Source: Ricordea florida (Eukaryota > Cnidaria > Anthozoa > Corallimorpharia > Ricordeidae). From it: a stretch of DNA of 64,000 bases. A program made the translations under genes and the position numbers. Below, piece by piece: positions 1 to 64,000 of this stretch. Every line of letters begins with the position of its first letter. The stretch's first letter is position 1. The notes beneath the pieces are model-generated. The model was not told the DNA's origin. It ran no database searches and saw only the letters and a program-made list of their open reading frames with translations. The stretch is from the NCBI GenBank assembly GCA_949710005.1, contig OX453277.1, positions 436,001 through 500,000 on the forward strand. Reading direction: 5' to 3'.

Positions 1-101
1 TTCACGTTTGACCTGGAAAGATGCTGTCCACACTGACTGCAGCAAAAATACTTCAAAACAAGCGATACTAGTTACAAAACACTCACTCATCCAGTACTCA
101 C

Positions 102-13924
<13,823 letters not shown>

Positions 13925-15678
13925 TTTGGACTTCTAATGGTAAGAACCGCTGAAACTCTTCACCTGGCTTGGTTACACAGATGTCTGGGTCCGCGAGGAC
14001 ATTCGTTTAGTTCAGATGACAAGAACATATAGGCTTTGTCTGAAGAAAAACAACGCGGCTTCCCGTTTTACCGTTGTTATTTGGAACAAGTGATGTCGTA
14101 GGTAAGCTTCTTTCCTTCCACTCTGCGTGTTTCTTAATGCATTGTCGAGATCCAAAGAAACCGCCTAATTTTATTCTTGCCACGAGCATCATTATAACTT
14201 TCCTTGCCGTAGCCGATCGATGTAACAGTTAGAACGCTTTTGATCTCAATTTCTTGCGCCCCAAAATCCTGGTTTCTTAATTATCAAGTTCACATTGATT
14301 GTTTTCCTTAAAAATTGGTTTTATATGCAACAAGATTAAGTAACATGCAACTTGGCAAATTTCCATTTTTTTTTTGTCACACTGGTTCAAACGCTAGAAT
14401 GCAACGCACTGTCTGGTTCTCCAGACACGCATGTCTGGCTTGGCTTGACTGTTCGAGTCTGCTGCTGAGCGTCATATTATGGACAAATTGGAGCTTTTGA
14501 ATAGACATGATAGAAATTAAAGTTGATCTTCTCAATTTTTTAGCTGTGACGAACAGAAATTCACGAACGCTGTAGTTCTGCTTTCGCAACAAATAACTTG
14601 TAAGCTTTGTAATTGCCTTCCCGGGAATTAAACTGGGAATTAAAACGTGCTTTACTTTGGCGCAATGGTTTCCGTTGCGCTCATATTCTTCTTTCTCTTT
14701 TTAAAATACTTGGAACTGGCATAGCTGTACGATTGTAACAATCGATAAGCCTAAATCAATTTCTAGCATTCTTATATTTTTACGTCTTTCACATACCATA
14801 ATTTATTGCGCGAACATTAAATTCTGTTTGGAACCCCCCGAGGTTGATTATATTTTGTTTGAAATTTATACCAGTTGGTAAATTTCCCTATACTTGCCTA
14901 CCAAATTTTACGTGTTTAAAAAAATAGGCATCTGTAATTCTATAACACAGAGTGTACTAAAAAGAGGAAACAAACAAAACACTGGAGGAGGTATATAGCC
15001 TTGGGATAAGGATCTCAGACAGTAGTAAGATATTAATTTATTATTATGTATTCAGATATGTTGGTGCCTTCTGATTGGCTCGAGCTGTTCATGTGTAACT
15101 AGAGTTATTTTAACAGATGACTTCCCTAGGACATTCTTTGAAAAGAAAAAATCAAATTTGGGCTTTTAGCACAAACTTTTAATGAAATACTAACAGTATT
15201 ATTTTTGTCAAATTGCAAAAATTACTGGTAATGGTTTAGTCAGTAATAATTCACTTTTGAGTCAAGTGATTTACTTGCAAATTGCTTTGTTGTATCACAT
15301 GCTCTTTGTGATCTTGCTCAGTTTGACACTTTGTTTTTACTTTATTGCTAAGTATGCACGAGGATCAAATACAGTATTTGCAGAAGACAAAGAAGAAATA
15401 GCCATAATGAAAGTGTACTCTTTTATTACATGTTATAGCTAAATATTGTACAAGTTATTATTTCAACGGAACATAACTTTAGAACTAAGAGCTTGAATGA
15501 TTTTGTAACTTTTAGGTTTAAAGTACATAGTTTAAGTTAAATATTATATTTGTTTATATAATAATAGTTTTTAATGCCATGCAATACATTGTCATGTACA
15601 TGTAGCTCTCCAACTCACCTAAACTAAAATAGCTGCTATGTTCCTCTTTTTGTTAGTTCCCGAATCTTACTAGTAAAA
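13925..15678. other. Gene-free stretch upstream of VPS53
   Basis: The VPS53 promoter should lie just above 13924. I see no clear TATA box and no divergent gene. The remainder is AT-rich, with short ORFs that lack codon structure or splice context. 'ccttctgattggctcgagc' near 15068 resembles transposon-end sequence but has no partner I could find. Confidence 0.5.
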
Positions 15679-16020
15679 TTGCTTTATTTTAAATTGGTTG
15701 CCTCTTTGGTACACGATGCTGCTAACCGACGTACTCCACCCAATATTTCCAATCTATTTACTCGTTCTGAAAACATTCACCCCTACCCCACACAATTCTC
15801 ACAAGCTGGGAACCTCCACATAAAAATGTCAACAACAAATCAGCAGTTATTTTCATTTTTAAGAATTGGTGCTAAAATATGGAATGGCATCCCTCCTGAA
15901 CTTCGTGAGCTTAGGAAAGCACCTTCAAACGTAAATTACATGATTTGCTTTTACATATTCTTGGAACTGAGGAGATGAATGTTGAAATGCGCTATTTTGA
16001 TCGTTCTAAGCATATGCGGT
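15679..16020 (+). pseudogene. LINE reverse-transcriptase C-terminal fragment
   Basis: The ORF reads VHDAANRRTPPNISNLFTRS, then FSQAGNLHIKMSTTNQQLFS and RIGAKIWNGIPPELRELRK. This follows the C-terminal pattern of non-LTR retrotransposon pol proteins common in cnidarians (PSN..DLF, then R.GNL.IK, then F...G.K.WN.IP.ELR). Only about 110 residues remain and there is no RT core upstream. It is a dead, 5'-truncated copy. Confidence 0.6.
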
Positions 16021-16029
16021 TAATAAATA

Positions 16030-17235
16030 GTTTCTCTAAGTCTTAAAAGTTAATTTGTTTCTACTTTCTCTTTGCTTTACTGTCATTATTAATAGTTTGT
16101 TTTCCATTTCTTCTTCTTTTCATAATATTGTTATATCTATTTTCTTTAACATTGCTGTATACACTTTTTCTGTTGTCGTACATACATATATATATATATA
16201 TATTTAAAAAAAATCTAGTCCAAAATTAAGTAGCCTGCCTAGAATAGCTATGCTGATTGCAGGCTACCATGGTCTCTGTATTGGTTTTTAAAATAAAGTG
16301 CATGTTGTTGTTGTAGTTTCAAGGAAGAGCCTGTTGTTATTATCATAATATTATGCACTGTACTAAAACACCTGGATACACTGTAAGACAGGGTGTTCAT
16401 TAGGTATCGGAGATCAGAGAATTCTCCAGCTACTATGAAGAATTCTCCGGCTACTGTAAAGAATTCTCCATGCAAATTTAGATGGCCTGAGCTAGTTTTA
16501 AATTCAGACATGGAGCACTTTCAGAATATTTTCCTGTTACTTTACACAATGCTCCTGCTGCTACAATTCTTATTGAGAACCCTATGTAAGATCTTACATA
16601 AACCATGTGAATCAAACTATGTATGAAAAAGTGCTTAGTTTTGAAACTAATTCAGTGAATTAAGTAAGGGCTACAGTTTACAAAACCAATGTTTTTTTTA
16701 TGATTAGGATTATCATTATCGTTATCATCATCTTTATAACTGCAGTCAACTCTCTCTTGACAACCACTATGTTAATGACCACTTTCCTTAAGTGACCACC
16801 TTTAAAAAAATAGGCACGCGAAGCATGCATGTGGCTACTGTTTTGGTTGGGGTTGTTTTGTTTTGCTATTACTTGATTTGAAGCAAAGTTGGATTTGATA
16901 CAAGTCCTTCGCCTCTGATAGAAAATCAAGTGCAGATTCGCAAAATCAGTTCACGTGAAAAGATATCAGTACGTAATTATTCAATAACGTATAACAAGAG
17001 CAGTCAAGCAGCATTGTATTACTGTGGTCCCAGCAACGTCCAGAATGAGAATTGCAATTAGCGGTTTAAAATGATTTCTTTATATTAGTATTGAGTCTCG
17101 AGGTAAACTTTGAATCAGAGTTGCGTTAACGTTTTTCCAAGGTTTCATTTAACACTTTAACACTTTATGGCAAATATACAAATAAACATATAATGAAATA
17201 GATGAAACAACGAGAATCTTTCTAACGTTGAGTTT
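16030..17235. other. Gene-free stretch with short repeats
   Basis: Contents are a (TA)n tract at 16187-16203 and three imperfect 21-bp repeats of 'gaattctccggctactgtaa' at 16428-16470. Near 16740-16800 there is a possible Tc1/pogo-like MITE remnant ('aactctctcttgacaaccac', 'cttaagtgaccacc'). No gene is supported. Confidence 0.5.
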
Positions 17236-18269
17236 TTATAACTCTACAACAATGAACAAGCAACAATGACCATTAAGCTGCAACAGCATAATAATGGTAA
17301 TTATTAAGCTTGTAACCATTCCTGAAGACTGGTTTCCATATAGATGAAATCGTTTCAAATGCGCAATACTTGAGTTATCTTTAATAACTAATTTTGTGAC
17401 TGAGGAATCGAGTAGCCCATTAACAAAAACAGTTAGTTTGCATTTAGTACACTTGACTGTGGAAGTGTCATCAGTGACGTGTATCTTTGAGTTGCACATT
17501 ATGCAACTTTTGTAATGTGAAACATTAGCTCCTAGGACAGACCCAATAATGACCTTACCATAGGACTCGCATTGGGGTTCTGCGATGCATGCCACGTCAT
17601 CAACTACATTAATTACTGTGTAGTTTGTAGTTGTAAATATTTCTCATCACTGAAACTATGAACACTTACACCTTCAATGACATAACATTTATCTGCTTCG
17701 AGACAAACTTTACTTTCCCATGTTACTAGCTTGATAGATTTAGTTTTGTCAGCAATTACGCAATCTACCTTTGTTAAAGGTTTCCCCCTAACATTTACAA
17801 TCTCAGGCTGACCGATTTCAATTACTTTTGCTTTCACTGTTATTGACTGGAAGTCTGAAATGTTATCAATGTCACCAATGTTAAAGTGCATTTGTGAAAA
17901 TGCGTTGTCATAGTCATAATCTACTGTGTGGGGTGTTACTCCTGATCTTTTCTTGATGGTATATTCTTCTTGTGAAGTTCGTCGCCTGCCAATGGTTTGC
18001 TGCACACTGTCAAAACTGACAGGTTGCTTTTTAGTTTGCATTTCCTTTATTTTTGCACGCTTTTCAGGAGAGTAGCAGAAGGCTCTGACAGATTTCCTTG
18101 GGGATGTTTGCAGCTGGAATTCGAAGTATGACGAAGCTCCCACGTTTGATGATCTTATAGCACTCAATTTGGGAACAAAGCCACAGAGGTTGTCATGTTG
18201 CCCGAAAAATGAGGATATTCTGCTAAAATAAAATATGATTAGATCAGTACCATTAACGTGTGAAAACAT
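17236..18269 (-). pseudogene. RPA1-like OB-fold protein of the Helitron
   Basis: The upstream ORF (18269-17613) ends in an OB-fold-like segment: ITVKAKVIEIGQPEIVNVRG, then LTKVDCVIADKTKSIKLVTW and YVIEGVSVH. After a frame change the ORF 17595-17236 continues with GKVIIGSVLGANVSHYKSC and a zinc-ribbon pattern CIMC...CTKC, as in the C-terminal DNA-binding domain of RPA1. Helitron RPA-like proteins are thought to bind the displaced strand during rolling-circle transposition. The frame change at about 17600 suggests decay or an unrecognised intron. Confidence 0.65.
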
Positions 18270-18948
18270 AGATTGATCGATTGATTGATTGTTTGACTGA
18301 TTGAATGATTAGTTCATTGATTGATTGTTGGGTTGACTGATTGATCCTTTGTTTTTTCAAGAATAAAAGTTAATGGTATTGCAGTATTACTTACTCGAGA
18401 GAGTTGCTTGACTTTGTGCTTGAGGAGCCTAAAATATGTACAGATTTGTTATTTTATATTAACATATTACAAATAACGCAGTGTGAGAAAATTAATTTGT
18501 AAGCGTTTTTAATACAACAAGCCTGTATTTTTTGTCTATTTTTCATTTCTCCAAATAATAAATACATACATAATTATATTCATAAAATACATTCATACAT
18601 AAAACGGCTTGCTGAGATTGATAGTGACTTTTGAATTATGATGTTTGCTTTGTAAATAGATATCTAGATTCAATTGGAAGTCAGGGGTTTGGGTTTGTTT
18701 GCTAAGGGACCAATAGCAGCAGTTCATGACCTGTGAAATACAAAGCAAAGACACATAATAATCTTTAATTTGAGGCACAAAGTATATCATGATTCATTAT
18801 CTCAAGAAGCTAATGTCATAGGTACTTCTCCAAGCTGGCTGTTTGAATCCCCTGCCTGAGATAGATAAGTGAATAAGAGAGACATCAAAATATGTTGATG
18901 ACACCATCTGATATTCAATGGGAAAAACAGCAGCAAATGGGGATGCTG

Positions 18949-19980
18949 TTAAATATTTCCCTTGCATTTTCTAAGTGCTATTTGAGACTGACAGAGAAGG
19001 ATTTTCATTTGTAATTTTTTTGCTTTATAAAAGATATTTTCAACACACATAGCAGCCCTTCTGTCAGATCCTCTAAGCTCTGATTTACAGATATCACTGT
19101 AATGTTCTTGCTTACTTTCTGTTCGTTGTTGACCAAGAAAAATGCCAGGATAAGCTAATTCTTTAGAGTACCTGTCTCTAAATATGCTCAACGGTCTATT
19201 GCCTTCAGCTGGAGCAACATTCATTATAACTTGCCGCTCATTATTTTCTAAAAAGTCAGATGATGTTAACATTGTATCAGTAACACCAGCAGGTATAATC
19301 AGCTTCATCTTCACTCCATTCATGTTCATCATCTAAGTCTTGTGGCTCATTATTTTGACTGTTTTCAGTGGTTTCTCTTGATCCCTCTTCAATCAAATTG
19401 TCAATTGTTTTGCTATTTTTAATTATTTCCTCATTGTATTGCTGAGCCCAATCTGAGTTAAATATAATTCCTTCATCCTTCTGAAGAGTACTATTATTCA
19501 TGAACCAAACTGCTGCTTGTGCTACCTTATGAGGTCTTATATTTAATGATAAAGCACTACTTTTATATTGCAACTTCCTTTTTAAATTGACTTTGATTGT
19601 ACAAGTCTCATTTGGTAACCTTGGTAGCATACTGACTGTATTAGTTACATCAGCAGGAACATTAACAGCATTACCATGAATTTTAAGTTGCTTTCCTCTA
19701 GGAGCTTGCATTAACTTTTGAAATGCAATTCTTGGTGCCAGTAACCTACATTCTAATTCATTGAGATAAAAAAATGCAGGTTTTTCTGGAAATGTCATTC
19801 CATTCACCACTTATAATGGTGCCATTTTATTTTTAACCAAATATTTATAACATGTCAAACAAACCCATTCAACATCATCAACACTTTTGTTGTTAGAAAT
19901 ATGTTTATCAACATTAAACACAACTGATGACAAGTGCAAATATAGAGTGGGCCTTGAGAGACTGTTTCATGAAACTTTGA
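18949..19980 (-). pseudogene. Helitron helicase-like N-terminal region (broken)
   Basis: Minus-strand frames read GPLYICTC (about 19950), CLTCYKYLVKNKMAPL (about 19850), then LNELECRLLAPRIAFQKL, APRGKQLKIHGNAVNVPADV, TVSMLPRLPNETCTIKVNL and IRPHKVAQAAVWFM. After a frame change near 19300 come NVAPAEGNRPLSIFRDRYS, ELAYPGIFLGQ, YSDICKSELRGSDRRAAM and KLQMKILLCQSQIALRK. These are hallmark strings of the protein region just before the Rep domain in animal Helitrons. It ends before the HUH motif. At least two frameshifts are present. Confidence 0.75.
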
Positions 19981-19990
19981 AATAGTTAAC

Positions 19991-20635
19991 TCAATATTGC
20001 TCTTTGTTTTTGCTCTGTAAGATTTCATATATTATATTCTGCTGTACTTTTTCATTGACTGTTTTTGAAGATCTCTGGTTTCTCATACATGCATTATGTT
20101 TGGCCTTTTGATCTGCAGATTCAGTTTCAGATCTAAAAGTTCTCATACGAGCATTATGTATTGCTTTTTGCTTAGGCAATTCAATTTCAGCTCTATAATT
20201 CCTCATGTATACATTAGCTTTTTCTTTATGTTCAGGTGATTCAATTTCAGCTCTATAGTTCCTCTTGTATGCATTAGCTTTTTCTTTTTGTTCAGGTGAT
20301 TTAATTTTGGCTCTATAATTTCTCATGTATGCATTAAGTTTTTCCTTTCGTTCTGAAGACTTAATTTTGGCCCTATAACTTCTCATGTAAGCATTTCATT
20401 TTGCCCTTTTGTCTGGTGAATCACTATTGGTAACTTTGTCTTGTGTAGTTGCCTTCTTAGCTGCTTTATATTTCATATCTATTCTTCTCTTTTCTTCCAC
20501 ATCAGCACGTGCTTTATTAGGTCTAGGCTTTCTTACCTTGTTTACATTTTCAGACTTTGCAACATCATTAAAGCCCATTGTACATTCATTGCCATTTTGT
20601 GACATAAAGTCATATTTTCTTTTGGACGCATTCAA
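19991..20635 (-). pseudogene. Basic repeat protein of the Helitron
   Basis: The ORF 20386-19991 holds five or six tandem units of about 22 residues of the form N-A-x-M-R-N-Y-R-A-x-I-x-S-P-E-x-K-E-K-A. The ORF 20635-20396 upstream is Lys/Arg-rich (RKPRPNKARADVEEKRRIDM). Such basic, coiled-coil-like repeats precede the conserved domain in many animal Helitron proteins and may bind DNA. A stop separates the two ORFs, so this is probably one broken reading frame. Confidence 0.6.
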
Positions 20636-20644
20636 AGTACATGG

Positions 20645-21098
20645 TTAAGAATCAATAAATACATCTATGTCTGTTTTGTTTGAAATTCTTTGAACAGTGG
20701 AAGCATAGTGCATTTCACCTATGTGCCCTATATGTATAGTCCTACAATTCTGTGAAACATTTGCAGCTTCAACAAAGCTTCTTTCACTAAAATTTTCATT
20801 TGACTCCACAATATTAATTTTCAAATTCATAGCATCTGCCACAGCTTGAATTATGATGTGATCAGCCCACATCCCTTGTCTGGACATTGAAGTTAAATAT
20901 TGAGACCACGTCATATTATCTGCAACACTTTCTATAAATTGTTCAGGGTGGTCTAGCAAATATTGAACTCCAGCAGTTCTTACTCCTGAATGACGTCTTG
21001 CTTCATTGTATAACTGATGTGCTACAGCTCTAAAGAAGCAATCCCCATTTCCTCCTACATCTAGTGAAATGAGTCCAAGAGTATGTATTCTGTTATAA
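20645..21098 (-). pseudogene. OTU-type cysteine protease domain of the Helitron
   Basis: The open frame begins above the first ATG and reads LGLISLDVGGNGDCFFRAVA, then GVQYLLDHPEQFIESV, MTWSQYLTSMSRQGMWADH, IIIQAVADAMNLKINIVES and RTIHIGHIGEMHYAST. The OTU catalytic residues are visible: Asp and Cys in GNGDCFF and His in EMHYA. OTU domains are deubiquitinase-like proteases carried by several Helitron lineages. The domain is nearly complete (about 150 residues) and ends at a stop at 20645. Upstream, an 8-T run near 21100 separates it from the 2A-bearing frame. Confidence 0.8.
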
Positions 21099-21105
21099 AA
21101 AAAAC

Positions 21106-21321
21106 TTAATCATTGTTCTCATCGCATATTACTCTTAACGAGGTGGGAATACTGCTTCCTCTCGGACCTGGATTTAACTCAATATCTCCTGACAGCAAAG
21201 TTTTTAATTTTGATACATTACACAATGATTCAGACTTAAAATAATTGCTATAAAAACTGTCTTCTCTCTTCAAAAACCTGATGTCCCATTGTTTATACTG
21301 ACTAGCAATGCTATACAACAA
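21106..21321 (-). pseudogene. Helitron N-terminal ORF with 2A-like motif
   Basis: The 71-residue ORF contains KTLLSGDIELNPGPRGSS. Positions 21189-21163 encode GDIELNPGP, which satisfies the 2A consensus D(V/I)ExNPGP that causes ribosome skipping between the last Gly and Pro. A leucine-rich stretch precedes it, as is usual. The OTU frame follows within about 50 nt but in another frame, so in this copy the two are not joined. Confidence 0.75.
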
Positions 21322-21347
21322 TCATGAAGCAGGAACTGCACTTTTAA

Positions 21348-21868
21348 TCAAACTTGTTTCTTTTTCTCAGTTTTCTGTGTTTTAGCGAGTTCAAAACTTT
21401 TTTTCAGTGATATTCTGGAAGGTTCTCTATCTCTTACTTTTCGATTCCTCAGTTGTCTGGACTGCTGCAAAATCCTACTGCAATGATCAGTAATATTAAA
21501 TACACTTTTATAATTATTGTCAGCTTCTAATGTAATATTCATTTTATCATCAAATGCCTTATCATCACATTCTAAACCAGGCACAGAAATCAAACATGTT
21601 TCAGTGTGACAGCCTTTTTTTAAACTTGTTTATCGCCACAATCCCTTTGGCTGCAATTTGCGTCTGACAAGAAACTTGTATTCGTGTTTTCAAAGTCAGC
21701 ATTTATTCCCCGAAATGAATTGTTGGTTTCCTGTAGGAAATAATTCGTGTCACAAAGGTCAATGTTGGTTCCCCGAAGGGAATTGTTGGTTTCCCGAAGG
21801 AAATTGAATGACCCAGAACACTTTTGAGCAGCAACACACATCACGCGCTCATCATGGTGGTCTTTCAA
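21348..21868 (-). pseudogene. Unrecognised ORFs upstream in the Helitron
   Basis: Two short ORFs in different frames. The outer one (21868-21620) contains internal repeats of the form F-L-R/Q-E-T-N-N-S-x-R-G-x-N and ends in a Cys-containing tail. The inner one (21593-21348) is basic at its end (RNRKVRDREP, KTEKKKQ). I do not recognise either. Position and strand suggest the N-terminal part of the Helitron polyprotein. Confidence 0.35.
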
Positions 21869-22259
21869 ACATCTTAGCGGTTCGGCAAAATTCCATTTTC
21901 TTTTGGAAACTCTTAAGCTTACACCTTCGAAAAAACTTAAAAATGTCTTTAGGAAAAAATGTTAGCCACAGTGTTTGAATGCTGTGCCTGATCTGTGGTA
22001 TAAAATAACGATAAAACATAGTAAAGTATTTATCTTACCTTCACTCGACGAGCACATGGAAAAAGGGTTGACGCAGCTCAATCTTCTTGCAGTCGATATA
22101 AATTCGACAAAATGGCGAAAACATATCGGTAATTATCGTTTGCACAATCCGTCGCCGTATCTTCGCCGTATCACTTGCCGTAGATACACGAAACAAACCC
22201 GAAATATCTTCCTGACTCATTCGAGAGGAAACCGATTTTCTTTCGACTAAAATCGCTGT

Positions 22260-25200
22260 CGAAAAACCGAAGATAAACCGAAGATTCGAGTATTACTTAC
22301 TTACTTACTTACTTACTTACGCACGCACGCACTTACACGACTGATGACATAGAGGCTTACTGCCTGGTTACCAGGCAGTAGCCACAAAAACTGTTTTGCT
22401 TCTCAGTCAAATACTGTTCCAAAACTCTCTCATAAGCGACCACTTAAATTTTAAACTTAAGTTTTAAGGGACTCATTGTGATGACTTTAAAGGCCTGAAA
22501 TTTGATCATGTTCCTGACTTCAAAAGGCTGCTTAGAAATCCTTGCATTACTCAGGTGTCACAAAGTTCAGTTTCAGAACAAAAAATATTATGGTCAGATA
22601 GTGATCATGATTTATTCCATGTGCAATACAATGGGTCTTCCAATCTTTTCGGTAAGGTCATTGAATAGAAATATAATAATCCCTAGAGTAAATGAAATAT
22701 TTGCAGAGAATTTCCAGATTTAGCATTATTTTTCTACTGAAAGTAGCTTTGTATATTTGTTTAATTTTAATTGATATTCTTTAGGTGATAAATAATACCT
22801 GTAAAGCAATGATCAGTGGATTCATGCAGTTGTAATAATAATTATATTAATGATAATGTTTATCCCCAGAGCCTACTTGCTTACGCGGCTTAAAGTTTTT
22901 TGGATTGTCTTAATGTTTGTGGCTACGATCCAGAAGGCTGGTAGCCACTATGTCATCGGGAAGTAATTAAGAGTGAAAACTTGATGTGCAAGGGATGCTG
23001 GGATTTCAAGTGTTCAGACTAGTTTATTGTGCACCCACACCAGACCCAGTTACCTCAAAGAGCAAAGTTAAATCTTAACTACAATGACTTTTCAAGTCAA
23101 TGTTACAAATTGAAAAACATGGTGCATTATGACTTGACAAATCTTACTGTAAAATAAAGTTCACAGCATTTAAAAATTACTAAATTGCAGTAGCCACATG
23201 TAGTCCTAGACTAACTATTTTTCTCTTGAGTTGCCACCTCCCTGAAGCCACCACTTTTTCTTGCACCATTGGTAGAGTCTCACTGAATTATTACCATCAA
23301 TTTTGAATATAGTCCAGAGCACTTGCTGATGGTTGTAAGTTTTTTTCTTTTTTAGAATGGATTTCATGGATTGCATCAGACCATCATGTACTTGTGATCA
23401 CAAGCCTGCTGTCACACATGGGGTTGCCTGTGGCATTTCACCTCGAATTGACAGTAGATGTGTCACATTATCTCACTCACCTTGCAGCAAAAAAGATCCC
23501 CACCCGAATGCTCTACTAAGCATGCCAAGAAACAATGGTTTGTAATTTTTTTTATTTTATTTTAATATCAACTAAAAGAACATAAAAGAAACATACATTA
23601 AGTAGAGAAAGGTAAATGAACAAAATTACAATACAACCTGTTTTGGATATTGACAGAAAAGAAATATGGTAACTTGTTACATGGCATAAATTTATAGCAA
23701 ATAGGTCTTACAAAGATTTTCAGTGAGTTTTGAGTCATTAATTCTTTTCTCTTGCTTCGTGTTTATCAACCATGTCAGCTAGAACAGTACCACCCAGAAG
23801 TACTGAATTTAAGAAGCATTTCTTGTACAGCTCATTCTCACTTCAAGCACAGCTGCAAGGTTCAAATTTTTACACAAGTACACAAAGAAACCTGGGTAAA
23901 ACCTTAAAACTTTACTTATGGCAGTAAAATGTTCTGACTCTTTTACTTAGTTGACAGAGATCTAGAAGAACTATTTTGTATTGTAATTGTAGATGACACT
24001 ATGTTTGGTGATATTTTCCATCAATATATGACTTACAGCCTGTAATGTTATGTGTGCATTGTACTGTCTATGTTGTAACATTGTATAACATCAACACTGG
24101 AAAGCGCTCAATTACAAACAGAAAACTACTCTATATTACTGTTTCCAACAGTGTCTTGCAACAACAAAACCAGTTACCATCAGTGTTGAAGGCTGCGTTT
24201 GCTTAAATCTGGGAGATGTGAAAAAGAAAAGTGCTTTTCTACTCAACACATCTAAAACAGAGCACGCCATTTCTGAGAAATCATACATGACTATTAAAAA
24301 TCCGTGGTAAAATCAAACTATCCCAAAACTATGAGCCAGAATTTTCGAACCAAAGTAAGCCCAAACCCGTGAATCCGTCTAAAAATGATTTTCTTTCCTT
24401 TTTGGTGAAGAGAGTTCGCTTTCGTCAAGAAATTTTTAGGTTTTTGAGTGACAACCCATATTTGCATACCCCAACCTTTTTATATCCGGAATAAGGCGCC
24501 TTCAACCTCGGCTAAAAGTACGTTTTATACAATCATGTACACACAGAATAGATAAGATCTACCTTCAGTTAGAAAACAAATTCATATTGAAAATACGGTG
24601 TTCTGAAATCCAAAATTTAAAATCAAGGCTTGAAAATTGAAAAGAGGTCATAACAAAGTCGCGACAGCAGGTAAAGGTGTTGGTTGACGGCCAAGTCAAA
24701 GTAAACCAGACTCTGGCTTTATCAAGCGAACAGTCACGGCAGTTGGTTTAAAAGTCAGCTCAAACGTTTCTTTTAAAAACTACAGAAAATTTTCACTGAG
24801 AAGGTTTGAATTCCAGAGATGATGCAAGAAAGGAAAGAGCTTCTCTTTGAGCGGAATTCTACACCTTTTGCTTCTTGCATTTTGTGTTCCAATGGCCACG
24901 TGTACAGTACGTGACAGTAGCATGCCGGCAAAAGTTCACGGATCCGTGTGAACAAGTCCACTACAAAACTTCAACCCAACACTTCCGACATTCAAGCACG
25001 GTTGAGTACACAAGCAAGTGTCAAGTACGTACACAAACGTTTCGGCCAAACTTCAGAAAACCCGGCGACTACAATATTCCTCACCACATCCAGTTAAGGC
25101 GGTCTACAGTTCCCAGTCTGCGCCTGTGTGTACTGTCAAGCGATTGTTGGAAGCGGAACATTAATTAAGAGAATCAAGAGATCAATCAATTACCTTCGTA

Positions 25201-26043
25201 CTGGAAGTAACAAAGTGGAATTAATAGCGTAATTCATTATTCCTAATGTTTTGTTATAAATACAGATTAGATTGTTATTAGTCGTGAGATTTTATTTGTG
25301 ATGCACATTCATTAGATGTTTATTAGATGATCTTTTCTCTTGTGTCTAGCTTCATTTTGGTGTTACCTGAGCTATTTTATTAACTTTCGGTGCCCACTGT
25401 CTACCTTCATCAGTGATAGAAATTCGAACGTTACGTTTCTTCGTTTTTCAGATCGGGTGACACCAAAAATAAGCTAGAAACATGTCTAGAACCGATTGCC
25501 CAAGGGTGTATACTACTGTTATAATTTTGTTGTTGTTGTTTGAGTGTGAGGGTCGATCCAGCCCGACCCCAACTCATTTGTTAAGTCTCTTATGATATGA
25601 CCTCATTCCTTGGTTTTGCATGGGACGAGTCCGTTAATCCGGGTTCTAACATCCTGGTCTGTACCAATTTCTCTACACCGAGTCACGTGAGCATGCACGT
25701 GAGTGCGAGATATCGTAAAGAACGTCTAGTAAAATCAGTGCTAGAGTCCATGCAAGTCATATGATCATTGTTTGGTCTTGATTCAGTGTTTAATTATACA
25801 TCTTTATGAGTTACTAACATTGCTTATCGTTTTATTCATAAATTTTTTCAAACTTTACCGCATCACCGGAGCAACAAACGCTGAGTATAAAATGAAGCCA
25901 TCTTAACTGGTCCCTTCCCTCAAAGCTTCCTTGTCGTTCAGATACGCTCACTTCTGTCTGATTCGCAACGGTAACCATGACTGAACTGAACACCAAGTGA
26001 GATCGCATCAATAAAGATTCTCACTTTATAGCAAACAAGCATT
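22260..26043. other. Gene-free stretch between the Helitron and the zinc-finger gene
   Basis: Contents are (ACTT)n then (CGCA)n at 22287-22335 and a short hairpin 'ctactgcctgg/ccaggcagta' near 22350-22382. The inverse copy of the 4290-4440 repeat lies at 22915-23040. A possible but unsupported exon lies at 23357. 'gagtataaaatg' near 25884 is a TATA-like motif about 30 bp upstream of pyrimidine-rich sequence, and 'caacg|gtaacc' at 25970 could be a 5' donor. Together these might be the non-coding first exon of the zinc-finger gene, but this is only a suggestion. Confidence 0.4.
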
Positions 26044-26299
26044 AGGGACCGTTCATTTTTTACAAGGGAGGGAGGACTGGTGAGATTTAAGGGGGAAGTA
26101 AAATTAGGGGAAAGGGGGGGGGGGGGGTCAGGTGAAATATTTTTACAATAACTTTTACGTGATATTGACTTCTCTTTCTTTTGATTGGGGGATCATGTGA
26201 AAAATTGGCAAGCTGGGGGGGGGGGGGGTCATGCCAGTTTTAAATGGTGCTTCCCGAATCATACCAGCCTCCCTCCCTCCCAAAAGATGAACGGTCCCT
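26044..26299. mobile_element. Short TIR element (MITE), 256 bp
   Basis: The ends are AGGGACCGTTCAT at 26044 and its inverse ATGAACGGTCCCT at 26287-26299. The interior is G-rich on the left ('gggaaaggggggggg') and 'ctccctccctccc' on the right, extending the hairpin. Target duplication is unclear. No coding capacity. Confidence 0.75.
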
Positions 26300-26730
26300 C
26301 AATACAAAGCAAATAGTGGCATTGGAAGTTAGTAGACAGACGCAAACTTGCGTAATATTATTCACACGCGACAAACCAGTACAGGACTACGAATCACAAA
26401 GGCAGTTGGATTTCATAATCTCATCCGTTCATTCATTCATTCAGCACCTCATTGGAACATGCATTCTAAGCGAAATTCACTTCATGTGCGAATGCCTCTC
26501 ACGTGACGTTTGCGTCACAGAGATTGAAACTCTCCTTTTAGTACATCTGGGTGGTACTGTACATAAAGTTTCAGATTTTTAAACAGTGTTTTATTTATTC
26601 GCTTTTCTCTAAGAGAATAATCATGGTATTCATTTCCAGTTGTTTGTGTGCTTCAATTGGCACCATGTACTTACATCAATTTCACACTCTTAACTCTCTC
26701 ACTGATTGGTTTGTTGGTTTTGTAGATATC

Positions 26731-27414
26731 ATGGACAGAGCATTTGATTGCAGAATGTGTGAGAGGGTTTTTAAGACGGAGGAGGAACTGGAAAAGCATC
26801 TTCAAAACCATTCTGAGCATCGTCCGTACAAGTGTCCACAATGTAATAAGGGATTCAAGCAACCATGTCACCTCAATCAACACCTGAGGACTCACACAGA
26901 CGAGCGTCCGTTTCCGTGTGAGGTTTGCCGTAAAGCTTTCAAACAAGCTTGCCAACTCAAGCAGCATATGCGACTCCACACAGGAGAAAAACCCTACCAT
27001 TGCTCTGAGTGTAGTCGATCGTTCAAGCAAGCTAGCCAGCTAAACCAGCATGTACGACTTCATACTGGTGAGAAGCCATATAAATGTAACCATTGTAACA
27101 AGACTTTCACTCAAGCCAGTCAACTGCGCTCACACAAGAAGACGCATCAGCCAAAAACCGAGAGAAAATGCCTCTCAAGACCGCGAAAGTCAGTTCCGCG
27201 TGGCCATGTTGTCTTGCCTTTCCAAGAAAAATCACCACAGTCCTTGTCAGTGCCACCAAAGCCTTCCTATTTTAACCCAAATATCAAACTTGAGCCGAGC
27301 CTGAGTTTCAAAAGTACAGTAACATATGGTTCAGATGGGCGGACGCCTGTTCAAATGTGCCGCATCAGGGAACTGCCTGTTACTTCAATCCCAGCAGACT
27401 TTCCAGTTGAATAA
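26731..27414 (+). CDS. C2H2 zinc-finger protein, five fingers
   Basis: Probably a sequence-specific nuclear DNA-binding protein of 227 residues. Five C2H2 fingers are visible at residues 5-27, 33-55, 61-83, 89-111 and 117-139, each C-x2-C-x12-H-x3-H, with linkers ranging from degenerate (SEHRP, TDERP) to canonical TGEKP. Fingers 2-5 share 'F-K/T-Q-x-x-x-L' helices (FKQPCHL, FKQACQL, FKQASQL, FTQASQL), which suggests recent internal duplication. The tail (140-227) is Ser/Pro-rich without a known domain. The start is taken at ATG 26731 because 'ggttttgtag|atatc' just upstream (26725) is a good splice acceptor, so the coding region seems to be one exon behind a non-coding exon. A longer in-frame start at 26551 adds a hydrophobic stretch and is less likely. 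The orthologue is not recognised. Confidence 0.85.
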
Positions 27415-30400
27415 TATCTATACTCATTGGTAGAATTTGTATTTGACAGCATTCTTGAGCCAAGCGCCACTTTTTGAGTGGTCAACACGGTGATTTGTGT
27501 TGTGAAACTTTGGACTCTGAGGCAAGATGTTTTTTGCGTGTTTCTTCTTGTCAGAGTTCTGGAGAAAAACTGCTCTGTTATTACTGCAGAACTTTTATTC
27601 GCAAGTTTCAAGGTATCCACCAGTCTTCGTGCGAAAAGAAACCCAGCTGCATTTTCTCAGGTACTTCTCAGTTTTTTTAGTTCTCTTGAGAGTAACAAAT
27701 TATGTTTAGCAGTCGATCCTAACTTAACGCTCAGTCAGTTTGGGTAAACATAAACTAACCATCATTCTGAAATGTGTTGTGGCCAGAGTGGTTTTCAGTT
27801 CACTGCTGTTAGTACATTCGGAGTTTCGTTGGCTTTGCAGTGCTACGATACTTGTGCCATTTTCTCAACCAAACAGAAGTAAAACCTTAATCAATGTTGA
27901 TAACAACAACTTGCACTCGTTTTTCTTGTCTAAGTTGCTACGCGAAGTACATTTGAGTTTATCCAATTTGTTGTTTTTGACCAAGTTTCTCTCCTGTAGT
28001 TTTGGGTTTACGGCTGTCATTTGAAAACCACTCGGCTCTATTTACCAAATCTAAAGCCACTATCTGCAACATCGGACAGTGAAAAGTTTTTGTAGGTTGT
28101 AACTTGGTAATGTTGGGCAGTTTTAATTGAGAAGTTTAAATGATCGCGTAGAATCCGCATTGTCGGAAGGTGACCAAAGGTTCTGACTGATACACAAATA
28201 GTGCTTGTTGAGTTTGGTGTCCTCCAAACCTTCCATACAACCGCTTTTTGGGACTAGCACTTGAATTTAGAGTCTTCCCTTTATAGAGTTACTGTTTTAT
28301 TACCATGGGAACTAGAAACCCTTGTCAATTCTTAGCACTTGAAAGCTCGTGGACTGAAACTTTACAACTGATTTGTTGGGTCGGATTCCAAATGGCTCAG
28401 CATTCTTGGTCCAGAATAGACGTGTTTGGTGTTCGAATTGACACGGGTTTACACGGCATCGATCGCATGCAGTTTTTCTTGTAAATTCAAAACAAAAAAG
28501 TAGCCAGGTTGGAGAAAACCCTGCGTAGAGAAGGTGATATGCTGTACACTGCAAACTATAGAACGCATAGCTAGGAATGTTGAAAACGTCAAGTGATTAT
28601 TCTGCCTTTATAGTTTACAACTTGGCTTTCTAAAGAGTTTGTTATTAAATCTGCAGAGGTACATGTACAAGAAGGTGTGATATTTCGGAAACACGAAACC
28701 CGTGATTTGAGTTAGAATAACCCTAGATAGTTACTCTATAGACTTTAGCGCTGGCAAAACTATATTTTCACCAGCAACCTCCCCAACGGTTTCTTGAAAC
28801 AATTAGATGGGTATTGTTCTTAGATTGTCTGTCTAGAAAAAATCAAGATTGAATGTCTTTTTCCTAATGACGTGGGCAAGTACTCATTACAAGTTGTCAA
28901 TGACTAGAATGAATGAATAGCCTTGATATCCCTGTAGGACCCAAAAATCTTGTCCAACGAACGATTTTGTGTAGCGTGTGTATGAGTTTAGTACACAACA
29001 AGGTTGTACCGAAAATGGTGCCAAGATAGAACATATTGGGATGTTTGTGCCCTCCGATAATGTTGCAGATTTTTAGTCATAGGACCTTTGTTATCGTGGG
29101 ATTTTCGTTCATTGAGACAGCTGAGCAATACTGTGAAGAATTTTTTTAAAAAAAACTTTTTTGGCCGATTCCAACGCCAATAAGATTGTCTTAAGTTTCT
29201 TCCTAAAGAGTTTTCCTTAGCTTCGGGAAGAAGTAAACAGCGAGCTGAACTGTCCTGAGGAACTGCTCGCAGCTTCTTAAAAAGGCAATTAAGCAGTGTT
29301 TTAAATCAGCAATTTTTTCGATTGCATACTGAAGTGTCCCATTTTCTAGAGTTGTCATACAAACTGTCTAAATAAATGTAGTGTAGCGAAAAATCAAAAA
29401 GAGTTAGTATAGTTAAGGATCTGAATAGAAAAAGAGAAAAAAATGTGGTTATAAATTACTTAGTGGTAAATTGTAGCTTTTATGCCGCGTATATGCAAGG
29501 CCACAGTCGTGTTGTGCGTCTATGCATTGTAGTTTCATACTGTAGGTTTATTAGATTATTGTGGTTATTTTAACATATTATTGGGTTATAATGTAGCTAT
29601 ATTATGGTTTTGTTTTGTAAATTGTTGATAGTTTAAACGTGTAAGTAATTATAATATATTAAGATGATATGTATTTGTTGCCGTCTCAGGAGACGATAAA
29701 TCCGTTAATACTATGCAGTCTACACCTGCTGCAACATTCTAAGAGAATTGGTTAGAAATACTATTTATTCTAATATTTTGTGTTTAGAATCCAATCATTC
29801 CATTGTAAGTATTTTAGTGTTGGCAGTTTTCATACTGCCTTTCTCGTGAATGAAGGTCACGTGTCTCTGCTTGACAGTGTGTTGGTGTGATATGGAGAAA
29901 TTGGAGATTGGTTAGTATATGGAGTAAAAGGGTAAACATGATGTGCTGCTTTTTTGGTCATGTGTTTAATTATAGTATTTTAACCTACCGCTGTAGGAAG
30001 TGCAAATAAGAGATCATTTTACAATGTTTTTTTTTAGCAAGTCACTTCCAGTATGTGCGATCGTTTCTCCAGATTGTCGCATAACATGAAGTTGATTTAG
30101 CAGAACACAGTTGAGCATTTTTAGTTGTCATGGTAACAGTAGTTATTATATCTCTCAGTTAGTACGCGCGCTCTGATTGGTCAATTTAGCGGGCTGTACT
30201 TCACTAAACGGCCCGGTAAATTCAAAACTTTGTTTTGGTCGCCAAAATGTATCCAGATATAATAAATATCTTACAAATCTCGTTTTCTCGGTCCGTACTG
30301 TAAGTTACGGATTCTCGTTTTATTTATGGCCATAAATCCGAGCGGAAAAAACTCGGTCCGTAACTTACAGTATGGACCTCGAACTCAGTAAGAGGTATTT

Positions 30401-31084
30401 CATGCCTAAAGGCTGGAAAAAAAAAACAATAAAAAGTAACTAGTAAACTCCTGAAACTTTTGGATATCAGCTCCGAGTGAAACGCGCACATTACAACTTT
30501 TGCTATTTTACATTTCGTGTAAAGGCCGCACCTGTTATTGAGAATTTAGAAGTTAGTAGAATTTCTAATCTTTTTTCTTTGTTGGGCTATCTAGATTGTG
30601 TGACAAACGTTTTTAGAATCTCCAGAATTTGTTGGCAACAAAGTTGCACCCACGTTTAGGGAAAATTATTCTAATAGTTGTGAAAAATTAAAACGTTAGA
30701 TATTTATTTTTGTTGTGTCTATAACAAAGGAGTCATATGATATCAGAGTTTCATAATGTTACTCCTGAAAAATTAGAGGTTATTTAGTTGAACGTTTCAG
30801 AAGTCGTCAGTCCTACTTTGTGTACATAGCTTACGTAGAACTGTTGTAACTTATACTAATAGACAGTGTTGAAAAAAAATAGAACTTTCATTGTGATGGT
30901 ATAAGTGTGTTTATGAGTTGGATTGATTGTTAGCTTCCCCTTTGTATTAAGATCCACGCTAATGTTGTGACACAGCTTCGGGAGTACATATCAACAGGTT
31001 CAAGAGGGGGGGGGGGTGGATGGTATAGTAATGTCTCTTCGCCCCCTGGTGCTAGATTCGTCGACGAAACCGAACACTTCTGCA
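27415..31084 (+). other. Long gene-free tract, probably 3' UTR then intergenic
   Basis: No spliceable ORF is present. AATAAA-type signals occur, for example at 29371-29376, so a 3' UTR near 2 kb is possible. A hairpin lies at 30290-30378. 'tagtacgcgcgctctgattgg' near 30160 resembles the ends of repeats seen at 31970 and 60360. Confidence 0.4.
30290..30378. repeat. Foldback hairpin
   Basis: Arms 'ggtccgtactgtaagttacgga' and 'tccgtaacttacagtatggacc' (one or two mismatches) surround a 45-bp loop containing 'tttatggccataaa', itself palindromic. This is typical of a small foldback transposon. Confidence 0.8.
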
Positions 31085-32065
31085 CACATACTAACCGCAG
31101 AGAACTCTGATGTCAGCGTCTCGTTTATTGAAACCAACAGAAACCAAAGTACTAGAAACTGGGTTAATCAAACAAGTTGCTAAAGTTATTTGAAACACCG
31201 TAAAGTACAAAGGGGAGTGTGACGAAGGGCCAACGCTCGAAACGTCAGCACACCCCCCCCCCTCCCCTTTTTACCTTACGGTGGTATAAATTACTTTATC
31301 AACTTGTTTGATTATCCCAATATCTTGTGTTTCAATTCCCCACCGACGCAGCACCAGTTTCTTTAGAAACTACCCCCACATAAACCAAAGTAGTCGAACT
31401 CACAATTTACCGCTTTTATTTGAACTGGCCGACCAATACAATGACCCCTCACTCTCCACTCCTGCTTATGGTAAATCCCTTAACACCTTTAAGCTGTGTA
31501 CAACCCAAAACATAACTGGCTTCTCCTACAAGCCGATAGAGGAAAGGGGAAATCTCAACGACTCTTCTAATAAGACGATCGTAGTCGTCTTTGTGCAGTC
31601 AACCAATCGCCCTCCAGAACACCTGCATTCCTGCGCGCAGCCATCCTTTACGATGCTTCCCTCGATACATCCTTCAACCAGAAAACAACAAAAATGGGGA
31701 AGATTGGTGTGAACGGTGGGTTGAAAGGGGATAGAGGCTTGAACACGTCTACTTCATTTTACAGCTAAAATATTACTTGTATACACGCGCAGCCTTAGGC
31801 TGGTATTGATACTGGTACGAAAGGTCTCTTGATTTTTGCAGCGATAAACCTGCTTACATGTAGCTCCGCTGTCTGGTTATTAACTGTTTATTTGCCCTGG
31901 TTGCAAATGAATTTATAACGGCAGGGAAGGAGACAAATACATTATAAGACTTTATGAAAAGAACTCGGATACTACGCGCGCACTGATTCGTCGAAAACCT
32001 ATGTGTTATTGTGCTGGTAAACACATAGAAAAGAGACACATTTTTTCGGCGGGCTTGTAAACCAC
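31085..32065 (-). pseudogene. Inverted, internally deleted copy of the tyrosinase gene 3' region
   Basis: On the minus strand this stretch follows the sequence of 60290-62690 in the tyrosinase gene. 'aactctgatg.cag.gtctcg', 'caaacaagttgctaaagtta', the Penelope-like repeat, the last-exon end (SSIGL-stop and the 3' UTR with 'aagctgtgtacaaccc') and exon-5 pieces ('gacgatcgtagtcgtctttg', 'gaacacctgcattcctgcgc', 'ctcgatacatccttcaac') all recur. Then come intron-4 repeat sequences ('tgcagcgataaacctgctta', 'ttgccctggttgcaaatgaa'). About 1.37 kb (exon 5 to exon 6) and about 90 bp inside exon 5 are missing. Introns outside the deletions are retained, so this is a DNA-level copy and not a processed one. 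Confidence 0.8.
31150..31395 (-). repeat. Penelope-like terminal repeat, copy 1
   Basis: It contains the paired blocks 'aatcaaacaagttg(c/a)taaag', 'accttacggtggtataaatt' and 'gcaccagtttctttagaaac', and the central 'gacgaagggccaacgctcga' followed by AACGTCAGCAC. The same blocks occur at 41699-41951 and 62400-62640. This copy is shared with the tyrosinase 3' flank because the whole segment was duplicated. Confidence 0.75.
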
Positions 32066-32097
32066 TTGCCTGCGGCTCTTTGGGGAAATTGCTGTAC

Positions 32098-32640
32098 AAA
32101 ACTCTTTTCGTGTTCTCCCAACAATGTAACACGCTAGTCTACAGCGAGGATCTCAATAGAGACAAATTCCTTTTTGGTCTTCATGGAGAACAGATGCGAA
32201 CTGAGCTACTCAAAACTCATCTCAAGTCAGACAACAGAGAGAAGACCCTAAGCGATGTAGTAGCAGAAGCAAGAGCTATAGGGTCTGCCACGCAAGCAAA
32301 CAAGCTTATAGCTGACTCCTACAAAGCGACATAAGAAGTACACTGGACCGGTCTCAGGCACAGTCAAATGAAGCTCAAAGGAGAACCAGGAACCTGTTTC
32401 TGGTGTGGCAATCGCAAGGGTCCCCACGAATGGAAGATATATCCCGCGAACGGTAGAACCTGTGCTAATTGTGGTGGCAACGATCACTTCGGCCGCGTCT
32501 GTCTGGATGATAGAAGAACTCCACCACAAAACCCCAATACCAACCGGCAGCAGCAACCAAGAGGACGACAAAAAGCAAGGGGCGACAATTGGCGTCGTCA
32601 ACGGGGTGACTCTCGTCCACAATCAAGGGACATGCATACA
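32098..32640 (+). pseudogene. gag C-terminal part with zinc knuckles
   Basis: The frame at 32119-32331 reads LNRDKFLFGLHGEQMRTELL and LSDVVAEARAIGSATQAN, the gag capsid-end pattern. After a stop at about 32332 the frame 32368 onward holds two cysteine motifs: CFWCGNRKGPHEWKIYPANG (modified) and CANCGGNDHFGRVC (a C-x2-C-x4-H-x4-C knuckle). Confidence 0.6.
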
Positions 32641-32702
32641 TTGACCTTTACGACACTGAAGATCAGCACTACAGCAAACCCCTTGATGACCAGTTTGGCC
32701 AT

Positions 32703-33194
32703 ATGTATGCATTAGAAGCTGAAGTACACAACGTAGACTCAGAAACCAGGCCAGAGACTCCGGCGAAGCGTTACTTTACCACCCTTTCGCTCTCCCCAAC
32801 TGGGTCCAACTTCAAGCAAATCAAGTTTCAGATAGACACGGGCGCAACCTTTAACACAATATGTCACTCTACATTGCGGTCTCTCTTACCGTACGCAAGA
32901 ATTAATCGGTCCCCTTATGTCCTATACCCCTATGAAAACTCCAAACCGCTGCATCCAGTAGGCCAAGTCAAACTAGTATGCGAGAAGCCAGAAACCCTGG
33001 TCTTTCAAGTCCTTCCAGACTCGGCCATTGGTTTCCAACCCTCATTACTCTCTGGCAGTGACATCAAGTTACAAGCAGACGAGATCCATTCCCTCTCTAA
33101 GACTGTGCTCTCTGATGTGACGAGTGACCTGCTTCTCGGGTATCGACCCTCTAATCCAAGTGAAGAGGCCACCGCACTTATAACCACAGAATAG
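32703..33194 (+). pseudogene. Retrotransposon aspartic protease
   Basis: KQIKFQIDTGATFNTICHST contains the retropepsin active-site DTGA. 'VKLVCEKPETLVFQVLP' and 'SDIKLQADEI' follow, and the ORF ends at 33194 before RT. It is a retroelement protease and not a host gene. Confidence 0.75.
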
Positions 33195-33299
33195 CCAAAC
33201 AACCCAGGACCCCAACTCACCTGTAACCATCTGCAACAAATACGCGGCATTATCGCTGACCAATGTAAACCGTCTTCCTCTTCCTCAGGTCCAATCAAT

Positions 33300-33755
33300 A
33301 TCACCTCCAACCGTCACCTACCTTCCCCTGGGTACCTGACGAAAGAAGACATCCTAGGTTAGTACGCCAACAGTTTCACAGGAATTGGCAACCTCGGGCC
33401 CCCGGTTTATTTTCATGTCGACAAAAAAGGGCATCCAGTACAGATGCAAGTCCACCGCATACCGATAGCCAAGCGTTACAAAGAGAAAGAAGCTCTAGGC
33501 AGATACGTTGAGAAAGGAATTGTCCCTAAGGTGAACGAGTCAACATGCTGGTGCTCAAACGAGCCTAGTCGTGAGACCCCTAAAAAATTCAGAGTGTGCA
33601 TAGATCCAAGCCAAACAGTAAATAAGGCTATCCAAAGACCAATAAACCAGATGCCCACATTTAATGAGGAACTCCATCGACTCAATACAGCAAAATGCCT
33701 CTCTCTGGTTCATGTCAAGGAACGTATCCTTCACATTCCCCTCGATGAAGAATAA
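33300..33755 (+). pseudogene. Reverse transcriptase N-terminal part
   Basis: GNLGPPVYFHVDKKGHPVQ is followed by RRIPIAKRYKEKEALGRYVE-like sequence, VEKGIVPKVNESTCWCSNE, KFRVCIDPSQTVNKAIQRP and INQMPTFNEELHRLNTAK. This is RT fingers and palm start of a gypsy-type pol. It stops at 33755 before the catalytic YxDD. Confidence 0.7.
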
Positions 33756-33779
33756 TCATGGATGACAACAATGCACACG

Positions 33780-34930
33780 TCATACGATTTATCGTAACCT
33801 ACAGGAAAGACCATACCCTGCACTTGGCTGAAACACTCTCCCGTGAAGCTCTTCCGCAACCCGTAAGAGGTTTTGACGTATTACGCATTGAACCCGAGTA
33901 TGCCGTATTCGTGAGAGACAAGTCAAGATCCCACTCTGACAGCCCTGCTTCAGTTCATCACACAAGGATGGCCACAATACAAAACACAAGTCCGAGAATC
34001 CCTGCGCCCCTAATGGAACGCCAGGGATGAACTGTCGGTTCAGAACGGCATCATCTACAAAGGCACACAAGTTCTGGTACCCCAGTCCATGCAAAAAGAG
34101 ATACTTTCGAAGATACATGCAAACCACGTCTGTGCAGAATGTAACATACGAATGGAACGTGAAGTTCTTTTCTGGCAAGTAATGAGAAAAGCTATTCAGG
34201 ATACTTGTGACGCTTGTAGCAACTGCGCCCAATTTAGGAAGTCAGCGCCCAAGGAACCGAGAAAGTCTCTTCCCATACCCTCAAGGCCATGGGACATAGT
34301 CAGTCAGGACATCAGCAAACTGGAGAAAGAAAACTTCCTAGTAACTGTGTGCCAGGTCGACGAGTTAGTTGACACACTCTCTGCAACTGTAGAAGAGGAG
34401 ACCAAGGCACACTTTGCACGATTTGGCGTCCGTTATTATGCCACACAGACAACAGTACGCAATTTATAGGCCGAGAATACAAGTGATTTGCAGAGGAATA
34501 CGGGTTCAAATATACAACCTCCTCACTCTATCACCCCAAAGGAATCGGTAGAGCCGAAGCGGTCGTCAAAGTGACAGAATCCATGTTGAAGAAAGCTCAA
34601 GATTTCCACAGCGCCACATTTCTGTACAGAAACACGCCACCTCAAGGACACACCTACTCATCTGCTCATCACATGTTCCTTAGGCTCACTAGAACCACCC
34701 AACCATGGTCAGCTCCAAAGTTGTCGCAGAAGAGATTGTCAAGAAAAGACATGCCAGTAAATCATGCTATTACAAGACAGCAGGGGCTGAACAAATAGCG
34801 CTCGATATTGGCAGCTATGCATATGCTTGGCCGCGCCCGAATCAACGGGGCAAACCATGGATCTATAGTGAAGTCATCAGGGAAGATCAATCAAGATCCC
34901 GCGATCCATACCCCAAGAGGCATTACGATC
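33780..34930 (+). pseudogene. RNase H end and integrase (broken)
   Basis: HTLHLAETLSREALPQPV is the RNase H tail ('L..AD.LSRA' pattern). The integrase zinc-binding region follows with HANHVCAECNIRMEREVLFW and CDACSNCAQFRK, then the core with RPWDIVSQDI (first Asp), CHTDNSTQFIGREY (second Asp) and YHPKGIGRAEAVVKV (Glu). The tail reads FLYRNTPPQGHTYSSAHHMF and, in another frame, SYAYAWPRPNQRGKPWIYSE. At least four frame breaks occur. Confidence 0.7.
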
Positions 34931-35499
34931 GGAATAAACAGAGCCCAACTGAGACCTACTGCCCCACCACCTCAACACCAACCGAAGCCCGCAGGAGTTT
35001 CAACCGATCACCACGTGAACGCTTGCCCAGAGCCGGTCTCCTCTTTTCATCACGTGGTTGTAATTTCAATGAGCCATGTGGAAACCGCGCAGCCAAGGAA
35101 CGAGATATAAATAGATTCCGCGCTAAAAATAGATTCTGTTCCTTTATCATATCAGACGGGGTAATGTTATCTTTCCTCATTTTCTCTTGGTATCACCATG
35201 TCGCTCTGCCATTTCACACACCGGTCATTGCACTACCCGATCCTGGCAGAGTGCGCCTCAAAAACAAAAAAAAATCGCTCTCACCTAGGGTTAGTCAGTC
35301 TCACCTCATTGTCTAGTACATTTTATAATTCACCAATAAATTTTTTCCGATTATTATTGGTTTAAATTGATCACGTGACGCGATAGTGTTCTTCCACGGA
35401 GAGACGCTATCATTTCATACTGTCCTTCCAAGGAAAATGACCAGATGGATAGTGCTCGTCGGTGAAAATTAGTATTTGTCCGTGAAAAATTTAATAAGT

Positions 35500-35619
35500 A
35501 TGGCTACTCGCTTCGCCGAGGTCAGTGAAGAAGATGTGACTATCCTTTTCGATGAGGGAGCACCCCAAAAGACCAAGGAGGCGATTTCGTATGGGCATGC
35601 GGTTCAAGGTTTTGACTGA
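35500..35619 (+). pseudogene. N-terminal fragment of a Crypton / DUF3504-type recombinase protein
   Basis: A 39-residue ORF opens MATRFAEVSEEDVTILFDEG and continues with PQKTKEAISYGHAV before a stop. This resembles the conserved start of animal Crypton-derived proteins (RFA.VSEE.V..L.E....KTK.A...). Downstream sequence to 36050 does not continue the protein. It may be a truncated copy of the family whose catalytic end is at 50.3 kb. Confidence 0.45.
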
Positions 35620-36887
35620 GTAAGAAAACTTTTAACAGGACATATATGTTTCAAAGTTACAATACATTTGACGAATTAAAACGTACTCGCCAAGAAAACA
35701 TAACAATGAATACAAGTTAAATTCAACAAAATTGTTTTCACCTGTAAGCTTGGTCTAGAGAGAAAAGAATAACGGAAAACATTGAAGAGTTCCCGGCAGA
35801 AAGACTTGCTGAAGTCCTTCACAAATTTTAGGTGGAGGAACGTAATCTGTATTTAGCGGGTTTAGACTGTTTTTCAACTGGCACGCGGAAGAAAGTTAAG
35901 TGGTGAACAATAACGAAAGTAGAGAGTTTATGTCTCGGAGCAATCGGTCTGATGGTTACCCCTTGGAAATTTGATGTTCTTAATTTTAAGAACAACAAAT
36001 TTCCGCGGGAAACTATCAGCTGATACTTCCTCAACAGAAACACTCTGTTTTTTAGATAGCAAAATACAGCCATCCGTGCCTGGCTGTGCGTAGGCGTGAC
36101 GTATTAGCAGCTGGCAAGGATGTGAATTAGTAGCCAATGACAACGTTAGAGCTTGTGTTTAAGTGTGACACTTAGCTCCAAATATAAAGGATAATAGACG
36201 ATGCTGTGGACCCATCCCCCCTAAAAAATCAAGTTTGAAGTAAGTGGCTGAAACCATGGTACATGAAAGCTCAAGGGCACCCAACGACTATTTTCGGTAA
36301 AAATCTGTTCGGAAGCAAGGTGAGCTACAATTTTCGAATATCGAACACACAGGCCCTCGGATTTTCGAACCGTGTATCTGAATTAATAGATTTTCAGTCC
36401 CTAAAAATGTTCACCTAAAAACATGTATTCGCAACAAGGGAAAAGTAGTCCGTTTTCGGAAAGGATATTTTTGCAATTTTTGGCACTTAAAAAGGTCACC
36501 TAGCAATTTCGGATGAGTAAATGGTTCGGTAGGAATTTTTTAGAAGGTGCCGTCCAGCTAGCAATTTCTGAAATGAAGATCTCATTGCCTATTCCCTTAT
36601 CAAGCGGATGGTCAGCGACACCGATTCCAGACCGTTTCCTCTCTCTACCGTGAAAATCCTGGTGCTTGGGGATCAAATAGAAGACAGAATTCAGTAAACT
36701 TCGGGAACTTATTAGATATTCAAAATGTCACCTCATCTTCCTCATTAAGATGCGAAACCAACAGCGTGACTCCAAGCTCTCGTGGGACCTCGCATTTTGT
36801 GCCTGGCACCCCCATCCCTTCCCACCCCTACTCCTAACCAGAGCCATCTACCCTGACGAACCAATGGTGCTGCTGGCGGGAAAAAGC
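35620..36887. other. Gene-free stretch with dispersed repeat
   Basis: Positions 36055-36260 are an inverse copy of 51340-51505: 'agccatccgtgcc', 'tggacccatcc' and 'aagtggctgaaaccatgg' are shared. The rest up to the DIRS element has no coding signal. Confidence 0.6.
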
Positions 36888-37097
36888 AATAATATTTCTC
36901 CTTCACCCCTCTCCGACTGATGGTCGCAATACTGATGCATATGTCGCGCGGCCGCGGCCTGGGTACCACAATATAAAGAAATCGAAGCGCATGTGCTCTT
37001 CCTCTTCGTTTTGTGGCTCGTTTCGGCCGACCACGTTTTGCTTTTCTCCGCTCATTTAGCGTTATTTCTCTGCCTTCGTGCAGCTTACCTGTTGGAA

Positions 37098-38218
37098 ATG
37101 ACTGAACAACTCTCAGATAATGTAAGTATGTTTGCCTTTGTGAGTTTATTCGAGTCTTAGGACATTATTGCAGGTTATGTTCACGATTGAAGATACGAGT
37201 CATTGACCGCCTTCTGTTGTCCTTAGACCGACAACACACCATCTGTCCCGATCCATTTGGCGGGAAGCGGGAGTGCAACACCAGATCTTCCAAATCTTGA
37301 GAAGATGGTTGGCGAGGCCGTAGCAAAGTCTATGCCAGCTGTCCTAAAAAGCCTCTTCACTTCGCCAAACTTGCCGGGTCAGTCAAGCCCTATGGATTCG
37401 GTGGATAAAACCGCCGAACCGCTTCCGTCGAGTTCTCGAAGCGATCGCTTTTACAGCAGCGAACAGGAGACCAAACTGTCTCAAGACCTGCTGGATTTCA
37501 CCACGAAAGCGTTCTCCCGGCCCTTGACCAAAGAAAAATGGAAAGAGCTGACTTCTACATACCCTCCAATTAAGGATACGGAGGCTCTGCTTGTTTCTCC
37601 CACTATGGAGGCTGGAATGAAAGATGATATTAAGAAACGACACGGATACACGAAAACTAAGGAGCTCTTTGCCTTTGATGATGGGCTTGCTGAACGCCAG
37701 AATGCATTTATAGTAGTAGCAAGACCCATTCTAGCAGCCTTGTCAGCCCTGGACGCTGTAGGGGGGAGGAGGAGGCTGAGGATGTGGACCCCGATTCCAT
37801 AAAGGATTTTCTGGAGGATGCTCTGGTCCTACTTGGCAACGCTAATTTCAGATTAAATGCATGGAGGCAAAAACGGTTTTCCGAGTTTCTTACGGAAGTT
37901 GGCAAGCGTACCCTGAAAGAAAGTATCCCTGCCGATAAGCACCTCTTTCCGGATAAATTTCATGCCAAGATAAGGAGCGAGCATGACCACAGCTCAACCA
38001 ACAGCAAACTCATCAGTGCGCCACCAGCAAAGCGCCAGTTCAAACTGCCCTACAGAAGGGATCAGTCCTTTCGTGCAGATCAGCGCTCCAGTGACAACGA
38101 CAGATTTGGCGGGAAACGGAAATGGGGATTTGGCTCCAATTCTAACCACCAATCCTCCAAGCGTGCTAAAACAGACATCTCCTCCCACCCCCCTGGTATC
38201 AAAGCCGGTAACAGATGA
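37098..38218 (+). pseudogene. DIRS gag-like ORF1 with a spliceosomal intron
   Basis: The start ATG at 37098 opens MTEQLSDN and is followed by a perfect GTAAGT donor at 37122 and a TCCTTAG acceptor ending at 37226. Splicing joins phase 0 to TDNTPSVPIHLAGSGS and the long ORF. The protein continues through TKLSQDLLDFTTKAFSRPLT and AFDDGLAERQNAFIVVARP. A frameshift at the G-run near 37757 breaks it, and the rest follows in another frame (DSIKDFLEDALVLLGNANFR, then a basic Ser/Arg-rich tail to 38218). DIRS ORF1 is taken to be the nucleic-acid-binding capsid-like protein. Confidence 0.75.
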
Positions 38219-38219
38219 C

Positions 38220-40125
38220 TATCAACTGCCAGTTCTAGACACACTCAGCCCACCCAATCACAAATCAGCCGGTCGTTTAAAGTTTTTTGTTCCAAATTGG
38301 AGGAAAATAACCCAGGACTCATGGACATTACAGACAATTCAGGGATACAAGATCCCCTTCTTCAGTCGCCCCAGGCAGTGGCGTACGAGGGTCACCCGTA
38401 CCAAAAGCCATGCAGAGGCCCAACAAATGGACTTGGCAATTGCAAATCTGTTAGCAAAAGGAGCAGTGCGGGAAGTGCAATCACAGGACGACCAGTTCAC
38501 TTCAACCCTGTTTCTGGTACAAAAAGAAAATGGCGAGGCTCGCCCAGTTATCAATCTTCGGGCGCTAAATCGATTCCTAGGAAAGGAGTCCTTCAAAATG
38601 GAAGGACTACAGGTTGTGAGGTCTCTACTACAGAAAGGAGACTTTATGATGAAACTGGACCTGAAGGATGCATATTATGCAATCCCCATTCACTCATCTC
38701 ACAGGAAGTATCTGCGGTTTGTGTATCAGGACAGAGTCTACGAGTTTCAGTGCCTCCCATTTGGCCTCTCCTCTGCTCCCCGAGCCTTCACAAAAACTCT
38801 GAAACCAATGTTAGCAGTGCTCCGTTCACTAGGAATTCGGATTGTAATTTACATCGACGACATGCTACTTCTTCATCAAAAGAGCCAGGTGTTGCAGAGC
38901 CTGTTTGCGCAGCTGGTAGCCTTACTGGAAAATCTGGGCTTCCTGGTCAAGGTGGAGAAATGCTCACTTGCTCCATCCCAGTGTCTTGTCTTTCTAGGGG
39001 CCCAGTTGGACTCGACAACAATGACACTTTCTCTCCCTCAGCTAAAGCTAAACAGTATTTTGGGGGATTGTCGACTCCTCCTAGAACAGAGTTGTGTCCC
39101 GGTAAGGACTCTGGCCACACTGATTGGACGTTTGAGCCATGCCTCTCAAACCGGGATCATGCTTGCCCCTCTTCACTACAGAGCTCTCCAGCGCTTGCAC
39201 TTACAAGCTGTGACTCAGTATGGCCATGGGAGCAGAGTGTCAATCCGCTTGACCACACAAGCCCTGGCCGACCTGGAGTGGTGGGTCTCGGAGAGCCAAC
39301 ACCTGAATGGCTGTCCAATTCAGCTGCCCCCTATAGATGCTACCATCTGGACCGATGCGTCCAAGAAGGGTTGGGGTGCAGCATACCAGGGGAGATCTAC
39401 TGGCGGTCACTGGTGCGTGGAGGAGGCAACAGCACACATCAATGTCCTGGAATTACGAGCAGCAACCTTAGCCTTAAAAGCCCTGTTGCGGGTTCAACAG
39501 CCTCTGCCCAGCCTCTCCCCACTTGCGGTTAGACAACACGACAGCGGTGGCGTACATCAACAAGCGGGGGGGCCCACGCTCCCCTGCCCTGACCACTCAG
39601 GCACTGCAACTTTGGGCAGTGGCCCTGGAAGCAGGAGTGTCCCTGACAGCCCAGCATATTCCAGGGATTCAGAATGGAGTAGCAGACACTGCCTCCAGAC
39701 AGATCGAAAGCAGAACAGAGTGGACTCTGGACAAAGAGATCTTCCAATCAGTTTGTCAGAGGTTCTACACACCAGACGTGGACCTCTTTGCATCCCGCCT
39801 AACTCATCAAGTGCCAAAGTATGTCTCGAGGTACCCGGATCCAGGAGCTGTAGCCGTGGACGCATTTCTCCAGGACTGGAGCAAATGGACCTGTCTAATC
39901 CACCCTTCAGTGGTCCTTCTCCCTCGAATCCTCAGGAAGATAAGAGAAGATCAGGCAACAGCTCTCCTGATTGCACCCAACTGGTCTGGGCAACCATGGT
40001 TCCCAGAACTGCTTCAAATGCTGGTGGATCAACCTCCACTCCTACCCCAGTCTCCATCTCTGCTGTTCCTTCCATTTCAGCCCACCGTGCACCACCCTCT
40101 GTGGCAGTCACTGCATCTAGCAGTT
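38220..40125 (+). pseudogene. DIRS reverse transcriptase and RNase H
   Basis: RT motifs in order are GAVREVQSQDDQFTSTLFLV, ARPVINLRALNRFL, FMMKLDLKDAYYAIPI, FQCLPFGLSSAPRAFTKTL and VIYIDDMLLLHQ (catalytic DD). RNase H then begins with ATIWTDASKKGWGAA and NVLELRAATLALKAL. A frameshift at about 39520 moves the continuation RLDNTTAVAYINKRGG, QHIPGIQNGVADTASR and DVDLFASRLTHQVPKYVS into another frame (39523-40293). Residues needed for RT activity are intact but the frame is not. Confidence 0.9.
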
Positions 40126-41089
40126 TGGCCCTTATCAGGAATCATTACGAAACAACAGGCCTTTCAAAGGAAGTTGTTGACATCCTGCTGGCATCAAGAG
40201 GAGCAGCCACCCAAAAGCGGTATGCAGGCCCGTAGAAGGCATGGGTTCGCTGGTGTTCTCAACGGAGTATCTGTCCCATTTCAGCTCCTGTAGCAGAAGT
40301 CCTTGCTTTTCTGGCATCTCTAGTTACACAGGGGAATTTGGCGTACAGGACAGTAGCCCTCTATAAGTCGGCTATTTCTCAGACTCATGACCCAGTTGGC
40401 TCTACAGAGTTAGGACGCCTGCCTATTGTTTCGCGGTTTATGGAAGGTGTGTTTAAGAGTAAACCTCCCAAGCCAAAATATGCTGGTACATGGAATGTCC
40501 AAATGGCCTTATCATTCTTAGAGTCCCTTGAGCCCTTGGGGGATCTGACATTGAAGCAGCTTTCTTACAAGACAGTTCTATTGTTGGCACTCACATCAGC
40601 AGCACGAGCTCATGAACTATCTTCATTGGACTTGACCTACTCCCTTAAAAAGGAAGGTTCATGGGAATTTACTCTCCCCACACACACTAAGACCTCCAGG
40701 CCTGGTCACCCAGCCCGCAAGATTTTCCTTCCATCCTTCCAGGGAATCTCAAGATTTGTGTTGTGCGCAGCCTTACAGCCTACGTGGAGAAGACGAAGAA
40801 GTTGCGTACCTCCTCAAAGCTATTCGTGTCTTATATTTCCCCTTATAAAGCTATTTCAAGCCAGTCTGTTTCTCGATGGTTATCAAAGGCCTTACGGTTG
40901 GCTGGGATTGAATTAGGATATACCGGTCACTCAACTAGAGGAGCATCTACCTCTGCCGCCGCTGCAGCAGGACTGTCTGTTGAGCTCATCCTGGAAGCAG
41001 CAGATTGGGCTTCCGCACAGACCTTCGAACGCTTTTATCACAGGGAACACTCTAGTGGTTCCTTTTCCAGGGCAGTGTTGAACAGCTGA
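40126..41089 (+). pseudogene. DIRS tyrosine recombinase
   Basis: It begins in the RT frame with SKEVVDILLASRGAATQKRY. An in-frame TAG at 40233, where the family usually has Trp, interrupts GP-stop-KAWVRW. Then come LAYRTVALYKSAISQTHD, LLALTSAARAHELSSLDL (catalytic Arg) and, after a frameshift near 40760-40790, GYTGHSTRGASTSAAAAAG (H-x-x-R) and TFERFYHREHS (nucleophile Tyr). The full R-H-R-Y set is visible. It integrates the circular DIRS DNA in active copies. Confidence 0.85.
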
Positions 41090-41239
41090 ACTGATTTCTG
41101 ATTTTGTTTGTATTTCAGAACTTCTTTGTTGTTACTGTTGTTTGGGCTTCAATTATTGTCCAGCATGCCTCTTAGAACTTTATTAAAGGTTTGGTTATGC
41201 TATCTTATGTTGTTGCTCCGCTTGGCAGTATTGCTTTGG

Positions 41240-41375
41240 GAATTCTGCATCAGTATTGCGACTATCAGTCGGAGAGGGGTGAAGGAGAAATGATATTTCC
41301 CCGGAGGGTCAGTACTTACCTGACGGGGAGATGTGGTTCTCCGAACCCCTCGTAGACTGATATGAGCAATACTGG
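41240..41375 (+). repeat. DIRS internal complementary region
   Basis: The left half repeats the inverse of the element's left end and the right half the inverse of its right end, meeting at the shared 'aaatgatatttcc' near 41288-41300. Its presence with both terminal repeats shows the element is complete at the DNA level. Confidence 0.85.
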
Positions 41376-41698
41376 TCCCCAAGCCATTGCAGCTATCTTC
41401 CTTCCCCACCCTGGTACTGCCAATCGGTGCGGCCTCACTCGCCACTACTGCGAGGAAGAGCACATGCGCTTCGATTTCTTTATATTGTGGTACCCAGGCC
41501 GCGGCCGCGCGACATATGCATCAGTATTGCTCATATCAGTCTACGAGGGGTTCGGAGAACCACATCTCCCCGTCAGGTAAGTACTGACCCTCCGGGGAAA
41601 TATCATTTCTTGCCGTTTACATACAGTCTAAATCTTTGAATAAAACATAATTTTTTATTTTGGCTTTCTTTTCTATTGTATGACTATACTGAATCAAG

Positions 41699-41951
41699 TA
41701 TTGTGGGGACAGTTTCTAAAGAAACTGGTGCTGCGTCGGTGGGAAATTGAAACACAAGAAATTGGATAAATCAAACGAGTTGATTAAGTAAGTTATACCA
41801 CCGTAAGGTGAATGGGAGGTGCTGACGTTTCGAGCGTTAGCCCTTCGTCGGAGCGAATAACGAAGGGCTAACGCTCGAAACGTCAGCACCTCCCATTCAC
41901 CTTACGGTGGTATAACTTACTTAATCAACTCGTTTGATTTCTCCAATTTCT
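41699..41951. mobile_element. Foldback Penelope-like repeat insertion with 14-bp target duplication
   Basis: It is flanked by 'tatactgaatcaag' at 41685-41698 and 41952-41965. The insert is two inverted copies of the same terminal repeat meeting at 'cggagcgaataacg' near 41860. Arms include 'gaggtgctgacgtttcgagc' and its inverse, 'accttacggtggtataactt' and 'aatcaactcgtttgattt'. The left end also carries 'cagtttctaaagaaactggt', found in the other two copies. Confidence 0.85.
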
Positions 41952-41984
41952 TATACTGAATCAAGGTTTGTCTTGTCCTGGAAG

Positions 41985-42049
41985 CTTGAAGTCTGGAGAT
42001 ATCTACACTCACTGTACGCACGGCTTCCCCAGCACAATCGTGGACCCAG
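41985..42049 (+). pseudogene. Possible orphan exon, amidohydrolase-like
   Basis: One frame reads LKSGDIYTHCTHGFPSTIVD then PVTG, ending at a possible donor 'cacag|gtacag'. The pattern 'L+PGDI.THC.HG' is reminiscent of dihydroorotase-like amidohydrolases. A splice acceptor ('cctggaag|c') is weak, and no matching exon was found nearby. It could be a fragment cut off by the adjacent Penelope-like and DIRS insertions, or chance. Confidence 0.25.
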
Positions 42050-42065
42050 TCACAGGTACAGAAAT

Positions 42066-43554
42066 CATATACTCCAATAAGTCACACAGTTTAAATTACT
42101 AACAGGGAGAATAAACAAACCACGGAACCAACTCCTGACAAATACCTTCAACATATCAAACTCTTCCCCCACAGAGTGGAACATTTTATTTTCACTGATC
42201 TTACTCGAGATAATTGATAAAACTGCGCATGAGCAATGGCTCAAGTTCAAACTGGCGGAAAAAGCAACAGTACGTCGTAGCCTCTCGACGTTTGTGAAAC
42301 TAATGTTTGCAATTCTGGACAAGAAAAATAGAAAAAAATATATACATTCTTGTTCGACTTGAGACATGGCCGCGACTCCGCCTCTTGGACAGCCGCCGAA
42401 ATATGTGCCCATGATGGATTTTGGCCCGACATAATCAGCCCTGATATTCACGTGTAAAACTATCAAGGCCCAGTATATGACCTTCCAGTGATAATGACCA
42501 AAATGATTCACGTCGGCATGCCTTTGCATGACGTCATTAAATCTTTTACCATGACGCACGCATTCGCCATAGGAGTGGAGTAACTTGATTTGCTCCTTGA
42601 GTGTCAGTCATGTTGCAGATGTAACCATACCAAGGGAAGAAGCTGTCGATATGTATTGGTCTCGAAGATTAACTTTTTCATCAGTTGATCAACACCCGGT
42701 TAGTACCTGTCGCAGTGTGGAAGGACGATATACGATATCATGTCACTCAAGCTAACCGATTTCCCAGCCCTTCGAGCCAATCAGAAGGCAAGATGGCGGA
42801 TATGGATACCTTGGTTGTCAAAGATGATATAGAATTCTAACATTAGTTGATTTATCCCCTAAGGGATAAACTACAGTACATCACTGAGTATTGTGACAAC
42901 TAACCAAATGTTCATTGACTCATTGCAGTTTTACGTTTTGCGTACAGCTGTTATGCAACTGCATTTAAGGCATTTTCTGTTGCTGCTGCAGTAACGAGGA
43001 TGAGATAATACGATAAGAAATAAAATTTCAATACGTGATAACGGAGGATAAATATTGTTTGAGAAACGATAAGATAAAAATTGCAATTTGAAAAGCGACC
43101 GCTAGCCTAACGACAAGGTAAGAACAGATTTAGGGAGTGGGAGGAGGGGCATACTTGATGTCCTGAATATTAAAAAAAAGACTTCTGATAGGCTACCTGT
43201 GATCAACATAACTTACCAACAAGGACTTTGAACACTTGCCATAAGCCCACAGGGAACTTATCAGGCGTTTCTTACCGTCACCACCCCTGAGAAAAAACAA
43301 TGAAAAGGCGAAGTTCAATGTTACTAATCTATCCTCCGGCATCTTCCTCCTCGTCACTTTTGACGATACGTTTGCTTATGAAAGGTAACATTGTCTAAAC
43401 AGGAGTTCAAACAATGGAAGATGACGTCATTTCCGTCCAATTTTTCTGCTGGGCCGGAGCTATCAACACGTTACAGCCGAAGTATGACTCATGCGCTTTA
43501 AGATCGCGTCTGCGGAGGGACGAGTATTCACCAGGGTCAACTGATCGAGTCAAG
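42066..43554. other. Gene-free stretch upstream of the acidic-protein gene
   Basis: No supported coding region. 'gagacatgg' at 42361 opens a 22-codon ORF (MAATPPLGQPPKYVPMMDFG) that ends at TAA with no donor before the stop. The promoter and 5' UTR of the downstream gene should lie in the last few hundred bases. No TATA box is evident. Confidence 0.4.
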
Positions 43555-46500
43555 ATGAAAGTAGCTGTGGGTTTTCTGCTTGTTTGTGTTGCTATTCCAC
43601 ATGGTAAGTCCTTGCTCTTTCGTTTGAATTCTTCCCTTCAAATGTCTTCCTCCAGTGTGGCGAAGAAATGCCGTTTTCAAATCATTCAGCAAAACGCAAC
43701 AAACCATCCTAAACGTCATCGTATTTCGCGGCTTTTGTATTTCCTTCGCTCTATCGAAACTTCTATAAATGCTTTCTCTGAGCCTCAAATCCTGCTCTCT
43801 TTTTAGCACTAAAATGTATCAGTTATCCCTGCCTTATAATGGTACACCACCAAATGGGTAACCAAATATAGCTGGTCTGAAAGTTCGCTCGCTTTCTTCA
43901 CAATTGTGGTTTTCTTCACAATGGTAGCTTGCTACTTAGTAGGGGCATTTTGAAACATTTTGAATTCCTCTATGTAAAGTAGAGACTTCTTTTGCAAATG
44001 ACATGTGACAGTCTGGAACAACCTGTATAAGAAGATGTGAAACAGTTGCGTAAGTGGCGAAACAGACACAGCAATGGCGGGTCAAACTGGTAAACTTCCT
44101 CTCTACTGAAACGACAACGATATGTATTATGTAAAGAAAATGTATGGCAAAGCGAAAGCATTATCTAAGCGCTACGTCATGATGAATTTTCTTTCACAAT
44201 CTCAACATAAATTAGAATGCGTCATAAAAAGACTTAAGTCAACTGGTTTCTTTCACAAAGTAGTGACAGACCATCATTTGTCTTTTGTTAGTCAGGGAGT
44301 GATTTGTTTATCACATTGTTGACTTCTCATTTCACGAAACGTCAGAGAGCAGAAAAAGGGATTCGTTGTAACCTAAAAATGCCTTTGGTGAAAACTGCCT
44401 CGTAAATTTGTTTTATGCGTCATCGGGGCATTGATTCGTAATCCAAAGCTTTTTCAGCATAACGTTGGAAATCTTCCAAAGTGCAGCTCTCTTTCCGTGC
44501 GTCTCGCCTGGAAAGTTGTCCAGAAAGTATTCAAACCAGGGAGAATCGCGAGTGTCACAGTAGCATTCAGGTGCTTCTTGAGTTAGGATTTGCACGCATT
44601 CCAGCGGAGACTCTAAGTTTAATGCGCTATAAAAACAGTCAGACAATATCTGCTATGAAAGTTACGGGTTGGCTATTTGGAAAGAAATTTAACTGAGAGA
44701 TTCTGGCTTCTCTCAGTCCAGCGAAATGTAGCAGTAAAGTGAACTTTAGAACCACACAGCGTGAACCGAAATTCTATTCCAGAAGTTTGTTTTTCCACCT
44801 TGGCATAATGAAAATCCTCTTAGCTTTAATGAACCTTAGACGTGTTATATCATTTCTCCATCTGCGCAAATATTCGGCCGCAGTTGATCAGCTTTTCTTG
44901 ATGGGGTCAGATTCGTGCGATCTTTTGACAGCTTAAGAGGATCGCCTTACAGAGAAAAATAAATTCACATCTAACGAGAAGGTTGTACTGAGCGTTTATT
45001 AAAAGCATCGAGTTTACCGTGAGTGTGTTCAGGTTATCACTATTGTAGGCAATTCCTGACAGCTACATGATTACACACATACATCCAATGATGAGCCAAT
45101 ATTTTCGAGGAAACAAATTTTAAAAGTTATATACAGTAAGGCCTTAGTGTCAACACAGAATGATAACGAACGATATTGATATCTCTTCAAGGAGAATTAA
45201 GTCAGTTAAACCCGCAAACCAGAATTAAATGAGTGGTGTGTTTTTTAAGGATATGTCAACGGGTGCTTCCATTTATGTAGTAAAATAGAACCACTGTTCA
45301 GCAAAACGAAACTCGACCAAAGTACAAAGAAACCTCGCAATGCATGATTTAATCCCTAGAAAGGGAGTTTAAGTCCACGTTGTAAAACAAGCAGTACCAT
45401 GTGTGTTCAACATTTTTATTTGTGGATTAAACTATGTGGTGTGATCATTTCTTGTACTGTGGTAGTATTTGTTTTACCATACAGTGTGATTTTAACCTTC
45501 TCATCAGTCGCGGGGCATCACACCCTGCAGTGTGACCGTACTGAACAGAACTGTTCTGTGGTACTGTTTGTTTTACTATACAGTGGATCAAACCATACAG
45601 ATCAAACCATTCTTTGGAAAGCTACTGAACAGTACTCTTCTGTGATACTGTTTGTTTTACAACACAGTGTGGTTCTAACTTTTTCATCAGTGAATCAAAC
45701 CATGCAATGTGACCATTCTTTGGAAGGCTAAATTTACTAAACACTGAACTGTACTTTGGTACTGTTAGTTGCTGGCGAGCCTTAGCGAGAGCGCAGCCTA
45801 TTCTTATCAATAGCGTGTAAAATCAGAAATTTGTCGGATGTAAGATTCCAGGCATGAACAGTCGATTGTTTTCGTATTATTCCGGGCATCTAATAAGATC
45901 GCAATCATGCTTTGTCCGTTAAGGTAAAACAAATTTTTGCAATCACCGATTCAAAATGTCGATCTTTCGTTGAGGCGAAGCGAAGCATTCAACTGTGAAA
46001 TCAAATGACTGTTTGGATTTCGAGACAAAATCTGTTTTTGTTCCACCCGTTGAGATCATCCATTCGAACGTTGACTCCAATAACGTTGAGCAATTCGCGC
46101 GTCGAAAACGAATTAATATTAGGAATTCCTCGCTGAGTGCTCCTTTTTCTGAAGAAAAAAGTCTTGATTGTGACATTTACAACGTAAATTATGGAAATCG
46201 CCGACAGGACTTTCTGGAATATTAAAAACACTTGTTATCCCGACCTTTGTTCAGCCTTGATGAATACTTTCACTACTTACAAGCATGCTATTGGTGCCCT
46301 TAGAAATGTTAGTTTAGCTTTTGTTTGTGAACCAAATAGTTCATTTTACACTTCTGACCCTAGCGCTAGAAAACTGTGATACTATGTCAAGAGACAACAG
46401 CTGTATTCAAATTCGGTTATCTAGGTGCACGAGATGACATGTGAGAACTTTGATATCATCCCTGTTGAGTTTATATATTGACAATATCTCTATTTTGGTA

Positions 46501-49469
46501 GTTCTTGGACAAGAACATAACCGATTGCGCTATGGCTCAATCAATTCCCACCACCACCACTATTCCCCCCTCCCCCCCCCTCCCCCCCAGACCGGAGCGT
46601 TTGTAAAAATTTCCTCCCCCAGGAATGGTGGGTAATATACTGACTTAAGTCAGCCTACGTGTGCGTCATTGTCAGAAATAACACTTGCTTTCAGATTTTG
46701 TAAAATTTATCCTTGCTTCGATGTTTATTTCAGTTAACAACACCCCTACCCTAACAAATCAAAAATATTTCCACTGCCGTTCACATTTAGAATTGTATTG
46801 CCAGTATTCCTTCTACCTCACGCCAGCACTTAATTTCACATTGAAACTCCTAGTTTTACTCTATAGATCATCGATCCTTCAGAGTAAGATAAAAAAAACA
46901 ATACCACATTACTCAGTGTGATCTTTGGTTGCTTTCAAAGCTTTACACCAGTAAAATTAGCGTGGTATTTGATAGGGGAAGCAATCTGTTCAGTTGTAAT
47001 TGTTCCTTCTATTTTCTTGTTTCAATCAGCTTTGGCGGGTTTTGGTTTCTTTCGAGACCTATCGTCTTTGGCTGAAAGTGGAAAAACCATCGGTAGCGAA
47101 CTAGTCGATCAGGTGGAGAAACATGTCGGTAAGGCGCAAGAAATGGTGGAAGGTCATAGAGAACGAATGAAGGAATTCAAGAAACAAGCAAAGCAAATCT
47201 GGAATGAGCACATGGAAAAATTGGCTGCACGAAAAGGCGAAGCCAAGGAATTGTGGAAAGAACACAAAAACAACTTATTAGAGAAAAATGAGGAACTGAT
47301 GAAACAGTGGAGAGAGAAGGAAGGCCTGTGGCGTGCCAAAGCAGAGGAGGTTTGAACAACAGTTATTTTGATTGAGAAAAAGAAAAAGGTTCGAGAGGTT
47401 GCTTAACCCTTTTACTCTCACAAGCGATCAACATACAATTTCTCTTTACAACATAAGTACATGATAAAGTAGAGTTATAAGGAGAAATGATAAAATAGAC
47501 AACTGAAAGTTAATGAATCAATCTAATAGCACATTCTCTAAAATAGCCTATTATACAATGTAAGGCAAACATTGAGGAGAGTTGCTTCCCAGAGCTTGGG
47601 TGGTAAATGTTAATGTTTTCCCTGACTGAAATTCTCAGTTTGGCGCTTCGCGAATATTTCCTCAAGGCGTTACTGACACGGCTTTTCCCGGCCATGTGGA
47701 AGGCAAACAAGCTCTGCGTCTGTAAAGCACTCTGTGAAAATGGATTAACCCTTTCACTCCCAAGAGTAACTTTATAGATTTTATCCTGCCAAACGCCAGA
47801 CCATTTTACTCGTCAAATGGAGACTCCTTGGGAGTGAAAGGGTCAAACCCATTACTCAATCTTATGTCAATCATCTTTATTTTTGCAGACATGGACAAAG
47901 TTTAGGAGTCGCGTTGAATTGAGCCTGGAAAAAGTCAAAGAAAGCATTGCCGGAATTGAGGAGAGCCTGGAAACTACCCTTCCCGAAAGCCCTCGGGAGT
48001 TGATGAAAGCCTTGAAAATGAGGCTAAAAGCTCTCACTCTGTAAGTAACAGGAAAAACTGAGCCTGCAGTACACTTACACAAAGTACTTACACAAAGTGA
48101 CAGTTAGAGTTAAAAAAATATGTTAACCAAATCAGATGCAAGGCTCCTGAAAGAAATTCACGACCACAAACAATTAGAGATGACTGATACTCTTGAAAGC
48201 GAAAACGCTTGTGCATATGTGTTAGATTTTGTTACTTAGATGAAAACTGGATTAGATTCTTGTCTCCACTGTTTGATATTTTAGAAAATTGATTTCCAAG
48301 CGGTTATCGTTTGTACCTTTTTGAATTAAATCAAAAAAGACTTTTCAAAAAGTAATATGTGTAAATTTCAGTGTTCAAGGTTAAGTAATGGTCCGGCTAA
48401 AAGGTAGGCAGGTGTACGGCAAAACTCATTAAAAAGGTGCGAACAGTTAATTGTTAATTCCATTTAAATCGCCTCATCTCATTGGCTAATACCAAAAAAA
48501 TCCCGAAAAAACAATGAAAAAATTCAAAAAAACGTAATTTTTAGACCTTGTCTTTTCCATATCCTTATTTTCTCTCTCTCGACCAAATTTGGCTCTTGTT
48601 CTATGCGCCAATTAGCACCACAAAATTAACTGACATATTGCCGAGCCCTATTGTTTTTCTGCCTGCTTCTTAGCCGGACCATTACTTAAATTGTCTTCTA
48701 TTACTGCGCCAGCGCTTATTTTTTCTCCTTTTTGAGTGAGCAAAACGAAAGGTGCTTACTTAAGCTTCACAGCTCGAACAACACGTGTAAGGAAATAAAA
48801 CAACTACCAAAAGTTAAAACTAAAAACTGCACATAGCAACTAGGTGGACGATCAGATATAGTTTTAACTAGAGTAACGTCAAACTATGTCTGAACTACCA
48901 AATATTTACGCATTAGAAAAGAAAAGACTAATTGATATCTCGTTTGTAGGTTACTTAAGGATCTGTATAAATCAAGATTCGAGGAAGAGATTACAGAAGA
49001 AATCCAACCCACTATCCCAGAGGAGGAAGTGATGACAGCACCAACTGAACCAGAAGTAGAACCAGAGATGTACACTACTGACCTGCCCCCCGAAGAACTC
49101 GAGCCCACTGAGAATACCAAGACCCCCACCACCAAAGTGTCCACGGAGATTCCCGAAGAGGAAGGCAAGGATTGGTGGGAAGGACCAGAAGGCGATGGCA
49201 TGATTGGTGACGAAGAGTCACCAGAAGGTGATGAAGACGATTCTCTGGAAGAAGAGAGTCCATCGGAGGAAGAAGATGAGGATGATGATGAAGGCGAGGA
49301 TGAAGAGAGCGAGTCTGAAGAAGATGAGTCAGAGAGTGACGAAAACTCGCCAGATGATTTTTCAGCTAGGCTTAAGCGCGGTAAGACCCGCGCAAAAAAC
49401 TTGATGAGGGAATTGTTGCGCAAATACTGGGCAAAACGTACCAGGGAGAATGAATCTAGTGAGCCTTAA
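43555..49469 (+). CDS. Secreted coiled-coil protein with Glu/Asp/Ser-rich acidic domain
   Basis: Four exons (43555-43603, 47030-47349, 47889-48040, 48950-49469) join in phase to 346 residues. A signal peptide is clear (MKVAVGFLLVCVAIPHALAG). Residues about 45-170 are rich in Lys, Glu, Gln and Trp without Pro (KEFKKQAKQIWNEHMEKLAA), as in a long amphipathic helix or coiled coil. Residues about 195-250 are Pro/Glu/Thr-rich and about 258-309 are almost purely Asp, Glu and Ser (EEEDEDDDEGEDEESESEED). A basic tail (ARLKRGKTRAKNLM) follows, with a dibasic site. I do not recognise the family. A secreted protein this acidic in a cnidarian would suit calcium binding, for example in a skeletal organic matrix; that is inference. 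A polyadenylation signal lies 170 bp past the stop. Confidence 0.82.
45448..45775 (+). repeat. Satellite-like tandem repeat, about 85-110 bp unit
   Basis: 'gtggtactgtttgttttac' recurs at about 45459, 45557 and 45642. Each is followed by versions of 'acagtgtg.ttctaacttt', 'atcaaaccatgcagtgtgacc' and 'tttggaaagctactgaacag'. The same monomer occurs at 63800-64000 and, inverted, at 55450-55560 and 61680-61740. It lies inside intron 1 of the acidic-protein gene. Confidence 0.8.
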
Positions 49470-49638
49470 ATGCCCTTATGTCCACATCAGCTCCTTTAAT
49501 CGCCAACAAGATGAATCCCTGGCGTCATTAATGGTGTTTTTACATTTGCACGTTGATTTTAAGTAGATACTTAGCGTTTCCAAGAACATTTTCGGAGGTT
49601 TTATCTAGTGTGGGCTCGGGCATATTTTATCGCATTCC

Positions 49639-49644
49639 AATAAA
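49639..49644 (+). promoter_or_regulatory. Polyadenylation signal of the acidic-protein gene
   Basis: AATAAA lies 170 bp after the TAA, in AT-rich 3' UTR sequence. It is the first canonical signal after the stop. Confidence 0.6.
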
Positions 49645-50292
49645 TTTTATAAATTCTTGTTTTGTTACTCGCAACTCCAGTGACCTATAATTTATATTAC
49701 CCTGGGAAAAAAAAACTAAGTAGGTCTTTTTGTAAGGCAATTACTAAACCATGAATATTCCGACCATTTTGAGTCTTACATTTATTTTTTTTCTCAAGCA
49801 TCTGAGCGGGCCGAATCCTGAACCTTCGAAGTTGATTGGCTAATCACACGCTCGTGACTGGTCCAGCTTTTTACGATACGGCCCACGGGCCGGATTTTTT
49901 TTTTTTCCGCTTTGTTGTTGGTGCCGCCGAGGCTTCAAAGGCCAGCGAAGCCTAAAAAGAGAAAGTTTAGTATTTAGTGAAGACGCAAAAGGCGGTCATT
50001 TCTTTTCAATGGAGACCTTATGCTGGAAGACTCAGGACGGCATAATGACGAAAAAATGTCGCGCAAAACTGTGCATTCCCATTCTTACGCGACATTTTTA
50101 CGCCATTATGCCGTCCTGAGTCTTCCAGCCGTCCAGTTGCGTAAGGTCTCGAATGTCTCATGACGAAAGCAGAAAAAAATCATCCAAGCGGAATATCTGA
50201 TGTAGAAAGCTATGAGAAAATGGATGTACTAAACCAGCAGCAAAACCAATGGATATGTCGCTTTGGAAGTTAATCTGACAAAGTAAAATCCT
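49645..50292. other. Gene-free stretch with hairpin element
   Basis: A strong foldback at 50011-50150 has arms 'ggaagactcaggacggcata' and 'tatgccgtcctgagtcttcc', continuing through 'aaaatgtcgcg/cgcgacattt', and outer 'gagacctta/taaggtctc'. Centre 'caaaactgtgcattcccatt'. Nothing else is recognised. Confidence 0.75.
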
Positions 50293-50814
50293 GAATGCAA
50301 TGCCTTGTTCCAGTATCCTAAAAGAAACTAGCGTCCATCTGACAAGATATGGTATGAAAATCAGCCGCTGGGTGTAAACAAGTTGTCATCGATGATGAAG
50401 GATATCAGCTCCGCAGGCGGCTCCTCCCGCACTTATACAAATCACTCCGTTAGAGCGACAGCCATTACTCTGTGGGCAAATGCTGGTCTCGCAAATCGGG
50501 AAATCATGACGATATCTGGTCACCGCAATGAGTCAAGCCTTCAAAGCTATCATAACATGCCTTACGTAAACCAGCTTCGCAAATGCAGCCACGTCCTCGC
50601 AGCCGCACTTGGTGAAGATGACAGTGCTCAGACAGTCGAGCAGCCTCCACTCCAGCCACTTATCGAAGTTGGAAGAAGGTCTCCACTACAGCAGCTGCCA
50701 GTACATCCAAGCAACGTGGCAATTTCAACGACTCATCAACGCAAAGCTGTTTACAGTCAGATGTGCAATATGTGCACAATCGGAAATGTTCATGTCTACA
50801 ATTACCAGCCATGA
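50293..50814 (+). pseudogene. Crypton-type tyrosine recombinase C-terminal domain
   Basis: The frame reads ECNALFQYPKRN, an in-frame TAG, then PSDKIWYENQPLGVNKLSSM, DISSAGGSSRTYTNHSVRAT and ANREIMTISGHRNESSLQSY. NHSVRAT (H-x-x-R), ISGHRN and the Tyr in QSYH correspond to the recombinase box-II residues of Cryptons and of the host DUF3504 proteins derived from them. The N-terminal core with the first catalytic Arg is missing. This is a dead fragment. Confidence 0.7.
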
Positions 50815-50904
50815 ATAACTTATTAAATGAAACGGCCTGGTATTCTGCAGTTCCGATTACTCCCAAAATGCAGACAAACCTCTACGACCAGTCTGTATCT
50901 GGTG

Positions 50905-51201
50905 GAGGCACAGTAGTGTAGTGGTTAGCGTGTCGGACCTCCGAGCTGAAGGTTTGGAGTTCGAGCCCTGGTGCCGGCACTGTGTTGTTTCCTTACACAA
51001 GAAACTTTACTCCACACTGTCTCTCTCCACCCAGGTGTATAAATGGGTACCAGCCATATAATGCTGGGGGTGACCCTGCGATGGACTAGCATCCCATCCA
51101 GGGGGGAGTAATAATACTCCCAGGTGCTTTTAATGCTACAGAAACTGGGATAAGCTCCGGCTGTTTGGGCCTCCTGTGGCTCGTGTGCGCCTTTGCCTTT
51201 G
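50905..51201 (+). mobile_element. tRNA-derived SINE with perfect 12-bp target duplication
   Basis: The 297-bp insert is flanked by identical 'ctgtatctggtg' (50893-50904 and 51202-51213). Its first 70 bp are tRNA-like: A box 'tagtgtagtggttagcg', B box 'gagttcgagccc', and complementary ends 'ggcac' and 'gtgcc'. The body contains 'gtataaatgggtaccagc', 'gtgaccctgcgatggactag' and 'gggataagctccggctg', then a tail of 'ctttgcctttg'. The perfect duplication implies a recent insertion. Confidence 0.88.
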
Positions 51202-51339
51202 CTGTATCTGGTGACCAGATCTCAAAGTTCCAAACTAAAAAAAGCCATTAAGCGCATATGACGACCAGTTTTGGGTCATTTTAAATTGAATTTTGCATTT
51301 TTCATACCTTTTTCAAGAGCTTACATGTACCATGGTTTC

Positions 51340-51505
51340 AGCCACTTACTTCAAACTTGATTTCTTAGGGAGGTGGATGGGTCCACAGCATCGTTTATTA
51401 TCCTTTATATTTGGAGGCAGGTATCACACTAGTCCACATCCTTGCAAGTTGCCAATACATCACGCATGCGCGGAACCGGGCACGGATGGCTGTGTTTTGC
51501 TATAA
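51340..51505 (-). repeat. Dispersed repeat, inverse copy at 36055-36260
   Basis: Shared blocks are 'ccatggtttcagccactta', 'ggatgggtccacagcat', 'tttatcctttatatttgga'-like sequence and 'cacggatggctgt'. No coding capacity. Probably a non-autonomous transposon. Confidence 0.65.
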
Positions 51506-51525
51506 AGTATTTGACAATGCGATGT

Positions 51526-51671
51526 CAGTAGTTCATGTATGACCCCATGACCCATGAAATGTCCTGAGGCACCAGTGCCATGTCGGGCCTCTAGGCATAG
51601 AAGTAACTGTAGTGAATTTAACAAAGTGTAGTAGCTGTAGTAAGTGTAGTGGGGTCATACATGAACTACTG
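51526..51671. mobile_element. MITE, 146 bp, with 21-bp inverted ends
   Basis: Left end 'cagtagttcatgtatgacc' (then 'cca') and right end the exact inverse at 51650-51671. The centre has repeated 'gtagtaactgtagtg'-like motifs. Target duplication is not clear. Confidence 0.8.
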
Positions 51672-54600
51672 ACCGCGATGAGACTGGCTAACCCTATGCA
51701 GCACTTGACCGAACATAGATAGGTGACGGCAAATTATGACACCGGAAATAGAATAGATGAACATAACTAATAGACTATCGTCAAACAAATGCAGCCGCAT
51801 TACGATGCCTAGAGGTGAATATCCACGGCTTCTCCCTTAGTAAAGCTACATCTGTAAACACGCCTGCATCACAGAAATCATGCTGAGTGCATGTTCTTAT
51901 GACAATGTAACATTTGTTCATTCCTACCCTACGCAACGCAGAAAACCAGCTGCAGCATTTCAGTCATAATTCTCTAGATGACATGAGTATTGTGCGTTAC
52001 TTACATCAGAAAAGATCATAATAATAGAGTGAAAAAATAATTTACGAGTATAGATTATGACAAGAACAACCCTATCATGAAAGAAATCCTAGGAAAATAT
52101 ACAAAACCACAATATGCTGTCCGCTGCGAAAAAAAAAAACAGAAAGATACAAAAACCCAACGGGACAAAAAAACCCACTGGCCGGAAAACGTAGACCGAA
52201 TGCAACGTACGACAGCTCCGAGGGATAGAGCTTTACTGAGTAAGGAAAATCATGAAAATGCGGAGTTTGGTTACCAAAACCGATGGCTGTCCAAAAGGAA
52301 AGAGCCCTGAATAAACTAGATCCCCTAGTTTTATACCAATAACTCATTAATATACCGTGAAACGTAATTGTATAATCAATACGTAAGAAACAATAGTGGA
52401 AAGAAGAGGAACAAAAGATTAGCACAAGTGATCACAAATGGTACAAACCGCAACGAAAAATTAATGCTTTTCCACTGCACGCTGTTGCGTTGGAAGGCAT
52501 TCATTCCTAGGTATGATAACGTTAAAATTGCGTCTGCAAGCAGGCGTGAATCTTTTTAAACTGTTTGACCAAAAACAGAAACTCGCATTAAAAAACGAAT
52601 TCAACCATAATGTCATAACTTCACTGAGTGGCTTCGCATTGGTCGATTGATGTAACCGCTGTCTTCTCATTGGACTTTGCGCAGTTCCATTACTTTTCAT
52701 CTTTCGTCATAAGAAATGACCGATGTGCAATTGCGCACTTAACTAACCGAAGATATGCTCTCTTTGCTGTAGTGTAGTGGGGTCTCGGGTAGTTATGTAA
52801 ACGCATTGAACGAATACTGTTGAAACACAACCGTTTAATCATCACGATGGGCTCCTACTTAGACCCTATCCTAGAAGAAAGGGGCCTAGCACTCTATTCG
52901 TGGTCACAGTCGCCAGTAGTGGGCTTCTCAGTCGCCTACTCCACCTCCACGGCAGCCCCCTATGTACAACCTATTGACACACCTGATATTAGATCTTTAT
53001 TTCTATGTTTCAATCTTCAGTTTTATTGAAAACAATAAAATAAGAAAACGTCAGAATCTGCCATTGTCAATATTAATAAGCAAGTGTCGGGTATTAGAAT
53101 CGGTAAGATGGGAAAAATACACCCACTCTTACACCACGTATTTTACGGCTAAATCATTGTCAATTGCGGCATTGCAACCATTGTGCTAACTGAAATCCCC
53201 GTCAGTCAACGCATTTACAAAGTTATCAGGACCCTCAGAGGCTTGCTAAGTCGGTGAAAGAGAAGTGTATCTCTCATTAACAGTTTCTTCACAGCAATCA
53301 ATTTAACACATCTCCTGTAAAAAAATCACAATGACGAACCAGTAAAAATACACATAGAATCTCAATAAAGCAGTAAGTTGATGATTGTGCATAAGATTTG
53401 AAGCAGTGATAACCAATGATGCTTACTTCTTCATCCAAAAAAAAATATTTCATCTTTGTTATATGAAAGATGGGTTTGTAACACTCTGGCTGCAACGCGC
53501 CAGTTATTTTAAACCAATCAAGCCAAGTTTTAACTATTCACTTGTTTGCATAACCAGTGGGTTGGATTGTCAATAGCCACAAAAACATAATTATTCAGCA
53601 TTATAAGAGGATTGCATTATCAAAATTGATCACTATGATGCATGGCTATGACAGTGAAAGACTCCTGTAGCAAAGACGTTCTGTTTTCCCTTTTTTGATG
53701 GAGCCATCTTTCATGCCCTTGTGTTCCTCGCGTTTTCGAAGGCCAGAAGTTCTGGCTTTTAAGATGCAATAAATTTGTTATTCACCGGTGTTAACCTCAT
53801 GTATGATCAACAACACATGTGTGTGGTGTGTCGTGGGCAGCTTGTTTTGACTAACTCAAACTCTTCTGTTGTCACTAATGTGATTTATGCTCTTCTAAAA
53901 AAAACCCATTCACTCCACTATAGCCTTGTTTTTTTCCCTGAAGTTTTATATCTTTCTTCTATCAGTAAGCGTACCTCACGTACCGTTTTAATTTGAAAAA
54001 AAAAACAGCGAAACAACAACAACAACAAAAAAAACAATTCTGGAGAACAAAAGTAAATGTACACATTTTCCCAAGAGGGTCTTTGTTTCTGTACAGAGGA
54101 GATACTCAGGGAACAACGCTGTGTCAAGCCGGCCAACTCCATCTCCCGCCAACATGTCTAACAGCTTACACCTGCTCTGTAATTAAAAACTGTCCGCCAT
54201 ATAAAAATGCATTTCTCCCTCCTAATTTTTATCCCTGCCTCGGCGTGCATGAGGAACAAACTTTCTGCATCCATCTTTGCGAAACGAAAAGGTACGTTTT
54301 CGTGTTTAAGGTGGAGGACCCCTGGCTGTATTGTTTACTTGGAAGGCAGGGAAGTGTCTGCTTCAATTTAGAGTTAGCGTTTTTGTAAGAAGCTTACGAA
54401 CAGTTCAAAAGAACTGCACAATGCAGATTTTTTGCACTTTTTGAGCATACGTGTTTGTTAAGTAATTCTTTTGCGAGACCACCATATGTTTCTTGCTTTA
54501 GTTCTAAATCACCCTGCTTGTAGAGTACGAAATGGCTTGTAAAAAATTAAGTGAAATTAAAAATACTGAGGTATAAAAAGTTGTTTTGTTTACACATTTT

Positions 54601-54706
54601 GGAAATATTCTAGCTTGATTTTTAGTAGAACCTTATGGTTCCTAATTTTGTAAAATAGGCCGTATACAATGCAAAATGCTAAGATTGTTTTTACTTAGGA
54701 TTAAGG
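51672..54706. other. Gene-free stretch upstream of the tyrosinase gene
   Basis: Short ORFs here lack splice context and domain signals. The ORF 53993-54388 has a Cys-containing stretch (YPCLGVHEEQTFCIHLC) next to a GTACGT donor-like site, but no acceptor or partner exon. The tyrosinase promoter should lie just upstream of 54707. Confidence 0.4.
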
Positions 54707-57578
54707 ATGCTTCCGAAAGTTATTTCACTTTTCGTTTTTATCGGCTTGGCGCGCGGTCAAGGTAAGGAACATTTTTTTATATTTTTCTGAATTCTGATTT
54801 GTTCTCTTACATTGTCATTCAAAGTGTTCTTACTTGATTTGTGTATGGATCTAGATCGCATCTTGATGAATCTTTTGACAGCCACGAGGCTGATTCATCC
54901 ATTTTGTCATCTCCCCTGGTCAATAACCCACATTGCCTGAAAACGGTACACTTTCCATATAAACCAACTCCTTCTGTGAGTAGTGGGGTGAAATGGCATT
55001 GACTCAAGTACAGACAACATTGTTTTTCATTGTCCCTACTCACTGCTTTTCTATAGGTAGCTGTTTCTTAAATGCTATCGGTGTTGTTATCTACAGGTAG
55101 CTGTTTCTCAAATGCTATTGGTGTTGCTAACTCGGAGACCATTCCTGACAGTCGGATGGTAGCCAGTTCCCAGTTCTCGGATGATTTGTCCCCGGCCTCT
55201 TATGGCCGCCTGGGCGAGACGAGAGGATTTGGGGCTTGGTGTCCAGGCGCTACGGAGCGCGGTGAATACCTGGAAGTTGACTTGGGAAACACGTATGATG
55301 TATGTGGCGTGGCTACACAGGGTTCACAGACCGTTGATGCCTATGCACAAAGCTTCAATCTCCATACCTCGTTCAGTGGCACCGATTGGAAAATCCTGAC
55401 TGATAGCAGCGAGGAACTGGTAAGCCCAGTTATTGAAGTACAACGTTCGTATTAGTACTGTTCAGTAACTTACCAAACAATGGTCACATTGCATGGTTTG
55501 GTCCACAGATGAAAAAGTTAGAACCACACTGTATAGTAAAACAATTAGTACCATAGTGCAGTACAATACAGCCGTTTTCTACTGGTGTGACTAGGGTAAT
55601 GTTCTTAGGAAATATGTTCAGTGGTGCGGCAGACCAAAGGTGAAGGCTGCATAGCTTGCTTGAAGCTGTGATGCGGCGAACAAACTCTGCGAGTTTAGTA
55701 ACTTCACTAACCCAGCTCGTCTACCTCCCCTCCAACAAATTCTTCAAGAAACGCTCTAGATCCTAGAGCCGCGCCTAAGTGCTAGTGGCCCTCCACAGTG
55801 ACGTTAATAGCAGTGTCCCTAAACACCTCCCTGGCGGCCCGTTCTCGTTCCGGTTTGACGATCAACCAACATATCTTAGTATTAGGGAAGAAACCCAGCG
55901 CAGAACTGATAACTCTCTGATGGTTCATCCCAACATTTTCTCATGTATTTCCTTACGAATGAGTAGTGTGTAATAATAATAATGATAAAATAATAATGAT
56001 GTTCATGTCTTCATTCATTTGATAAAAATACATATCAAAAGTTACAATGTCGGAGAGTAAGTTACAATTTCAAAAAGTAACATAATAAGGTAATTTAAAT
56101 TGCTTTTATAACTAAAATTTAAAATTTAAAATTAAAAGCGTTCGGTGTTTATTTTAGGTAACGGGCTACTATTACATCTTAGCATGAACATGAACATGAA
56201 AAATCAGAAGGTCACGTTGTTAGTGCTTCTTGATTTAAGCGCCGCGTTTGATACCGTGGACCATCGGATTCTCTTAGATCGCCTCCAGTTTGATTTTGGA
56301 ATTTCAGGCTCTGCACTTAATTGGATTGAATCGTACCTCTCTAACAGAACCCAGCGCATCTATATAGACGGAGTTCTATCGAGTAATTTTAATCTTAAAT
56401 TTGGAGTTCTACAAGGCAGCTGTCTAGGGTCATTATTGTTTTCCCTCTATGCTAGCAAACTTTTTAAGATCGTCGAGTCACATCTTCCTAATTCCATTGT
56501 TATGCAGATGACATGCAACTGTACATCGCGTTTAGATCAGGAAATGATTTGGATGAGACCGCTGCTATAACTGCCATGGAATCATGTATTGCTCAGTGAT
56601 ATCAGTCAATGGATGCATTCGGAGAAGTTAAAACTGAATTCCGATAAGACAGAATGTCTTCTGATTGGAACATGACAACAACTTCAGAAAGTCAGTAACA
56701 TTAGTACCTTATCGGTTGGGGACTTCCAAATTGCTCCATCTTGTGAAGTTCGAAACCTAGGAACCTGGTTTGATTCTAAAATTTGTATGCTAGGTCATAT
56801 CCACAAAACTTGCTCATCCGCTTTCTATTATCTTTATAACATGCGTAGAATTAGGAAATATTTAAGTCGTTCAGTCACCGAATCATTAGTTCATGCTTTT
56901 ATCACCAGTAGAATAGATTATTGTAACAGTCTATATGGCCTCCCGAATTCACATATCATGAAACTCCAATGGGTACAGAATGCCGCGGCTCGGTTGGTCA
57001 CCGGAACACCTAGATTCTGCCATGTTACACCATTGCTTTTCCACCTTCATTGGCTTCCAATAAGTTACCTTATACAGTTTAAGATTCTACTTTTGACATA
57101 TAAGTGCTTATATGGTCAAGCTCCTAATTATCTAATTGATTTCATTACTATCAAAAAGCAATCCAGGTACTCTCTAAGGTCAAATGAGTCTATATTCCTC
57201 GAGTTACCAGGCATTAAGACCCATCCAACCCTTGGCGATCGTGGATTCCAGTCAGCTGCACCTTATCTCTGGAATGCATTACCTTCGGCAATTCGCAACA
57301 TGAAGACATTGGACACTTTTAAGACTGCTGTTAAAACTCATTTTTTTCAATTTAGCTTTTAAATAGATTTAATTGTTGGCTTTTATAATAGATTTTATTA
57401 TTATTTTTATTATTTATTTATTATTTATTTTTTTATTTATTTATAGTTTTCAATACTTTTTATTGTAGTTTTTAATATTTTCTCATGCTTTAGTCACCTT
57501 TAACATAAATCTAATATAACAATATTGTAAAGCGCAACCGAATACATTCATATAGAGGTTTGCGCTATATAAATGTAA

Positions 57579-57623
<45 letters not shown>

Positions 57624-60600
57624 AGCCTTCTTCATGATTGATGAATCTACTTGTTTTACAGTACACGACGTTTGAAAGAAGCGGTGGTCGCCTGACCACA
57701 GACTACCACACTCTCTCAGTGCTAGTGACAACTCGATATCTTCAATTTTCCTTAGACGACATACACAATGTCGGTTGTCTTAGGGTGGAGGTGTATGGAT
57801 CGCGAAGTAAGCTATTTGTTTTTACCCGTTCACCGCTCGATTCGATGAACATCAGTGGATGCAACAAAACATTTTTAATGACTTTCTATTAGTATGGAAA
57901 TAGTTTATCCATATCTACATAATGATTACAGTAGGACACAAGCAAGTAATAGTGGTTTTACTTTCTTAAGTAACTGGTGCTGCATCGTTGCCTCGTCATT
58001 CTGTCTAATCATACTCGTGATTAACAAATCGAACTTCCGCTGCACGGTCGTCCGATTATGTTATCAGTGGTATGATTACAGACCGAACTGAACTCCCTCA
58101 TTTTCTCTTGACCCACTCAGTCTTGTTACTATTACTTATCAACTCGTTCGATAACTTTACATTATTGTACAAGATAGCGCTGCATAACTATTAATAACGC
58201 AATCGAGAACAAACCAATGAAGCATCACTCTCAATTTGAGCTTTGTTACCTGTTTGATTCGTTGCATTTTGCACAATAATACCAAGATACCATTACGAGT
58301 TAAAAACATCTAAAAGATTCTCGCTCATGGTATTGAGTTTTCGAAACCATAAAATATCAAGCTCTAAATACTACTGATGTTTATCTTACCAGGAACCGAT
58401 TCATGGGCATTATGGTCTATTTGGGGCGCTTGCAGCGTAACCTGTGGCGGAGGAGTGCAATCACGCACCCGCAAATGCATAAGACCACCGGAAAACTCTT
58501 TTTGTGCGGGATCGGACTATCAAACTCAGAGCTGCAATACAAATACATGTCCGAGTAAGTGGTCCTTATTACAGAATACAGCAGATCTTGTTTTAGCACA
58601 GCCCAGCACCGAAGATTTAACTTGCGTCTCGTGATTTACAAGCTCTTCTCGTGTTCTCTCAACATCTAGTGAGGGGTATTTCCAACCTCGTTCCCAGGGC
58701 TTTTCCCTAGAAAAAAAAATGGCGGACGGGAAAAGGCCCTGGCATCGGCTGCTCACGTGTTCATCTTACACCCTGAAATCCTGGGTGTAATAAATTAGCG
58801 CTTTGCATATTCAAAAAAGCTAAAGCAAGATAGCGGAGAAGCGTGAAACTACGCCTCGTGAAATATCTGTGCTGAAACGACTTGGACCGGCTTTAAATCG
58901 TTGTAGCTTTCCTTCGTTTTGTTTGAAGCTACTTCAAATGAAGTGTTTTGAATATTTACTAAAAAGGGCAAGATATTGTTGCCGTTCTACCTACTGGTTT
59001 CGGCAAGTCTCCTATTTCAGCTGCTACCGGATTTCTTGCCTGTCAAGGTGGACAAGAATATAGTGGTAGTTTTTTTATCCTTTAAACTCCATCATAGAGG
59101 ACCAACTTAAAGTGTTGCAGGATATAGGAATCACTGCCGATGTTCCTCAGCTATTCTGAGACGAGCCGGAAACGACCGACAATTTATTTCATTCAGACGA
59201 AAGCAAGGCTGACGGATCGTTAAAAAATCCCAGTGCGAACCTACTGAAAGGAGATATCCAGATTATGTTTTCAGGCCTACACGACTCCCGCTGTTCGCAA
59301 GTGTAGTTTCTCTGCCTTTAGAGTTTGGATCTTGAGTATGTCCTTGAGCGATTTTTCTCTTTTGTACGATATGATGGGTGGCTCTTTGTATATCTCACTT
59401 AGTAAAGGCTGATCCTGTATTAGACACATTTGCTCAAAAGGAAGAATTCTATTGCGCGTTATTTTATTTTGTTGAAGAGCCGACGTTCTCTCTTCGAATT
59501 TCACTTCTGAGAGGACTTTATTTACCAGATTATCTGGATAACCTCTCAAGTAAAGGCGTGATCTGAATGCTCCAATATTCGGTTCAAAAGCATTTTTTGA
59601 AGAGTTAGTTCGAAGCCTTTGATTTTTTACCTTTACCGACCCCTGGTGGGTGGCAGGAAGCGAAATGCGTGTACTAAAATGTTTCTGTCGGCTTGTAGTG
59701 ATCATGAGCAGGAGCCCAGAGTTCGCACGTCATGGATAGATCTTTGTCTAAATCCATCGCACAACATTTGACACGCTGTAGTTATCTCATCTGTGATAGC
59801 CAATTTCAAAGCTGCAAGCAATCTCGGGCAAGGTTTCTTTATAATATCTGCCCCAATAACTGCTGGTTGTGAGTTCACTTTACCAAAAACACGAATCAAT
59901 CGACGACAGCTCTCGAATTCATCGCCGCAAAGACGGCAAATGCGTGAATGTCGAATATGAATTTTTTTTGGAGTTAACTGCTCCATAAAACATGCGAAAC
60001 ACTAGATTTGCGGTCATATGTGGAGATATTCTCGCAACCTTCTCAAAAATATTTTATGACAAGTAGAATTTGAGAAAATTGCAGCAACCAATGAAAATGC
60101 AGAATTAACCGCAGGAATTCATACATTAGTTTTTCAATGAATATTTAAGATGAACACGTGACCAGCCGATGCCAGGGCCTTTTCCCGTTCGACATTTTTC
60201 TTTCTAGGGAAAAGCCCTGGGAACGAGGTTGGGGTATTTCGCCGGTAAACCCATAGAAACTGCGGTTTATTGCTTTCATAAACTAACTTAAAATAAAAAC
60301 AGAAAATGTTTCTCTATTCTATGGGTTTACCGGCACAATAACCCATAGGGTTTCGACGAATCAGCGTGCGCGTAGTATCTGAGTTATTTTATAATGTATT
60401 TGTCTCCTTCAATGCCGTTATAAGTTCATTTGCAAACAGGGCAAATAAACAGTCAATAACCTGACAGCGAAGCTAAGCAGGTTTATCGCTGCAAAAATCT
60501 AAAGAGACCTTTAGCACCAGAATCAATACCAGCCAAAGGCTGCGGGTGTATACAAGTAATATTTTGGCGGTAAAATGAAGTAGACGTGTTCAAGCCTCCC

Positions 60601-62290
60601 TCCCCACCCACTCAATTTTATTGTCTCACTTGGACCCACCGTCTACAACAATTCGTGCATGTCTGGTTGTTTTCTTGTTGAAGGATGTATCGAGGGGAGC
60701 ATCGTAAACGATGGCTGCGCGCAGGAATGCAGGTGTTCTGGAGGGCGACTGGTTGACTGCACACGCGTAAGACACGAATTCACTTCCATGAAATTCGAGG
60801 ACAGAGAGACATACACAAAAATTGTACGCGAGGCTTCCAGTAACCCACCGTACAAAGACGACTACGATCGTCTTATTACAATCCACGAAACTCAGTTCCG
60901 TGCAGGAATACATCAACAAGACCAGTTCCTTCCATGGCACCGTTGGTTTATTTTGGAGTATGAAAATCTGCTGCGCCGTGTTGACTGCAGGTTTACCGTG
61001 GCATACTGGGATTGGAGTGTTGTAAGTGGGACCCCCTGGCGTGAATCTGCGTTAGATCTTTGGCTTGGCCATGACGCTGGGTTTGGCGGAAATGGTGTAG
61101 GACCAACACGGTGCGTGAACACTGGTCCATTCAGAGAGGACGTCTGGAACGTTGTACCGTCTGCTGGAGGCAGCTGCCTAACGCGTAACTTCAATGGTAA
61201 CCCACCTGACGCCGTTGCAGTGGCCGAGGTGCTTAGAACAAATGCCTCGAGCTTCAACAAGTTTGAGACGAATCTACGTTTCAATCTGCATGATACTGTT
61301 CACTGTCAAATTGGAGGTGTGATGTGCACAGAAGATGCAGCGACTTCCCCTGAATTCTTTCTCCATCACACCTATATAGACAAGATATGGCATGACTGGC
61401 AGGCCACGAGCCGAGAGCACCTGACTGCACACTTCAACACAGTGTCCGGCAATATGGCTGGCACAAATAACCTTCACCCCAGACTCTATATTGACAACTC
61501 CAACTTACCAGGCAACTTGAGGGTTCGGTACCAAGGAATAACCGCTCGACGATTCGGAGAAGTTGAGTCACGCCTAAGCAGTGAGTATCTCGACAGACTG
61601 TTAAGCGGCTTGGAGGCAACATTGCAATTTTTCTCTACCGTTTTATTTACATGTAGGACTCTACCGCATAGTACATAAATGGCATCACAGTCCGGAATTG
61701 TCACACTGCAAGGTTTGATAAACAGATAAGATCATTAGAACCTCAAGGAAAAATGGATTGAATAACAAACCCGACTGTAGCTTAAGAATTCTTCCGATCG
61801 ATCAACCAAGAGTTCACAATTTTTATCAGTATCTTTCAGAATAATTTTTATTGTCATATTACAGTGTCATAATTATTTGAATCATGCCAGCAGTGAAAGC
61901 AAGTATTTAATTTTATTCATAAGTTTATTTGTTTACCAGTAAACCAGCTCAATTGTTACACGTTGATAAGGATGTAATTATTGTTTATAGATTATTGTTA
62001 TCATCATCATCATTATTACTACTAATATTATGATAATTCATTTCATTTTGTTGTCTTTCCCTCAAGGTATGACACTGAGTGAACTGCGAGCAATACCGCG
62101 AGCCTCATTTTCGGGGCTTGGCACCAGCGCCATCGAGCTCTTTAATATTTCAGATGAGGAACTGAAAGAGGCGAGGAGACTGGAACAGAAGCTGCGCGAG
62201 TTTACTGGCCACGCCCAGCCACTGGTGTCATTTGAACCATACTCAGTCGAAGAGTCGTTGGGATTTCCCCTTTCCTCTATTGGCTTGTAG
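54707..62290 (+). CDS. Secreted discoidin-TSP1-tyrosinase (copper oxidase)
   Basis: Predicted extracellular type-3 copper oxidase (phenol or catechol oxidation). Six exons join in phase to 601 residues: 54707-54761, 55097-55419, 57662-57806, 58393-58554, 60684-61580 and 62067-62290. A signal peptide (MLPKVISLFVFIGLARG) is followed by an F5/8 type C (discoidin) domain at about 20-174 (NSETIPDSRMVASSQFSD, GAWCPGATERGEYLEVDLG). Next is a thrombospondin type 1 repeat at about 178-228 (WALWSIWGACSVTCGGGVQS), a Cys-rich link, and the tyrosinase domain. CuA ligands are His296, His305 and His314 with exact 9-residue spacing (HETQFRAGIHQQDQFLPWHR). CuB ligands are His431 and His435 (HDTVH) and His456 or 457 (FLHH). 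All six copper positions are present, so it should be active. Likely roles are pigmentation, wound melanisation or matrix cross-linking (inference). AATAAA lies 77 bp after the stop. Confidence 0.92.
55058..55132 (+). other. Tandemly duplicated 3' splice site at tyrosinase exon 2
   Basis: About 35-40 bp spanning the acceptor and start of exon 2 ('ta(t/c)aggtagctgtttct(t/c)aaatgctat(c/t)ggtgttg') occurs twice in tandem. Use of the downstream acceptor (55096) keeps the frame (GSCFSNAIGVANSE). Use of the upstream copy (55061) reads into 'agg tag', a stop. Confidence 0.85.
56145..57640 (+). mobile_element. 5'-truncated LINE in tyrosinase intron 2
   Basis: RT motifs are LLVLLDLSAAFDTVDHRILL, NWIESYLSNRTQRIYIDG, GVLQGSCLGSLLFSLY and, after a frameshift near 56500, YADDMQLY. 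The C-terminal domain in 56787-57362 reads SLVHAFITSRIDYCNSLYGL, VQNAAARLVTGTP and HWLPISYLIQFKILLLTYKC. The 3' end is an AT-rich tail ending in (TTA)n at 57572-57622. The motif set resembles CR1/jockey-type LINEs. Stops and a frameshift make it inactive. Same orientation as the gene. Confidence 0.85.
58915..59060 (+). pseudogene. RecQ-like helicase P-loop fragment
   Basis: QMKCFEYLLK, then after a one-base shift GQDIVAVLPTGFGKSPISAA, gives the Walker A of RecQ-type helicases (LPTGFGKS) with the usual preceding 'Q..CL..LL.GQDV'. Only about 40 residues are preserved. Confidence 0.6.
59277..59705 (-). pseudogene. Penelope-like/DIRS-type RT C-terminal fragment
   Basis: FRSRLYLRGYPDNLVNKVLS, KITRNRILPF, PLLSEIYKEPPIISYKREKS and LKDILKIQTLKA follow the region after the RT palm in Penelope-like elements ('L..RGYP...', 'PPI.SY+.. 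KSLKD.LV'). No RT catalytic motif is present. Confidence 0.55.
59702..59986 (-). pseudogene. Cys-containing ORF within the TIR element
   Basis: A 94-residue ORF begins MEQLTPKKIHIRHSRICRLC and continues GDEFESCRRLIRVFGK. The C-x2-C...C pattern could be a zinc-binding start of a transposase or host domain. Not recognised. Confidence 0.3.
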
Positions 62291-62366
62291 GAGTAGCTAA
62301 TTATGTTCTGGGTTGTACACAGCTTAAAGTTGTTAAGAGATTTACCATCAGCAGGAGGCCAGTTCA

Positions 62367-62372
62367 AATAAA
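62367..62372 (+). promoter_or_regulatory. Polyadenylation signal of the tyrosinase gene
   Basis: AATAAA lies 77 bp after the TAG of the last exon. Confidence 0.65.
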
Positions 62373-62399
62373 AGCGGGTAAATTGTGAGTTCGACTATA

Positions 62400-62640
62400 C
62401 TTTGCAATTGGTTTCTGTCGGGGTAGTTTCTAAAGAAACTGGTGCTGCGTCGGTGGGGAATTGAAACACAAGATATTGGGATAATCAAACAAGTTGATAA
62501 AGTAATTTATACCACCGTCAGGTAAAAAGGGGGGTGCTCACGTTTCGAACGTTAGCCCTTCGTCACACACCTTTTGACCTTACGGTGGTATAAATAACTT
62601 TAGCAACTTGTTTGATTATCCCACTTTCTTGTACTTTGTT
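62400..62640. repeat. Penelope-like terminal repeat, copy 3
   Basis: Contains 'gtttctaaagaaactggtgc', 'aatcaaacaagttgataaag', 'ataccaccgtcaggtaaaaa', the inverse of 'gacgaagggctaacgttcga', and a second inverted arm ('ttacggtggtataaataact'). It sits just past the tyrosinase polyadenylation signal and is shared with the inverted copy at 31.1-31.4 kb. Confidence 0.75.
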
Positions 62641-62698
62641 TTCTGTTGTTTTCAATAAACGAGACACTGCCATCAGAGTTCTTCTTCTCTGCATTTAA

Positions 62699-63445
62699 GG
62701 GGACCGTCTAGTCAGATTTTTTGTTAATTTTCGGTCATCCAACCATTTTTTATATTTTCACTTAAAACTATAGTTTAACCCATCTACTTTAAGTTTTCGA
62801 AGTCTTTTTCACATAAATTGCCCTGTGAAAGCTGGTAAAAGCGATTTTCGTGATGTAGTCTGCCAATGGCGATCGGTTGCCATGGAAACGGTTAAGGAAT
62901 AATTTAAATTTGTGCCAACTTTAAGAGCATTTTTCTCAAATTTGCCCTTTTCCGGAAGTAGGCATCTGCCCCTAACTATTTTTTCTTAAGTATATGACCA
63001 ATTGCTGTGAAATTTGGCACAGACTGCCTTTAGGATGTAAACGAAATTGGATTAAGTTAAATACTTGAGGAGATATCTGTTCTACACCCATATTTGGAAG
63101 TATTTGGTTGCCATGGGAACACTAATAGCCTTACCCCGAAACCGCTCCATAGGATTATAGTTCAATCCATGTTAGTTATGGATAGAAAGTGAAATTCATT
63201 TTCAATGAATTCTGCACATAACAAGTATGTGGGGCAGACGGCAACCCTCAGCTGATAAGATCAAATTCAGGAGTTAATCATTAACTATCTTTTAACTATT
63301 TCATCTCAAATTACACCTTCCTGTGTAGGTCATCCTGAAGGGATGCTGTGGTGAAAATTTCATTGTTTTCTATAAAATCGTTACAGAGCTCTGTTATTTT
63401 AAAGATGCTTAGAACATTTCTCTGAAATTTGACTAGACTGCCCCC
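62699..63445. mobile_element. TIR element with TTAA-like target, 747 bp
   Basis: Left end GGGGACCGTCTAGTCAGATT and right end the inverse of GGGGGCAGTCTAGTCAAATT. The flanks are TTAA (62695-62698) and TCAA (63446-63449). The TTAA target points to Kolobok or piggyBac families if the right flank has mutated. Internal 'ttgccatggaaac' and 'ttgccatgggaac' repeat. No transposase. Confidence 0.65.
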
Positions 63446-63537
63446 TCAATTGGGCCTCATGACTCTTCTGCGCCTTCACCCGTGCAAGATACCAACACAA
63501 AACCATCTAATGATCATGTTTCATTTTGGCAAACGCG

Positions 63538-63783
63538 ATGGATTTCGACCTGTCTTTCCCCACTGTAGATGAAAATGACTACGTAAAAGTCCCGCTAGCT
63601 TCTACAATGGAGGCGATATCTATCTGTGCCTGTCTTTTTACACCACTAGCCCAACTCAATAAACTGCTGACCGCGTTAAGAATTACATCCCCTGAAGTTA
63701 CCCAAGCTCTCGTCTTACCTTACAATTGCGGGCTCCTTCACGTTCTTCATGATTCTATCGTAACGATCCGACTGTTCTACTAG
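63538..63783 (+). pseudogene. Possible pentraxin-like fragment
   Basis: MDFDLSFPTVDENDYVKVPL then MEAISICACLFT resembles the first strands of a pentraxin domain ('L.FP....DYV.....M..LT.C.W'). After residue 36 the similarity ends and no splice donor is evident at that point. No acceptor precedes it. It may be a truncated exon or a chance ORF. Confidence 0.3.
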
Positions 63784-63799
63784 GGAAAGGAAACTAAAA

Positions 63800-64000
63800 T
63801 GTAGTGTGACGCTGTTCGTTTTACTGTACAGTTTAGTTCTAACACATTTATCTGTGGATCAAACCATACAGTGTGACCATTGTTTGGTAAGCTACTGAAC
63901 AGCACTATACTCTGGTGATGTTTGTTATATCATGCAGCATGAACTTTTTTCCAACCGTGAACCAAACCATGCATTGTGATCTTGAAAGCTACCGAACAAT
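63800..64000 (+). repeat. Satellite-like repeat at right edge
   Basis: Two units of about 108 bp of the monomer also found at 45448-45775 ('tgttcgttttactgtacagt', 'ctgtggatcaaaccatacag', 'gtaagctactgaacagcac'). It continues past the window. Confidence 0.75.

Follow-up and report, generated by a model that had tools for sequence, protein, structure and literature searches.

Why does a piece of a tyrosinase gene lie inverted about 30 kb from the gene itself, and does it do anything there? We addressed this question in a 64,000-nucleotide window, positions 436001-500000 of contig C6, and searched for related sequences in the whole 538-Mb assembly of 48 contigs. The initial annotation had described the locus at 31085-32065 as an inverted, colinear copy of the tyrosinase 3' half. 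BLAST and base-by-base alignment bore this out, with the edges of homology slightly inside the proposed extent, at about 31091 and about 32044.

The intact gene of the window, here called L, encodes an F5/8C domain (E 7.5e-11), a TSP1 domain (Pfam TSP_1, E 2e-13) and a tyrosinase domain (E 9e-32). The PDB relatives of the tyrosinase domain are mainly hemocyanins, tyrosinases and catechol oxidases. The following features of L are used below:

58393..58554, plus strand: TSP1 exon with a phase-1 donor (Pfam TSP_1 E 2e-13; in-frame join)
60684..61580, plus strand: exon 5, cysteine-rich start and tyrosinase domain (Pfam Tyrosinase E 9e-32; frame, phase)
62067..62290, plus strand: exon 6, the last coding exon, with the stop
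62405..62632, plus strand: interspersed palindromic repeat in the 3'UTR, common to the fragment
62654..62659, plus strand: poly(A) signal AATAAA, with its fragment counterpart at 31129

We placed the end of the phase-correct acceptor at 60683 because this choice joins the TSP1 exon, exon 5 and exon 6 in a single reading frame closed by one terminal stop. The patchy stretch before exon 5, where 52 of 63 bases are identical to the fragment, is intron. Intron 4 of L also holds a 1.55-kb insertion (58682-60230) that the paralogs B and C described below do not have; about 10 bp (GGGGTATTTC) are repeated at both its ends, and its 87-bp inverted ends are 95% identical. By its look this insertion may be Mutator-like.

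The minus strand from 32044 to 31091 is colinear with 60303-62692 and runs through intron 4, exons 5 and 6, the 3'UTR, the interspersed repeat and the poly(A) signal. The fragment and its surroundings consist of the following parts:

31672..32044, minus strand: 3' part of tyrosinase intron 4 with the retained AG acceptor (AG ends at 31672; BLAST, 264/288 identical)
31594..31595, minus strand: junction 1, where 91 nt (60761-60851) are missing, with ACA microhomology
31567..31568, minus strand: junction 2, where 1370 nt (60879-62248, including intron 5) are missing, without microhomology
31526..31671, minus strand: fused exon 5/exon 6 remnant of 48 codons, starting at the acceptor and closed by the native stop
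31091..31525, minus strand: 3'UTR with the palindromic repeat (31151-31328) and AATAAA at 31129
32142..33786, plus strand: 5'-truncated LTR-type retroelement adjoining the fragment (Integrase_H2C2 in ORF 34014-34469)

A BLAST search of 30000-33500 against the window linked the two loci by three blocks, each inverted and all in a single consistent order: 31101-31567 with 62682-62249 (395/476 identical, E 6e-147), 31592-32044 with 60763-60303 (395/479, E 6e-141) and, between these two, a 30-base block, 31565-31594 with 60881-60852 (29/30, E 2e-7). Over 60303-62700, fragment and gene were identical at 824 of the 897 bases aligned outside gaps. By part, identity was 264/288 in intron 4 (60303-60592), 77/80 and 29/30 in the retained exon 5, 39/41 in exon 6, 101/108 and 50/54 in the 3'UTR before and after the repeat, and 208/225 in the repeat (58/60 plus 150/165). 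By tblastn, the exon-5 part matched the tyrosinase gene at 3e-16 and the short exon-6 part at 0.008, in the same frame. The self-alignment that the initial annotation had proposed as a check thus showed that the exon similarity is real and that the match exceeds the repeat parts.

We then compared the substitution levels of these parts. Non-coding sequence outside the repeat (415/450 identical) and the repeat itself (208/225) have diverged alike (Fisher P 1.0), as a single duplication event would give. The intact tyrosinase gene is itself constrained, and the retained coding parts were slightly more alike than the non-coding ones (145/151 versus 415/450), a difference that is not significant (P 0.135). 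The substitution level is not fully even, because an exact run of 99 nt (gene 62420-62518, fragment 31278-31376), mostly within the repeat, is longer than expected (P 0.012, or 0.002 if gaps count as breaks); homogenisation is a possible cause. Difference counts between fragment and L vary with the aligner, from 73/897 in the pairwise alignment to 88/868 in a five-row alignment. We also observed a small hairpin at 60319-60348 of the gene (CTATGGGTT..AACCCATAG) whose counterpart at 31999-32028 of the fragment, minus strand (CTATGTGTT..AACACATAG), carries a paired change in both arms.

The palindromic repeat, which the initial annotation had called Penelope-like and which may resemble such elements, lies inside the 3'UTR of L because it follows the stop codon and precedes the AATAAA at 62654, and not beyond the gene, where the initial annotation had put it. 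It occupies the same place in gene and fragment, with flanking identity of 101/108 and 50/54 on the two sides. Independent insertions at the two loci were rejected on the strength of this shared position and of the common sequence on both sides. A third copy in the window, at 41702-41952, is 81-82% identical to either locus in local alignment and 84-88% identical in the best BLAST blocks, and two copies measure about 230-280 nt. At least 78 of the 91 genome matches to the fragment lay in the repeat alone and matches fell on at least 15 of the 48 contigs, counts that are lower bounds, with several matches per place and 40 of 2831 candidates scored. Available PLEs are said, in the accessible part of a review, to carry minimal hammerhead motifs (PMC6155905). 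The window gave no Rfam match at gathering scores, and permissive Rfam scans returned no hammerhead family among the below-gathering matches, where minimal hammerheads may escape the models. The minus-strand ORF 59277-59729, which lies in another insertion, had no Pfam match at E 0.01.

Which gene did the fragment come from? Three further tyrosinase genes lie on C6 between 3.99 and 4.10 Mb, A at 3.99 Mb, B at 4.075 Mb and C at 4.095 Mb. They are open over the whole of a 364-residue exon query, are 93% identical to it, and are mutually at least 99.9% identical over at least 11.7 kb. In the genome search (40 of 2831 candidates scored), the exon and intron parts of the fragment matched only L, A, B and C, and the parts missing from the fragment are present in these four genes, all open over the exon query. 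In the five-row alignment, the fragment differed from L at 88/868 positions (10.1%) and from A, B and C at 96/897, 94/897 and 95/897 (10.5-10.7%), while L differed from A, B and C at 17/868, 15/868 and 16/868 (1.7-2.0%). For the 3'UTR part alone, the differences were 39/393 between fragment and L, 40/422 between fragment and B, and 2/393 between L and B. Jukes-Cantor distances in intron 4 were 0.092 (fragment-L), 0.116 (fragment-B) and 0.032 (L-B), so that the fragment is older than the L-B split there too. Counting only sites free of gaps in all five rows, L and B differ at 15. At 8 of these the fragment has the base of L, at 5 that of B, and at 2 it matches neither; 13 of the 15 fall in the intron 4/exon 5 segment, where a split of 8 (L) to 3 (B) is not decisive (P 0.23). 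A 29-nt block is present in the fragment and in B, the paralog displayed, and absent from L, and several indels set the fragment apart from L and B together.

From the pairwise differences, the site agreements, the 29-nt block and the indels we conclude that in the compared segments the fragment branches outside the group of intact genes (L, A, B and C) and, as read from the sequence, split off earlier. The initial annotation had treated it as a duplicate of this particular gene, an assignment that is not supported for the gene in its present form, as A, B and C are about equally close and B has the 29-nt block of the fragment. A copy of L as it stands was likewise rejected, given the 8/5/2 split of the L/B sites and the block common to fragment and B. 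The fragment may still have been cut from an older L because the intact genes appear to have undergone conversion. Measured in 250-base steps, the divergence of L from B is about 2-9% as far as about 61480 and 0-0.8% from there to 64000; this low-divergence tract (61483-64000 versus C6:4074934-4078722) starts with a drop inside exon 5, and a tract ending there is apparently the product of gene conversion or recombination. For the exon 6/UTR half of the fragment the comparison falls within the conversion-like tract, for the intron 4/exon 5 half outside it, and the apparent conversion blurs the dating of the fragment. In the gene part at 54.8-55.6 kb, the divergence of L from B reaches 8.3% (64/769) and so comes close to that of the fragment. 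The fragment may thus derive from an ancestral gene at this locus, shortly before that gene was copied to 4 Mb.

The 4-Mb region has a structure of its own. It contains an inverted repeat of 19.6 kb (4064234-4083801 / 4107539-4087972) whose arms are 99.96% identical, flank a 4.2-kb spacer and carry one tyrosinase gene each, and a third near-identical copy lies at about 3.98-4.01 Mb. A recent palindrome, conversion or an assembly effect are possible explanations. Further tyrosinase-like sequences, with 38-61% identity to the L exon-5 query, occur in a cluster at C14:3377296-3438505 and at C2:17011463-17023225 and C9:22807257-22815443.

Overall, it is very probable that 31091-32044 (minus strand) is an unprocessed, truncated pseudogene fragment from a DNA-level copy, ordinary and without known function. 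We favour DNA-level duplication because an intron is retained and the fragment has neither an A-tract nor a convincing target-site duplication. As in unprocessed pseudogenes, homology runs through intron (264/288 in intron 4) and flanking non-coding DNA (3'UTR and repeat), protein function is lost, with 975 coding nucleotides missing, and parent-type genes exist, four of them open over the 364-residue exon query. The marks of processed pseudogenes, namely removed introns and a poly(A) tract with a target-site duplication, were not found at the fragment. The view of the initial annotation that DNA was duplicated after the repeat had inserted, and was not retroposed, is thus supported by the position of the repeat, the flanking identity and the retained intron. 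A genomic piece that began within intron 4 and ended some 23-33 nt downstream of the poly(A) signal would have been copied and inverted when the repeat was already in the 3'UTR. The copy would have been placed beside the truncated LTR-type retroelement and would have lost 91 and 1370 nt, at once or later. Its source was presumably a gene near this locus from which the present genes descend, and the fragment may have arisen by end joining or template switching.

A compatible sub-case, possible but doubtful, is that the fragment is the remnant of a whole-gene inverted duplication, of which deletions and TE insertions removed all but the 3' end. The family often shows full-length duplication here (L, A, B, C and the C14 cluster), and B and C sit on the arms of the 19.6-kb inverted repeat. 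However, no clear upstream exons turned up near the fragment in a tblastn search whose queries were the first F5/8C part, the tyrosinase exon and exon 6 and did not include the TSP1 exon and the second F5/8C part. Besides the fragment and the gene, its best values were 0.11 in the exon region of the gene and at least 1.3 elsewhere, and an all-by-all BLAST (E 1e-10) likewise revealed none of the upstream exons.

The edges of the fragment bear on a different origin, which we judge quite unlikely: an unspliced tyrosinase pre-mRNA would have been cleaved and given its poly(A) tail soon after AATAAA, and a retroelement would have reverse transcribed it and inserted a 5'-truncated copy. The 3' edge (about 62692 in the gene) indeed falls some 23-33 nt past AATAAA, the 5' truncation falls in intron 4, and reverse-transcriptase and other retroelement ORFs lie within the window. 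Yet intron 4 is retained, the 3' edge has no poly(A) tract, and the best direct repeat between the ends is 6 nt (31060-31110 versus 32031-32085), with no convincing target-site duplication; we considered retroposition unlikely on these grounds. The homology ends within a few bases of the start of an element with 28-nt inverted ends (62692-63452), also in paralog B, and does not resume between gene and fragment past this element. An edge at the start of this element, 23-33 nt past AATAAA, could count against a DNA-level copy, being compatible with one made from RNA.

Beyond the 5' edge at 32044 there are 97 bp of spacer, weakly matched (77-80%) at two other places, and then the retroelement, which by its look may be Gypsy-like. 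Its cut point at 32142 is the start of 6 of the 20 matches listed; two other genomic copies share some 400 bases upstream of the equivalent point, and this upstream sequence was not found in the window. The left flank, from about 30419 to 31090, had no scored match (40 of 2247 candidates scored). Comparison of the flanks of the two loci gave, beyond the 5' edge, at best a 25-base hit of 88% identity (E 0.008), which is inverted and distant and was put down to chance, and nothing better than E 1.1 beyond the 3' edge. Between fragment and gene, the plus-strand ORF 37974-40235 encodes a reverse transcriptase (RVT_1, E 1.7e-21).

The fragment has lost most of what it would need to encode an enzyme. 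The losses, first estimated at about 1.37 kb and 90 bp, are exactly 1370 nt and 91 nt. The ACA microhomology (3 nt) already reported for the smaller one was recovered and leaves four equivalent breakpoints; the 1370-nt deletion has a single possible breakpoint and no microhomology. The coding sequence lost amounts to 975 nt (3 x 325) and includes almost all of the tyrosinase domain, of whose Pfam-matched stretch (ORF residues 92-274) about 7 initial codons are left, out of frame. Among the scored genome matches (91 matches; 40 of 2831 candidates scored), no second locus spanned both deletions, only the fragment itself. The fragment keeps the acceptor and the poly(A) signal, and between them a frame of 48 codons that stays open as far as the native stop; these features could be held against our explanation as the hint of a maintained terminal exon. 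Random deletion pairs of similar size preserve such an open frame in 28% of trials (5643/20000), so the open frame is not evidence of use or selection, and we discarded selection on the 48-codon frame on the basis of this control.

We wondered whether the fragment could act on its relatives. Its transcript had been predicted to be antisense; read in its own (minus) direction the fragment is sense to tyrosinase, and only a plus-strand transcript would be antisense. It is very unlikely that plus-strand RNA through the fragment lowers tyrosinase mRNA expression via duplexes or endo-siRNAs. The fragment does share 115 exact 21-mers with the exons of L (exon ends approximate), in seven stretches of which two lie in the repeat, so that exact complementarity of at least 21 nt to the mRNA exists. 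Pseudogene-derived antisense and small RNAs have precedents in the accessible portions of two papers (PMC2984423, PMC2708354), and candidate cis-NAT endo-siRNAs in non-bilaterian animals are reported in that of a third (PMC6211395). On the other side stand the sense orientation of the fragment's own direction and a divergence of about 8-10% with many indels, which leaves few perfect sites. Unique endo-siRNAs of Nematostella show no bias to coding genes, according to the same portion of the third paper (PMC6211395).

It is highly improbable that the fragment serves as a minimal 3'-terminal exon spliced to an upstream minus-strand transcript, or is read antisense, and so acts as a catalytic-domain-free decoy or regulator of the four tyrosinase genes. 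As a candidate terminal exon it offers an AG acceptor, a 48-codon frame that has a cysteine-rich start and ends at the native stop, and a poly(A) signal of its own. A functional element finds no support in our results. An assembly artefact or haplotype duplicate is extremely improbable because the flanks differ, the divergence is about 8-10% and the deletions are private, although the near-identical copies at other places on C6 point to regions of difficult assembly. That a mobile element captured and spread the fragment is unsupported, since no other scored match spans the deletions (40 of 2831 candidates scored) and no scored match to the left flank extends past about 30418 (40 of 2247 candidates scored).

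The fragment is mainly useful as a relative time marker: the repeat was in the tyrosinase 3'UTR before the fragment split off. Its position outside L, A, B and C in the compared segments makes it possible to tell which differences among the intact genes are likely derived; the 29-nt loss, for example, likely belongs to window gene L.

The arrangement invites comparison with known systems. In the available text on rice, inverted pseudogene pairs and gene-pseudogene pairs give rise to small RNAs (PMC2708354). Those pairs are, like this one, inverted and paralogous, and one of them is 83% identical; here the partners lie 30 kb apart and would give separate potential transcripts. Trans-NATs from pseudogenes, as portrayed in an excerpt of PMC2984423, are likewise complementary to a gene elsewhere, and here plus-strand transcription would be needed. 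Duplicated genes are common in coral genomes, according to the accessible text of PMC10236652, which is relevant if the animal is, as we infer, a coral. The fragment looks like an ordinary decayed DNA duplicate, a known kind of pseudogene. It shares with unprocessed (duplicated) pseudogene fragments the kept intron and UTR, the deletions, the lost catalytic coding sequence and the nearby parent-type gene, and differs from them in nothing essential; this one is very short, is inverted, and lies outside the split of the intact copies.
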